Shown: positions 1 through 46,232 of the stretch, piece after piece
Numbering within the stretch: the first letter of the stretch is position 1
Layout: the number at the start of each line of letters is the position of its first letter
Notes under the pieces: model-generated
The model's input: the letters and a program-made list of their open reading frames with translations, nothing else
What the model was told of the DNA's origin: nothing
Databases searched by the model: none
Origin: an uncultured Clostridia bacterium
GTDB taxonomy: Bacteria; Bacillota; SHA-98; UBA4971
Assembly (NCBI GenBank): GCA_900019985.1
Contig: FIZM01000003.1
Coordinates: 1 to 46,232 of the forward strand
Direction of reading: 5' to 3'
DNA length: 46,232 nucleotides
Position numbers and translations under genes: made by a program

Positions 1-378
<378 letters not shown>

Positions 379-397
379 GTGCGGGAGGTGGCACAGA

Positions 398-601
398 GTG
401 GCAAAGGTTGTTTTTGACGAAGAACGGTGTAAAGGTTGCGAGTTGTGTGTCGCCTTTTGTCCCAGGAACCTCCTGGTTATGGCAGAGCGTTTTAATTCTA
501 AGGGATATCATCCGGCAACTATAGTAAACCCTGAGGAATGTAATGCCTGTACTTACTGCGCCAGGATGTGTCCGGAGGTGGCGATTGAAGTATACAGGTA
601 A
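398..601 (+). CDS. 2-oxoacid:ferredoxin oxidoreductase, delta (ferredoxin) subunit
   Basis: A 67-residue protein with two complete [4Fe-4S] motifs, [12 protein letters not shown] and [12 protein letters not shown], as in bacterial 2[4Fe-4S] ferredoxins. It is the electron-transfer subunit (KorD/VorD type) that passes electrons from the TPP-containing core to soluble ferredoxin. The start is GTG, set by the strong GGGAGGTGG site at 383-391. It lies first in a delta-alpha-beta-gamma order, 8 bases before the alpha subunit, which is typical for this four-subunit enzyme. Whether the complex prefers 2-oxoglutarate or branched-chain 2-oxoacids cannot be read from this subunit. Confidence 0.88.
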
Positions 602-609
602 GGAGGGGC

Positions 610-1680
610 ATGGATCTCATGGGAGAAAAGGTGTTGATGAAGGGGAATGAAGCTATAGCCGAAGCAGCGATTCTTGCAGGCTGCAGGTATTTTTTCGGTT
701 ATCCGATAACACCTCAGAACGAGATTCCCGAGTATATGTCCAGACGCATGCCTGAGGTAGGAGGGGTCTTCCTACAGGCAGAGAGCGAGGTTGCAGGGAG
801 CAACATGGTGTACGGGGCTGCATGTGCCGGCGCAAGGGTAATGACTACGTCTTCAAGCCCTGGAATCAGCCTTATGCAGGAAGCCATCTCATACATGGCA
901 GGCGCGGAACTTCCCTGCGTGCTTGTGAATATTGTCCGGGGCGGACCCGGTTTAGGCGGGATACAAGGTTCTCAGGCAGACTATTTCCAGGCGACCAAGG
1001 GGGGAGGCCACGGCGACTATAAACTGATAGTTCTTGCTCCTGCAAGCGTGCAGGAGCTGATGGACCTTACGATTACCGCCTTTGACCTTGCTGATGTGTA
1101 TCGCAACCCAGTCATGATTCTGGGAGATGCGATTCTGGGGCAAATGATGGAGCCTGTAATACCGGGAAAAAGAGAGGATCTAGACTTGCCTCCTAAGACC
1201 TGGGCTACTACAGGAGCAAAGAACAGGCCAAAGAATGTCATAACCTCACTTATCCTTGATCCGGCAAAGCTAGAGCAGCATAACCTTAACTTAAAGGAGA
1301 AATACGAAAAGATCGCAAGAAACGAAGTTAGGTACAGGACCTACATGGCTGAGGATTCTGAAACCCTGATCGTTGCCTACGGAACATGCGCGCGGATTGC
1401 ACAGGCAGCGATTGACATGGCAAGAGAGCGCGGGTTGAGGGTCGGCCTGTTCAGGCCTATCACTTTATGGCCGTTCCCCTATGATGCCTTGAGGCAGACA
1501 GCGGAAGACAGCTTACGAGTTCTAACAGTGGAAATGAGCCTTGGGCAGATGGTTGAAGATGTACGCCTGGCAATACTCGGCACAAAGCCTGTCCACTTCT
1601 ACGGCCGTACAGGCGGAATGACTCCTACACCCAGAGAAATACTGAATGAGATCGAGAGAATCGTGGAGGAGGGGATATAA
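610..1680 (+). CDS. 2-oxoacid:ferredoxin oxidoreductase, alpha subunit (VorB/KorA type)
   Basis: A 356-residue alpha subunit of the pyruvate/2-oxoacid:ferredoxin oxidoreductase superfamily. The N-terminal half carries family text such as [16 protein letters not shown] and [14 protein letters not shown], followed by the RGGPGLGG loop; the C-terminal ~130 residues form the transketolase-C-like domain ([15 protein letters not shown]). With the beta subunit it oxidatively decarboxylates a 2-oxoacid to acyl-CoA and CO2. Length and the separate small ferredoxin match the VorB type (3-methyl-2-oxobutanoate) as well as KorA. The neighbouring butyrate kinase tilts the guess to branched-chain substrates. 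The start at 610 sits 3-4 bases after AGGAGGGG; an in-frame ATG at 619 has better spacing. Confidence 0.88.
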
Positions 1681-1683
1681 AGA

Positions 1684-2439
1684 ATGAGGAAAGTATTTGG
1701 CCGTCCGGAAGCAATGGCAGACGTCCCGATGCATTATTGCCCCGGCTGCACCCATGGGATTATCCACAGGTTGATAGCTGAGGTCATTGACGAACTGGGT
1801 GTTCGCGAGAAGACCGTCGGGATTTCACCTGTGGGTTGCGCAGTGCTGGCATACGACTACTTTAACTGTGATTTCGTCGAAGCCTCCCACGGTAGGGCGC
1901 CTGCAGTAGCTACCGGGATTAAGAGGACCCTCCCTGATTCTGTTGTTTTCTGCTATCAAGGCGACGGAGACCTGGCTTCCATAGGAATGGCTGAAATAGT
2001 CCATGCCGCAACCAGAGGAGAGAAGATCACTGTGATCTTTGTCAATAACGCGGTTTACGGCATGACCGGCGGGCAAATGGCGCCTACGACATTGCCGGGA
2101 CAGAGGACTACAACTTCCCCCAGGGGCAGGGATGTGGAAGGTGCCGGGCATCCCATAAGAGTCGCTGAGCTTTTATCAACGCTTTCAGGTGTGGCTTATA
2201 TTTCCAGGGTTTCAGTTACCGGTCCGACCAATGTCATAAAAGCTAAACGCGCTGTGAGACGAGCCTTTGAGACCCAAATAGAAGGCAAAGGGTTCAGCCT
2301 TGTGGAATTCCTCTCCACCTGTCCCATCAACTGGGGTATGTCTCCCCTCGAAGCAATGAAATGGGTAGATGAAAAGATGAGCCTCTATTATCCTCTGGGA
2401 GACTATACCCAAGTTCAGGAGGTGGCAGGTAATGCATGA
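1684..2439 (+). CDS. 2-oxoacid:ferredoxin oxidoreductase, beta (TPP) subunit
   Basis: A 251-residue TPP-binding beta subunit. The N-terminal HYCPGCTHG and the TPP/Mg motif [12 protein letters not shown] followed by [17 protein letters not shown] are diagnostic of KorB/VorA proteins. It forms the active site with the alpha subunit encoded 3 bases upstream. A strong ribosome site (GGAGGAGGGG, 1665-1674) precedes the ATG, and its 3' end overlaps the gamma gene by 8 bases, which implies translational coupling. Substrate is unresolved between 2-oxoglutarate and branched-chain 2-oxoacids. Confidence 0.9.
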
Positions 2440-3004
2440 GGAAGCGATCTTTGCAGGATTCGGCGGACAGGGCATAATGTTGATGGGGCAATTACTGACG
2501 TATGCAGGGATGATGGAAGGTGCAAATGTCAGCTGGATGCCGTCCTACGGGCCTGAGATGAGAGGAGGCACTGCCAACTGCCAGGTGGTGATATCTTCGA
2601 AAGGAGTCTCTTCTCCTCTGGTGACTGAACCTCTAAGCCTGGTTGCCTTGAATAAGCCGTCTCTACACAAATTCGCTCCCTGGGTCGCCCGGGAAGGGCT
2701 TATTGTCTACAATTCTTCTCTTATTGAAGCGCCGCCTGAGAGGCGAGATGTGAGGATACTGGGTGTCCCCTGCAATGAAGTTGCTAATGAGCTTGGCGAC
2801 TTGCGTACTGCAAATATGGTGGCCCTGGGAGCCTACCTTGCCATCACGAAGGTCGTAAGCTTTGAGACAGTGCTCGATGCAATGAAAATGGTGCTGCCGG
2901 AGAGACGCCATAACTTGATACCTCTCAACCGGCAAGCACTTAGCCGAGGCATGGAAATCGCATCTCTTTGGCATTCACAGGACCCGGGAAGAGAGATCAG
3001 TTAG
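2432..3004 (+). CDS. 2-oxoacid:ferredoxin oxidoreductase, gamma subunit
   Basis: A 190-residue gamma subunit of the POR/KOR family. The N-terminus [15 protein letters not shown] and [18 protein letters not shown] are the usual signature. It completes the four-subunit enzyme and overlaps the beta gene by 8 bases; its AGGAGGT site lies inside the beta reading frame. Its stop codon overlaps by 8 bases the stop end of the GerMN gene on the opposite strand, leaving no room for a terminator between the two convergent genes. Confidence 0.9.
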
Positions 3005-3608
3005 GTCCGATGAGTTCTGTGGCTCTGGTCCGGGGAGTATCGATGCTGACGTGGCCTCCGATACTCTCCCGTTTTTCTCCTTCCACCAGGATTTGGCACC
3101 GGTTTATTTCGGGAAACTCAGTCAGTGTGTTCACGATAGAGCCTACCAGCAGTGCCTCATTCCAGCTGCCGCCTACGAAGTTGGCGGCAAGTTCCTTGCT
3201 GAAATCAGCGATAGCAAGGTCCCCTTCAATCACGAGGCTTCTTACACCGGTTTCTTGCGGGATGGGCGCTTCCAGTCCGCTCCCAGGAAGGGGGCCTTTC
3301 ACAAGGAGTTCCAATGCACCTCTTACAGGGTCTTGACCTTGTGCCACTCTTTGCCTTACCGGAACCAGGTATGATTCAGTGGGTGTGCTCTTGACATAAT
3401 AGACTACTACCTCAGGACCCATCTGAGCTTCTTCCAGGGTTTCGATTTCCGAGACCCGTCTCGACAAAGCTGCCAGATCCTCGAATGCCCTGTCTAAATC
3501 CCTCTCAATCGCCGCAATATCCCGTGACAACCTTGTTGTAACTCCTACTGACCACCCCAGTAAGACTAAAACAACAAATGTGGCTATCCAAACCTGCCAT
3601 CTTTGCAC
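2997..3608 (-). CDS. GerMN-domain protein (sporulation/germination)
   Basis: A 203-residue protein with an N-terminal membrane segment or signal anchor (residues ~8-25), a short coiled-coil-like stretch (~28-60), and a C-terminal GerMN domain seen in VVYYVKS, ALELLVKGP and NTLTEFPEI. GerM proteins of Bacillus act at the cell surface in sporulation and germination; here the role is inferred from the domain alone. The start is GTG, supported by GAGGAGG on the minus strand at ~3614-3622. It is the only clear minus-strand gene in the window. It is convergent with the oxidoreductase operon and divergent from the DUF3866 gene. Confidence 0.8.
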   Translation of the reverse strand: MQRWQVWIATFVVLVLLGWSVGVTTRLSRDIAAIERDLDRAFEDLAALSRRVSEIETLEEAQMGPEVVVYYVKSTPTESYLVPVRQRVAQGQDPVRGALELLVKGPLPGSGLEAPIPQETGVRSLVIEGDLAIADFSKELAANFVGGSWNEALLVGSIVNTLTEFPEINRCQILVEGEKRESIGGHVSIDTPRTRATELIGPN

Positions 3609-3726
3609 CGGTATTCCTCCTCAAATTGTCAATGAGTATGATATCCTCCCTGCGGGGAAGATATTCTGGATGGGTTTAGAGCTACGTATCTTTTCTCCCT
3701 TCTCACACTTTAGTTTACGACAACCT

Positions 3727-3767
3727 GCGCAGTTTCCCTGCTGAGAGGGTCGAGAACCGCGCAGTTT
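3727..3767. repeat. Two direct copies of GCGCAGTTT in the divergent intergenic region
   Basis: GCGCAGTTT occurs at 3727-3735 and again at 3759-3767, start to start 32 bases (about three helical turns), each preceded by AACC or AACCT. They lie between the divergent GerMN and DUF3866 genes, where a regulator could bind. No protein is known to bind them; the spacing is the only argument. Confidence 0.35.
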
Positions 3768-3798
3768 AACCTCAGGCGAGATAGTTGGGGGTATTTTT

Positions 3799-4923
3799 AT
3801 GATCAGGGCAAGGAGGGGGACTGTCACAAGGGTCCGTCGCGTCTCTTCGCGTGTCACGGAAGCTGAGGTCATATGTGAAGGAAGGAATTCCCTTGCCATA
3901 TGCTATCCGGATCTCACAGGGCCGATTGCCCCCGGGGATAAGGTTGTTCTGAACACCAACGCAGTCGAACTTAATCTGGGGACAGGCGGGTACCACTTTA
4001 TTATGTGGGTTGAAGGCAGGGAATGCCTGGGCGAGACTTGCGGACCGGGACACATAATAAAGGCACGGTACACTCCTTTTCAGGTCCATTGTCTCGCAGC
4101 TGAAGAGAAGAGCAGCGAATACCATGAAGTCTTAAAAGACCCTAAGCCAATCTTATGCATGCCTGTTATCGCCTGTGAGCTGCACAGCATGGTAGCTCCG
4201 GTGGCAGCAGGCATCAAGGAAGCTACAGGGAACCGGGGAAAGATCGCGTATGTAATGACTGACGGTGGGGCGTTGCCTGCATCTTTCAGCAGACTCACTG
4301 AAGAGTTGCGGGACAAAGCGATATTAGATACTGTAATCACTTCCGGCCATGCCTTTGGCGGAGACCTTGAAGCAATAAACATCTATTCAGCTCTGCATGT
4401 AGCAAAGGAATGTGCCAAGGCAGACGCTGCCGTTGTTGCAATGGGGCCGGGGCAGGCAGGCACAGGCACAAAATATGGGTTTTCCGGTATAGAACAAGGC
4501 ATAGCAGTAAACGCAGCCCACTCCCTGGGAGGAATCCCTATCGTTTCGCCAAGAATCAGCTTTGCTGATCCCCGCAAGCGACACTTAGGGGTAAGCCACC
4601 ATACCATCACCATCCTCAAAGAAGTCGTACTGGGTAATTGTATAGTCGTCTTACCTAAGATGCCGGAGGACAGGTTGGAGTTGGTAAGGTCACAACTTGA
4701 TGAGTCAGGCATTATCGGTAGGCACGTCATTGTCGCCGAGAACGGGGTACCCGCTGTCAAAAGGCTTCAAAGGGATGAGATTAATGTTACTGTAATGGGG
4801 CGGACTATCCAGGAAGATCCGGAATTTTTCCTTGCTGCCGGTGCAGCAGGAGTTTTTGCGGGAAAGCTCATCGCGGAGACACTTACCGGTGTCCGGGTTC
4901 AAAGAAGCGAGGAGTTCACCTAG
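3799..4923 (+). CDS. DUF3866 family protein
   Basis: A 374-residue soluble protein that I recognise as DUF3866, a conserved Firmicute and actinobacterial family of unknown function. Visible landmarks are an N-terminal beta-rich segment (residues 1-85, with GTGGYHFIMW), then a larger alpha/beta part with YVMTDGGALPAS, TSGHAFGGDLEA, MGPGQAGTGTKYGFSG and a histidine pair in GVSHHTITIL. The ATG at 3799 has only a weak GGGGGT site. Genes of this family often lie next to the Nudix-spoIIM-xerD cluster, as here. The conserved glycine, aspartate and histidine residues suggest an enzyme, but no reaction can be assigned. Confidence 0.8.
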   Translation: MIRARRGTVTRVRRVSSRVTEAEVICEGRNSLAICYPDLTGPIAPGDKVVLNTNAVELNLGTGGYHFIMWVEGRECLGETCGPGHIIKARYTPFQVHCLAAEEKSSEYHEVLKDPKPILCMPVIACELHSMVAPVAAGIKEATGNRGKIAYVMTDGGALPASFSRLTEELRDKAILDTVITSGHAFGGDLEAINIYSALHVAKECAKADAAVVAMGPGQAGTGTKYGFSGIEQGIAVNAAHSLGGIPIVSPRISFADPRKRHLGVSHHTITILKEVVLGNCIVVLPKMPEDRLELVRSQLDESGIIGRHVIVAENGVPAVKRLQRDEINVTVMGRTIQEDPEFFLAAGAAGVFAGKLIAETLTGVRVQRSEEFT

Positions 4924-5019
4924 TGTTCCGTAGGTTTTCGACAAAAAGAAAAGGGCTTCCAGTACGTCAGCAGGTTTGCCGGAGATGTAAAAAGAGTCTT
5001 TTGAAAAAACAATGTCCAT
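4705..5019 (-). CDS. Possible small hypothetical protein, antisense over the DUF3866 3' end
   Basis: An open frame of 104 residues starting at ATG 5019, with a GGAGGG site 10 bases upstream on the minus strand. The first ~32 residues (MDIVFSKDSFYISGKPADV, then a hydrophobic helix) lie in the gap between DUF3866 and the Nudix gene. The rest runs antisense through the last ~219 bases of DUF3866. The frame stays open further upstream to 5124. I do not recognise it. The good ribosome site and sensible N-terminus argue for a gene; the long antisense overlap argues against. Confidence 0.3.
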   Translation of the reverse strand: MDIVFSKDSFYISGKPADVLEALFFLSKTYGTLGELLASLNPDTGKCLRDELSRKNSCCTGSKEKFRIFLDSPPHYSNINLIPLKPFDSGYPVLGDNDVPTDNA

Positions 5020-5181
5020 AAGAGGACATCCCTCCTTCCATGGTGTATATGATATGCCGAAGCAGTCAGCGTTATTCCAGTATTTTCGCAAATGGTCAGT
5101 AATTGCCTGAACACGCATTCTCAAGTCAGGTACAGTCGAATGTGTCCTTCAAGTCATTCAATTGTGTAGGAGGGAAGGGTA

Positions 5182-5730
5182 GTGGATTGTAGTGAACAAC
5201 TTACAGAGGTTATGGTAAAATCTGATACTCTCTATCAAGGGAAAATACTAAACCTCCGCGTTGACCTGGTAAGATTACCTTCAGGAAGGACATCCACCAG
5301 AGAGGTCGTGGAGCATCCTGGAAGCGTAGGTATCATCCCCATTGATAACGATGGTAATGTAATACTGATAAAACAGTTTAGATACCCGGTAGGAGAGGTT
5401 TTGTGGGAGATTCCCGCAGGAAAGCTGGATCCCGGAGAGAAGCCTGAAGACTGCGCTATCCGTGAGCTTGAGGAGGAGACCTCTTTTATTGCCGGACGTA
5501 TTGAGAAAGTAGCGTCTTTTTACACGTCACCTGGTTTTTCCGGTGAAATGATGCATTTGTTCATTGCCACAGATCTCATCCCCGGAACAGCAGAACCTGA
5601 CCAGGACGAAAACATAAAAGTATTCAACCTATCACGTGAAGCTGTTGAGACTATGATGACAAACGGTGAGATCCGTGATGCCAAGACACTTCTTGCATTG
5701 GTAACAGTGATTTCGAGGGGGATTTTTTAG
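5182..5730 (+). CDS. nudF: ADP-ribose pyrophosphatase (Nudix hydrolase)
   Basis: A 182-residue Nudix hydrolase of the ADP-ribose pyrophosphatase type. The Nudix box runs from GKLDPGE to RELEEET; the usual glycine after EExG is serine here. An upstream IPAG and a downstream SPGFSGEMMHLF agree with NudF proteins. It would hydrolyse ADP-ribose to AMP and ribose 5-phosphate. GTG start with AGGAGGG at 5168-5174. It abuts the PHP endonuclease gene with no gap, and the order Nudix, PHP, SpoIIM, XerD is shared with other spore formers. Confidence 0.88.
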   Translation: MDCSEQLTEVMVKSDTLYQGKILNLRVDLVRLPSGRTSTREVVEHPGSVGIIPIDNDGNVILIKQFRYPVGEVLWEIPAGKLDPGEKPEDCAIRELEEETSFIAGRIEKVASFYTSPGFSGEMMHLFIATDLIPGTAEPDQDENIKVFNLSREAVETMMTNGEIRDAKTLLALVTVISRGIF

Positions 5731-6924
5731 TTGACTGAGTTTTACGTTGATTTGCATGTTCATATAGGTTGCGATAGCACGGGACGGCCGGTAAAAGTAT
5801 CAGCTTCAAGGGAACTGACCTTCGAGAATATAGCAAAAGAATGCTTTTACAAAAAAGGCGTTGACATTGTTGGGATTGTAGATGCAGCATCTCCAGGCGT
5901 AATCGATGATATCGAGAGTCTCCTGGATTCAGGGGAAATGGTGGAGATCCCGGGAGGCGGCATCGGTTATAAAGACAAAGTTGTCATTGTTCTCGCCTCT
6001 GAAGTCGAGACCCTCGAGGAACACAAGGGTCATTCCCACCACTTGATCCTTCTCAGGACTCTTGACACAGCGAAAGCCTTTTCGCGCAAGCTTCAGGGTT
6101 GTGTTTCAAACGTTTTCTCAAGTACGCCTGTATGCCAAATGCCTGCCCGAAACCTCTACAGCATGGCTATGGATATCGGAGCGATTCCCTTTCCTGCCCA
6201 CGCTTTTTCACCGCACAAGAGTATCTACGGCAATTGCATAAGAAGGCTTCATGAAGCGTTCCCCGAGAATATCTTATCTTCTCTCCTTGCGATAGAGTTG
6301 GGACTTTCCGCTGATACAGACCTGGCTGACACTATCTCTGAATTGCACCGGTACACGTTTCTTTCCAATTCCGACGCTCATTCGCTGCCGAAGATTGGGC
6401 GCGAATACAACGTTATGCGCCTTGAGAGTGCATCGTTCGATGAGGTCATTAAAGCACTGGCGCGAAGGGATGGCAGACAAGTCGTAGCGAACTACGGATT
6501 AGACCCGAAGCTTGGAAAGTACCACAGGACTTACTGTCCCAAGTGTGACAGGACGTTCAATTACGAGACTCCTCCTGTTGTCCAATGTCCTGAGTGTGAC
6601 AGCACTTCTGTTGTAAAGGGGGTCCTTGACCGAATCAGAGAGATCCAGGATTACCCTGTCCCTCGTCACCCTGAGCACAGGCCTCCGTACCTCTATCAGA
6701 TTCCATTGGAGTTTGTACCGGGCGTAGGGCCTAGGTCCATAGACAAGCTGATCGAGAGGTTCGGAAGTGAAATGGCAGTCCTGCACAAAGCGAAAGAAGG
6801 GGAATTGGCAGAAGTGGTGGGAGAAAAGGCAGCGGGCCTTATCATCCAGGCACGCAATGGAACACTCCCTTTGGTTGCAGGAGGAGGGGGACACTATGGC
6901 AAGGCTGTTATAGAGAACGGTTGA
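5731..6924 (+). CDS. Endonuclease Q-like PHP-domain protein
   Basis: A 397-residue protein with an N-terminal PHP phosphoesterase domain (DLHVHIGCD at residues 7-15, later HSHH and SNSDAHS metal-ligand motifs). A zinc finger follows (CPKC and CPEC, ~residues 266-289), then a C-terminal helix-hairpin-helix (FVPGVGPRSIDKLIERFG). That order matches endonuclease Q, which in Thermococcales and some Bacillus nicks DNA 5' of deaminated bases such as uracil and hypoxanthine. TTG start immediately after the Nudix stop. Deaminated-base cleavage is known for the family, not shown here. Confidence 0.82.
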   Translation: MTEFYVDLHVHIGCDSTGRPVKVSASRELTFENIAKECFYKKGVDIVGIVDAASPGVIDDIESLLDSGEMVEIPGGGIGYKDKVVIVLASEVETLEEHKGHSHHLILLRTLDTAKAFSRKLQGCVSNVFSSTPVCQMPARNLYSMAMDIGAIPFPAHAFSPHKSIYGNCIRRLHEAFPENILSSLLAIELGLSADTDLADTISELHRYTFLSNSDAHSLPKIGREYNVMRLESASFDEVIKALARRDGRQVVANYGLDPKLGKYHRTYCPKCDRTFNYETPPVVQCPECDSTSVVKGVLDRIREIQDYPVPRHPEHRPPYLYQIPLEFVPGVGPRSIDKLIERFGSEMAVLHKAKEGELAEVVGEKAAGLIIQARNGTLPLVAGGGGHYGKAVIENG

Positions 6925-7008
6925 GAAATCCAAGGGAAAAGGCTGCAAGCATAACGCTGATAAGATGGACATACATATGAAGGGAGGTGGTTGGGAGGAG
7001 GGGCGGGA

Positions 7009-7647
7009 ATGCTCGCAAAAACCACGCCAAAAGAGGCGTTCACCCATTACCTAAGAAAACATGTCCTTACCTACACAATACTCAGTGTCATGCTTATCTT
7101 GGGAGTCATTTTCGGTGCTCTTTCAGCAAAAGTCCTTCCGGACGAGGAAAAGTCTGAACTTGCTCAGGACCTTACAGCCTTTTTCAGAGGCTTCGGCGAG
7201 ACAATGCAGGTTGCCGCAGTCTCCGCGTCGCAACAGGGTTTCTACGGAAATCTGAAGACTGTCTTCATCGGGTGGCTTCTGGGCCTCTCCGTGATAGGGG
7301 CTCCGGGAATAGGTGTTTTACTGTTTTTGCGTGGTTTTACCATTGGGTTTACCGTGGGTTTTCTCGTTTTGCAAATGGCTTCAAGGGGAGTGCTTTTGGC
7401 CTTCGTATCGGTGCTTCCTCAGAACTTGTTTATAATCCCTGCGCTGATTCTCTCTTTTGAGTCTTCGCTGACATTTGCAAAAATCGTAATTGAAGACAGG
7501 TTCAGGAGTACCAGGATCCCACTGTATCCTCAATTTCTCCTCTCCTGCATCACGCTTGTGGGCGCCCTTGCCTTACTCGGTATTGCGTCTATCGTCGAAG
7601 GCTTCATAACCCCTGTTTTCATTGAATTGATTTCAAGGCACATGTAA
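7009..7647 (+). CDS. spoIIM: Stage II sporulation protein M
   Basis: A ~212-residue integral membrane protein with about five hydrophobic helices, matching SpoIIM, the membrane scaffold of the SpoIID-SpoIIM-SpoIIP engulfment complex in the mother cell. SpoIIM of Bacillus is about 214 residues. I chose ATG 7009 because GGGAGGAGGGG (6993-7003) sits 5 bases upstream; an in-frame TTG at 6991 has the Shine-Dalgarno directly abutting it. The text APGIGVLLFLRGFTIGFTVG is characteristic. SpoIIP, a partner, is encoded ~22 kb downstream in this window; SpoIID is not seen. Confidence 0.88.
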   Translation: MLAKTTPKEAFTHYLRKHVLTYTILSVMLILGVIFGALSAKVLPDEEKSELAQDLTAFFRGFGETMQVAAVSASQQGFYGNLKTVFIGWLLGLSVIGAPGIGVLLFLRGFTIGFTVGFLVLQMASRGVLLAFVSVLPQNLFIIPALILSFESSLTFAKIVIEDRFRSTRIPLYPQFLLSCITLVGALALLGIASIVEGFITPVFIELISRHM

Positions 7648-7676
7648 TTGCAGGCAAAAGGAGGTCATGCTATACT
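7648..7676 (+). promoter_or_regulatory. Candidate SigA promoter upstream of xerD
   Basis: TTGCAG (7648-7653), 17 bases, then TATACT (7671-7676). The -10 matches 5 of 6 and the spacing is ideal; the -35 keeps only TTG. It lies just after the spoIIM stop and would give a ~90-base leader before xerD. Confidence 0.4.
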
Positions 7677-7769
7677 GGTAAAAACAGCTCATACTGCAGA
7701 CTAATGGTTCACCGACCGGGTTTATCAAGCCAATGCATCAGGACTGCTCCCCTTTAGGAGGTCGACGGG

Positions 7770-8663
7770 TTGTCCTGGATCGATGAGTTCCTCGCCTACC
7801 TTTTGTGTGAGCGGGGCCTTGCAAACAATACGATAGAGTCATATGGAAGGGACCTCACCCAGTTTGAGGAATTCATAAATGATACCTACGGTATGGAGCT
7901 GGAAGAGGTAAATGAAGATACGATCCTTTCATATCTGAAGTTTTTGAAAGACCACGGTAAAGCAAATTCCAGCATTTCAAGGACGATCTCTGCCATTCGC
8001 GGGTTCTACGCCTTTACTTACCGTGAAGGCTTGATGGAACACGATCCAGCAACCAACATCGCTTCGCCTAAACAAGAGAAAAGCCTGCCCCAGGTATTGA
8101 CTGCAGAAGAAGTCACCGGTCTTTTAGATGCTCCGGTAACTGACACGCCTGCCGGTATTCGCGATAAAGCCATGCTGGAAACGATGTACGCCACAGGGAT
8201 GCGCGTATCTGAGCTGGTCTCTTTGGATCTTGGCGATATTGACACTCACATGGGGTACGTCAAATGCCTGGGCAAGGGATGGAAAGAAAGGATTATCCCC
8301 ATGGGGAGCGTAGCCTGCTTTTGGGTAGAAACCTACCTCCAATCATCAAGAGGCCGCATGTTGCAGGGGAGAAGAGAGAAAGCTTTATTTGTGAACGCCA
8401 GAGGGAAGAGACTTACCAGGCAAGGGTTTTGGAAAATCATCAAAGGTTATGCTAAGAAATGCGGAATTTCAAAACCGGTAACTCCCCATATCCTTCGCCA
8501 CTGTTTTGCCACACATCTTCTTGAGAACGGTGCAGACCTTCGGTCTGTCCAAGAAATGCTGGGGCATGCAGATATCTCTACTACGGAGATATATACTCAT
8601 CTGACCAAAGCGAAGCTAAAGGAGATCTATGACAGAACCCACCCTCGCGCAGGGGGAGAATAG
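7770..8663 (+). CDS. xerD: Tyrosine recombinase XerD-like
   Basis: A 297-residue tyrosine recombinase. The N-terminal SAM-like core-binding domain covers residues ~1-85 and the catalytic domain the rest. Active-site residues are visible: R145 (TGMRVSEL), H240 and R243 (HILRHCF), H266 (LGHADIS) and nucleophile Y275 (IYTHL). Xer proteins resolve chromosome dimers at dif before division. The length, the lack of any neighbouring phage genes, and the position beside spoIIM and a nucleoside phosphorylase gene, as in Bacillus, support a housekeeping Xer rather than an integrase. TTG start with AGGAGGT at 7756-7762. Confidence 0.9.
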   Translation: MSWIDEFLAYLLCERGLANNTIESYGRDLTQFEEFINDTYGMELEEVNEDTILSYLKFLKDHGKANSSISRTISAIRGFYAFTYREGLMEHDPATNIASPKQEKSLPQVLTAEEVTGLLDAPVTDTPAGIRDKAMLETMYATGMRVSELVSLDLGDIDTHMGYVKCLGKGWKERIIPMGSVACFWVETYLQSSRGRMLQGRREKALFVNARGKRLTRQGFWKIIKGYAKKCGISKPVTPHILRHCFATHLLENGADLRSVQEMLGHADISTTEIYTHLTKAKLKEIYDRTHPRAGGE

Positions 8664-8676
8664 GAGAGGGGTCGAC

Positions 8677-9987
8677 GTGAGAGTCTACGACATTATCTTG
8701 AAGAAGCGGCGCGGATGTGAGTTGTCAGAGGAAGAAATCAACTTACTGATTTCCCGATACACCCAAGGCGATATCCCTGACTATCAAATGTCCGCTTTTC
8801 TAATGGCTGTGTTTTTCCAAGGTATGAGCGTGAAGGAAACGCACGCCCTAACGATGGCAATGGCCCACTCAGGAGAGACAGTGGACCTTTCTGCTATTCA
8901 CGGAGTTAAAGTCGATAAGCATAGCACAGGCGGGGTAGGTGACAAAACAACTCTGGTCCTTGCGCCCCTTGTAGCCTCTTTAGGTGTTCCTGTGGCGAAG
9001 ATGTCAGGGCGAGGATTAGGCCACACCGGCGGAACACTGGATAAGTTGGAGTCCATTCCCGGTTTCAGAGTTGACCTATCAAAGGAAGAATTCGTTGAAG
9101 CTGTAAACAGGGTTGGGATTGCTGTCGTCGGTCAAACAGCGTCTATCGCACCTGCTGACAAAAAGCTTTATGCACTACGCGATGTAACTGCAACAGTTGA
9201 CAGCATACCGCTGATAGCAGCCAGCGTATGCAGCAAGAAACTTGCCTGTGGAGCAGACGCTATCGTTTTTGATGTAAAAACCGGTAAAGGTGCATTCATG
9301 AAGTCTCAAAGTGATGCAGAGCACCTGGCTGAATTAATGGTGGATATCGTGAGACAAGCCGGAAGAAGGGGCGCAGCTCTAGTCAGTGATATGGATCAGC
9401 CCTTGGGGTATGCAGTAGGCAATTCCCTTGAGGTTGCAGAGGCCATTGATACGCTGCGAGGCGAAGGGCCGGAGGATCTCCGCGAACTCTGCTTGTCTCT
9501 GGGTTCACTTATGATCGTTCTCGGAGGCAAAGCCAAGAGTATTGAAGAAGCCAGACGGAATCTGGAAGACTCCCTCAACACCGGTGCTGCTCTGGATAAG
9601 TTCCGCGACCTTGTATTCACTCAAGGCGGTAACGCGGAGGTTGTCGACGATCCTGAAAGCCTTCTTCCTAGTGCCAGATGCCTGGAGGCAGTTCCGAGTT
9701 CTATGTCAGGCTACATAAAGGGGATCAATGCGGAAAACATTGGAGTTGCTTCAATGATGCTGGGTGCAGGACGAAGGACGAAGGAAGATGCAATAGATCC
9801 TGCAGCAGGCATTATAATACTCAAGAAGATCGGAGACAGAGTGGAGCAGGGCGAACCGTTGGCAATGCTCCATACTAACGATTGGCACTCCCTGGAACCC
9901 GCTGCCAAGCTTGTTATGTCATCGTACGAGATATCAGAGGACAAATGCAACCCTCCTCAGCTCATCTACAAGGTTATTGAGAAGTAG
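8677..9987 (+). CDS. pdp: Pyrimidine-nucleoside phosphorylase
   Basis: A ~436-residue member of the thymidine/pyrimidine-nucleoside phosphorylase family, which splits uridine or thymidine with phosphate to give base plus (deoxy)ribose 1-phosphate. The family signature SGRGLGHTGGTLDKLE and the phosphate-loop text KHSTGGVGDKTT are intact. The C-terminal ~100 residues form the barrel-sandwich domain (IGDRVEQGEPLAMLH). The frame is open back to 8629 inside xerD, but GTG 8677 has AGGAGAGGGG 6 bases upstream and gives the normal N-terminus VRVYDIILKKR. Bacillus has purine phosphorylase and phosphopentomutase genes at this place. Confidence 0.9.
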   Translation: MRVYDIILKKRRGCELSEEEINLLISRYTQGDIPDYQMSAFLMAVFFQGMSVKETHALTMAMAHSGETVDLSAIHGVKVDKHSTGGVGDKTTLVLAPLVASLGVPVAKMSGRGLGHTGGTLDKLESIPGFRVDLSKEEFVEAVNRVGIAVVGQTASIAPADKKLYALRDVTATVDSIPLIAASVCSKKLACGADAIVFDVKTGKGAFMKSQSDAEHLAELMVDIVRQAGRRGAALVSDMDQPLGYAVGNSLEVAEAIDTLRGEGPEDLRELCLSLGSLMIVLGGKAKSIEEARRNLEDSLNTGAALDKFRDLVFTQGGNAEVVDDPESLLPSARCLEAVPSSMSGYIKGINAENIGVASMMLGAGRRTKEDAIDPAAGIIILKKIGDRVEQGEPLAMLHTNDWHSLEPAAKLVMSSYEISEDKCNPPQLIYKVIEK

Positions 9988-10005
9988 CAGGACACTCAAT
10001 CCTTT

Positions 10006-10042
10006 TTCACACGGGTGGGGTATATCGCTCTACCCGTGTGAA
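10006..10042 (+). repeat. 11-bp inverted repeat between pdp and dacF
   Basis: TTCACACGGGT at 10006-10016 is perfectly repeated inverted as ACCCGTGTGAA at 10032-10042, with a 15-base loop. No T-run follows on the + strand (TATGTACG), so it is not a textbook intrinsic terminator. It may be a Rho-type or stabilising hairpin, or a dyad operator for dacF, whose start is 56 bases downstream. Confidence 0.6.
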
Positions 10043-10097
10043 TATGTACGTGTAGAGATGCGAATCCAGTTGGCGCTATGACAGGGAGGAAATAAAA

Positions 10098-11306
10098 GTG
10101 GGCAAGAGAAGTGTCATAGCAGGGACATTCCTTGCCGGCATCGGCATTGTTTCGGTTCTTATCTTTCTTATTTCCTGGCCTTGTGCATGGGGGAAGGCAG
10201 GTGCACAGGAGCTTTCCATCTCACCCGGCATTCCCATCACTGCTGAGTCCGCTTTGCTTGTCGAGGCAACAACAGGTCAAGTCCTCTATGAAAAGGATCC
10301 GGATAAACCCCTTCCTCCTGCCAGCATCACGAAGATCATGACCATGCTCCTGGCTATGGAGAAGATCGCTGAGGGCAAAATCTCCTTAAGTGACATGGTA
10401 GTTGCAAGTGAGAGAGCGATGAGCATGGGAGGCTCTCAAATCTGGTTGGAGACGGGAGAAGAAATGTCCCTTGAGGACCTTATGAAAGCCATTGCCATTG
10501 TATCTGCAAATGATGCCAGTGTCGCGGTGGCAGAGCATATTGCCGGCAGTGAAGAAGCCTTCGTTGACATGATGAACAAGCGTGCACAAGAGCTGGGTAT
10601 GACAGGGACGAATTTCGTGAATTCATCAGGATTGCCTGACCCGGACCACTATACGACTGCACGGGATATAGCGATTATGTCCAGGGAATTACTGAGATAT
10701 CCGAAAGTGCATGAATGGTTTACCACCTGGCTCGATTATCTCCGGGGCGGCAGGAGTATGCTGGTAAACACGAACAAGCTGATAAACTCGTACCAAGGTG
10801 TTGACGGGCTTAAGACAGGTTTTACAGAAGAAGCAGGGTACTGCCTTGCAGCAACTGCCAAGAGAGGCAGTCTCAGATTGATTTCAATCGTACTTAAAGT
10901 CGCTGACTCCAACACCCGGTTCAAGGAGGCATCTGCTCTCCTTGATTTTGGATTCCGGCACTTTTCCGGAGTTGAGCTGGCTAAAGAAGGGCAGGTTGTG
11001 GCGCAAGTGGAAGTCCCTCGCGGAGTCATAGAGCATGTCAACGCAGTCTGCCGAGAGCCTTTAGTTGCAGTTGTGCCCAGGGGGGAGGAGGACAGTGTCA
11101 GGAGCGAACTGGTCCTTCCCAAGAAAGTCAACGCGCCTGTCAAAAGAGGCGAAAAGATCGGTGAGATGCTTGCAGTAGCTGAAGACGGTTCAGTCATAGG
11201 CAAGGTGCCTGTCGTGGCCCAAGAAGATGTAATGAGGGGAAATATCTTCAAAGTGATACTGCGCACTGTACAAAACCTGTTCCGTGTTACGTTTAGAATC
11301 AAGTAA
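10098..11306 (+). CDS. dacF: D-alanyl-D-alanine carboxypeptidase (DacF type)
   Basis: A 402-residue penicillin-binding protein 5 family carboxypeptidase. It has a signal peptide (hydrophobic residues ~10-30), the active-site SITK with S76 and K79, the second motif SAN at S136, and KTG at K239. A C-terminal beta domain (~290-380) and a final basic amphipathic tail follow. It trims the terminal D-Ala of peptidoglycan stem peptides. The location directly before spoIIAA matches dacF of Bacillus, which is made in the forespore under SigF and tunes cortex cross-linking. GTG start with GGGAGG at 10084-10089. Confidence 0.9.
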   Translation: MGKRSVIAGTFLAGIGIVSVLIFLISWPCAWGKAGAQELSISPGIPITAESALLVEATTGQVLYEKDPDKPLPPASITKIMTMLLAMEKIAEGKISLSDMVVASERAMSMGGSQIWLETGEEMSLEDLMKAIAIVSANDASVAVAEHIAGSEEAFVDMMNKRAQELGMTGTNFVNSSGLPDPDHYTTARDIAIMSRELLRYPKVHEWFTTWLDYLRGGRSMLVNTNKLINSYQGVDGLKTGFTEEAGYCLAATAKRGSLRLISIVLKVADSNTRFKEASALLDFGFRHFSGVELAKEGQVVAQVEVPRGVIEHVNAVCREPLVAVVPRGEEDSVRSELVLPKKVNAPVKRGEKIGEMLAVAEDGSVIGKVPVVAQEDVMRGNIFKVILRTVQNLFRVTFRIK

Positions 11307-11361
11307 ACCGCCGGAGTTTATTTGAGCTTCGTGATAACTTTCAGGCTCTTCTACATTCCTT

Positions 11362-11386
11362 TAGCCTTCGGGCTGTTTTTCTTTTT
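11362..11386 (+). terminator. Intrinsic terminator after dacF
   Basis: AGCC (11363-11366), a TTCG tetraloop and GGCT (11371-11374), then a T-rich run TTTTTCTTTTT (11376-11386). The stem is short but the tetraloop is very stable, and the U-tract is good. It separates dacF from the spoIIA operon. Confidence 0.6.
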
Positions 11387-11400
11387 CACAGTTATCGGGA

Positions 11401-11425
11401 AGGAGTAATCAGAGGGCTGAAGAAT
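11401..11425 (+). promoter_or_regulatory. Candidate SigH promoter of the spoIIA operon
   Basis: AGGAGTA at 11401-11407 and GAAGAAT at 11419-11425 fit the Bacillus SigH pattern (RnAGGAwwT and RnnGAAT), with 17 bases between AGGA and GAAT. It lies 36 bases before the spoIIAA start and just after the dacF terminator, where SigH drives spoIIA in Bacillus. It is a motif match only. Confidence 0.45.
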
Positions 11426-11460
11426 AGGAATGAGACGGAAAAACAAAAGGAGGATCATGA

Positions 11461-11808
11461 ATGAAGATTAACGTCAGGGTTATTGGCCGTGTTCTGGTAG
11501 TCGAACTCTTCGGCGAGCTCGACCTGAACACGGCACCTAGGTTCCGTGACGTGGTTGAAGGCGAACTCCATTCAAATCCTGCCATAAATCACATACTGCT
11601 CTTGATGCGCGGTGTTACTTTCATTGACAGCTCAGGACTGGGAGTAATCCTCGGAAGGTACAAAAAGCTCAGGCCCCACGGTGGGAGCGTCATAATAGTA
11701 GCTCCCTCACTGCAAGCACGAAAAGCCCTTGAATTATCAGGCTTAGCAGGAATCATATCTATTTGCAGTACGGAAGACGAAGCCTGGGTCAAGGCTGTGG
11801 GGGTATAG
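11461..11808 (+). CDS. spoIIAA: Anti-sigma F factor antagonist SpoIIAA
   Basis: A 115-residue STAS-domain protein. The conserved phosphorylation loop FIDSSGLGV places serines at residues 57-58, where SpoIIAB phosphorylates SpoIIAA in Bacillus (Ser58). Unphosphorylated SpoIIAA displaces SigF from SpoIIAB and starts forespore gene expression. ATG 11461 is chosen because the AGGAGG at 11448-11453 is well spaced, while ATG 11457 runs into a stop after four codons. First gene of spoIIAA-spoIIAB-sigF. Confidence 0.93.
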   Translation: MKINVRVIGRVLVVELFGELDLNTAPRFRDVVEGELHSNPAINHILLLMRGVTFIDSSGLGVILGRYKKLRPHGGSVIIVAPSLQARKALELSGLAGIISICSTEDEAWVKAVGV

Positions 11809-11812
11809 CATC

Positions 11813-12265
11813 ATGGTTACTGAAAACTATATGACAATAGAGTTTCCAGCGATTCCCGAGAATGTGGAATTCGCCAGGACAGTGGTTGCATGTTTTGCAT
11901 CGCAAATCTCTTCGTTCACTTTGGAGGAAATAGATGACATTAAGCTGGTAGTGTCAGAAGCCGTCTCCAACACTGTACTACACAGCTACGACACTCCCGG
12001 AGGTATCATACGTCTCACTGCAGCAAGAAACGGTGATACGCTCTATGTCACAGTTGAAGACTTCGGCAAGGGAATAACCGAGATAGAAAAAGCAAAAGAG
12101 CCTGCTTTCACCACAGACCCGGACAGGATGGGTATGGGGTTCACGATAATGGAAGCATTGTCAGATGAGCTCCATGTGACTTCGGTCCCAGGTAAAGGAG
12201 TTAAGGTCGAAATAAGGAAGTCACCTCATGGGACGGCGAAGGCCAGTGAAGAACTGCAGTGCTGA
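11813..12265 (+). CDS. spoIIAB: Anti-sigma F factor SpoIIAB (serine kinase)
   Basis: A 150-residue GHKL-type kinase and anti-sigma factor. N-box EAVSNTVLHSY, G1-like EDFGKGI and G2-like MGMGFTIMEAL are all present. It binds and holds SigF, and phosphorylates SpoIIAA. Gap to spoIIAA is 4 bases; its last 38 bases overlap the sigF gene in another frame, which suggests coupled translation to keep the anti-sigma and sigma factors in ratio. Confidence 0.93.
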   Translation: MVTENYMTIEFPAIPENVEFARTVVACFASQISSFTLEEIDDIKLVVSEAVSNTVLHSYDTPGGIIRLTAARNGDTLYVTVEDFGKGITEIEKAKEPAFTTDPDRMGMGFTIMEALSDELHVTSVPGKGVKVEIRKSPHGTAKASEELQC

Positions 12266-13016
12266 CGGAATCCGCTTGCCTCGGCTGCCTCTTCTCACTG
12301 ACGAAGAGGTTCGCGAACTGAAACAACGTATTCGTGCCGGTTGCGAAGATGCCCGTGATGAACTAGTGTCCCGAAACCTCCGTCTGGTAATGAGCCTTGT
12401 AAACAAGTTCCCCTGTGAACCCGGTGAGAAGGAGGATTTATTCCAGGTCGGTTGTGTCGGCCTCCTGAAAGCCGCTGACCGGTTTGACGAGTCATGTGGA
12501 ACTCGTTTTTCCACGTACGCTGTACCTGTAATCCTCGGTACAATCCGGGAGCACCTCCGCAAAGGAGGAAGGCTCAAAATCGGAAGGACACTTCAGGAAA
12601 AAGCGGTCAAGGTTCAAGAGGCGCTAGGTGTTTTGCGGTCTGAATTAGGAAGGGAGCCGAGCATCCATGAAATCTCTGCAAGAACCGGATTACAGAGTGA
12701 GGAAGTAGTTGAAGCTCAAGGTGTCCTGAAGCCTGTTATATCTCTTTCCGAATCTTGTTCCTCTGACGATACCCTCTCTATCGAAGAAAGAATCCCCTCT
12801 TTCTCCTTTGCAGATGACCGCGTAGAATCGATTGCACTCCAACAAGCCATGGACAACTTAAGTGAGCCTGAACGAACAGTAATAGAGATGCGGTTTTTTC
12901 TCGACTTGAAGCAGGTAGAAGTCGCTCGACGGCTTGGCATTTCTCAGCCGCAAGTCAGCAAGATTGAAAAGAGCGCTCTGAGGCGCCTTAGACAAGAACT
13001 GGACGAGAAGAATTAA
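12228..13016 (+). CDS. sigF: RNA polymerase sigma-F factor (SpoIIAC)
   Basis: A 262-residue sigma-70 family factor of the sporulation SigF/SigG type. Region 2 is visible in RNLRLVMSLVNKF and EDLFQVGCVGLLKAADRFD, with region 2.4 near GTRFSTYAVPVILGTIREHLR. Region 3 lies around PSIHEISARTG and region 4 has the helix-turn-helix VARRLGISQPQVSKIEKSALRRLR. It is the first compartment-specific factor of the forespore. The ATG lies 38 bases inside spoIIAB with an AAGGA site. SigF identity rests mainly on its place after spoIIAB. Confidence 0.92.
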   Translation: MGRRRPVKNCSADGIRLPRLPLLTDEEVRELKQRIRAGCEDARDELVSRNLRLVMSLVNKFPCEPGEKEDLFQVGCVGLLKAADRFDESCGTRFSTYAVPVILGTIREHLRKGGRLKIGRTLQEKAVKVQEALGVLRSELGREPSIHEISARTGLQSEEVVEAQGVLKPVISLSESCSSDDTLSIEERIPSFSFADDRVESIALQQAMDNLSEPERTVIEMRFFLDLKQVEVARRLGISQPQVSKIEKSALRRLRQELDEKN

Positions 13017-13039
13017 ACTCCTTTCTCATGCGCATAATT
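13010..13039 (+). promoter_or_regulatory. Weak candidate forespore (SigF/SigG) promoter before dodecin-spoVA
   Basis: GAATTA (13010-13015), 17 bases, CATAATT (13033-13039) partly matches the SigG pattern (GHATR and CATnnTA), with 5 of 7 at the -10. The following dodecin and spoVA genes need a forespore promoter somewhere, and this is the only gap before spoVAC large enough to hold one. Confidence 0.2.
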
Positions 13040-13056
13040 TAAGAAAGAGAAAGGAG
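13018..13056 (+). repeat. 10-bp inverted repeat covering the dodecin ribosome binding site
   Basis: CTCCTTTCTC (13018-13027) pairs perfectly with GAGAAAGGAG (13047-13056), with a 19-base loop. The right arm contains most of the dodecin Shine-Dalgarno AAGGAGG (13051-13057). In a transcript arriving from sigF, the site would be hidden in the stem; a transcript starting inside the loop would expose it. Confidence 0.65.
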
Positions 13057-13065
13057 GCCAAGCTC

Positions 13066-13272
13066 ATGACAGTAATTAAAGTTGTGGAACTTCTGGGCGA
13101 ATCTACAACAAGCTGGGAACATGCAGTGCAAGAGGCTGTCAATGCAGCATCGAAAACCCTTAGGAATATAACAGGTATCGAAGTATTGAATATGACTGCC
13201 TCCATCGAAAACGGGAAAATCGCGAAATACAAAGCCAATGTAAACGTTGCTTTCACTGTCGACGGTACCTGA
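13066..13272 (+). CDS. Dodecin family flavin-binding protein
   Basis: A 68-residue protein matching dodecin: MTVIKVVELLGESTTSWEHAV, then the helix AVQEAVNAASKTLRNITG, then two beta strands ending in VNVAFTVDG. The W of the flavin-stacking site is present in TSWEHA. Dodecins assemble into hollow 12-mers that store flavins, and in some bacteria CoA. It sits between sigF and spoVAC, so it may be made in the forespore. A strong AAGGAGG precedes the ATG but lies within an inverted repeat. I know of no established sporulation role for dodecin. Confidence 0.88.
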   Translation: MTVIKVVELLGESTTSWEHAVQEAVNAASKTLRNITGIEVLNMTASIENGKIAKYKANVNVAFTVDGT

Positions 13273-13296
13273 TCGGGTAAGGAGATGAAAGCGACG

Positions 13297-13767
13297 ATGT
13301 CTCGGACTTTCCAGGATGCCCAGGAGAAAAAAAGGAAGCAAGAGGCATATCAACAGCTGGTAGCTAAAAGGAAGCCGAAACCTCCATACCTGAGGCATTT
13401 TCTCGTTGCGTTTCTTGTAGGCGGCTCATTATGTGCACTGGGCCAGTTCATCCTAAACATTTTCATGCGGCGGGGAATGGACATGAACGCAGCGTCCGCT
13501 CCTACCCTGGCGGTCATGATTCTTTTTGGCATAGTGTTGACTGCATTAGGGGTCTATGATGAGATCGCTGAATTCGCCGGGGCCGGAGCTGCAGTGCCTA
13601 TCACAGGGTTCGCCAATACCGTTGCTGCCTGCGCCATGGATTTTAAGCGTGAAGGCTGGGTTTTAGGCATGGGTTCTAAGATGTTTGTCATTGCGGGCCC
13701 AGTACTCGTGTACGGCGTTCTAAGCGGTGTATCTGCAGCTTTCATCAAGTACGTTACAGGATTGTAG
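13297..13767 (+). CDS. spoVAC: Stage V sporulation protein AC
   Basis: A ~156-residue integral membrane protein with a basic N-terminal tail (to ~residue 32) and three or four hydrophobic helices. SpoVAC forms the inner-forespore-membrane channel for dipicolinic acid with other SpoVA proteins and is reported to act as a mechanosensitive channel. The text RHFLVAFLVGGSLCALGQF and GAAVPITGFANTVAACAMD is typical. Start choice is uncertain: ATG 13285 touches AAGGAG (13279-13284), while ATG 13297 lies 12 bases after it. First of three spoVA genes; spoVAA, AB and AF are not seen here, as in many clostridia. Confidence 0.92.
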   Translation: MSRTFQDAQEKKRKQEAYQQLVAKRKPKPPYLRHFLVAFLVGGSLCALGQFILNIFMRRGMDMNAASAPTLAVMILFGIVLTALGVYDEIAEFAGAGAAVPITGFANTVAACAMDFKREGWVLGMGSKMFVIAGPVLVYGVLSGVSAAFIKYVTGL

Positions 13768-13788
13768 GCTGAAGGGAATTCCTAAACC

Positions 13789-14799
13789 GTGGCACCGAAG
13801 AAGACCGGTAAAGCGACTGTCAAGTTTGGAAACCCTCCTGTGATTATCGGGACAGGCTCTGTAGTAGGACCTATGGAAGGACGAGGCCCCCTTGCCGAAG
13901 ACTTCGATGCAGTCCTCCCTGATATGACGTTCGGCGAAAATACTTCGGAAAAGGCTGAACGTAAACTCCTGGAGCAGGCAGCCTGGATCGCAATAGAACG
14001 GTCAGGCATTGATAAAGGCATGATAGATTACTACGTCGCCGGCGACCTGTTGAATCAAATCATCTCTGCCAGCTTCTCCGCGCGACAGTTAGAGATACCT
14101 TTCATGGGAGTCTACGGTGCATGCTCCACATGTGCCATGGGAACGGCAATGGGGAGCATGATTATTGACGGAGGATTTGCCGACTATGTCCTTGTAGCTT
14201 GCTCAAGTCATTACCACACAGCGGAACGGCAGTTTCGGTATCCGATAGAACTCAATGTTCAGCACAAGGAGACATCTCAATACACTGTGACCGGTGCAGG
14301 CGCTATTGTTCTGGCATCTTCCGGCAGCGGTCCTAAGGTAACCTGGGCTACCACAGGCAAAGTAGTGGACCTGGGAGTTAAGGACCCATACAACTTCGGT
14401 GCAGCTATGGCGCCGGCTGCTTGTGACACACTCCTTGTACATCTGGCTGACACGGGATGTTCACCTGATGAATACGACCTGATTCTAACAGGCGATCTCG
14501 GCATTATCGGGTCTCAGCTTTTTATAGAACTGGCGCAAGAGGCAGGCTGCGACGTAGGGAACAACCACAGGGACTGCGGTCTGATGATCTTTGACAGGAA
14601 GGCTCAACGGGTTGGCGCAGGGGCAAGCGGATGCGCGTGCGCAGCAGTAGTCACTTTTGGACATGTGTTAAAAGAGATGAAGAGGGGCAGCCTCAAGAGA
14701 ATCCTGCTGATTGCTACAGGCGCTTTACTGAGTCCGTTATCTTTTCAGCAAGGAGAGAGCATTCCCGGTATAGGCCATGCCATTGCCATTGAAGTCTAG
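13789..14799 (+). CDS. spoVAD: Stage V sporulation protein AD
   Basis: A 336-residue protein with the thiolase/ketoacyl synthase-like fold of SpoVAD, the soluble SpoVA component that binds dipicolinic acid on the forespore membrane. Landmarks are GTGSVVGPMEGRGPL near the N-terminus, GVYGACSTCAMGTAMG in the middle and DCGLMIFD later. Length matches the Bacillus protein (338). GTG start with only a weak AGGGAA site, so translation may be coupled to spoVAC 21 bases upstream. Confidence 0.94.
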   Translation: MAPKKTGKATVKFGNPPVIIGTGSVVGPMEGRGPLAEDFDAVLPDMTFGENTSEKAERKLLEQAAWIAIERSGIDKGMIDYYVAGDLLNQIISASFSARQLEIPFMGVYGACSTCAMGTAMGSMIIDGGFADYVLVACSSHYHTAERQFRYPIELNVQHKETSQYTVTGAGAIVLASSGSGPKVTWATTGKVVDLGVKDPYNFGAAMAPAACDTLLVHLADTGCSPDEYDLILTGDLGIIGSQLFIELAQEAGCDVGNNHRDCGLMIFDRKAQRVGAGASGCACAAVVTFGHVLKEMKRGSLKRILLIATGALLSPLSFQQGESIPGIGHAIAIEV

Positions 14800-14815
14800 A
14801 AAGAGAGTGTAGCCT

Positions 14816-15166
14816 GTGGACTACGTTATCGCATTTCTCATAGGAGGACTTATCTGTGGTATAGGTCAGTTAATACTGGATTTCACAAGCCTCACGCCCG
14901 GGCACATGCTTGTATTATTTACAGTCATAGGCGCCCTTCTAGGTGGTTTTGGGCTCTATCAGCCTTTTCTTTCGTTTGCAAAGGCGGGTGCACTTATTCC
15001 CGTTACCGGGTTCGGAGCTTCCATTGCAAAAGGGTCTCTTTTGGAGGCAGAAAAAAGCGGCATCATAGGCTTGTTCACAGGAGCGTTTGAGTTTACCGGA
15101 CAAGGGCTGGCAGTTGCCGTTTTCTTCAGTGCCATCGCTGCCCTCTTTTTCAACCCCCGGTCGTAG
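14816..15166 (+). CDS. spoVAE: Stage V sporulation protein AE (AEb)
   Basis: A 116-residue membrane protein with three hydrophobic helices and the text FLIGGLICGIGQLILD and GALIPVTGFGASIAKGSLLEA, matching the SpoVAEb subunit. It is distantly related to SpoVAC; both share the G-x-x-x-GQ and P-[IV]-TGF pattern. It acts with SpoVAC and SpoVAD in dipicolinic acid uptake and release. GTG start, weak ribosome site, 16 bases after spoVAD. Confidence 0.92.
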   Translation: MDYVIAFLIGGLICGIGQLILDFTSLTPGHMLVLFTVIGALLGGFGLYQPFLSFAKAGALIPVTGFGASIAKGSLLEAEKSGIIGLFTGAFEFTGQGLAVAVFFSAIAALFFNPRS

Positions 15167-15197
15167 GTATCGGACATAAGGAAGGTGTCGATTCTCC

Positions 15198-16187
15198 GTG
15201 AAAGAGACCATAGGGATTCCCAGGGCGCTCCTCTATTATTACTTCTATCCGGCGTGGAGGGCCTTTTTTGAATCCCTTGGCCGGACTTGCCGCGTATCCG
15301 GCAAGACAACTAAGTCAGTAATCGACTCCGGGATTAAGGTCACGGTTGACGAAGCATGTTTACCGGTGAAAGCCTATCACGGCCATGTGATGGCCCTCTC
15401 CGGCGAATGTGACAATGTGTTTGTCCCGAGACTGGTCTCAGTTGAAAGGAAAGCCTACATATGCCCTAAGCTGATGGGTTTGCCTGACATGGTGCGGCAC
15501 AATTGCAGGGATATCAGAGGAATAATCGATCCGTGCATTGACATGAGCAGCAACTCATGGGCATATATCAAAGAGCTCTACGCCACAGGCAGGCTGTTTA
15601 CACGGAATCCGTTGAAGATATTTGCGGCACAGCATAAGGCAAAACAAGCCCATTATGAGTTTGTCAGGCTCCTTCAGGCAGGACTCACACCTATTGACGC
15701 CATGGAAAACGATTTCCGACCATCGCATAATCTCGTGTCCGGACAGGACAAGAGCGTTCGCCGCCCGATCATAGGTGTTGTGGGCCATCCTTATATCATT
15801 TATGACTCGTTTTTAGGAATGAATATCTTGGACAAGCTTAATGTGATGGGTGCGAAAACAGTGACCATGGAGATGTTGCAGCCTACAACCGTCCAGCGAG
15901 AGGCTGAAAAGTGCGGAAAAAAAGTGTTCTGGACCATTGGCAGGCGTTTGCTCGGGGCAGGTTACTACTTTTTGAGGCCCGGAACAGTTGACGGTTGCCT
16001 TCAGGTAAGTGCTTTCGCGTGCGGGCCTGACTCTTTCATTTCCGAGTTCTTGCAGCAGGAATCTGCAAGAAGCAAGCGCAGAGTCCCTTTTATGACTATT
16101 GTTGTTGATGAGCATACGGGAGAAGCAGGTATCCAAACACGCCTAGAGGCTTTTATGGATATCGTTGAAAGGTCTATGGCAAGGTGA
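15198..16187 (+). CDS. Acyl-CoA dehydratase activase-related protein, first subunit-like (DUF2229/COG3580-type)
   Basis: A 329-residue cysteine-containing protein of the group annotated as 2-hydroxyglutaryl-CoA dehydratase activase-related (DUF2229, COG3580-like). Landmarks: IGIPRALLYYYFYP, the cysteine loop DEACLPVKAYHGH, CPKLMGLPD, IIDPCID, FACGPDSFISEF and DEHTGEAGIQTRLEAFMD near the C-terminus. The family is fused to or beside HgdC-type ATPases in many anaerobes; its biochemical role is not established. The recurrent cysteines suggest an iron-sulfur protein. GTG start with AAGGAAGGTG upstream; its stop overlaps the next gene as GTGA. Confidence 0.75.
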   Translation: MKETIGIPRALLYYYFYPAWRAFFESLGRTCRVSGKTTKSVIDSGIKVTVDEACLPVKAYHGHVMALSGECDNVFVPRLVSVERKAYICPKLMGLPDMVRHNCRDIRGIIDPCIDMSSNSWAYIKELYATGRLFTRNPLKIFAAQHKAKQAHYEFVRLLQAGLTPIDAMENDFRPSHNLVSGQDKSVRRPIIGVVGHPYIIYDSFLGMNILDKLNVMGAKTVTMEMLQPTTVQREAEKCGKKVFWTIGRRLLGAGYYFLRPGTVDGCLQVSAFACGPDSFISEFLQQESARSKRRVPFMTIVVDEHTGEAGIQTRLEAFMDIVERSMAR

Positions 16188-17293
16188 AACTGACCTTTGC
16201 GCATCTTGGCGATTATCATATTGCAGTAAAAGCCCTCTTTGAAACCCTGGGAGTTGACGTGGTATTGCCTCCTCCTCCCACAAAACGTACCATGTCCCTG
16301 GGTTCCTTAAACTCTCCTGAATTTGCTTGTCTTCCTTTGAAAATCGGTATTGGGAACTACTTGGAAGCCTTGGAGATGGGCGCTGATACTATTGTCATGG
16401 TAGGCGGCATAGGCCCGTGCCGCCTTGGGCTGTACTGCGAAGTCCAAAGGCAAATCCTTGAGGGGCTCGGCTGTGATTTCAAAATGATTGTTTTAGAGCC
16501 GCCACAAGGCAGGCCTGACCGCTTGTTGCGCCAGGTTCGTGACATCATTGGAGCCCAGCGGATCTCCCGGTTATTTGACGCCCTCCGTCTGACCTGGAGC
16601 AAACTGACTGCCATAGACAGATTGAACAAGATTACTCTCTGCCTTCGTCCGTTTGAGAAGAGGAAAGGTGATATTACACGCGTCTATGAAGCCTCTCTCA
16701 GACGAATAGATGAGGCAGCCTCCCCGAAAGAGGTACAAGCTGCCGCTGGGAACGCACGAGATGCAATGAAATCAGTGTGTAAAACAGAAGGCCGAATCGG
16801 CAAAGCTGAAGATCCACTTGCACCGCGTATCGGTATCGTAGGGGAAGTCTTCATGGTCCTTGAGCCTTTTGCCAACTGTGAAATCGAGAAGCGCTTAGGC
16901 GAGATGGGGGTAATAGTAGATAGGTCGATTTACCTCAGTGACTGGGCAGTGGAGCATGTAATAAAAGACGCCTTCCGTATCTTTCGAAAGTCTAAGCTCC
17001 TTAATGAAATGGCTAAGCCATATCTGTGTCATTTCGTCGGCGGCCACGGAGTGGAAACTATAGGTTCTACAGTAGCCTATGCCAACGAGGGCTTGGACGG
17101 CGTAATCCAAGTAGCCCCGTTTACATGCATGCCTGAAATCATAGCCCAGGATATACTCGCGAAAATCTCAAGAGATCTAGGTATCCCTGCGATGACCCTT
17201 GTTCTGGACGAGCACTCGTCAGATACCGGTGTATTGACCCGCCTTGAGGCTTTTGTCGACATGATCGCAATGTCCAAGTGCCGAAGGAGATGA
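16184..17293 (+). CDS. Acyl-CoA dehydratase activase-related protein, second subunit-like (COG3581-type)
   Basis: A 369-residue protein that shares its plan with the preceding gene product. It has FACLPLKIGIGNYLEALEMG with a cysteine in the same position as DEACLPVK, GPCRLGLYCEVQ, FTCMPEIIAQ and a C-terminal DEHSSDTGVLTRLEAFVDM. It belongs to the COG3581-like branch of the activase-related proteins, and the two probably form a heteromeric iron-sulfur complex. GTG start overlapping the previous stop by four bases. No dehydratase-specific partner (HgdAB) is recognised in the window. Confidence 0.75.
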   Translation: MKLTFAHLGDYHIAVKALFETLGVDVVLPPPPTKRTMSLGSLNSPEFACLPLKIGIGNYLEALEMGADTIVMVGGIGPCRLGLYCEVQRQILEGLGCDFKMIVLEPPQGRPDRLLRQVRDIIGAQRISRLFDALRLTWSKLTAIDRLNKITLCLRPFEKRKGDITRVYEASLRRIDEAASPKEVQAAAGNARDAMKSVCKTEGRIGKAEDPLAPRIGIVGEVFMVLEPFANCEIEKRLGEMGVIVDRSIYLSDWAVEHVIKDAFRIFRKSKLLNEMAKPYLCHFVGGHGVETIGSTVAYANEGLDGVIQVAPFTCMPEIIAQDILAKISRDLGIPAMTLVLDEHSSDTGVLTRLEAFVDMIAMSKCRRR

Positions 17294-17300
17294 ACTCAAA

Positions 17301-18284
17301 GTGGCAGGCTCAGGATATCTGGGAGTCGATGTCGGTTCCGTCAGTACCAACTTAGTCTTGATAGACGATAAAGGGGTGCTGCAAGAAAAGATCTATTTGA
17401 GGACCCAGGGAGACCCCATCGGTGCCGTTAAGGAAGGGATGAAACGTCTCAGAGCTACCTCAGGAAACATTGAAATCCTCGGTGTTGGGACATCCGGGAG
17501 CGGCAGGAGGCTGGCAGGGGTTATTCTAGGGGCTGACTGTATCAAAAACGAAATCACCGCACATGCGGTAGCTGCAAACTACTGGATGCCCGGAGTCCGA
17601 ACAGTTATTGAAATCGGGGGCCAGGATTCAAAGATTATCATCCTCAGGCAAGGAACTGTAATCGACTTTGCCATGAATACAGTGTGTGCAGCAGGCACCG
17701 GATCCTTTTTGGAGCAGCAAGCTGCCAGGTTAGGCATTCCCATAGACCGATTCGGAGAACTTGCCCTCATGGCTCAAAACCCGGTGAGAATAGCAGGACG
17801 ATGTGCAGTCTTTGCAGAGTCAGACATGATACATAAGCAGCAAATGGGACACAAGATTGAAGATATAATTTCAGGCCTATGTGAGGCACTTGTCCGCAAC
17901 TACTTGAATAATGTTGCAAAAGGAAAACCTATTGAGCCACCTGTTGTTTTTCAAGGCGGTGTAGCCGCTAATGCCGGTATGAAGACCGCTTTCGAAAAAG
18001 AGCTGGACACACAAATCATCGTGCCTGAACATTATGATGTGATGGGAGCTTTAGGTGCTGCACTTTTGGCTTGCGAGGCGAAAGAGAGAAGAAACGGGCA
18101 GTCTTCCTTTCGTGGATTTGACGCACTTGACCGGCACTACGCGACGAGAACTCTTGAATGCACCGGCTGTCCCAACCATTGTGAAATTGTAAATATCTCG
18201 ATGGATGATAAGACTATTGCCCGATGGGGGGCAAGATGCACTAGATGGGACAACACGGGAGATGAGCGAAACTGTCTATCTTGA
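17301..18284 (+). CDS. Acyl-CoA dehydratase activase (HgdC/BcrA/BadF-type ASKHA ATPase)
   Basis: A 327-residue ATPase of the HgdC family. The ATP-binding motifs are DVGSVSTNLVLID, GTSGSGRRLAG, EIGGQDSKIIIL and FQGGVAANAGM. C129 (NTVCAAGTG) and C168 (GRCAVFAES) match the two cysteines through which an HgdC dimer holds one [4Fe-4S] cluster. Such proteins use ATP to send a low-potential electron to a dehydratase or reductase. An extra C-terminal segment (~residues 280-327) carries CTGCPNHC and a further cysteine, possibly a second metal site. Third gene of the trio, last before the lysA promoter. Confidence 0.82.
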   Translation: MAGSGYLGVDVGSVSTNLVLIDDKGVLQEKIYLRTQGDPIGAVKEGMKRLRATSGNIEILGVGTSGSGRRLAGVILGADCIKNEITAHAVAANYWMPGVRTVIEIGGQDSKIIILRQGTVIDFAMNTVCAAGTGSFLEQQAARLGIPIDRFGELALMAQNPVRIAGRCAVFAESDMIHKQQMGHKIEDIISGLCEALVRNYLNNVAKGKPIEPPVVFQGGVAANAGMKTAFEKELDTQIIVPEHYDVMGALGAALLACEAKERRNGQSSFRGFDALDRHYATRTLECTGCPNHCEIVNISMDDKTIARWGARCTRWDNTGDERNCLS

Positions 18285-18309
18285 CCGCAGGTAGCTTGCG
18301 TGCTATTAT
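18281..18309 (+). promoter_or_regulatory. Candidate SigA promoter for lysA
   Basis: TTGACC (18281-18286), 17 bases, TATTAT (18304-18309); each hexamer matches the consensus at 5 of 6. It overlaps the stop codon of the activase gene. Transcription would start near 18316, giving a leader of about 125 bases before lysA. Confidence 0.55.
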
Positions 18310-18324
18310 GTGAAACAAGCTATC
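18290..18324 (+). repeat. Inverted repeat overlapping the lysA promoter
   Basis: GGTAGCTTG (18290-18298) can pair with CAAGCTATC (18316-18324), nine pairs with one G-U. It straddles the -10 box and predicted start, so it may be an operator dyad, or a hairpin in transcripts reading through from the activase genes. No T-run follows. Confidence 0.45.
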
Positions 18325-18393
18325 CCTAGGCGCAAGACAGAGTGGCGAATGCAGGGAAGACAAACTAAGGTTAATAACAAAATACTCAAAATT

Positions 18394-18425
18394 GCGGACA
18401 GCATTGAAGCAGGTCCGCTGTTTTT
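18394..18425 (+). terminator. Terminator-like hairpin (possible attenuator) in the lysA leader
   Basis: GCGGAC (18394-18399) pairs with GTCCGC (18413-18418), extendable by A-T pairs outward, and is followed by TGTTTTT (18419-18425). It lies between the lysA promoter and the lysA ribosome site at 18431, the place of a transcription attenuator. No lysine riboswitch core is recognised, so what would control it is unknown. A 30-codon frame with three lysine codons (ATG in the leader, stop at 18439-18441) runs through it. Confidence 0.5.
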
Positions 18426-18442
18426 GGATGGGAGAGGCTAAA

Positions 18443-19810
18443 TTGGAGCTACATAGGCATATACAGATTACAGATGACGGGGAATTGGAAATAGGCGGTT
18501 GCCGTGCTACGCGCCTTGCACGAGATTTCGGCACCCCCCTTCACATTATGGACGAAATGACCATGCGGTCTAAATGCAGCGAGATAAAGAGGTCTCTCAG
18601 CAAGCACTTTCCCAGAGTCTTTGTGGCATATGCAAGTAAAGCTTTCTGCACTCTCGCCATGTGTAGATTGGTCCACGAAGAGTTTTTAGGACTGGATGTA
18701 TGTTCAGGGGGAGAGCTCTACACAGCCATTGAGGCGGGGATTCCTCCGGAGAATATCTTGTTTCACGGGAACTGCAAGACTCTTTCGGAAATCGAGATGG
18801 GGGTCAGGGTAGGTGTAGGAAGATTCATCGTGGATAACCTCGATGAGCTTGACCTGCTTTCTGAAATCTCCCGTAGATTCAGGAGAAGAGTGCATGTTCA
18901 GATCCGCCTCAATCCCGGAGTAGAAGCACATACCCATCACTATATACAGACAGGCCTCATAGATTCAAAGTTTGGACTTGGAATAACTGACGGGCAGGCG
19001 ATGAAGGCAGTTGAACGAACTCTCGCCTCAGAGTACCTGGTCCTGGAAGGAGTCCATATCCATATAGGTTCTCAAATACTCGCCGTGGAACCTTACGTGG
19101 TGGCGACTCAGGTCGTTATGGACTTCGTAGGAGATGTGAAAGAGAAATTCGGGTACAGCCTTCGCGAAGTGAACCTCGGGGGAGGATTCGGTGTCAGGTA
19201 CAAATCTACTGATACCCCGTTCTCTTTGGATGAGTATGCGGAAAGGGTCTCCGAGGTGATTCGCGAGTCCTGTCACATCCAACGGTTGGATTTTCCGTCT
19301 ATCATGGTTGAACCGGGGCGTTACATCGTGGGTGAAGCAGGGACTACATTGTACACTGTCCATGCAATTAAGGATATCCCCGGAGTGCGAAAGTACGTCA
19401 TGGTAGACGGGGGAATGTCTGAGAACCCCAGGGTTACCCTGTATCAAGCTGAGTACGAGGCGATCCTGGCGAACAGAGCTTTGGAAGAACCTGTGGTAAC
19501 AGTTACAATTGCAGGGAAGCATTGTGAAGAAGGTGACGTGCTTATCAGCGATGTCGATATGCCAAGGGCTAATCCCGGTGATCTGGTTGCGGTTTTTACT
19601 ACCGGGGCTTACCATTATTCAATGTCCGGCAATTATAACAGGTATCCCAGGCCGGCAGTGATATTTGTCAGGGCAGGGTTAGCTGATGTTGTTGTAGAAA
19701 GAGAGAGTTACGTAAATCTTTTAGCGCGAGACAGGATGCCTGCACGGTTGATGCAAATAGGTGCAAGAAGCAGCGAACCTCATTTACCTGCAGCGGGTAA
19801 TCCGGGCTAA
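18443..19810 (+). CDS. lysA: Diaminopimelate decarboxylase
   Basis: A ~455-residue PLP enzyme (fold-type III) that converts meso-diaminopimelate to lysine, the last lysine step. Motifs: PLP lysine in VAYASKAFC, GGFGVRY, EPGRYIVGEAG, active-site cysteine in HCEEGDVL and the C-terminal GAYHYSMSGNYN. The frame is open to 18392, but TTG 18443 has GGAGAGG 5 bases upstream and gives the normal N-terminus LELHRHIQ. It follows the spoVA region as in Bacillus, where lysA is downstream of spoVAF. A separate promoter and a hairpin suggest control independent of the sporulation genes. Confidence 0.92.
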   Translation: MELHRHIQITDDGELEIGGCRATRLARDFGTPLHIMDEMTMRSKCSEIKRSLSKHFPRVFVAYASKAFCTLAMCRLVHEEFLGLDVCSGGELYTAIEAGIPPENILFHGNCKTLSEIEMGVRVGVGRFIVDNLDELDLLSEISRRFRRRVHVQIRLNPGVEAHTHHYIQTGLIDSKFGLGITDGQAMKAVERTLASEYLVLEGVHIHIGSQILAVEPYVVATQVVMDFVGDVKEKFGYSLREVNLGGGFGVRYKSTDTPFSLDEYAERVSEVIRESCHIQRLDFPSIMVEPGRYIVGEAGTTLYTVHAIKDIPGVRKYVMVDGGMSENPRVTLYQAEYEAILANRALEEPVVTVTIAGKHCEEGDVLISDVDMPRANPGDLVAVFTTGAYHYSMSGNYNRYPRPAVIFVRAGLADVVVERESYVNLLARDRMPARLMQIGARSSEPHLPAAGNPG

Positions 19811-19834
19811 AGGGTTTGAGGTGGAGGGAAATAA

Positions 19835-20440
19835 ATGTTTAACCTGACATCTATGCTTTTGACCTTGCCCATAGTCTTGCTGTCACTTACAGTCCATGAG
19901 TTTGCGCATGCGTTAACTGCCAACGTCCTGGGAGATCCTACACCTCGTTGGCAAGGCCGCTTGACTCTGAATCCTTTGGCTCATTTGGATCCCATAGGCA
20001 CCCTGGTCTTGATACTCACCAGAAGATTCGGATGGGCAAAGCCTGTTCCGATAAACCCTGCATACTTTAAGGATTGGCGGACGGGTATGGCCTTAGTAGG
20101 AGTCTCAGGGCCTCTTTCCAACGTGGTTCTGGCTTTTATATTTGCACTTCCCTACAGATTGGACATACGCCTCCCGTACCATCTTGATCTCATTGCGTAC
20201 CTTGCTATTCTCATAAACCTGGGTTTGGCATCGTTTAACCTTATTCCAATACCGCCTTTGGACGGTTCCAGGTTGCTCCTGGCTTTCTTAAGAGGGAAGA
20301 ACCTTTATATTTATCACCAATTGGAACGCTACGGGCAGCTCATTTTGCTTATCCTAGTCTTTACAGGGGCTATATCAGTGTTAATGATGCCTATCATGAG
20401 ATTCCTGGCCTATATCGTTACAGGTTACAGACTGTTCTAG
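19835..20440 (+). CDS. Site-2 protease family membrane metalloprotease (M50)
   Basis: A 201-residue membrane protease of the compact M50/S2P group. Zinc motif HEFAH at residues 21-25 and the third-ligand motif NLIPIPPLDGSRLL lie in transmembrane segments; about five or six hydrophobic helices cover the length. Family members cut membrane-bound substrates such as anti-sigma factors, but for this short bacterial type the substrate is not known. A strong GAGGTGGAGGG site precedes the ATG. Its neighbour trpS starts 17 bases downstream. Confidence 0.85.
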   Translation: MFNLTSMLLTLPIVLLSLTVHEFAHALTANVLGDPTPRWQGRLTLNPLAHLDPIGTLVLILTRRFGWAKPVPINPAYFKDWRTGMALVGVSGPLSNVVLAFIFALPYRLDIRLPYHLDLIAYLAILINLGLASFNLIPIPPLDGSRLLLAFLRGKNLYIYHQLERYGQLILLILVFTGAISVLMMPIMRFLAYIVTGYRLF

Positions 20441-20457
20441 ACAAAGGGGCGAGATTC

Positions 20458-21438
20458 ATGTCAAAACCGAGAGTATTCAGTGGTATGAGGCCCACAGGAA
20501 GGCTGCATCTGGGAAACCTTCTAGGTGCACTGGACAATTGGGTTAAACTGCAAGATGAGTATGATTGTGTTTTCGCAGTGGTGGATTGGCATGCTCTTAC
20601 CACAGGATATGAAGATACCCGCGAGATTCAGCAGAATATCAGGGACCTTGTCACAGATTACCTGTCTGCAGGGATAGATCCTGAGAAAAGCTTGGTAATC
20701 AAGCAGTCCGATGTAAAGCAGCATGCTGAGTTGTCTCTTCTCTTATCTATGCTCACACCCCTTTCGTGGTTGGAAAGATGCCCCACTTACAAAGAGCAAC
20801 TCAGAGAGCTCGAGGGCAGAGAGATTATGACCCACGGATTTCTGGGATACCCTGTGCTCATGGCAGCAGACATCCTGGTGTACAAAGCTGTGGCTGTACC
20901 TGTGGGTGAGGATCAATTACCTCATATAGAGCTTACGCGGGAGCTTGCAAGGCGCTTCAATTTCCTTTATGACCCTGTATTCCCTGAACCGCAAGCCCTC
21001 CTAAACGAAGTCGTTTTGCTCCCGGGCACTGACGGGAGGAAAATGAGCAAGAGCTATGGGAACATCATTGAAATGTCGGCAAGCCCTGAAGAAATCAGGA
21101 AAACCGTAGCAAACATGGTAACAGACCCACAAAGGATACGCAGGCGAGATCCGGGTAATCCGGATGTTTGTGCAGTATATGCATTCCATAAGGTGTTTAC
21201 GAAACTCGGTATTGAAGATATAAAAGAAGGGTGTCAAACTGCAGGTATAGGATGTGTTGAGTGTAAACGGCGGTTGGCTGATGCCCTCAACGAGTACCTG
21301 GATCCAATTCGTGAAAGAAGAGAAGCTATCCTGAAGAAGCCTGGAATTATTGATGAAGTCCTGGAGGACGGGGCAAAGCGTGCCAGGGTTTTGGCAGAGG
21401 CTACCCTCACCGATGTCAGGCAGGCGATGAGAATTTGA
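20458..21438 (+). CDS. trpS: Tryptophan-tRNA ligase
   Basis: A 326-residue class Ic tryptophanyl-tRNA synthetase. The HIGH-type motif is GRLHLGN (residues ~14-20) and the KMSKS motif is intact (GRKMSKSYGN). GEDQLPHIELTRELA between them is typical. It charges tRNA-Trp. ATG start; the stop overlaps the TTG start of scpA by four bases. No T-box leader is seen upstream, consistent with its being inside an operon. Confidence 0.94.
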   Translation: MSKPRVFSGMRPTGRLHLGNLLGALDNWVKLQDEYDCVFAVVDWHALTTGYEDTREIQQNIRDLVTDYLSAGIDPEKSLVIKQSDVKQHAELSLLLSMLTPLSWLERCPTYKEQLRELEGREIMTHGFLGYPVLMAADILVYKAVAVPVGEDQLPHIELTRELARRFNFLYDPVFPEPQALLNEVVLLPGTDGRKMSKSYGNIIEMSASPEEIRKTVANMVTDPQRIRRRDPGNPDVCAVYAFHKVFTKLGIEDIKEGCQTAGIGCVECKRRLADALNEYLDPIRERREAILKKPGIIDEVLEDGAKRARVLAEATLTDVRQAMRI

Positions 21439-22229
21439 CGGACACCCTATGCGACCGGCAGCAACCTATCAAAGCCTTGGAACAACTGGCCCGCAGCCTG
21501 GAAAAGGAAGAGACAGATCCTTTGCAGGTCTCGGTTGAGGGTGCAGTCAAAGAGGCTATGGCCGAGGTAGTTCGCGTGATGAAACAGCCTGACCTGGATT
21601 ACATCGGCGATTTCCTCGGTGCTGCTACCGCTCTGATAAAGGCAAAGGCAGACAAGCTACTCCCTCCTGAAGAGGATGGTGCAGGCGAAGCGCAGGATGC
21701 AGAAGAGAACAGTACGGAAGATTTGATATCAGAGGAGCTGGAGACAGAATTGTCCAATGAGGCGCTCTTAACTCACCTCATGGAATATCGCGTGTTTCAG
21801 GATGCAGTTGAGGAATTGGCCCGACGTGACGCAGCCTGGCGCCTAATGTTTCCGAGAGGCCGCAGGATTGATACAAATGCACAGGATGAACTTCAGCTTC
21901 CTTCTGATGAGATCGGACTTCCGGATCTTCTTTCCGCTCTGAAAGAGATTCTTAAAGATGCATCCAGCGAAGAGTTTTCACACATTCCCCAGGATGACCT
22001 CTTCCTTGAAAAAGCCATGGACCATATCAGGTCGTGCATTCAAGAAAAAACGCGAGTCGCTTTTCGTGAGCTCTTTGTAAGACCTGTAACGCGCTCCGGA
22101 GTAATAGCGGTATTCCTTGCTCTCCTTGAACTGATCCGTCTCAAGGAAGTAGTTGTGGAGCAAGACCGTCATTTCGGTGAGATTATGATAACTCTTGTAT
22201 CAGAGGGATCCATAGGTGAATTATACTAA
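21435..22229 (+). CDS. scpA: Segregation and condensation protein A, divergent N-terminus
   Basis: A 264-residue kleisin of the SMC-ScpA-ScpB condensin. The C-terminal winged helix is clear (IAVFLALLELIRLKEVVVEQ), as is the middle helix FLGAATALIKAKADKLLPP. The usual N-terminal F-E-G-P-L-D-L-L-L motif is much altered (QQPIKALEQLARSL), so the SMC-neck contact looks degenerate. An acidic stretch follows the first domain. TTG start overlapping trpS by four bases. The scpB gene that follows makes the assignment firm. Confidence 0.82.
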   Translation: MTDTLCDRQQPIKALEQLARSLEKEETDPLQVSVEGAVKEAMAEVVRVMKQPDLDYIGDFLGAATALIKAKADKLLPPEEDGAGEAQDAEENSTEDLISEELETELSNEALLTHLMEYRVFQDAVEELARRDAAWRLMFPRGRRIDTNAQDELQLPSDEIGLPDLLSALKEILKDASSEEFSHIPQDDLFLEKAMDHIRSCIQEKTRVAFRELFVRPVTRSGVIAVFLALLELIRLKEVVVEQDRHFGEIMITLVSEGSIGELY

Positions 22230-22761
22230 AGCAAAAGCGATAGTCGAGGCATTGATTTTTGCATCACCTGACCCGATTTCTCCAAAACGCATTGCGGAGC
22301 TTACCGGGTTGGCTCCTTCAACCGCAGAATCTCTGGTAAAGGATATTCAGGAGAAATACAAGCGAGATAAATCAGGCATCCAAGTCGTTTTTGTAGCAGG
22401 CGGTTATGAGATGACTACAAGGCCTGAGGTTGCTGAATATGTGGCTAAACTCAACGTCGGAGTCAGACAAGGGTTATCACGCCCTGCCTTGGAAACTCTG
22501 GCAATAATCGCATATAAGCAGCCGATTACCAGGCCTGAACTGGAGAGCATCAGAGGCGTCAGAGTTGACAGCGTGCTCAATACTTTGTTGGAGCGACGCC
22601 TTATCCGTGTATCCGGCAGAAAAAAGGCGCCTGGCAGGCCTGCTCTCTACTCCACTACACCGGTATTTCTTCAATGGTTCGGCCTTTCATCCCTGGACGA
22701 CCTTCCACCCCTTACTGATCTTTCAAGTTCCTCCCTTCCGAATATATTAGGCTCCAACTAG
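22216..22761 (+). CDS. scpB: Segregation and condensation protein B
   Basis: A 181-residue ScpB with two winged-helix domains. Family text includes AIVEALIFASPDPISPKRIAE, YEMTTRPEVAEYV and LETLAIIAYKQPITRPELE, then RGVRVDSVLNTLLERRLIRV. It dimerises and binds ScpA to form the condensin that organises replication origins. GTG start; overlaps scpA by 14 bases. The final ~25 residues are serine- and leucine-rich and probably disordered. Confidence 0.94.
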   Translation: MNYTKAKAIVEALIFASPDPISPKRIAELTGLAPSTAESLVKDIQEKYKRDKSGIQVVFVAGGYEMTTRPEVAEYVAKLNVGVRQGLSRPALETLAIIAYKQPITRPELESIRGVRVDSVLNTLLERRLIRVSGRKKAPGRPALYSTTPVFLQWFGLSSLDDLPPLTDLSSSSLPNILGSN

Positions 22762-22801
22762 GGCAGAATACTTTTATCATTTACCGGAGCGGCACCTATG
22801 C

Positions 22802-23458
22802 ATGAAATGGCTTTTTCTTCTTCTAGTTATCAGTGGGGCAGCGTTCCTTTTCGCTGTGTTCTCGCTGCCTGTACATGTCCGTGTACAGCTTGTCCTCAAC
22901 CGGCGAGAAACATTTGCCGGAATCAGCCTGGGAATAATACGCGGGTTGATATGGTTTCCCGTTTACAGGGTGCATAATACCTCAGAATCAGAAGATCGCG
23001 ATTTGGGAAGGCTTCTGATTCAATTGTTAGAGGATCTCAACAGGAATCCTGAAAACGCATGTAGGCTCTTCGCCGAACTTGTTGAGGAGCAAGGCAAAAG
23101 GAGAAGTAAAGGTCAGCGCAAAGTGCGGAAAATAAAGCATAAGTCCTCAAGGGACACGTTGGCAAGACGAATTGTCACCCAGGCACTGAAAAGAGGCCTG
23201 ACTTTGCTGTATTTCAATTTTAAGCTGGCTTTCGGTGCAGGAAATGCGGCAACGACAGGTGTCACATTAGGAGTCATATATGCATTGCTCGGCACCTTCC
23301 TTGGTATGCTTTGGAAAAAACTCGGATTTCCCAGGAACCGACCGATTATTACCATTATCCCCTGTTATAATGAGGCCCGTTTTGATATGGAGTTTGACAC
23401 GACTATTGTGTCAAGTCCGGTCCGGATTGTTTTCCCAGTGCTCTTTTGGCAAAACTAG
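22802..23458 (+). CDS. DUF2953 family membrane-anchored protein
   Basis: A 218-residue protein with an N-terminal membrane helix (residues ~4-22), a basic middle stretch (~95-120, KRRSKGQRKVRKIKHK), a possible second hydrophobic segment at ~155-170 and a beta-rich end with IITIIPCYNEARFDMEFD. This matches DUF2953, a family found in spore formers next to ytfJ. Function is unknown. The place directly before ytfJ and after scpB is conserved among clostridia and suggests sporulation expression. Confidence 0.78.
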   Translation: MKWLFLLLVISGAAFLFAVFSLPVHVRVQLVLNRRETFAGISLGIIRGLIWFPVYRVHNTSESEDRDLGRLLIQLLEDLNRNPENACRLFAELVEEQGKRRSKGQRKVRKIKHKSSRDTLARRIVTQALKRGLTLLYFNFKLAFGAGNAATTGVTLGVIYALLGTFLGMLWKKLGFPRNRPIITIIPCYNEARFDMEFDTTIVSSPVRIVFPVLFWQN

Positions 23459-23494
23459 CTGTAGGCCCGGTGTTGTTTGAAAGGAGACATAGAG

Positions 23495-23950
23495 ATGGCA
23501 GACCACCCCATTGATCTCTTAATGAAGACGACCATGGACAACATCAAAGAAATGATTGACGTCAACACAATCTTAGGAGATCCCGTGGAGACCTCAGACG
23601 GGACTGTGATACTTCCTGTATCCAGAGTATTTGTTGGGTTTGCTGTAGGCGGAAGTGAGTTTCCGGCTTTCAAGGACGGAGAGGAATCAGGAACGCAGCA
23701 AGATTCGGCATCAGTGGATGAGGCAGGGTTTCCATTTGGGGGAGGCGCAGGTGCAGGTATGACCATCTCCCCTGTGGCTTTTCTTGTAGTCAGTATGGGA
23801 CAGGTTAGGGTCATGCCTGTAGAAGGAATAGGCCCGCTTGAGAAGTTGATTGACTTTGTCCCGTCTTTCCTGGCAAAACGCGCTGAAGGAGGCACCTGCA
23901 GGACAAATAATGCTGCCCTTAAACCGAATGTACAGACGGACACCCACTGA
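23495..23950 (+). CDS. ytfJ: Sporulation protein YtfJ
   Basis: A ~151-residue YtfJ (GerW-type) protein: MADHPIDLLMKTTMDNIKEM, DVNTILGDPVETSDGTVILPVSRV, a glycine-rich loop GFPFGGGAGAG and PVAFLVVSMGQVRVMPV. YtfJ/GerW is made in the forespore and is needed in Bacillus for the response to some germinants. ATG 23495 is preferred over the in-frame TTG at 23477 because AAAGGAGA (23479-23486) precedes it at normal distance. Confidence 0.92.
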   Translation: MADHPIDLLMKTTMDNIKEMIDVNTILGDPVETSDGTVILPVSRVFVGFAVGGSEFPAFKDGEESGTQQDSASVDEAGFPFGGGAGAGMTISPVAFLVVSMGQVRVMPVEGIGPLEKLIDFVPSFLAKRAEGGTCRTNNAALKPNVQTDTH

Positions 23951-23981
23951 CAGTGCGGACTAGCACGAGTTTAAGGTTGCA

Positions 23982-24010
23982 TTGACGCAAATAATGTCGT
24001 AAGATCTAAA
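23982..24010 (+). promoter_or_regulatory. Candidate SigA promoter for rluB
   Basis: TTGACG (23982-23987), 17 bases, TCTAAA (24005-24010): 5 of 6 and 4 of 6 matches. It sits in the 127-base gap between ytfJ and the pseudouridine synthase gene. Confidence 0.4.
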
Positions 24011-24077
24011 ATGTCATCCGGGCCTGGTAAACTTTGCACAAATAGGCCGTATGTGATTCTGACAGGTGATTTTCCCA

Positions 24078-24821
24078 GTGGAGAGGCTTCAAAAGATCCT
24101 TGCAAATGCCGGGATTGCTTCACGCAGAGCCGGTGCTGAACTCATTAAGGAAGGCTGTGTTACAGTCGACGGCAGAATCGTGCTTGAACCAGGTGCCAGG
24201 TTCGATCCGTCCCAATGTGAGATAAAGGTTGACGGTAAGCCTGTCAAGATCCATGACAAGAAAATATACATCATGCTCAATAAACCTCAAGGATACATCT
24301 CTACAGCTAGGGATCCCAGAGGACGGAAAACTGTACTGGATCTGGTTCCTAACGTGGGCGCACGGCTTTTTCCTGTTGGAAGGCTTGACCGAGACACCGA
24401 AGGATTACTCCTTTTAACAAACGACGGTCATGCAGCGTACACTCTAACCCATCCAAAGTTTGAAATATACAAAACCTACCTTGCGGTTGTCGAGGGTGTT
24501 CCCGCTGAGGAAAAGCTGAGCCTTTTGCGAAAGGGTATCAGGCTGCAGTCAGGGCACGTTTCGTCACCTGCACAAGTTAGGATTGTGACAGTGTCTCCGG
24601 ATTCTGCAGTAGCAGAGATTAAGATCAGGGAAGGCAGAAAACGCCAGGTCCGCGAGATGTTCGATTTCATAGGACACCCTGTGAGGAGTCTTGTACGAAC
24701 TCATCTTGGAAGACTGGAACTAGGCGATTTGAAACCCGGTTCATGGCGGTATCTTACTAAGGCAGAAGAGGATTGGATCCGGGAGATGTCGGCCGGGCCT
24801 CAAGAAAGGCCTTCGAAGTGA
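24078..24821 (+). CDS. rluB: 23S rRNA pseudouridine synthase, RluB family
   Basis: A ~248-residue RsuA/RluB-type pseudouridine synthase. An N-terminal S4 domain (VERLQKILANAGIASRRAGAE) is followed by the catalytic domain with GRLDRDTEGLLLLTND, whose Asp is catalytic, and EGRKRQVREMF. RluB modifies U2605 of 23S rRNA in E. coli. GTG 24078 is preferred over GTG 24066, because AGGTGAT lies 7 bases upstream and the protein then starts like other RluB proteins. Confidence 0.9.
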   Translation: MERLQKILANAGIASRRAGAELIKEGCVTVDGRIVLEPGARFDPSQCEIKVDGKPVKIHDKKIYIMLNKPQGYISTARDPRGRKTVLDLVPNVGARLFPVGRLDRDTEGLLLLTNDGHAAYTLTHPKFEIYKTYLAVVEGVPAEEKLSLLRKGIRLQSGHVSSPAQVRIVTVSPDSAVAEIKIREGRKRQVREMFDFIGHPVRSLVRTHLGRLELGDLKPGSWRYLTKAEEDWIREMSAGPQERPSK

Positions 24822-24842
24822 AGGAGAATCAGTGGATTAGGA

Positions 24843-25061
24843 ATGAGCTTAGCGTTTGGTGAAGGTAATGAAGATGTTGACAGACTGCTACGCTTCCTTG
24901 AAAGAGTTTTCGGAATCGCGCTGTGCCTGTTCCTGTTAATGACAATAGTAGGACAATTCATCCTGAGTACACCCGAGGGAAGATCAAGGTTCAGTAGAAT
25001 CGATCGCCTGGAAGGTATCAAGTTAAATATGGATGATCCTATCGACAGGAGTTTCCGCTGA
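24843..25061 (+). CDS. Small single-pass membrane protein of unknown function
   Basis: A 72-residue protein with one strong hydrophobic helix (residues ~22-43) flanked by a short acidic N-terminus and a charged C-terminal tail. I do not recognise it by sequence. A small membrane protein gene (ypfB) also lies near cmk in Bacillus, so it may be a positional counterpart; that is inference only. Ribosome site is weak (TAGGA), but the frame fits exactly between rluB and cmk. Confidence 0.6.
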   Translation: MSLAFGEGNEDVDRLLRFLERVFGIALCLFLLMTIVGQFILSTPEGRSRFSRIDRLEGIKLNMDDPIDRSFR

Positions 25062-25066
25062 ATGTA

Positions 25067-25094
25067 TTGAAAAAATATACGAATCACGTATCTT
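25067..25094 (+). promoter_or_regulatory. Candidate SigA promoter for cmk
   Basis: TTGAAA (25067-25072), 16 bases, TATCTT (25089-25094). A small dyad ATACG/CGTAT (25077-25091) overlaps the spacer and -10. It lies 37 bases before the cmk start. Confidence 0.35.
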
Positions 25095-25130
25095 ACGGGG
25101 AGATTTATCAAGGGAGAAGAGGAATCTGCA

Positions 25131-25892
25131 ATGTATGCGTCGAATAGCATAACAGCGACAACGAGGAAGAAGGGCCCGGTTATCGCCATTGACGGGCCGG
25201 CAGGTGCCGGCAAGAGCACAGTAGCAAAGGCTATTGCTGAAATGTTCGGCCTGGCTTATGTCAGTACAGGCTTGATCTATCGGGCTCTGACCTTAAAAGC
25301 GATATGTCTTGGGGCAGATATCAGGGAGGCCGAATGCATAGGGGAATTAGCACGAAGTGCTGATGTTGCTGTGTTGCCTGAAGACGGCGACTGCCGCATC
25401 CTCCTCGACGGAGAGGATGTAACCGCGGAGCTTACCAGCCCTGAGGTATGTGCGTACGTATCACAAGTAGCTGAAATCCCGGATGTCAGAGCAGCCCTCT
25501 TGGATATTCAACGGGCGATAGCCAAGAAAGGGTCTGTAGTGATGGATGGAAGGGATATCGGCACTGTTGTTGCACCTGATGCTGATGTGAAGATATTTCT
25601 TGTTGCCGATTTTGAGGAGCGCGTTAGGAGAAGGGTTCTCCAGGCACGTGAGCGAGGATACGATGTTGTGGAAGAGACAGTCGTCAGTGAAATAAAAAAC
25701 AGAGACACAATTGACAGCGGGCGAAAAGTAGCTCCTCTTAAACCTGCACCGGATGCCATTACTGTTGATACCACAGGAAAAACTCCTGAGGAAACAATTG
25801 CGGAAGTTGCAGGTATTATTCGTAAGGAGCTTTGTGGCAATGAGGTTCGGAACACATCAGAAGGCATGGGAGAGAAGTCTTGTTTTACGTGA
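25131..25892 (+). CDS. cmk: Cytidylate kinase
   Basis: A 253-residue CMP/dCMP kinase. P-loop GPAGAGKST at residues ~22-30, the NMP-binding helix, DGRDIGTVVAPDA, and the lid arginines (RVRRRVLQARERG) followed by NRDTIDSGRKVAPL are all present. It makes CDP and dCDP from CMP and dCMP. The usual LDTGAMYR segment reads VSTGLIYR, a variant seen in some other CMP kinases. The N-terminus is ~14 residues longer than usual. The C-terminus overlaps plsC by 13 bases. Confidence 0.93.
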   Translation: MYASNSITATTRKKGPVIAIDGPAGAGKSTVAKAIAEMFGLAYVSTGLIYRALTLKAICLGADIREAECIGELARSADVAVLPEDGDCRILLDGEDVTAELTSPEVCAYVSQVAEIPDVRAALLDIQRAIAKKGSVVMDGRDIGTVVAPDADVKIFLVADFEERVRRRVLQARERGYDVVEETVVSEIKNRDTIDSGRKVAPLKPAPDAITVDTTGKTPEETIAEVAGIIRKELCGNEVRNTSEGMGEKSCFT

Positions 25893-26503
25893 TCATGAGG
25901 GCAATTCTCAGATTCCTTATGAGAATTGCCTTTCGCATGCAGGTAGAAGGTAAGGAAAGCGTTCCAAGCCAGGGGGGAGTAATCCTGGCTGCAAATCACT
26001 TAAGTGGGTTGGATCCCATAGTTGTAGGATGCGCCTTGGATCGGCGCGTCCGGTTCATGGCAAAACATGAGCTCTTTGATAATCCCATTCTTGGATTTCT
26101 CATTCGTAGTCTGGGTGCCTTTCCTGTGCGCCGCGGAAAAGACGACAAGGACGCGTTCCGCACAGCTCTCGAGGTCCTGAGAAGTGGCGAGGTTTTAGGC
26201 ATATTTCCCGAAGGGACCAGGAGTGCAGAGGGCAGGCTGCAAAAAGCATACTCAGGAGCAGCGGTCTTAGCAGAGAAAACCGGTGCATATCTGGTACCTG
26301 TGGGAATCATCGGTACAGACAAAATTATGCGGAAAGGTGCTTTCCTTCCGAAAGCCGGGCGTGTCATAGTGAGATTCGGTGAACCGATTATTCCGGCTGA
26401 AGTTTGCTCGTCTGCTACGACGGACCGGCCTTCTTTCAATCCGAGAGAAGCCATTACCAATCGTATGATGGAAGAGATAGCAAGGCTGGTTGTGTTGAAT
26501 TAG
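25880..26503 (+). CDS. plsC: 1-acyl-sn-glycerol-3-phosphate acyltransferase
   Basis: A 207-residue PlsC-type acyltransferase with motif I NHLSGLDP (H-x4-D catalytic pair), motif II GAFPVRRG, motif III FPEGTRS and motif IV LVPVGI. It adds the second acyl chain to make phosphatidate, at the membrane. TTG start with GGGAGA 6 bases upstream, inside the cmk frame. Order cmk-plsC-ispH/rpsA is common in clostridia. The phospholipid genes plsY and gpsA follow ~7 kb downstream. Confidence 0.92.
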   Translation: MFYVIMRAILRFLMRIAFRMQVEGKESVPSQGGVILAANHLSGLDPIVVGCALDRRVRFMAKHELFDNPILGFLIRSLGAFPVRRGKDDKDAFRTALEVLRSGEVLGIFPEGTRSAEGRLQKAYSGAAVLAEKTGAYLVPVGIIGTDKIMRKGAFLPKAGRVIVRFGEPIIPAEVCSSATTDRPSFNPREAITNRMMEEIARLVVLN

Positions 26504-26565
26504 GTGTAATAAGATTAAGTTTAGTTTGATGTTGGGAGATAATAGGGAAGAAGGTAGAACGGGTA

Positions 26566-28803
26566 TTGCAGGTAGTGATTGGTGAACACAGCGGGTTTTG
26601 CTTCGGGGTTGAACGAGCGGTACAAATCGCTATGGAAGCGGGAAAACAAGGTAAAGCTTACACTCTCGGGCCCTTAGTACACAATCCGCAGGTAGTTGCC
26701 AAGTTAAGAGAAAACGGGGTTGTCCCCGTGTCGGATTTGGACGAAATTAAAGATGGATGCATGATAGTTCCGTCGCATGGATTACCACCTGATATCATTG
26801 ATAACGCAAAGGAAAAAGGGTTGACAATTGTCCATGCTACTTGTCCGTATGTCAGGCGAGCACAGGAGTTAGCTGCTGAGTTAGGTCGTAAAGGATATCA
26901 GGTGTTTATCGTCGGTGACGAAGGACACACGGAAGTAGTTGGTCTGGTAGGTTGGGCCGGAGACAATTCGAGAGTAGTCTTGACATCTCAAGACGTAGCA
27001 TCCGGTTCTGTCGAGCCCAAGGTCGGTGTCGTATGTCAGACCACCCAAACAGTTGAGGCTTTTCGCCGGGTTCTGGCAGCCCTTGCTTTAAGGGCGAAAG
27101 AGCTTGTGGCCTACAATACAATATGTAACGCTACTTCGCAGAGGCAGGAGGCTGCGCGCACGTTGGCACGATCAGTTGATGCCATGATCGTTGTCGGCGG
27201 GCGGGCAAGCGCGAATACAAGACGGCTTGCCGAGATCTGTGAGGCGGAAGGCGCGAAGGTCTACAGGGTGGAAGGGCCCGAAGACCTGGACACCCTGGAT
27301 TTTTCAGGATTTGAAAGGGTGGGACTGACGGCGGGGGCATCAACGCCGAATTGGGTCATCGAGGAGGTTGTTGAGAGGATGAACGTACCGGATGAAGAGA
27401 GGATAAACGAATTGGAGGTAGCTGAGATTACTGAGGACAAGAGTCTCGAGGAACAGGAATCTATGGAGGCAAGTGAAGACCAAGAGGAGATGACTCCTGT
27501 GGATTCACAAGAAGACGCAGAGCCAGAACAAGCAGATGAAGGACTTCCACAAGAAGAACCTGAAGCTGAAGGTGTGGACGAAGAAGAGACTACGACTTCA
27601 CAAGTGGAAGAAGAGCCTGATGTTACAGGACCTGAGGGAGAAGAGCGAGAGATCATAGATATGTCGCTCCAACCGGCATTTGTTGAGGGCGACATAGTCG
27701 AAGGTGTTGTTGTGGCGGTCGAACCTGAACGGGTCCTTGTCGATATTGGACTTAAGTCCGAAGGCATAGTGCCTAGAAATGAGATCTCCAGACGGCAAGT
27801 GCAGTCATGTGAAGGTGTAGTCAACGTAGGTGACAGAATAGAGGTTCTGGTGGAGAGATTGGAGACAGACGAAGGCGAGGCGCTTCTGTCAAAGCGGAAA
27901 GCTGATATTAAGAAGGCATGGGATTTTATATCTGAGGCTCTGAAAAACGGAACCATAGTCGAAGGGGAAGTCACCGGAGTAGTCAAAGGCGGAATCGTTG
28001 TAGATGTGGGACTTAGAGGCTTTGTTCCTGCTTCACACGTAAGCGTCCGTCCTGTTCAGAATCTTGAAGATCTGCGAGGAGAGGTCCTCAGAATGAAGGT
28101 CCTCGAAGTGGACCAGGACAAGAAGAATGTGGTCCTTTCTGCACGGCAGGTACAAGAAGAGGAACTGGCCGAAGCCAGGAAGAGAATGCTGGAGTCTTTG
28201 AACGAAGGCGTAATTGTAGAAGGTGTTGTAAGGCGTGTCGTCAATTTCGGAGCATTTGTCGACATAGGTGACGGAGTAGAAGGCCTTCTTCATGTATCAG
28301 ATATGGCATGGACGAGAACTGAAGATCCCAGAGACGTAGTCTCAGAGGGCGACCGAATCAGAGTTAAGATTCTAGCTATAGACAGAGAACGCGAACGCAT
28401 TTCCCTGGGCTTAAAGCAGACCCTTCCGGATCCGTGGGATGATGTAACCACAAGGTACCCGGTTGGCAGCGTAGTCAAGGGAACTGTCACCAAGACAGTT
28501 GACTTCGGTGCTTTCGTCCAGCTGGAGCCTGGAATTGAAGGCCTTGTGCATATCTCGCAGTTGGCAGACAGACGGGTGGAGAAACCTGAAGAAGTAGTCA
28601 GCCCTGGGGATGAGGTAGCTGTTAAAGTTATCAGTGTAAGGCCAAGGGATCATAGAATAGGGCTTAGCCTGAAAGAGGCACAAGCTGATGAAGAGAAAAA
28701 GGTCTACGACAAGTACGCTGATAAACCTGACAGCCAAGGGCCTACCATCGGCGATGTTTTCGGTGACATCCTCAAGAACTCACAGGAGAATCTAGAGAAA
28801 TAG
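26566..28803 (+). CDS. ispH: IspH (HMBPP reductase) fused to ribosomal protein S1
   Basis: A 745-residue fusion. Residues 1-285 are IspH/LytB, the last step of the MEP isoprenoid pathway; cluster cysteines C12 (GFCFGV), C93 (ATCPYV) and C187 (YNTICNATS) and the H-T-E motif (VGDEGHTEVVG) are in place. A highly acidic linker spans ~290-365. Four S1 RNA-binding domains follow, at about 372-442, 461-530, 545-615 and 631-702. The fusion is well known in Clostridia; the S1 part aids mRNA binding by the ribosome. TTG start gives the standard IspH N-terminus. A strong terminator follows. Confidence 0.93.
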   Translation: MQVVIGEHSGFCFGVERAVQIAMEAGKQGKAYTLGPLVHNPQVVAKLRENGVVPVSDLDEIKDGCMIVPSHGLPPDIIDNAKEKGLTIVHATCPYVRRAQELAAELGRKGYQVFIVGDEGHTEVVGLVGWAGDNSRVVLTSQDVASGSVEPKVGVVCQTTQTVEAFRRVLAALALRAKELVAYNTICNATSQRQEAARTLARSVDAMIVVGGRASANTRRLAEICEAEGAKVYRVEGPEDLDTLDFSGFERVGLTAGASTPNWVIEEVVERMNVPDEERINELEVAEITEDKSLEEQESMEASEDQEEMTPVDSQEDAEPEQADEGLPQEEPEAEGVDEEETTTSQVEEEPDVTGPEGEEREIIDMSLQPAFVEGDIVEGVVVAVEPERVLVDIGLKSEGIVPRNEISRRQVQSCEGVVNVGDRIEVLVERLETDEGEALLSKRKADIKKAWDFISEALKNGTIVEGEVTGVVKGGIVVDVGLRGFVPASHVSVRPVQNLEDLRGEVLRMKVLEVDQDKKNVVLSARQVQEEELAEARKRMLESLNEGVIVEGVVRRVVNFGAFVDIGDGVEGLLHVSDMAWTRTEDPRDVVSEGDRIRVKILAIDRERERISLGLKQTLPDPWDDVTTRYPVGSVVKGTVTKTVDFGAFVQLEPGIEGLVHISQLADRRVEKPEEVVSPGDEVAVKVISVRPRDHRIGLSLKEAQADEEKKVYDKYADKPDSQGPTIGDVFGDILKNSQENLEK

Positions 28804-28834
28804 CACGGATAGGTAAATAGGTCCAGGTTATCAC

Positions 28835-28875
28835 GGCCGACGGTTGCTGGAAGCACCGTCGGCCTTTATGTTTAT
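28835..28875 (+). terminator. Intrinsic terminator after ispH-rpsA
   Basis: A perfect 10-bp stem, GGCCGACGGT (28835-28844) with ACCGTCGGCC (28855-28864), 10-base loop, then TTTATGTTTATT. It closes the cmk-plsC-ispH transcript. Confidence 0.85.
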
Positions 28876-28962
28876 TGAAAGAATAACCCTTTAGATATAG
28901 GGAAAAGCTACTGTGCAGGGTGTGGATGGGGGAACGCCATCGGACGCGAAGGAGGCTTCAGT

Positions 28963-29589
28963 GTGACAGTAGGACTTATTCTGCTTCTTGTAGTCAGTGT
29001 TCTAATCTTCCTTGGGCTTGCCCACAGAGTCCTTGACCGCATGCGACTTAACGATAGGCAGGCGCTGGTTGCTGTTTTGTCCATCCTTATCGGCGGCTTC
29101 ATTGATATTCCTGTGTTCCGCGGCCTTTGGACAGTCAGCGTAAACCTTGGAGGTTCTGTGATTCCTGTGATTATTGCTATATACGTACTTAGCCGTGCCG
29201 ATACCCAAACCGAGGCAAGACGCGGCGTCCTCTCTGCGGTGGCAACAGGTGCAGCGCTTTTGGCCATATCAAAGATATTCACTTTTGAAGAAGGTAGAAC
29301 GATAATTGACCCCATTTACGTTTTCGGACTGGTGGCAGGAGTGATAGCATACCTGCTCGGCCGGTCGAGGCGTGCAGCCTTTGCAGGGGCAGTATTAGGT
29401 GTTGTGTTTTTGGACATTGCCCATCTTGTTGAAGTAATCATCAGGCGGCTGCCTTCCACTGTAAACATAGGGGGTGCCGGGGCATTTGACGCAGTGATAA
29501 TCGCAGGCCTTATTGCAGTAGGCTTCGCTGAGATATTCGGAGAGACCATGGAAAGGCTGCAAACCTTGCCTGACGAGCCTGAAGAATAA
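28963..29589 (+). CDS. DUF1614 family membrane protein
   Basis: A 208-residue polytopic membrane protein with about six or seven hydrophobic helices, recognised as DUF1614 from GGFIDIPVF, LGGSVIPVIIAIYVL and FLDIAHLVEVI. Function is unknown. GTG start with GAAGGAGG at 28948-28955. It lies 16 bases before spoIIP, so the two are probably co-transcribed, and a sporulation link is possible but unproven. Confidence 0.8.
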   Translation: MTVGLILLLVVSVLIFLGLAHRVLDRMRLNDRQALVAVLSILIGGFIDIPVFRGLWTVSVNLGGSVIPVIIAIYVLSRADTQTEARRGVLSAVATGAALLAISKIFTFEEGRTIIDPIYVFGLVAGVIAYLLGRSRRAAFAGAVLGVVFLDIAHLVEVIIRRLPSTVNIGGAGAFDAVIIAGLIAVGFAEIFGETMERLQTLPDEPEE

Positions 29590-29605
29590 GCGAGGTTATT
29601 CAGAT

Positions 29606-30709
29606 ATGAACCTTAGAAGGCATAAATGCAGTTCCGGTCGGAGATTTTGCTTCACTGGCATAGCCCCTTTAATCCTTTTCACTATGATCCTGATTCTCAG
29701 TTTGACTTCTCATGAGCCTGCATTCGCAGAAGAAGAACTGACTGATGGATACTTTACTCTCATTGACGAAGACAACAATGAAATCTTCCATACTGCCATC
29801 GTACTTCATCCCGGTGATATCTTTATAAGTGAAGACAATAAGGCTTATGAAGTTGTCAGCATTCATGAACAAACAGCCAAGGCACGGATTTCTGAAACAG
29901 TCACATTGGATGACACGGAAGAGGGTTCCCAACAGACCACAGGATCCAGGCTGTCTGCTTACTTGCAAGTGATCGGTGACAGCATCAGCCGGATCTTTCT
30001 CGCCGGACAGCAGCAAACCGCCAAGACCGTAGTAATCTACAATACACACAGCGATGAATCCTATGAACCTACAAGCGGGACATCAACAAAGGATTGGGGA
30101 GATGTCTACAAGGTTGCTGCTGCATTTGAAGATGCCCTTAAGAAGCACGGCTTTAACGTAGTAAGGGCCACTGACAACCATAATCCACATGACGGAGCAG
30201 CATACGCCCGTTCAAGGCGGACTTTAGCACAGTTGCTGAAGGAACGGCCTGTTGCTGCCTTTGATATTCATAGGGATGCGGTTCCTCCCGAGGTTTACAG
30301 GACCAAGGTCCAAGGTGAAGATGTAACTAAAATAACACTTGTTATCGGTCAGCAGAATCAGACAAGAGGCCAAAACCTTGCTTTCGCAAAGAAACTGAAG
30401 TCAGCCACTGATTCCAAGGTCCCCGCCCTCGTCAAAGGGATTCTCTGGGCACGGGGAAACTATAACCAGGACATGTTGCCCAGAGCCGCATTGCTGGAAG
30501 TAGGCGCCCACACTAACAGCCTTGAAGAGGCAGAAAAGGCCATAGGGCTTTTTGCATCTGCGATTGCACCTGCAATACTCGGAGCTGAGTCTGCAACCGG
30601 CTTCCAACAGGGCTCGCCCGGCAGATCTATAGCATGGATTATAGCCATACTCATTGCAGGCAGTATAGGTTACCTTCTGGTCAGTTCCAGGAAACGGAAG
30701 GTTCATTGA
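29606..30709 (+). CDS. spoIIP: Stage II sporulation protein P
   Basis: A 367-residue SpoIIP. A signal peptide or anchor (residues ~18-40, ending before AEEEL) precedes a small N-terminal beta domain (~45-100). The amidase/endopeptidase domain carries VVIYNTHSDESYEP, AFDIHRDAVP and LEVGAHTNSLEEA. A C-terminal membrane helix (~343-360) and a basic tail end the protein. SpoIIP cleaves septal peptidoglycan with SpoIID during engulfment, held by SpoIIM (encoded ~22 kb upstream here). The weak ribosome site (GAGG) suggests coupling to the DUF1614 gene. Confidence 0.9.
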   Translation: MNLRRHKCSSGRRFCFTGIAPLILFTMILILSLTSHEPAFAEEELTDGYFTLIDEDNNEIFHTAIVLHPGDIFISEDNKAYEVVSIHEQTAKARISETVTLDDTEEGSQQTTGSRLSAYLQVIGDSISRIFLAGQQQTAKTVVIYNTHSDESYEPTSGTSTKDWGDVYKVAAAFEDALKKHGFNVVRATDNHNPHDGAAYARSRRTLAQLLKERPVAAFDIHRDAVPPEVYRTKVQGEDVTKITLVIGQQNQTRGQNLAFAKKLKSATDSKVPALVKGILWARGNYNQDMLPRAALLEVGAHTNSLEEAEKAIGLFASAIAPAILGAESATGFQQGSPGRSIAWIIAILIAGSIGYLLVSSRKRKVH

Positions 30710-30778
30710 GCCCGGGGACACGCTGCCAGAAGTTGACTCTATGTGCGTAACGTGGATCCTAGATACGCGGAGGTGCAG

Positions 30779-30808
30779 TTGACAACGGGATCTGCGGTAT
30801 GGTACACT
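30779..30808 (+). promoter_or_regulatory. SigA promoter for the PrsA-like foldase gene
   Basis: A perfect TTGACA (30779-30784), 18 bases, and TACACT (30803-30808) with a TG extended -10 at 30800-30801. The start would be near 30815, about 33 bases before the ATG. Confidence 0.65.
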
Positions 30809-30847
30809 AAATCCGTTCGCGTGCAGCGTGTAGAAGGGGAGGAACCG

Positions 30848-31756
30848 ATGGTGAACAGGAAACGCTCACTTACGATAATTATTGGCATCGTGGTTGTAGG
30901 CCTTTTGATAATCGGGGCTTTATGGACTTATAACGACTTGAAGGCTGTGGCCAGGATAAACTCAACAAACATTACCTGGAAAGAATTTAATGACGCCTTG
31001 AAGAAGCAAAGCGGCAACCAGATACTTGCCAGTTTGCTAAGGGAAGAACTCATTAGACAAGGTGCAAAGCAGCATAATGTCACAGTAACTGACGAAGACG
31101 TCGAAGCTGAGCTGGACAAGCTTGCGGAACAGTTCGGGTCCCAGGCAGGCCTTGAAAAAATCTTGATCAGTTACGGAATGAATCTGGACGACCTGAGAGA
31201 GCAGGTCAGAAGCACATTGCTGCTTGAAGCCATAGCAGCAAAGGACGTAACTGTAGAAGAGGAAGAGCTTAAAGCCTACTATGAAGAGAACAAAGGCAAG
31301 TACACAGAACCGGAAGAAGTCAAAGCAAGGCATATTCTCGTGGAGGATGAAGAGACTGCCAAGAGTATCTTGGAACAGCTGGCCCGAGGCGAGGATTTCA
31401 TCGAACTCGCTAAAGAGCATTCAACAGATCCTGGTTCAAAAGATAAAGGCGGTGACCTCGGATACTTTAAGCGCGGTGTAATGGATGCTGCGTTTGAGGA
31501 TGTAGCCTTCAGCCTTGCAATAGGCGAAACAAGCGAACCTGTAAAAACCATATTTGGCTACCATATCATCAGAGTTGAAGACAAAAAACCGGAGAGGCTG
31601 GTACCTTTTGAAGAGGTACGGGACGATGTCAGGAAACAAGTAATAAAGCAGAAGTCAAAGCCGACGTCGTTGGTGCTGAGTGAGCTTAAAGACGCAGCGC
31701 AAATCAAGATCAACGACAAAGAGCTGGAGGATGCTGTTTACAGCATAGTATATTAA
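30848..31756 (+). CDS. PrsA/PpiC-type peptidylprolyl isomerase, membrane-anchored
   Basis: A ~302-residue foldase. The N-terminus has a basic tail and one membrane anchor (residues ~9-26); no lipobox cysteine is seen, so it is not a lipoprotein like Bacillus PrsA. A SurA-N-like helical part (~40-145) precedes the parvulin domain (~155-250) with [31 protein letters not shown] and [11 protein letters not shown]. It should help fold exported proteins outside the membrane. The frame is open back to 30743, but ATG 30848 has GGGGAGG just upstream and lies after a perfect -35 box. Confidence 0.88.
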
Positions 31757-31803
31757 GCTTATTAAATGTGTCTGGCTTTTAAAGACTCTGTTATATATTA
31801 TGA

Positions 31804-31826
31804 AGAGGAGGGCTAAGCCCTCCTCT
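31804..31826 (+). terminator. Strong hairpin after the foldase gene, terminator-like
   Basis: AGAGGAGGGC (31804-31813), TAA, GCCCTCCTCT (31817-31826): a perfect 10-bp stem with a 3-base loop. It is followed by CGTTATC rather than a T-run, so it may act as an imperfect terminator or as an RNA 3'-end stabiliser. Confidence 0.6.
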
Positions 31827-31917
31827 CGTTATCAAAAGATAGATCTTGAGCTTAGCCACAGTGCATCATCTTTAGTCAGTCGCACGAGGAATTGCTGCAA
31901 GAAGGGGTGACTTCGTA

Positions 31918-33243
31918 ATGTACGGTCCGATAGTTGCCATTGTCGGCAGACCTAACGTAGGCAAGTCTCAATTGTTCAACAGGATTATCGGCGTTCGCCA
32001 TGCTATTGTCGAAGAAACCCCGGGCGTTACAAGGGACAGGGTCTATGCTCACACTGAGTGGAACGGAAAGGTCTTTACACTGGTGGACACAGGCGGCATC
32101 GATTCAGAGCCTGCAGGTGATTCCATGGAAGAGCTGACGATTATCCAGACGAAAATGGCGATCAGTGAAGCTGATGTAGTATGGTTTGTAGTCGATACTG
32201 CTTCCGGGTTAATGCCACATGACCATGATGTTGCTGACATTTTAAGAAAGTCAGGACGCAAGGTGATAGTCGTTGCCAACAAAGCAGAAGGTCCGCGTCA
32301 CGATCATTACATGGAGTTCTACGCATTAGGACTAGGTCCGCCTCACCCTGTATCTGCAATCCATGGAATAGGCATAGGGGATCTCCTTGATAAGACTGTT
32401 GACCTCATTGCTGATGTCCCTGAAAAGGCTGAAGAGGAAGGTATTGATGACGAATCAATAAAACTGGCAGTCCTAGGCCGTCCCAACGTAGGCAAATCTT
32501 CTTTGGTCAATTCCATCCTGGGACAGGAGCGAGCTATAGTGACACCGATTCCCGGGACGACAAGGGATGCGTTGGATACGCCTTTTGTGTGGAATAACAA
32601 ACCGTTTGTAATAATAGACACTGCCGGAATAAGGCGGATGGCGAAGATCGACAGCCCTGTTGAACGCTACAGTGTATTCCGCTCATTAAGAGCTGCAGAT
32701 AGGTGCAATGTAGCCTTTATTGTTTTGGACGCTTCAGATATGCCTGTTTCACAGGATGCCCGGATTGCAGGATATGTGGAAGAAGCAGGCCGGGGTATGG
32801 TTCTGGTGGCAAACAAATGTGATCTCATTGAAGGGGGAGAGCAAGGAAGAACTCGTTTTGAACAACGGGTCAGAAGGGATTTGTCCTTTATACCATATGT
32901 GCCTTTGGTTTTCGTGTCTGCCTTGAACAATGCAGGGATTTCCTCCTTGATGGAAGTTGCCGAAAAGGTGGCTGAGAACTACAAGAGGCGGATTGATACT
33001 TCCGTTCTCAACGAAGTCCTGCAAGAAGCCCAGTTCAGGGTCACTCCGCCACAGGACAAAGGCAGGCAGCTGAAGATATACTATGGTACACAGGTCTCAA
33101 CAGGCCCGCCGTCTTTTGCTCTCTTTATGAACGACCCAAAACTGATGACTTTCTCATACAGGCGTTATCTTGAAAATGCATTGAGAGAATCCTTCGAGTT
33201 TCAAGGAGTCCCGCTAAGACTCCTGCTCCGGAAAAGAGGATAG
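31918..33243 (+). CDS. der: Ribosome biogenesis GTPase Der (EngA)
   Basis: A 441-residue double-GTPase. The first G domain begins GRPNVGKSQLFNRI with DTGG and NKAEG; the NKxD motif reads NKAE here, as often in domain 1. The second begins GRPNVGKSSLVNSI at ~residue 186 with DTAGI and NKCD. A C-terminal KH-like domain (~350-441) ends in GVPLRLLLRKR. Der is essential for 50S ribosome assembly. ATG start with AAGGGGTGA upstream. Order der-plsY-gpsA is common in Firmicutes. Confidence 0.95.
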   Translation: MYGPIVAIVGRPNVGKSQLFNRIIGVRHAIVEETPGVTRDRVYAHTEWNGKVFTLVDTGGIDSEPAGDSMEELTIIQTKMAISEADVVWFVVDTASGLMPHDHDVADILRKSGRKVIVVANKAEGPRHDHYMEFYALGLGPPHPVSAIHGIGIGDLLDKTVDLIADVPEKAEEEGIDDESIKLAVLGRPNVGKSSLVNSILGQERAIVTPIPGTTRDALDTPFVWNNKPFVIIDTAGIRRMAKIDSPVERYSVFRSLRAADRCNVAFIVLDASDMPVSQDARIAGYVEEAGRGMVLVANKCDLIEGGEQGRTRFEQRVRRDLSFIPYVPLVFVSALNNAGISSLMEVAEKVAENYKRRIDTSVLNEVLQEAQFRVTPPQDKGRQLKIYYGTQVSTGPPSFALFMNDPKLMTFSYRRYLENALRESFEFQGVPLRLLLRKRG

Positions 33244-33263
33244 CGGGATACGGAGGAGAAGTC

Positions 33264-33863
33264 ATGAAATACATAGGGATTCTGGCACTTGTAGGCTTCG
33301 GTTATATTTTAGGCTCTGTTCCTTTCGGATACCTCGCAGGCAAACTACTGAAAGATGTCGATGTGAGGACCAAAGGCAGCGGAAATATAGGTGCTACTAA
33401 TATCTTAAGAACACTGGGGTTGGGCCCTGCCCTTGTTGTGCTGTGTTGCGACCTTGGTAAAGGGGCCTTAGCCGCGCATTTGGGGGCCTCGGCCCACGGG
33501 ACTTTAGGCGGTGCACTGTGCGGCGGTGCAGCCTGGTTAGGCGGAGCATACTCTGTGTTTTTGGGGTTTCAAGGTGGAAAAGGCATCGGAGCCGGCGGCG
33601 GGATTGCCCTTGTTACAATGCCTAAGGTTGTTGCAGTCCTCCTTCCGGTGTGGGCGGTAGTTGTATTGCTTACGAGGTACGTATCGCTTGGATCTATAAT
33701 TGTAGCAGGCCTGGCGCCGTTTGCCGCTTATGCAATGGGCTATCCTCCGGAATACGTGGTCCTTGCCGGGATGATGGGCGGACTGGCCATACTGAAGCAT
33801 CATTCAAATATCAAAAGGCTTATAGCGGGGAAAGAGCGAAAGTTAGGAGAGAAAGCAGAGTGA
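33264..33863 (+). CDS. plsY: Glycerol-3-phosphate acyltransferase PlsY
   Basis: A 199-residue polytopic membrane enzyme that moves an acyl group from acyl phosphate to glycerol 3-phosphate, the first step of phospholipid synthesis. The three loop motifs are visible: GSVPFGYLAGKLLKDVDVR with KGSGNIGATN, then FQGGKGIGAGGG, and later LKHHSNIKRL. The stop overlaps the gpsA start as GTGA, coupling the acceptor-supplying and acyltransferase steps. Confidence 0.94.
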   Translation: MKYIGILALVGFGYILGSVPFGYLAGKLLKDVDVRTKGSGNIGATNILRTLGLGPALVVLCCDLGKGALAAHLGASAHGTLGGALCGGAAWLGGAYSVFLGFQGGKGIGAGGGIALVTMPKVVAVLLPVWAVVVLLTRYVSLGSIIVAGLAPFAAYAMGYPPEYVVLAGMMGGLAILKHHSNIKRLIAGKERKLGEKAE

Positions 33864-34912
33864 GAGTGGGAATCATCGGTGCAGGAGGCTGGGGGACTGC
33901 TCTGGCAGTGCTGATGGGTGATCAAGGTTATACGGTAGACTTATGGGCAAGGGAGCAAGAAGTCGCGTGTGAAATAAATACATGCCGGACAAACAGCTCT
34001 TTTCTGGAGGGGGTCTTTATACCTGAGAATGTCTGCGCCACTTGCGACATGGAAAAGGTCATCAAGATGAACAGCATTCTCCTGATCCCTGTTCCTGCAC
34101 AGCACATGCGTAACGTGATAAGGCAGGCAAGACCACACCTTACCTGTGACCATATCCTGATCCATGCAGCAAAAGGCATTGAAGAGGGAACCTTGATGCG
34201 TGTGTCAGAGGTCATAGCCCAAGAGCTCCCGGCTGGGATGAATAAAAACATAGGCGTTCTCTCGGGCCCCAGCCATGCTGAAGAAGTTGCCCGTGGAGTA
34301 CCTACTGCAGTTGTCGTTGCATCTTACCATACCAATGTTGCAAACCTGGCTCAAGAGACTCTCAGGTGTTCAACTTTCAGGGTGTACACAAGCAAGGACG
34401 TGATCGGGGTGGAACTCGGCGGAGCCTTGAAGAATGTGATTGCCTTGGCAACAGGAGTTTCCGACGGGCTAGGCTTCGGTGATAATACAAGGGCTGCAAT
34501 CATGACCCGGGGGATTGCTGAGATAGTGCGGCTCGGTGTCGCCCTTGGCGCCAGCCCTATGACATTTGCAGGCCTTTCAGGGATGGGCGATGTAATCGTA
34601 ACATGCATGAGCATGCTGTCGAGGAATAGAAGAGCAGGGATGAGAATAGCAAAAGGAGAAAAGGTTGAAGAGGTCCTAGCCTCAACCAAAATGGTGGTAG
34701 AAGGGGTTACGACTACAAAAGCGGCAGTAGCCTTGTCGAACAAGCATAATGTGGAGCTGCCTATAGCATCTGCACTGTCGAAAGTCCTTTTCGAAGATCT
34801 GGATCCGCGAAAAGCTGTTGAAGACTTGATGCTGCGGGCGCCTGTTCCTGAAACCAGGATTAGGTTCGAATATATCCCGGAACCATCAGATCCTACCATC
34901 GGTTCGCTGTAG
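33860..34912 (+). CDS. gpsA: Glycerol-3-phosphate dehydrogenase [NAD(P)+]
   Basis: A 350-residue GpsA that makes sn-glycerol 3-phosphate for PlsY. N-terminal Rossmann motif VGIIGAGGWGTALA, then LLIPVPAQHMR, GVLSGPSHAEEVARG and the catalytic ELGGALKNVIALATGVSDGLG. The long open frame upstream to 33650 is a reading through plsY in another frame; GTG 33860 has AGGAGA upstream and overlaps the plsY stop by four bases. Confidence 0.94.
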   Translation: MRVGIIGAGGWGTALAVLMGDQGYTVDLWAREQEVACEINTCRTNSSFLEGVFIPENVCATCDMEKVIKMNSILLIPVPAQHMRNVIRQARPHLTCDHILIHAAKGIEEGTLMRVSEVIAQELPAGMNKNIGVLSGPSHAEEVARGVPTAVVVASYHTNVANLAQETLRCSTFRVYTSKDVIGVELGGALKNVIALATGVSDGLGFGDNTRAAIMTRGIAEIVRLGVALGASPMTFAGLSGMGDVIVTCMSMLSRNRRAGMRIAKGEKVEEVLASTKMVVEGVTTTKAAVALSNKHNVELPIASALSKVLFEDLDPRKAVEDLMLRAPVPETRIRFEYIPEPSDPTIGSL

Positions 34913-34962
34913 ATCCGAGATATGATGGACCCGTTGTATAATGGGGAAGGAGTCTGCATTCT

Positions 34963-35328
34963 ATGGGATCAAACGCGATGAATTGGCCTTTTTTCATCGG
35001 GGCCATTGCAATAGGAATCCTCAGCGCGATTTGGATCTTCAGGGATGCTCGGAGTCGAGACTATAATCCTCTGATCTGGGCAATAATCTGTATCTTCTTA
35101 GCGTTCACAGTCAATGCTCTAGCACCTCTTGTGGTTGTAGCTGTGTACTTATTTTTGAGACCCCGGGGGGAGCTTCTCACCTGCCCTCACTGTTGCAAGA
35201 GATATGTCCGTAACCTGGCTTTTTGTCCCCATTGCGGAAAGCCTGTCAAGAAAGAATGCTTGAAATGCCATGATCTGATGGAACTTGATCAGGACGTGTG
35301 TCCTCATTGCGGAATGCGAAGTGCCTAG
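34963..35328 (+). CDS. Small membrane protein with C-terminal zinc ribbons
   Basis: A 121-residue protein with two hydrophobic helices (residues ~8-26 and ~38-66), then a cytoplasmic tail with two zinc-ribbon knuckle pairs: CPHC with CPHC, and CLKC with CPHC. AAGGAG at 34948-34953 supports the ATG. Proteins of this plan (two helices plus double zinc ribbon) are common hypotheticals in Firmicutes; function is unknown. Confidence 0.75.
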   Translation: MGSNAMNWPFFIGAIAIGILSAIWIFRDARSRDYNPLIWAIICIFLAFTVNALAPLVVVAVYLFLRPRGELLTCPHCCKRYVRNLAFCPHCGKPVKKECLKCHDLMELDQDVCPHCGMRSA

Positions 35329-35533
35329 GTCGGACAGAAAAGATCAAATATGGAAGTAGGCTAGAAGGAATAGATCTACCTATGTCGAACATTTAAATGC
35401 TGTCGCCACAGTCGCATCTGTTAACAGGGTTGATCTCTTCTTCTAGTTGCGGTTCTCTCTCCTTTAGTGCCGGTTCCGAGGCGGCGTGACACACTTCAAT
35501 ACCCCGATGCTGCCAGGAGATGAGGGATTCTAA

Positions 35534-36421
35534 ATGGTAGACGGTATAGAAAAGATAGATGTTTTGATTCATCAGCTGTCTCAGCTTGAAGAAGACTTGG
35601 ATAAACTCTCTGATGACAGGAGAGAAACTGCGAGAGCCGAGATTCAAAAGGTTAGAGCTGAGATCGTGGATCTCCTCATCGAAGCGCTTCATGGAGGAGA
35701 CGTTTTCACCAGGCGAGGGGCAGCCTACGGCCTTAGTAAGCTGCCTGACAAGAAGACAGTGGGTGTATTGGTCCGTGCCCTTGAAGACGAAGACGATTCT
35801 GTAAGGAGCTGGGCTTCAGAAGCGCTGGGCGAAATAGGTGATGAGTGTTCACTGCATTATCTTGTCAGAGCCTTGAAAGAGGAGAATCCCTATGTGGCAT
35901 ATAACATCACAAGGGCTATTATGAAGTTCCCTAAGGGACAAGCTGTTGAAGCTATCAGCTCAGCGTTGGAGATCGGTGATAGAAACATCCGGCGCAGAGC
36001 AGCCAAGCTCCTGGGTGAATTGAGACATAAGAAATCTGTATCGCGTTTAGCTGCACTCTTAAGCGATCCTGATCCTGCAGTACGATATGAAGCTGTTGAG
36101 GCGCTCCGTAAGATAGGTGATGTCAAAGTATTGGGGCGCTTGATTTCCTGTTTGGGTGATGAGTCTGTCGATGTACGCTATGGTGCGATACAGGCGCTTC
36201 GATCGTTAGGAGATGAGCGCGCAGTTGAACCATTGATCAGGATATGTCTTGAGAACGAAGACCTCAGGCCCTATGCTCTGGAGGCCATAAGAGAGCTATG
36301 TGGAGATGACTCCACTGAACCGGTTTTTGAGGCCCTCCGTCAGATACAAGCGCTTGTATCTGAGACCTCCCACCGTGTCCTTGCTGTACGAGGAAAAGTC
36401 ACAAAGAGGATAATCAGCTGA
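35534..36421 (+). CDS. HEAT-repeat (PBS lyase-like) protein
   Basis: A 295-residue soluble protein made of about six HEAT-like repeats from residue ~50 on, each near 31 residues, with motifs such as RRGAAYGLSKL, VRSWASEALGEIGD, IRRRAAKLLGELR, VRYEAVEALRKIGD and VRYGAIQALRSLGDERAVEPL. The first ~45 residues look like a coiled coil (QLSQLEEDLDKLSDDRRETA). Such repeats act as protein-binding scaffolds. No partner is evident; the next gene is MgtC-like. The 205-base gap before it shows no clear promoter. Confidence 0.8.
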   Translation: MVDGIEKIDVLIHQLSQLEEDLDKLSDDRRETARAEIQKVRAEIVDLLIEALHGGDVFTRRGAAYGLSKLPDKKTVGVLVRALEDEDDSVRSWASEALGEIGDECSLHYLVRALKEENPYVAYNITRAIMKFPKGQAVEAISSALEIGDRNIRRRAAKLLGELRHKKSVSRLAALLSDPDPAVRYEAVEALRKIGDVKVLGRLISCLGDESVDVRYGAIQALRSLGDERAVEPLIRICLENEDLRPYALEAIRELCGDDSTEPVFEALRQIQALVSETSHRVLAVRGKVTKRIIS

Positions 36422-36483
36422 ACTAAGCGAAGTCCCAGCCTCCTCATTCTTTTCACACGTTTTTACTTATATTCCGGTGTTTG

Positions 36484-36492
36484 TGCTATAAT
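36484..36492 (+). promoter_or_regulatory. Extended -10 promoter for the mgtC-surE genes
   Basis: TGCTATAAT at 36484-36492 is a perfect extended -10 (TGn plus TATAAT). The -35 is poor (TTACTT at about 18 bases), as is normal for extended -10 promoters. The likely start is ~36499, about 47 bases before the mgtC-like GTG. Confidence 0.55.
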
Positions 36493-36545
36493 AGAATCCA
36501 ATTAAGAAAACACCTCTGAGACTCAAGGGAACGTGGGGTGAGCAC

Positions 36546-37214
36546 GTGATTTCGCAGGAAGAAGTAATACTCCGGCTTGTTATTGCCACGCTTTTCGGCG
36601 GACTCATTGGACTTGAACGGGAAAGCCATAAACGGCCTGCAGGCTTTAGAACCCATATTCTGGTATGTATTGGATCAGCTCTCGTAATGATCGTCTCTCA
36701 ATACGCTTTTCTGGATTTTGCTGAAAAGAGCATGGGGTACGATCCCGGACGTATCGCCGCCCAAGTAATAAGTGGAATAGGTTTTCTCGGCGCGGGCACC
36801 ATCCTCAGGGAGGGTTCAACTGTTAAAGGATTAACAACTGCAGCCAGTCTATGGGTTGTGTCAGGGATAGGGCTGGCCATTGGCTCAGGGTTTTATCTGT
36901 TCGGTGCAGTGACTACAGGGCTTGTCGTTGTAGTTCTTGTTGTATTCGATCGTTTCGAGAGGAGATTCATGTTTTCAAAACGTGACATCCTCTTTGTGCA
37001 AGTGAGCGACAGGCCGGGACAGTTGGGCGCCATCGCTACAGTCTTAGGCAAATATGGAGTAAGCATTAAGGAAGTGGATATGGAAACTGTGGGCAAAGGA
37101 AACGAGGCAGCCATTCATCTCAGCCTTGAGATTCCATTCACAGTGCCTAAAGAGAGATTACTCGATGAGATCATTGAAGTTGACGGTGTAATTCATGTAG
37201 GTTATGAGGAGTGA
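36546..37214 (+). CDS. MgtC/SapB family membrane protein with ACT-like domain
   Basis: A 222-residue protein. Residues 1-~135 are the MgtC/SapB membrane domain with GGLIGLERESHKRPAGFRTH, GIGFLGAGTI and KGLTTAASLWVV. Residues ~145-220 form an ACT-like ligand-binding domain (FVQVSDRPGQLGAIATVLGKYGVSI). MgtC proteins are linked with magnesium homeostasis and inhibition of F-ATPase in pathogens; in free-living anaerobes the role is unclear. GTG start with GGGGTGAG upstream. Confidence 0.85.
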   Translation: MISQEEVILRLVIATLFGGLIGLERESHKRPAGFRTHILVCIGSALVMIVSQYAFLDFAEKSMGYDPGRIAAQVISGIGFLGAGTILREGSTVKGLTTAASLWVVSGIGLAIGSGFYLFGAVTTGLVVVVLVVFDRFERRFMFSKRDILFVQVSDRPGQLGAIATVLGKYGVSIKEVDMETVGKGNEAAIHLSLEIPFTVPKERLLDEIIEVDGVIHVGYEE

Positions 37215-37223
37215 ACACTTTAC

Positions 37224-37985
37224 ATGCGGATTCTGGTAACTAACGACGACGGAATCCTTGCTGACGGAATAAGCATTCTAGCACAGGAACTCCTAAAAAT
37301 AGGGGAAGTTGAAATTGTAGCCCCGGACAGGGAAAGAAGCGCGACGGGGCACGCGATCACAGTGCTCAGGCCCCTTAGGATAAATACTGTTAAGCTCCGG
37401 GATCTGGGTATTAAAGCGTGGGCAGTTGACGGCACTCCTTCCGACTGTGTCAAGCTGGCTATTGAAGATCTCTTGGAATGGAAGCCTGATGTCGTGGTAT
37501 CCGGAATCAACCGCGGTCCCAACCTGGGAACCGACGTTTTATACTCAGGGACTGTGTCAGCCGCGATTGAAGGCGCCATATACGGAATTCCTTCAGTAGC
37601 TGTTTCTGTGGCCGCCTTTGAGAACTGCCACTATCCTGTGGCAGCTGAGTTCAGCAGGAACCTCGTTTCAATACTGGCCGAAAAAGGCCTTCCTCCTGAG
37701 ACGCTCCTTAATGTTAACGTACCGTCTGTAGACAAAAGGGACCTGGCAGGAGTTGCCATTACAAAGCTAGGTGCCAGAGTCTGGAAAGACGTTTTTGAAC
37801 GGCGAGTTGATCCGAGAGGCAGGACATACTACTGGATGGCGGGCACAGTGGAAGAGCACGAAGGGGACCTGGATATTGACGCTGTAGCTGTCAGGCATAA
37901 CATGGTTTCGATTACCCCGATCCACCTGGATCTTACGAAACACGATTTGATCGATGAGCTTCGAACCTGGGACCTTGAATTTTGA
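37224..37985 (+). CDS. surE: 5'/3'-nucleotidase SurE
   Basis: A 253-residue SurE nucleotidase. Metal site TNDDG (residues ~5-9), VVAPDRERSATGHA-type text, SGINRGPNLGTDVLYSGTV and a C-terminal swapped tail. It dephosphorylates nucleoside monophosphates and is tied to stationary-phase survival. It lies 9 bases after the mgtC-like gene. A very stable inverted repeat begins 21 bases after its stop. Confidence 0.93.
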   Translation: MRILVTNDDGILADGISILAQELLKIGEVEIVAPDRERSATGHAITVLRPLRINTVKLRDLGIKAWAVDGTPSDCVKLAIEDLLEWKPDVVVSGINRGPNLGTDVLYSGTVSAAIEGAIYGIPSVAVSVAAFENCHYPVAAEFSRNLVSILAEKGLPPETLLNVNVPSVDKRDLAGVAITKLGARVWKDVFERRVDPRGRTYYWMAGTVEEHEGDLDIDAVAVRHNMVSITPIHLDLTKHDLIDELRTWDLEF

Positions 37986-38006
37986 TCATAGCCTTTAATC
38001 TCAGAT

Positions 38007-38052
38007 CCCCGGCGAAAGACATAGAATATAAAGAGTCTTTATTTCGCCGGGG
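38007..38052 (+). repeat. Long inverted repeat after surE that includes the next ribosome site
   Basis: CCCCGGCGAAA (38007-38017) is perfectly inverted at 38042-38052 as TTTCGCCGGGG, and AAAGAC/GTCTTT (38015-38020, 38035-38040) can extend the stem inward. The right arm contains the GGGGGTG Shine-Dalgarno (38049-38055) of the small gene at 38061. No T-run follows, so a translation-control or processing hairpin is as likely as a terminator. Confidence 0.7.
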
Positions 38053-38060
38053 GTGCAGTT

Positions 38061-38276
38061 GTGGGCCTCATTTCGATAGTGAAATGCGCAGCTCTTTTGT
38101 CTCTTATAATAGTATTTGAGATGACATGGGTGATTGCAGCTAACCGGTCACAAGGCCTTTCCGGAAAACTTGTATCTTTTGCCACAGGTATTGTCATGGC
38201 TACGATAGTCATATATGTACTGGTAGTCTCTCTTATTGCAGTAAGAGTCATGGGGCAGTTATTCTACCAGTTGTGA
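38061..38276 (+). CDS. Small two-helix membrane protein of unknown function
   Basis: A 71-residue protein with two hydrophobic helices (residues ~4-25 and ~40-62) joined by a short polar loop (ANRSQGLSGK). I do not recognise the family. GTG start with GGGGGTG 5 bases upstream; that site lies in the right arm of a strong inverted repeat, so expression may need the stem to open. Confidence 0.55.
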   Translation: MGLISIVKCAALLSLIIVFEMTWVIAANRSQGLSGKLVSFATGIVMATIVIYVLVVSLIAVRVMGQLFYQL

Positions 38277-38304
38277 TTAAACAAGCCGCATCAAGAAAGG
38301 AGTG

Positions 38305-38342
38305 CAGGCAACAGAAAGCGGGTCATCCGCTGCTTTTGCCTG
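38305..38342 (+). repeat. Two-tier hairpin just before ddl
   Basis: Outer stem CAGGCAA (38305-38311) with TTGCCTG (38336-38342), inner stem AGCGG (38317-38321) with CCGCT (38327-38331). It ends 10 bases before the ddl ATG. A T4 stretch is inside the stem, not after it, so it is not a normal terminator. It could modulate ddl translation or protect the RNA 5' end. Confidence 0.5.
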
Positions 38343-38352
38343 AACGGAAGCT

Positions 38353-39294
38353 ATGAGCACTAACGTTGCATTAATATACGGTGGGAAATCCCAAGAGAGA
38401 GAAATATCATTGCGTACCGGAGAGCAAGTAACCTCTGCACTCTTAGAGAAGGGTTTTGAGGTCATAGCGCTGGATCTCGATGAGGATATCGCAACTACCC
38501 TTCTTCACGCCAAACCTGATGTAGTCTTCATTGCCCTGCACGGGAAGTACGGAGAAGATGGGTGTATTCAAGGGCTTCTGGAAATACTCGGACTTCCGTA
38601 TGTCGGGTCCGGCGTACTTGCCAGTGCTCTTGCCATGAACAAAGCCATATCAAAGCAATTGTTTCGTCTCGAAGGCCTCATGTGCCCTAAAGATGTTTTG
38701 TTTAGCAGCCGCATGCTTCGTAAAGCCGGTATCCAAAACCTGGTGGCCCGGGCTGAGAGGGATATCCCTCTTCCGCTGGTTGTAAAGCCCAATAAGCAAG
38801 GCTCAACTATAGGATTGACTGTAGTAGAGTCTCCAAGAGATCTTGAAAAGGCTATTCTGAAGGCATTTGAATATGACGATGAAGTCCTGGTTGAAGAGTA
38901 TATATCAGGCACAGAGATTACCGTCGGTGTCCTGGGAAATGATGAGCTCCGTGCGCTGCCGGTGATCGAAATCCGCTCTGTTAAAGGCCTGTATGACTAC
39001 GAAGCCAAGTATACGCCGGGTATGAGTGAGCATATCATTCCTGCCGAAATAGATGAATCTGCCTATAAGGCAGCCCAGGAAGCCGCACTAAAAGCCCACA
39101 GGGCTCTCGGTTGTCGAGGCATCTCCAGATCTGACCTGATCGTCACCTCTGAGAACCAAGTATATATACTTGAAGTGAACACGATCCCCGGAATGACGCG
39201 AACCAGCTTAATTCCTGATGCAGCCAAAGCTGCAGGGATTGAGTTTCCTGATCTCATTGCAAGCCTTGTTGAGCTCGCCTTAGAGGAAACTTAA
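38353..39294 (+). CDS. ddl: D-alanine--D-alanine ligase
   Basis: A 313-residue ATP-grasp ligase that joins two D-alanines for peptidoglycan. N-terminal IYGGKSQEREISLRTG, ALHGKYGEDG, ATP-grasp VVKPNKQGSTIGL, the YDYEAKY loop typical of D-Ala-D-Ala rather than D-Ala-D-Lac ligases, and C-terminal LEVNTIPGMTRTSLIP. The tyrosine of the KGLYDYEAKY loop supports dipeptide formation. The ribosome site is weak (CGGAAG) and a hairpin lies just upstream. Confidence 0.94.
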   Translation: MSTNVALIYGGKSQEREISLRTGEQVTSALLEKGFEVIALDLDEDIATTLLHAKPDVVFIALHGKYGEDGCIQGLLEILGLPYVGSGVLASALAMNKAISKQLFRLEGLMCPKDVLFSSRMLRKAGIQNLVARAERDIPLPLVVKPNKQGSTIGLTVVESPRDLEKAILKAFEYDDEVLVEEYISGTEITVGVLGNDELRALPVIEIRSVKGLYDYEAKYTPGMSEHIIPAEIDESAYKAAQEAALKAHRALGCRGISRSDLIVTSENQVYILEVNTIPGMTRTSLIPDAAKAAGIEFPDLIASLVELALEET

Positions 39295-39382
39295 TAGGAT
39301 TGAAGGAAACTGCATGACCTATCCAGAAGACTAAAAACAAGACGCCTAAACATCAGCGGCGATCCCTGAAGGGGAGATGGTC

Positions 39383-40810
39383 ATGGATGTCGGCAATTTT
39401 CATTTAATCCTTGATTCCATAGATGAAGGCATCCAAGTCGTTGACAGGAACGGCGTAACAGTCTTTTACAACAGAGTAGCTGCAAACCTCGACAACCTTA
39501 AGCCTGAAGAAGTACTGGGTAAGCATGTGCTTGAGGTATTTCCTTCACTGTGCCGAGAAACCAGCACTTTGCTCCAAGTGCTCAAGACCGGGCAACCTGT
39601 GTTAAACAGGGAACAGACTTTCATGAATTACAAAGGAGATACCATTACAACAATAAACTCAACTCTCCCTATTGTGGTCGACAACAAAGTCATCGGTGCA
39701 GTGGAAGTTTCCCGCGATATCACGCTGATACAGGAGATGGCCCGGCGTATTGTGGATCTTCAAACAGAGTTGTTTGCGAAAAAAGAAGGCAGGCGTGATA
39801 TCGGGTCTGACCGGGCTCACTATACGTTTAAAGACATAGTCGGTGAAAGCGAGTCTATACTCGAGTTAAAACGAAAAGCCGCAAGAGCTGCAGGCAGCGC
39901 GTCTGCTGTTCTTGTCCAGGGCGAAACAGGGACAGGGAAGGAGCTGTTCGTACAGGCGATCCATAACGCAGGTACCAGAAGGACAGGGCCGTTTATTGCG
40001 CAAAACTGCGCAGCATTGCCCGAAGGCCTGCTTGAAGGCATACTCTTTGGAACAACAAAAGGCGGGTTTACAGGCGCTTGCGACCGCCCCGGCCTGTTTG
40101 AGCTGGCAGATTCAGGTACGATTTTTCTGGATGAAATCGACTCTATGCCTTCAGGATTACAAGGAAAACTCCTACGCGTCCTTTCAGAGAAGCGCTTGAG
40201 GCGCGTAGGCGACACAAAAGAGCGCGTTGTTAATGTCAGGGTTATAGCTGCAATGACACGCCCGCCTGAGCACGCAGTTGCTGCCGGCTTATTGAGAGAA
40301 GACCTTTATTACAGGCTTAACGTCATTTGCCTCAGGATCCCGCCCCTCAGTGAAAGGCGTGAAGACATACCCCTCTTGATAGACCACTTTATCAGCAAAT
40401 TCAACAGGCAATTGATGATGAACGTGAAAGGCGTGTCAGACGAGGTCCGTAAATTATTTCTATCTTATGACTGGCCCGGAAATGTCCGCGAGCTTGAACA
40501 TGCTATCGAAGGGGCCATGCATATGCTGGACGGAGATATGATTCTCCTTGAACACCTGCCTGAGCACATAAGAAAGCCAAGACTTCCGGAGAAGGATTCA
40601 CATCTGCCTTTTGATGACATCATTCAGGATGAAGAATTAGGCAGTGATTTCCGGGAGACTGTCAGGGATTTGGAAAACACTTTGATCCGCCGGGCTTATG
40701 CCAAAGCAGGAGGCAACGTATCTAAAACCGCACGCATCCTGGGAATACCTCGCCAAACCCTTCAGTACCGCCTCAGAAGACTCGGCATACAGGAAGAAAA
40801 CCCACGGTAA
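39383..40810 (+). CDS. Sigma-54-dependent transcriptional activator (PAS-AAA-Fis)
   Basis: A ~475-residue enhancer-binding protein. Residues ~1-115 form a PAS sensor domain (LDSIDEGIQVVDRNGVTVFYN). The central AAA+ domain (~150-375) has Walker A GETGTGKE, the sigma-54 contact loop as GGFTGA (usual GAFTGA), Walker B GTIFLDEID and the FIS-type helix-turn-helix at ~436-473 (NVSKTARILGIPRQTLQYRLRR). ATG 39383 is preferred over 39377 because AAGGGGAG is then spaced 6 bases. A sigma-54-type promoter follows directly, so the next operon is its likely target; the PAS ligand is unknown. Confidence 0.9.
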   Translation: MDVGNFHLILDSIDEGIQVVDRNGVTVFYNRVAANLDNLKPEEVLGKHVLEVFPSLCRETSTLLQVLKTGQPVLNREQTFMNYKGDTITTINSTLPIVVDNKVIGAVEVSRDITLIQEMARRIVDLQTELFAKKEGRRDIGSDRAHYTFKDIVGESESILELKRKAARAAGSASAVLVQGETGTGKELFVQAIHNAGTRRTGPFIAQNCAALPEGLLEGILFGTTKGGFTGACDRPGLFELADSGTIFLDEIDSMPSGLQGKLLRVLSEKRLRRVGDTKERVVNVRVIAAMTRPPEHAVAAGLLREDLYYRLNVICLRIPPLSERREDIPLLIDHFISKFNRQLMMNVKGVSDEVRKLFLSYDWPGNVRELEHAIEGAMHMLDGDMILLEHLPEHIRKPRLPEKDSHLPFDDIIQDEELGSDFRETVRDLENTLIRRAYAKAGGNVSKTARILGIPRQTLQYRLRRLGIQEENPR

Positions 40811-40834
40811 ATCAATTACATCTCTGGGAAATCA

Positions 40835-40850
40835 GGGCACCCGGTTTGCG
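40835..40850 (+). promoter_or_regulatory. Sigma-54 (-24/-12) promoter of the AAA-VWA operon
   Basis: GGGCAC (40835-40840), CCGGT, TTGCG (40846-40850) matches the sigma-54 consensus TGGCAC-N5-TTGCW with the invariant GG (40836-40837) and GC (40848-40849) exactly 10 bases apart. It lies 25 bases after the activator gene and ~80 bases before the AAA gene; transcription would begin near 40861. Confidence 0.7.
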
Positions 40851-40929
40851 GTATGCGCCTATTAGGGCAAGGTCATAATAATCCATGGCTGCCCACTTAT
40901 GCCGCAATTACATTATGGAGGTGCCCGTA

Positions 40930-42351
40930 TTGAAAACACTTCGAGACCTCGTGGTACATGAAGGTAATCAATCTTTGGTTGATGCCTTGGAAATGTCCAT
41001 TCTATCCCTCATGGCAGGCACACCCGTTCATGTTCATGTGGAAGGCCTTCGTGGTACAGGAAAGACAACAGTTATCCGGGCTATGAAAAGCATTCTCCCT
41101 TCTATTGAACGAGTTAGAGGATGTCTGTATAACTGCGAACCTGCCAACCCTCACTGTCCGGCCCACCGCAACATGGACCCTGAGGACCTATCTTCATTAG
41201 GCACAGAGTCTATTCCCATTCCCTTTCTTGAGATATCTCATGCCGCAAAACTTGGGACGGTTGTCGGCAGCATAGACCTGGCAAGAGTGGTGGATCCCAA
41301 TCATCCTGAAGTAGCTCTTCTTCCCGGAGTAATACCCAGGGCATATAGGGGCATCATTTTCGTTGACGAAATAAACAGGCTGGCAGATACATCTCCTGAG
41401 CTCACCGACGTTCTATTGGATGTCATGGGAACAAAACCGGGGCGCCTCCAGATAGAAGAGACAGGCTTGCCTGCATTTATACTGCCTGTCATCTGCTGTG
41501 TATGGGCTGCCAGCAATCCTGATGAAGAACCCGGAGCACTGGAAGATATAAGAAGACAGCTGTCAGACAGGTTTGATTTTGTCGTGAATATGGGTAGGCC
41601 GCAGAATCACGATGCGGTAAAAAGGATTTTGTCCGGCAACATATGGGGAGAAGAAGTGCTGTCGCATAAGTATGGAGCCTCTGTCCTGGAGAGGGCGGAT
41701 ACATTACGGCAGATTTCGCTGTCGGACGATTTATCATCACTCTTAGCCGAGCTGTATATCGGTTTTGGAATTGAAAGCCTGCGAGCTGTAGAAGCCATAT
41801 CTCTCGGTGCGCGGGCAAGGGCTGCAATGAATTCCAGAACCAAAGTATTGCTTGATGATATTAGGAGTGTGCTAGGGATTACCCTTCGCCATCGTGTCGA
41901 CGGGGCAACACTTATAAATATAGGCAAGTTTCTCGATGAGTATGAATCAAAACAAGGTAAACACAGACGAGAAGAAAGAGAACAAGGCAGTCCAAGAGAT
42001 GGGGCAGGTGAAGAAAGATCTGAAGAAGGTGCCGGGAAGGATCCGGTAAGGACGGATGACGCTTGCATAAAACCTGAGTCTCTATGGGACAGGCTGATAA
42101 AAAGCATGGGGCTGACCCGTCATGACATGTCTAAAAGGCACTATGGTACTGAAGGTGCCGGTTTGTCTCAGGGCACAGCCGCATCCCGCACATCGGCAGG
42201 GCATGGGCGGCGGTATGCAGCCGGAGGCGGGACAAGCATTGCTGACCCCAGAGACGTAGACATACACGCACCTCCGGCAAAAGCCAGATCCCTGTTTCAA
42301 CTGTCAGGTAGCGAGATCCTCTTTACCGAGGAGGATCTCAAGATAAGATGA
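40930..42351 (+). CDS. Magnesium chelatase subunit I-like AAA ATPase
   Basis: A ~473-residue AAA ATPase of the ChlI/BchI branch. Walker A GLRGTGKTT (K45), a cysteine loop RGCLYNCEPANPHC (~63-76) as in ChlI proteins, GTVVGSIDLARV, Walker B IIFVDEINRL (~143-152) and sensor AASNPDEEPG. The C-terminal ~120 residues are low-complexity and charged (SKQGKHRREEREQG), likely a flexible link to the VWA partner. TTG 40930 has GGAGGTG 6 bases upstream; an earlier in-frame ATG (40885) lacks a site. No porphyrin genes are nearby, so true magnesium insertion is unlikely. Confidence 0.82.
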   Translation: MKTLRDLVVHEGNQSLVDALEMSILSLMAGTPVHVHVEGLRGTGKTTVIRAMKSILPSIERVRGCLYNCEPANPHCPAHRNMDPEDLSSLGTESIPIPFLEISHAAKLGTVVGSIDLARVVDPNHPEVALLPGVIPRAYRGIIFVDEINRLADTSPELTDVLLDVMGTKPGRLQIEETGLPAFILPVICCVWAASNPDEEPGALEDIRRQLSDRFDFVVNMGRPQNHDAVKRILSGNIWGEEVLSHKYGASVLERADTLRQISLSDDLSSLLAELYIGFGIESLRAVEAISLGARARAAMNSRTKVLLDDIRSVLGITLRHRVDGATLINIGKFLDEYESKQGKHRREEREQGSPRDGAGEERSEEGAGKDPVRTDDACIKPESLWDRLIKSMGLTRHDMSKRHYGTEGAGLSQGTAASRTSAGHGRRYAAGGGTSIADPRDVDIHAPPAKARSLFQLSGSEILFTEEDLKIR

Positions 42352-44120
42352 ATTCCTACCGCCACTTGACCTCCATAAGGTACGACCACCACCGTCTTGT
42401 CAAAACGATGCTGACTGAATTCCGTATGGGGCGAGGCCTCCGAATTGGTGAAACCACTGTAATCAGCAGGAGAGTCCACGTTATCTATCCTGAAGAACCC
42501 GGCGAAGTGAAGATTATCATCAACCAGGACGCAGGAGCTGCCTTCTACGCGAGGATAAAGAAGAACGAGATCCTTCACATTGACATTTTCCATGAAATTG
42601 CCGAGGTCGACCACAGGAGAATCGCAGAAGCCATTAAACACGCTGTATACGAGTATTTCCGAGATCCTGTGTTTCACCATGGAAGGGGATTCTTGTTTCC
42701 TTCAGCCGGGGAACTCCTGGACCTTATTGATATCCAAACAGGGAGCGGGGGAGGCAGAGTCAGCGGCTCTCTGAATTACGGAAGGAAGTATTCGCTCCGG
42801 AAAGCCCACTTTAACCACGTGCACCTGGCTGCTATGTTTCCGGATAACTGTCTCGCAGTCGTATTCTATATTGTAAGCGCCATAGAAGAAGAGCTGGCCT
42901 GCCAAGGGATTGAAATCCGCAAGGTAGAGAGAATATCTCACCTGGAAGGAAAGGGGAAAGCTGATCTTTCGCCATACTCGAGCATCTTCGACTCACACCT
43001 GAACGAGACAGGAAAGCAGCCGGCTGACAGGGATTGGAAGTCTCTCGACGAGGAGTCCCGCATAGATACAGTGGCATCAATGGCAGAGGAGTTCGGCGGA
43101 AGGGTTAACATGGCGAAACTCCTTGAAAGCCTTACATGTACAGGTAATATTCCTCCGGACATCCGCTCTGATGTCGGTGATCTTGACGAGGTTATAGAAA
43201 GGCTTACCTCCTGGCAGCTGATAGGACGCGAGATGGGCAAGTTTTCTCTGACTCCTAAAGGTGAGGAAGTAAAGAGCATCCTAACTTCCTACGCTTCAGA
43301 GATCGAAGCAGCAATAAGGCGGATTATCAGGAAGATGCCGATTATCAGGAAGTTTCCCCAACATGAAGAAGGCAAGTTCCGTAAGAAAGCCAGGGGAGAT
43401 ACTCCGAGAATTGCCAAGACCTTAAGACCGCTTAGGGAAGGCGAGTGGTGTGACAGTATCGCAGTCCCTGAAACAGTCGTTGCTTCGCTGGTAAGACGTA
43501 AAATCGAAAAAGATGCTCCCTCTAGGCTCTTGCGGGAGGACATCCGGGTATACAGACGCCGCCCGGTGAGCCCGCCGGAAATCTGCCTCTTAATCGATGC
43601 CAGTGCGAGTATGGTAGGGCGACGGATTCGGGCTGCAAAATACCTGATACGTCACTTGACCATGGCATGCCGTGTAAAAATCAGTGTACTGACGTTTCAA
43701 GAGCGCGACGTCAAGATCCATATTGCGTCTACGAGGTCAAAGAAGGCAATTGAAGAAGGGGTGAAAAGGATTCAACCCCAGGGCCTGACCCCGCTTGCTG
43801 CAGGCATCGCCGATACCCTGGAGTTCATAAAAGCAAAAAGGATAAAAGATGTCCTTCTTATCTTGATAACAGACGGCATTCCCACTATGAACCGTTGGAC
43901 TGCTGATCCTGCGAGAGACGCTCTTACAGCTGCAAAAGCCATCGCCGACAGGAAAATAGCTTTTATGTGTGTAGGCCTCCAACCCAACAAGGACTTTCTT
44001 TCTCGCCTTGTCGATGTGGCCCATGGTAAACTGTATATAGTGGACGAATTCGACAAGGATATTCTGGTGAACCTTGTGCGAGCCGGAAGACGAGAGAGCA
44101 CCAAAGGCAGCAATCGCTGA
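42348..44120 (+). CDS. VWA-domain partner of the chelatase-like AAA ATPase
   Basis: A 590-residue protein. The first ~330 residues are not recognised; they include beta-rich text (VHVIYPEEPGEVKIIINQ) and a helical region with a winged-helix-like ending (FSLTPKGEEVKSIL). The C-terminal ~180 residues form a VWA domain with an intact MIDAS: DASAS (near residue 417), a threonine in GLTPLAAGI, and ITDGIPT. Overlaps the AAA gene as ATGA. ChlI-ChlD and MoxR-VWA pairs act together to insert metals or remodel proteins; the target here is unknown. Confidence 0.8.
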   Translation: MNSYRHLTSIRYDHHRLVKTMLTEFRMGRGLRIGETTVISRRVHVIYPEEPGEVKIIINQDAGAAFYARIKKNEILHIDIFHEIAEVDHRRIAEAIKHAVYEYFRDPVFHHGRGFLFPSAGELLDLIDIQTGSGGGRVSGSLNYGRKYSLRKAHFNHVHLAAMFPDNCLAVVFYIVSAIEEELACQGIEIRKVERISHLEGKGKADLSPYSSIFDSHLNETGKQPADRDWKSLDEESRIDTVASMAEEFGGRVNMAKLLESLTCTGNIPPDIRSDVGDLDEVIERLTSWQLIGREMGKFSLTPKGEEVKSILTSYASEIEAAIRRIIRKMPIIRKFPQHEEGKFRKKARGDTPRIAKTLRPLREGEWCDSIAVPETVVASLVRRKIEKDAPSRLLREDIRVYRRRPVSPPEICLLIDASASMVGRRIRAAKYLIRHLTMACRVKISVLTFQERDVKIHIASTRSKKAIEEGVKRIQPQGLTPLAAGIADTLEFIKAKRIKDVLLILITDGIPTMNRWTADPARDALTAAKAIADRKIAFMCVGLQPNKDFLSRLVDVAHGKLYIVDEFDKDILVNLVRAGRRESTKGSNR

Positions 44121-44207
44121 AGGCAGGATTTCACAGCCCGCTTACAGAATATCCCCAAAACGTATGTTTGTCCATGCTCATGTCTTTCAAGTTAGGAGAT
44201 GATCTCA

Positions 44208-44654
44208 TTGCTTGCCATTGCCGTAGTGGGGTTGGCGTTTGCTGTTATTGTGGCGATGTTTGCTATCCAAAACTCTACGCCGGTGTCTATTTCGTTCTTC
44301 AGCTGGCAGCTTGCAGATATTTCCCTGGCTCTGGTAATCTTGGGTTCTGCAGCGGCAGGTGCATTGGCAGCAGGCTTGTTCGCCATCGTCAGAGAAATCA
44401 GGCTAAAGCTTTCGCTGAGGGCATGTAGAAACAGGTTGGAGTCTGCAACAAGAGAACTAGATCTGACACGTGATGACAATACGAATCTGCAGAAGGAAGT
44501 TGAAAGGCTGAGTGAAGAGGTCCGGGCTACGGCTTCTGAGCTTGAGGAAGCACGAAAGCGTGTATCAGCCCTTGAGATCGAGCTGGAAGCTACTCAAGCT
44601 ATGGAAATCCTTCCTGAACCTCAAAGTGACGGCAACAACGAAGGCGATTATTGA
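44208..44654 (+). CDS. LapA-domain membrane protein with coiled coil
   Basis: A ~148-residue protein. Two membrane helices (residues ~1-20 and ~35-62) with FAIQNSTPVSISFFSWQ between them match the LapA (DUF1049) domain. A coiled coil of ~75 residues follows (LQKEVERLSEEVRATASELEEARKR). TTG 44208 is 9 bases after AGGAG; the alternative ATG 44199 overlaps the site. LapA-type proteins assist lipopolysaccharide assembly in Gram-negatives; in this Gram-positive context the role is open. It lies between the VWA gene and recJ. Confidence 0.75.
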   Translation: MLAIAVVGLAFAVIVAMFAIQNSTPVSISFFSWQLADISLALVILGSAAAGALAAGLFAIVREIRLKLSLRACRNRLESATRELDLTRDDNTNLQKEVERLSEEVRATASELEEARKRVSALEIELEATQAMEILPEPQSDGNNEGDY

Positions 44655-44675
44655 AACATCCGGAGGAATGAAAGA

Positions 44676-46232
44676 TTGACAGATTGTGTGTGGAAGCTAT
44701 CAGACATGCCTGAAGAAGCTCGGGCAATAAGCAAGACTATCAGCACTGCTTTATGCATTCCCTCAATTGTGGCGGATTTGATGGTTCAAAGAGGGATCAA
44801 GAGTGCAAGGGATGGCGAAGCGTTTCTAAGGGCTGATCTTGCGGATCTTGAAGATCCGCACCTTCTCAAAGATATAGACAAGGCAGTGGAGCGAATATCC
44901 CGTGGGATAGAAGAAAACGAGAGAATCGTTGTGTACGGAGACTATGATGTAGACGGGATCACGTCCATATGCATTCTTGTGGACGTTCTTAGGGGCCTCG
45001 GTGCAAATGTCGACTATTATATACCTGACCGCGTTGACGAAGGCTACGGAATAAACCAAGAGGCGGTAGCGAGCATAGCAAAAGACTGTACATCCCTGTT
45101 GATTACGGTAGATTGCGGTATTACCGCATCTTCCGAGGTTCAGCTTGCGCAGAGCCTCGGTATGGATGTTATTGTTACAGATCACCATGAACCTTCAGCG
45201 AAGATCCCGCCTGCAGTTGCAGTCATCAACCCTAAACGCCATGATGAGGAGTACCCATTTCGAGATCTTGCAGGTGTAGGCGTTGCTTACAAGTTGTCCC
45301 AGGCTCTTGTCACATCGCTCAAAGGTCCAAAGGAAGCCCGCGTTCTATCTGACCGTTTTCTCGACCTTGTTGCCCTCGGTACAATCGCCGATGTCTCTCC
45401 TCTTGTCGGAGAAAACAGGATCTTTGCCAAGCAGGGACTGGCAAGGATTAACCGGACGGAGAATATCGGGTTACAATGCTTGATTGAAGTCTGCGGACTG
45501 AAGGACCGTACGATTACCGCAGGGACAGTAGGGTTTGTGCTTGCCCCGCGCCTTAATGCGGCAGGTAGGATCCGCGACCCTGCCCTTTGTGTAGAACTCC
45601 TGTTAACTGATTCACCGCAAAGAGCCATGTCTATCGCAAGGTTCCTGGACAGTGTCAACTCAGAAAGACAAAGGCTGGAAATGAAGACACTGGAAGAGGC
45701 TTTATCCATGGTGAAAACATGTGACGGCCGGCCTGTTGACTGTGTCCTGGTTCTGGCGAAAGAAGGGTGGCACCCCGGGGTAATCGGAATCGTGGCATCC
45801 AGAATTGTAGAGGAGTTCAACCGTCCTGCGTTCTTGATAACCCTTGACGGTGACGAAGGGAGAGGTTCCGGGAGGAGTATCCCGGAATTCGATTTGTATC
45901 GCGCACTGTCTCAGTGCTCTGACACTCTTCTTGGTTTCGGAGGACATAAGTATGCCGCCGGTATTGCCGTATCTCGACACGGTATTGACAGGTTCCGTCA
46001 AGCGATAAATGAGGTTGGACGAAGCGTCCTCTGTGAAGAAGATTTCTTGCCTAAGGTCTTCTGCCATCTCGAGCTTACCCTCGACAGAATCGACTTGGAA
46101 GTGGCTAAAGGCATTGCTATGCTGGCACCTTTCGGTTTCGGCAATCCGACACCCCTTTTTCTTTCGACAGGAGTCGAACTCCTGGAGTATCGAGGGGTTG
46201 GGGCAGACGGCAAGCATTTAAAGATGGTACTT
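44676..46232 (+). CDS. recJ: Single-stranded-DNA-specific exonuclease RecJ (3' end outside window)
   Basis: An open frame of 519 codons to the window end without a stop. DHH-family motifs are in order: motif I YGDYDVDGITS, motif II VDCGIT, motif III DHHE, motif IV PRLNAAGRI. The DHHA1 region follows with EGWHPGVIGIVASR and GFGGHKYAAG, then the start of the OB fold (GFGNPTPLF, HLKMVL). RecJ is a 5'-3' ssDNA exonuclease in repair. TTG start with GGAGG at 44662-44666. The missing part is the C-terminus. Confidence 0.93.
   Translation, partial: MTDCVWKLSDMPEEARAISKTISTALCIPSIVADLMVQRGIKSARDGEAFLRADLADLEDPHLLKDIDKAVERISRGIEENERIVVYGDYDVDGITSICILVDVLRGLGANVDYYIPDRVDEGYGINQEAVASIAKDCTSLLITVDCGITASSEVQLAQSLGMDVIVTDHHEPSAKIPPAVAVINPKRHDEEYPFRDLAGVGVAYKLSQALVTSLKGPKEARVLSDRFLDLVALGTIADVSPLVGENRIFAKQGLARINRTENIGLQCLIEVCGLKDRTITAGTVGFVLAPRLNAAGRIRDPALCVELLLTDSPQRAMSIARFLDSVNSERQRLEMKTLEEALSMVKTCDGRPVDCVLVLAKEGWHPGVIGIVASRIVEEFNRPAFLITLDGDEGRGSGRSIPEFDLYRALSQCSDTLLGFGGHKYAAGIAVSRHGIDRFRQAINEVGRSVLCEEDFLPKVFCHLELTLDRIDLEVAKGIAMLAPFGFGNPTPLFLSTGVELLEYRGVGADGKHLKMVL

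Follow-up and report, generated by a model that had tools for sequence, protein, structure and literature searches.

A conserved spoVA-linked gene trio of anaerobic Bacillota encodes a putative ATP-driven iron-sulfur reductase

What does an activase-like gene trio do between the spoVA genes and lysA? The question is raised by a stretch of 46,232 nucleotides from an uncultured Clostridia bacterium (GCA_900019985.1, contig FIZM01000003.1; hereafter the window). Here, three same-strand ORFs at 15198-18284 directly follow spoVAE as a tight operon, just as a first-pass annotation had described (Table 1). ORF1 begins after 31 nt, overlaps ORF2 by 4 nt, ORF2 is followed by ORF3 after a 7-nt gap, and a further 107 nt lead to lysA. 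That annotation saw an activase without a dehydratase and guessed at a redox step towards dipicolinate. Its observation is confirmed in part and its interpretation supported in part. In the best reading, which we consider probable, the trio is a putative forespore-linked, ATP-driven low-potential Fe-S reductase of anaerobic spore-formers.

Table 1. Genes of the spoVA-trio-lysA region, in window positions, with the basis of each assignment.
Feature	Position	Strand	Basis
SpoIIAB-like anti-sigma factor	11813..12265	+	upstream landmark; name from position and sequence; place conserved
SigF/SigG-family sporulation sigma factor (sigF by position)	12228..13016	+	NF004052 E 1.5e-64, below curated cut-off
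dodecin, flavin-binding	13066..13272	+	PF07311 E 8.5e-27
spoVAC	13285..13767	+	TIGR02838, 164.6 bits, over cut-off
spoVAD	13789..14799	+	TIGR02845, 476 bits, over cut-off
spoVAE (spoVAEB)	14816..15166	+	TIGR02839, 131.3 bits, over cut-off
ORF1, DUF2229-type component II subunit, 329 aa	15198..16187	+	PF09989, AF2 model, VIA, Cys conservation
ORF2, DUF2229/HGD-D-type component II subunit, 369 aa	16184..17293	+	PF09989, HGD-D, AF2 model, VIA
ORF3, HgdC-type ATP-dependent activase (component I), 327 aa	17301..18284	+	TIGR00241, phmmer, Cys conservation
lysA, diaminopimelate decarboxylase, downstream landmark	18392..19810	+	TIGR01048, 457 bits, over cut-off

The trio has a conserved place in the spoIIA-spoVA-lysA locus of anaerobic Bacillota, with the recurrent computed order spoIIA-sigF-dodecin-spoVA-trio-lysA. 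Genes of spoIIA/spoVA lie upstream of it in 54 of the 60 named loci that could be tested, the arrangement is kept in all 16 class genomes with a split trio, a recurrence beyond chance, and the spoVA-linked trio is spread over 21 families of the sample. Dodecin was matched in 18/20 class/far loci and 43/80 named loci. Among the matches listed, 82 genomes have both ORF2 and spoVAD; ORF2 lies within 12 kb downstream of spoVAD in 53 of them, no copy lies in the 12 kb upstream of spoVAD or close to it on the other strand, and in 29 the listed ORF2 copy is not within 12 kb of spoVAD. Four unlinked trio copies were sampled, and their neighbours (a LacI-type regulator; a branching enzyme with a nucleotidyl transferase; CbiQ/ABC; PALP; BCCT/PocR) have nothing obvious in common among the 8 of 10 proteins to which families were assigned. 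With no shared neighbour genes, these copies were set aside as a source of functional hints; the lack of a common partner fits a machine complete in itself.

The phylogenetic profile computed over 398 genomes (G010 lies outside this sample) ties the trio to sporulation, as the first-pass annotation had supposed. Split ORF2 is present in 266 of 337 SpoVAD-positive and 10 of 61 SpoVAD-negative genomes and is thus not equally common in non-sporulators; kinship is allowed for in these counts only by a family-majority count, and nine weak ORF2 matches (1e-22 to 1e-30) and four weak SpoVAD matches (about 1e-4) are scored negative. The aerobic-type oxidase COX1 occurs in 26 of the 71 SpoVAD-positive genomes lacking ORF2, all of which were tested, vs none of the 80 tested from the 266 that have it. 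The trio is not universal: ORF2 is absent also from 45 SpoVAD-positive genomes without strong COX1, including the same-genus G008. Control searches for DUF2229 in B. subtilis gave no match.

Could the trio owe its position to history only? It may be an enzyme of general anaerobic redox metabolism, or one linked to lysine/diaminopimelate, that sits in an old chromosomal place and has no spore role, and lysA is indeed the next gene downstream. The fused DUF2229 protein, a single chain of about 1000-1490 aa that has the DUF2229 family in common with the trio, also speaks for this. Found in 119/398 genomes, it is commoner in SpoVAD-negative (37/61) than in SpoVAD-positive ones (82/337), an anti-correlation (odds ratio 0.21) opposite to the split form; it presumably carries activase domains, under the name 'CoA-substrate-specific enzyme activase'. 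Non-sporulators carry paralogues of the trio as well, among them those in families f12 and f64, which means that the machine in itself is not confined to sporulation. The tree separates these paralogues from the trio at spoVA. It was built from at most 48 linked and 7 unlinked of the 80 named loci, together with the window and with 27 copies taken from 18 genomes; the other named loci and two G267 pieces were left out. It gives a spoVA-linked clade of moderate support (0.849). Eight convincing non-sporulators have only paralogues outside this clade, which again favours a role tied to sporulation; the two ORF2 sequences inside it from SpoVAD-negative genomes come from G249, which has DpaA, and G267, which is 63% complete. 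Moreover, the trio remains beside spoIIA/spoVA genes also in loci where lysA lies at a greater distance (median distance to ORF3 1438 nt in named loci with both found) or not found nearby, and ORF1 lies within 150 nt after spoVAF in 29 of 34 named loci. We therefore regard an inherited position without a spore role as unlikely.

What kind of enzyme, then, would the putative reductase be? ORF3 scores 202 bits against TIGR00241 (cut-off 125), its best PDB match by phmmer is MbdQ (E 9e-40), and HadI follows at E 7e-39. Both cluster cysteines of the HgdC-type ATPase read in the first pass, C129 and C168, are invariant in 64/64 sequences. ORF3 also has an extra C-terminal tail, C287-x2-C290-x3-C294-x18-C313, with all four cysteines likewise invariant in 64/64; this tail is absent from the first-pass annotation.

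ORF1 and ORF2 are mutually homologous (hhalign E 8e-36) and both belong to PF09989/DUF2229 in Pfam, with 168.4 bits (E 2e-49) and 41.1 bits (E 2e-10), respectively, vs a cut-off of 29.4. The HGD-D family, with a cut-off of 28.4, gives ORF2 27.8 or 28.5 bits in two scans (E 2e-6) and ORF1 14.9. Direct searches of the PDB yielded chance matches only for the single ORF1 sequence by phmmer and no significant match for the ORF2 profile. The AF2 models (pLDDT 94 for ORF1 and 91 for ORF2) both have the component II fold, two-lobed alpha/beta with a helical middle domain. Compared by VIA with the double-cubane protein DCCP (7yzm), the ORF1 model gives Z 16.8 over 281 residues (rmsd 4.0) and the ORF2 model Z 16.6 over 295 residues (rmsd 4.2); ORF1 matches 3o3n_B at Z 16.2, and chains of HadBC, BzdNO and MbdON match the two models at Z 11.9-16.5. 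These matches span nearly the full length, and unrelated structures come next at Z 9.7 or lower.

The cysteines agree with the computed folds. Each subunit has exactly three Cys columns conserved at 97% or more: C54, C89 and C275 in ORF1 (75 sequences, one gap at C89) and C49, C79 and C315 in ORF2 (80/80 sequences), with median spacings of 35/183 and 30/229. In both, two lie in the N-terminal part and one in the C-terminal part, as in the component II ligand set of HAD/BCR/DCCP, and C275 of ORF1 is aligned with a DCCP cysteine. By these models, ORF1 and ORF2 are remote members of the HgdAB/BCR fold family, that is, the missing dehydratase-fold partner. The statement that the window holds no HgdAB-type dehydratase or BcrBC-type reductase does not stand, as both proteins share their predicted fold with DCCP, hydroxyisocaproyl-CoA dehydratase and benzoyl-CoA reductase subunits; 'without a dehydratase' was a misreading. 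The predicted folds and the three conserved cysteines of each subunit thus suggest that the three genes encode a self-contained Fe-S reductase with two components, in the DUF2229 branch.

Among known systems, DCCP:DCCP-R (6eno, 7yyl, 7yzm) shares the component II fold and the activase class, and is the top structural match for both proteins. By profile, DCCPs are the sole family relatives among PDB sequences, through a C-terminal segment (ORF1 E 4e-4; ORF2 E 1, not significant). According to PMC11971306, DCCP forms homodimers in which every monomer bears a double cubane, whereas ORF1 and ORF2 differ from each other and have just three conserved cysteines apiece. Membership in DCCP itself was rejected: the six-Cys set for [8Fe-9S] is absent, and against the NF040772 cut-off of 350, ORF2 scores 15.4 bits and ORF1 has no match. 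HadBC/HgdAB with HadI/HgdC resemble the trio in having two different subunits with one three-Cys set each and an ATP-dependent activase; unlike them, the trio has an HGD-D score about at threshold (ORF2) or below it (ORF1), no adjoining CoA-ester pathway genes, a four-Cys activase tail and a sporulation locus. Class I benzoyl-CoA reductases (BzdNOPQ, MbdONPQ) share the fold and the ATP-driven electron activation, but the trio has one activase gene, not two, and no adjoining aromatic degradation genes. By PMC11971306, BzdN carries a double cubane and the [4Fe-4S] site of BzdO is Cys95/Cys128/Cys380.

The pattern of BzdO bears on a second alternative, in which ORF1 and ORF2 are a scaffold or cluster carrier lacking a catalytic cluster, and the job of the trio would be the maturation of an Fe-S cofactor used by some spore enzyme. 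Precedent exists for ATP-driven activation complexes that carry complex Fe-S clusters, such as the MCR activation complex (PMC12176620), and ORF1 has weak fold matches to NifEN (Foldseek E 2e-3). Those matches are poor, with TM-scores of at most 0.25, and the three cysteines are arranged as in BzdO, a catalytic subunit with a [4Fe-4S] cluster, which makes a scaffold improbable.

Very improbable is service to a 2-hydroxyacyl-CoA dehydratase elsewhere in the genome. The search for one, as proposed with the first-pass annotation, found a single unlinked HGD-D pair, on contig C106; this pair has its own activase 9 nt downstream (TIGR00241, 274.9 bits), and the component II fold is already supplied by ORF1 and ORF2. 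With the genome 90% complete, a second dehydratase may have escaped the search. In hhalign, the trio profiles aligned with one C106 subunit at probabilities of 5 and 11%, in the C-terminal part only. A third BadF-family match, on contig C10, was likewise rejected; we take it to be a GlcNAc-kinase-like gene, with nagA presumably the ORF after it.

The dipicolinate synthase reaction is an oxidation of dihydrodipicolinate, and activases deliver low-potential reductant. That the trio takes over from SpoVFAB the redox step leading to dipicolinate, the original guess, is hardly credible: it adjoins spoVA, ORF2 is found in 45/50 SpoVAD-positive genomes without DpaA vs 221/287 with it (Fisher p 0.04, uncorrected) and 15/53 genomes with a spoVA-linked trio are without DpaA (presence being a best E <1e-25), but DpaA occurs in the other 38/53, and the source genome, far from missing DpaAB, has both DpaA and DpaB in an intact dapB-dpaA-dpaB-asd-aspartokinase cluster. 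The published stand-in for dipicolinate synthase is EtfA (Galperin 2012, PMC3533761). Dipicolinate formation is not the reductive step served.

We return to the putative forespore-linked reductase and propose how it may work. By analogy with HgdC relatives, an ORF3 homodimer would hold a bridging [4Fe-4S] on C129/C168, and a further cluster may sit on the four-Cys tail. ATP hydrolysis would drive a low-potential electron from ORF3 into an ORF1-ORF2 heterodimer, in which each subunit would bind one [4Fe-4S] through its three cysteines. The analysis itself shows the predicted folds, the invariant cysteines, the gene order and the phylogenetic profile, from which the clusters, their stoichiometry, the ATP coupling and the heterodimer are an extrapolation. 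In anaerobic endospore-formers, one paralogue would have become fixed in the spoIIA-spoVA-lysA locus, where the trio is most likely cotranscribed with spoVA in the forespore. In C. difficile, spoVA is under sigma-G control (PMC3789822). A regular expression found no sigma-G-like promoter upstream of spoVAC in the window and nine class loci, the sigma-G/F consensus search gave no site near the genes, and the promoter and terminator scan was near background (9 vs a mean of 5.8, and 10 vs 5.7). The open literature searched gave no report of the trio at a sporulation locus, and 'activase' and 'dehydratase' are absent from the main texts of Galperin 2012 (PMC3533761), two C. difficile sigma-factor papers and a C. 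perfringens transcriptome study. The trio most likely carries out or drives a strongly reducing reaction in forming or reviving the anaerobe spore, for example, the re-reduction of a metal cofactor or radical enzyme damaged by oxygen.

Most knowledge of sporulation comes from Bacillus. We tentatively suggest that dodecin and the ATP-driven Fe-S reductase in the spoIIA-spoVA operon could together be a redox module dedicated to the forespore of anaerobes, whose step keeps or restores low-potential cofactors for dormancy and revival. It would be an old part of sporulation that oxygen-breathing spore-formers, the Bacillus models among them, have lost. Such a loss would mean that its step has never been seen so far. 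The trio lies beside sigF/spoVA in 21 families of the sample, and no split ORF2 was found in the tested aerobic spore-formers, which suggests that the spores of anaerobes need a reductive step missing from the standard account of sporulation. An uncharacterised family known as 'activase-related' thereby becomes a question about sporulation that can be tested, and DUF2229 gains a possible function class.

The three genes lie on one strand, 31 nt downstream of spoVAE and 107 nt upstream of lysA, and are preceded in the window by spoIIAB, sigF, a dodecin gene and spoVAC-D-E; the first-pass annotation had the spoVAE and lysA flanks right and left the dodecin gene unmentioned. Its assignment of ORF3 as an HgdC-type ATPase is borne out by the family score, and the nearest PDB relatives are MbdQ and HadI.

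Trio genes, dodecin gene and second dehydratase-type locus of the same genome
Feature	Position	Strand	Evidence or remark
ORF1, DUF2229	15198-16187	+	PF09989, 168 bits (cut-off 29.4)
ORF2, DUF2229	16184-17293	+	PF09989, 41 bits (cut-off 29.4)
ORF3, HgdC-type activase	17301-18284	+	TIGR00241, 202 bits (cut-off 125)
Dodecin (flavin-binding), between sigF and spoVAC	13066-13272	+	PF07311, E 8.5e-27
L005, HGD-D pair and activase	C106:10831-14067		ABC-transporter-permease-like ORF on opposite strand

Profile alignment shows ORF1 to be a homologue of ORF2 (hhalign E 8e-36). Their AF2 models (pLDDT 94 and 91) align along almost the full chain with DCCP and with subunits of hydroxyisocaproyl-CoA dehydratase and class I benzoyl-CoA reductase, with Z of 16.8 and 16.6 against DCCP 7yzm and at most 9.7 for unrelated rows. 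Consistent with this fold, the ORF1 profile matches DCCP (E 4e-4, 9e-4) through a C-terminal segment containing the third conserved cysteine; ORF2 is below significance at that segment (E 1) and matches Pfam HGD-D at E 2e-6. The earlier claim that the window has no HgdAB-type dehydratase or BcrBC-type reductase is thus contradicted by the predicted structures of ORF1 and ORF2 themselves. Exactly three cysteine columns are conserved in ORF1 (C54, C89, C275; 75 sequences, one gap at C89) and in ORF2 (C49, C79, C315; 80 sequences), which gives both the look of carriers of one [4Fe-4S] cluster per subunit, as in HAD and BzdO and unlike the double cubane of DCCP. In ORF3, both cluster cysteines noted earlier, C129 and C168, are invariant (64/64 sequences), as is a tail past the activase domain, C287-x2-C-x3-C-x18-C313 (64/64); we know of no such addition described for HgdC. 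Dehydratase-like folds, cysteine patterns and activase thus give the trio the anatomy of an ATP-driven two-component system that is complete in itself, and a two-component reductase architecture is very probable.

Two other readings were considered. In the window's genome (1.83 Mb, 90% complete), the one other HGD-D pair found, on contig C106, is followed by its own activase; thus no unlinked dehydratase clearly needing the trio was found there, and an orphan activase set is rejected. This locus, L005, is a putative, more ordinary dehydratase/reductase-like trio. The suggested alternative redox route to dipicolinic acid is likewise rejected, since contig C72 carries dapB-dpaA-dpaB-asd-aspartokinase (DpaA: NF006162 338 bits, above cut-off, and TIGR02853 309, slightly below its cut-off of 319.65; DpaB: TIGR02852 259, above cut-off). 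Moreover, dipicolinate is made by oxidizing dihydrodipicolinate, a reaction to which a low-potential reductase is unsuited.

The self-contained trio is a resident of the sporulation locus. Within the class, 16 of 17 genomes have the split trio, G008 having the fused form only; spoVAE precedes it on the same strand in 16/16 loci (15 genomes besides the window's), and lysA follows in 14, the contig ending in the other two. G008, of the window's genus, has SpoVAD and a fused DUF2229 protein of 1439 aa. In 53 (21 families) of the 82 phylum-sample genomes with spoVAD and ORF2 both among the matches listed, ORF2 follows spoVAD on the same strand at a distance of 0-12 kb; no genome has it within 12 kb on the upstream side or close by in opposite orientation. 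The 80 named loci, including Natroniella, Orenia, Halonatronum, Thermincola, Carboxydocella, Pelotomaculum, Desulfofundulus, Heliobacterium and Fervidicola, have spoIIA/spoVA genes upstream in 54 of the 60 with more than 4 kb of upstream sequence, lysA within 4.5 kb downstream in 29/56, and either landmark in 66/80. SpoVAEA and a GerA-like SpoVAF fill the spoVAE-ORF1 gap in such loci (family scan of L127), and ORF1 starts within 150 nt after SpoVAF in 29/34. In B. subtilis lysA directly follows spoVAF, so the trio occupies a spot empty in Bacillus. Dodecin, a second redox-linked tenant, matches in 18/20 class/far loci and 43/80 named loci. Five Desulfotomaculum- and Heliobacterium-type loci (L124, L129, L130, L145, L175) keep spoIIAB-sigF-spoVAEA-spoVAF-trio, with no spoVAC-D-E found in the neighbourhood. 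Four others (L180, L172, L121, L133) keep ORF1 and ORF2 with no ORF3 alongside, and these pairs may share a distant activase. The C. difficile sigma-G operon is given as spoVAC-D-E only (CD0773-0775) in PMC3789822.

The trio is not equally common in non-sporulators: split ORF2 (E <1e-60) occurs in 266/337 SpoVAD-positive vs 10/61 SpoVAD-negative genomes (odds ratio 19; raw counts, kinship ignored), or 86/119 vs 4/21 by family majority, whereas the fused form shows the opposite trend (82/337 vs 37/61, likewise raw counts ignoring kinship). Five SpoVAD-negative genomes of families f12 and f64 retain ORF2, which counts against a sporulation role and is addressed by the paralogue tree. Here, spoVA-linked copies form a single clade (support 0.849), joined by seven unlinked named copies, two extra sporulator copies and two SpoVAD-negative genomes, G249 (DpaA present) and G267 (63% complete); eight genomes lacking SpoVAD and DpaA fall outside, three of them among sporulators' second copies. 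The trio-type machine is thus older and broader than sporulation, yet the window's paralogue tracks spore-formers. The sporulation role guessed at first gains from the profile and the clade, and f12 and f64 weigh against it.

Strong COX1 matches (best E 1e-145 or better) occur in 26/71 SpoVAD-positive genomes without ORF2 (13 families) vs 0/80 with it; 9 of these 80 have weaker matches (best 1.6e-87, most about 460-510 aa), probably nitric-oxide-reductase-type relatives. As 45 trio-less sporulators also lack strong COX1, an anaerobic lifestyle does not compel trio retention. The open-access literature searched contained no report of a trio-sporulation association. It is likely that the trio acts in anaerobic sporulation; its architecture is the more certain of the two.

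Follow-up and report, generated by a model that had tools for sequence, protein, structure and literature searches.

In respiration, CO2 fixation, and denitrification, AAA-VWA pairs serve to insert metals or to remodel enzymes. The window analysed here, the whole stretch of 46,232 nucleotides on contig C3 of a 1.83 Mb Bacillota assembly, contains such a pair, and its gene order is ddl, act, aaa, vwa, a lapA-domain gene, and recJ (Table 1). The locus raises two questions, namely what switches the pair on and what it works upon. The initial annotation read a sigma-54 promoter between the PAS-AAA-Fis regulator gene act and the ATPase gene aaa, so that the pair would be made on a signal seen by the PAS domain.

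Table 1. Positions of the genes and of the candidate control elements in the window.
Feature	Position	Strand	Description
Sigma-H-like sequence upstream of act	39302..39333 (span approximate)	+	GAAGGAAA; 12-13 bases, nnnGAA; tentative
act	39383..40810	+	PAS, sigma-54 AAA, AAA lid, Fis HTH; PrdR/RocR-like kind; beside aaa only in host family (13/13 loci)
GGGCACC	40835..40841	+	Proposed 5' hairpin arm, read earlier as -24 box; complementary to aaa RBS
GCGGTAT	40848..40854	+	Proposed second helix; pairs with ATGCCGC 40899-40905
-35 element GTATG	40851..40855	+	Exact (as GHATR) in 16/16 host-class loci
-10 element CATAATA	40874..40880	+	N18 spacing from -35; predicted transcript start near 40886-40888
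ATGCCGC	40899..40905	+	3' arm of proposed second helix; pairs with GCGGTAT 40848-40854
aaa RBS GGAGGTGCCC	40917..40926	+	Contains GGTGCCC 40920-40926, the proposed 3' arm, complementary to 40835-40841
aaa	40930..42351	+	ChlI/cobaltochelatase-type AAA+ ATPase, 473 aa; Walker A GLRGTGKTT, Walker B FVDEIN, CxxxC-x6-CxxH insert
vwa	42348..44120	+	N-terminal domain, winged helix ~235-325, VWA domain ~400-570 with intact MIDAS

The host class was sampled with 17 genomes, all of which contain vwa relatives, and the promoter comparison covers 16 aaa loci from three families. The host family provides 13 loci from two genera, with genus 1 being that of the window. The order act-aaa-vwa-lapA-recJ is kept in all 13. 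The loci of two sister families have aaa-vwa-lapA-recJ without act, and where the sequence extends far enough, protein-export genes lie upstream of aaa. Among 57 phylum-wide loci, act is limited to the host family, and the recurrent neighbours are recJ, relA, and secF. The AAA and VWA genes adjoin directly in 46 of 52 loci, and the commonest junction is the same four-base overlap that the initial annotation had correctly noted in the window. Comparison with PHROGs and PADLOC gave no phage or defence family match. In family f13, L102 (G026:C39:9996-15321) and its relatives have one aaa followed by three tandem vwa copies, an amplification in the copy number of the VWA partner. Single in-frame stop codons lie within, or at one end of, vwa matches that are otherwise full-length in G020, G036, G042, G043, G117, and G302; assembly error, recoding, decay, or an overrun of the match could account for them.

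The ATPase is ChlI-like, as first annotated. Its best NCBIfam match is TIGR02442 (E 4e-42), and solved ChlI structures match it at E 8e-33. Against AAA_3, the MoxR sequence family, it scores 18 bits, under the cut-off of 27, with the ChlI type being the best. The last 200 residues of the VWA protein are ChlD/BchD-like, and the MIDAS described earlier (DASAS, T481, and D509) is intact and invariant. Residues 235-325 are winged-helix-like, and for residues 1-225 neither Pfam nor NCBIfam has a matching family. This N-terminal domain comprises H44, D61, H77, D79, H82, H157, H159, and E180, which are 96-100% conserved phylum-wide; the conservation of these His, Asp, and Glu residues suggests a metal or catalytic site. 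A structure model of the VWA protein was obtained from 52 sequences with a pLDDT of 84.8, replacing a 12-sequence model with a pLDDT of 56. Its best Foldseek/PDB matches are NorQ-NorD complexes (9qh6, E 9.5e-10), and NorD has the fold nearest to that of the modelled VWA domain.

Among sequence families, both proteins match TIGR02442/ChlI/ChlD best, which would cast the pair as the ATPase motor (I/D or S/T subunits) of a tetrapyrrole chelatase for cobalt or magnesium. However, all scores are far under the curated cut-offs (144 of 779 bits and 77 of 779; none of TIGR02442, TIGR02030, and TIGR02031 is passed). The initial annotation had seen no tetrapyrrole gene near the pair, and the large subunit CobN/BchH is in fact missing from 16 of the 17 host-class genomes, that of the window included. 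The sole genome with CobN, G004, has a generic VWA gene beside it (C3:50386-54870), separate from its aaa-vwa pair at C4:78079. The lack of CobN makes a chelatase motor highly improbable, and this reading is largely refuted in the host class.

The regulator upstream of the pair has all the domains ascribed to it initially. Its best NCBIfam match is PrdR, under the cut-off of that model. The activator loop is GGFTGA in the window, and in most orthologues it is GGFTGA or GSFTGA, with the Walker motifs intact. The sigma-54 factor itself is available since rpoN is present at C10:20136 in the genome of the window and in 17/17 genomes of the host class, so that the absence of the factor cannot be held against the cassette first proposed. 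In that cassette, act would sense a signal through its PAS domain and drive aaa-vwa from GGGCAC-N5-TTGC (40835-40849), either by itself or together with the forespore-type promoter described below. The letters are as reported, GGGCACCCGGTTTGC with GG-N10-GC spacing. By itself, the spacing is present in 42% of 120-base stretches drawn at random from the window, and the longer match KGGCAC-N6-TGC in 0.2% of them, which is hence not trivial. The adjoining act in every host-family locus and a conserved block upstream of the promoter, found only where act is present, also favour such a cassette.

The conservation of the site is incomplete. GG-N10-GC is intact in nine of the 13 orthologous loci, including six of seven in the genus of the window, and is broken in the other four, a finding that the initial annotation had itself set beforehand as refuting. 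Both invariant dinucleotides are hit: L029 has lost both, L030 and L031 the -24 G, and L032 the -12 G, with changes of G to A at -24, and of GC to AC or TC at -12. The act product of G008 (L029:6072-7466) has altered GAFTGA, Walker A, and Walker B motifs (NGFKNG for GAFTGA, GEIGTGKK for GETGTGKE, and FLNEIDS for FLDEIDS) and an intact HTH. With these motifs lost, it cannot be a normal sigma-54 activator, and it is apparently a former one that has turned into, or is decaying to, a plain DNA-binding PAS protein. G008 nevertheless keeps aaa-vwa and the forespore-type promoter, and so do the two sister families that lack act. The GGGCAC letters are, moreover, accounted for by complementarity to the aaa ribosome-binding site. 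Sigma-54 control of aaa-vwa is thus most likely a misreading, and the cassette, with or without a second promoter, is unlikely.

The regulator itself may serve other targets. A sigma-H-like motif (RNAGGAWW, 12-13 bases, nnnGAA) precedes act at 10/13 loci (window, L024-L030, L033, L034, L039) and is followed in most of those by a conserved CGCCCAAAnATC block. The gene may belong to early sporulation or the transition state.

Wang et al. 2006 reportedly give the B. subtilis sigma-G consensus as GHATR-N17/18-CATNHTA. Upstream of aaa, GHATR-N18-CATNHTA is exact in 16/16 host-class loci from three families, including the act-less ones. The invariant letters of the act-aaa gap include GTATG and CATAATA, 18 bases apart. 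One act-less family has GAATG-N18-CATACTA, and the other has GTATG-N18-CATAATA with an unrelated spacer; in these two families the likeness is confined to the -35, the -10, and their 18-base spacing, the spacer itself being different. The gap contains no sigma-70 promoter and no terminator. In a C. species, sigma-F promoters are distinguished by a G upstream of the -10, and those of sigma-G by an A downstream of it (PMC3789822). Both letters are present at the aaa promoter, which may therefore be used by either factor or by both. In genus 1 (window 40861-40879, L024, L026, and L027), the spacer and the -10 together make up an inverted repeat, ATTATGGC-AAG-GCCATAAT, of which the window has an imperfect copy; the repeat is a possible operator over the promoter.

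The use of the sigma-G consensus is supported by the SASP promoters of the host class, which consist of GCATA, ACATA, or GTATG, 17 bases, and then nAnACTA. As a positive control, the relaxed motif is found at 13 of 16 SASP genes of the class versus 32 of 6,400 random 95-base segments (0.5%). The regions upstream of SpoVT lack a clear match to the strict motif and are not a clean positive control. The chance of the promoter motif is ~1e-3 per 250 bases, with a random expectation of 0.6 per 46 kb on both strands, and the whole-genome count of the sigma-G pattern, 11 matches versus 7 in the reversed control, is not clearly above background. The motif is therefore not rare enough in one genome, and the argument rests on its place and conservation. 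Beyond the host class, the strict pattern occurs upstream of none of 39 distant aaa genes. Matches to a profile built from SASP promoters are enriched ahead of the aaa genes of distant Bacillota (combined p 4e-6), with neighbouring control genes flat; this is an enrichment only, with 8/40 at p<0.05. Judged from these promoter sequences and from the distribution of the pair described below, aaa-vwa is probably under forespore control.

The aaa start is TTG at 40930, 8 bases behind GGAGG (40917-40921), an arrangement conserved in the aligned orthologues. The act-aaa gap is thus ~120 bases and not 75. ATG at 40885 was considered as a start and rejected, as it has no ribosome-binding site and sits at the promoter. 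GGTGCCC, which overlaps the aaa ribosome-binding site, has GGGCACC in the supposed -24 box as its exact reverse complement. The GGGCAC block differs among species (GGGCACCC, GGGCACTT, GGGACACC, CGGGACATCC, and GGGGCACCTT), and the pairing ability stays. In 11/13 loci, the anti-Shine-Dalgarno pairing lies at or below 3.4% of shuffles, being stronger than at least 96% of them. This pairing would account for the "-24 box" more economically than sigma-54 does. The 5' arm is upstream of the expected transcript start, so the hairpin is possible only in mRNA that reads through from act. In B. subtilis sigG, a large hairpin is proposed to block translation of read-through mRNA (PMC5942855), and by analogy the GGGCACC arm probably shuts translation of the act read-through mRNA.

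In genus 1, the hairpin has 23 pairs, with 95.7% of cells paired versus 33-48% when slid, and its energies give z values against shuffles of -2.3 (window), -3.2, and -3.1. One compensatory change, G-C to A-U in L029, is reached by 77/500 shuffles and is not significant. In genus 2, the ribosome-binding site of aaa is predicted to be paired in the short transcript too, and Shine-Dalgarno accessibility does not separate read-through from forespore transcripts cleanly. RNAalifold on all 13 loci gives a different fold with weak covariation, and the hairpin is therefore claimed mainly for genus 1. No Rfam family was found in the act-aaa gap. The better-than-shuffled folding of the long inverted repeat and the high share of paired cells in genus 1 could also mean that the block is conserved mainly as an RNA or operator element, namely a large hairpin to which act or some other factor binds, with the promoter match as a by-product. 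Yet in genus 2 the same second helix does not form, and GTATG and CATAATA are still kept, and the two other families share just the -35, the -10, and the spacing between them, which makes this element a very unlikely explanation of the conserved block.

The forespore reading is in line with the distribution of the pair. Genes for sigG, SASP, and SpoVT are found in the genome of the window and throughout the host class. In a survey of 399 Bacillota genomes, with vwa called at E<1e-25, vwa is present in 114 of 340 genomes with sigG versus 3 of 59 without it (Fisher 1.6e-6), and by family in 34/121 versus 0/20 (p 0.0025), with phylogeny not fully corrected for in either comparison. Of the three vwa cases without sigG, one is a fragment of 125 residues, one is a gene divided between two contigs, and one comes from an assembly that is 61% complete. 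In family f20, the members without sigG have vwa broken or missing. About two thirds of the sampled spore formers are without the aaa-vwa pair, which is therefore not universally needed. A search of the literature on AAA, VWA, MoxR, chelatase, and sporulation found no link between an AAA-VWA pair and the endospore.

During sporulation, sigma-G, and probably sigma-F too, would transcribe aaa-vwa from GTATG-N18-CATAATA. Transcripts reading through from act would carry the anti-Shine-Dalgarno arm GGGCACC, folding onto the ribosome-binding site of aaa; with that site blocked, the forespore transcript would be the main source of the AAA and VWA proteins. The AAA ring may dock via the MIDAS-bearing VWA domain, as in NorQ-NorD, and ATP would be used to remodel a forespore client, most likely through insertion or removal of a metal or cofactor. 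For such a task, judged from homology and conserved residues only, the chances are about even. The His/Asp/Glu-rich N-terminal domain of the VWA protein is the likely working end. The idea in the initial annotation of an undescribed AAA-VWA remodelling or metal-insertion machine is supported. The whole is tentatively, at slightly under even odds, read as a previously undescribed sporulation module of Bacillota, in which a forespore-made AAA-VWA machine, with a new His/Asp/Glu metal or cofactor domain and a winged helix in its VWA protein, loads or strips the metal or cofactor of a client during spore maturation, with translation confined to the forespore transcript by an anti-Shine-Dalgarno hairpin.

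About one in three of the spore-forming Bacillota genomes sampled have the pair, its two genes almost always side by side, and a forespore-type promoter precedes it in one whole class. For an orphan machine, this indicates when and where to look, and for which phenotype, in spore maturation, resistance, and germination. The locus also illustrates how an anti-Shine-Dalgarno arm next to the gene of an activator can give rise to a string resembling a sigma-54 site.

In having AAA+ and VWA genes side by side, with the Walker motifs and the MIDAS intact, the locus resembles MoxR/VWA-type machines such as NorQD and RavA-ViaA. In NorQ-NorD, the VWA partner of the AAA ring helps to insert iron (FeB) into NO reductase (PMC9976466, PMC13036017). 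The window shares with it the gene pair and the C-terminal, MIDAS-bearing VWA domain. In contrast, its AAA protein is of the ChlI and not the NorQ/MoxR sequence type, the N-terminal domain of its VWA protein matches nothing, its promoter is of the forespore type, and no NO reductase gene is nearby. RavA-ViaA is likewise an AAA-VWA pair, acting as a chaperone, and one of the 52 vwa members has a weak ViaA match; there is, however, no family-level similarity, and regulation and domain layout differ. The AAA sequence family and the ChlD/BchD-type VWA are in line with ChlI-ChlD and the CobN-associated TIGR02442 subunits, from which the pair differs by its split into two genes, another N-terminal domain on the VWA protein, and the lack of a CobN/BchH partner. 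The promoter, GHATR with nAnA[AC]TA, is similar to those of sigma-F/sigma-G regulon genes such as SASP and sigG, and read-through mRNA would have its aaa ribosome-binding site closed off in the way suggested for B. subtilis sigG (PMC5942855). Unlike the products of these regulon genes, that of the window is an AAA-VWA machine.
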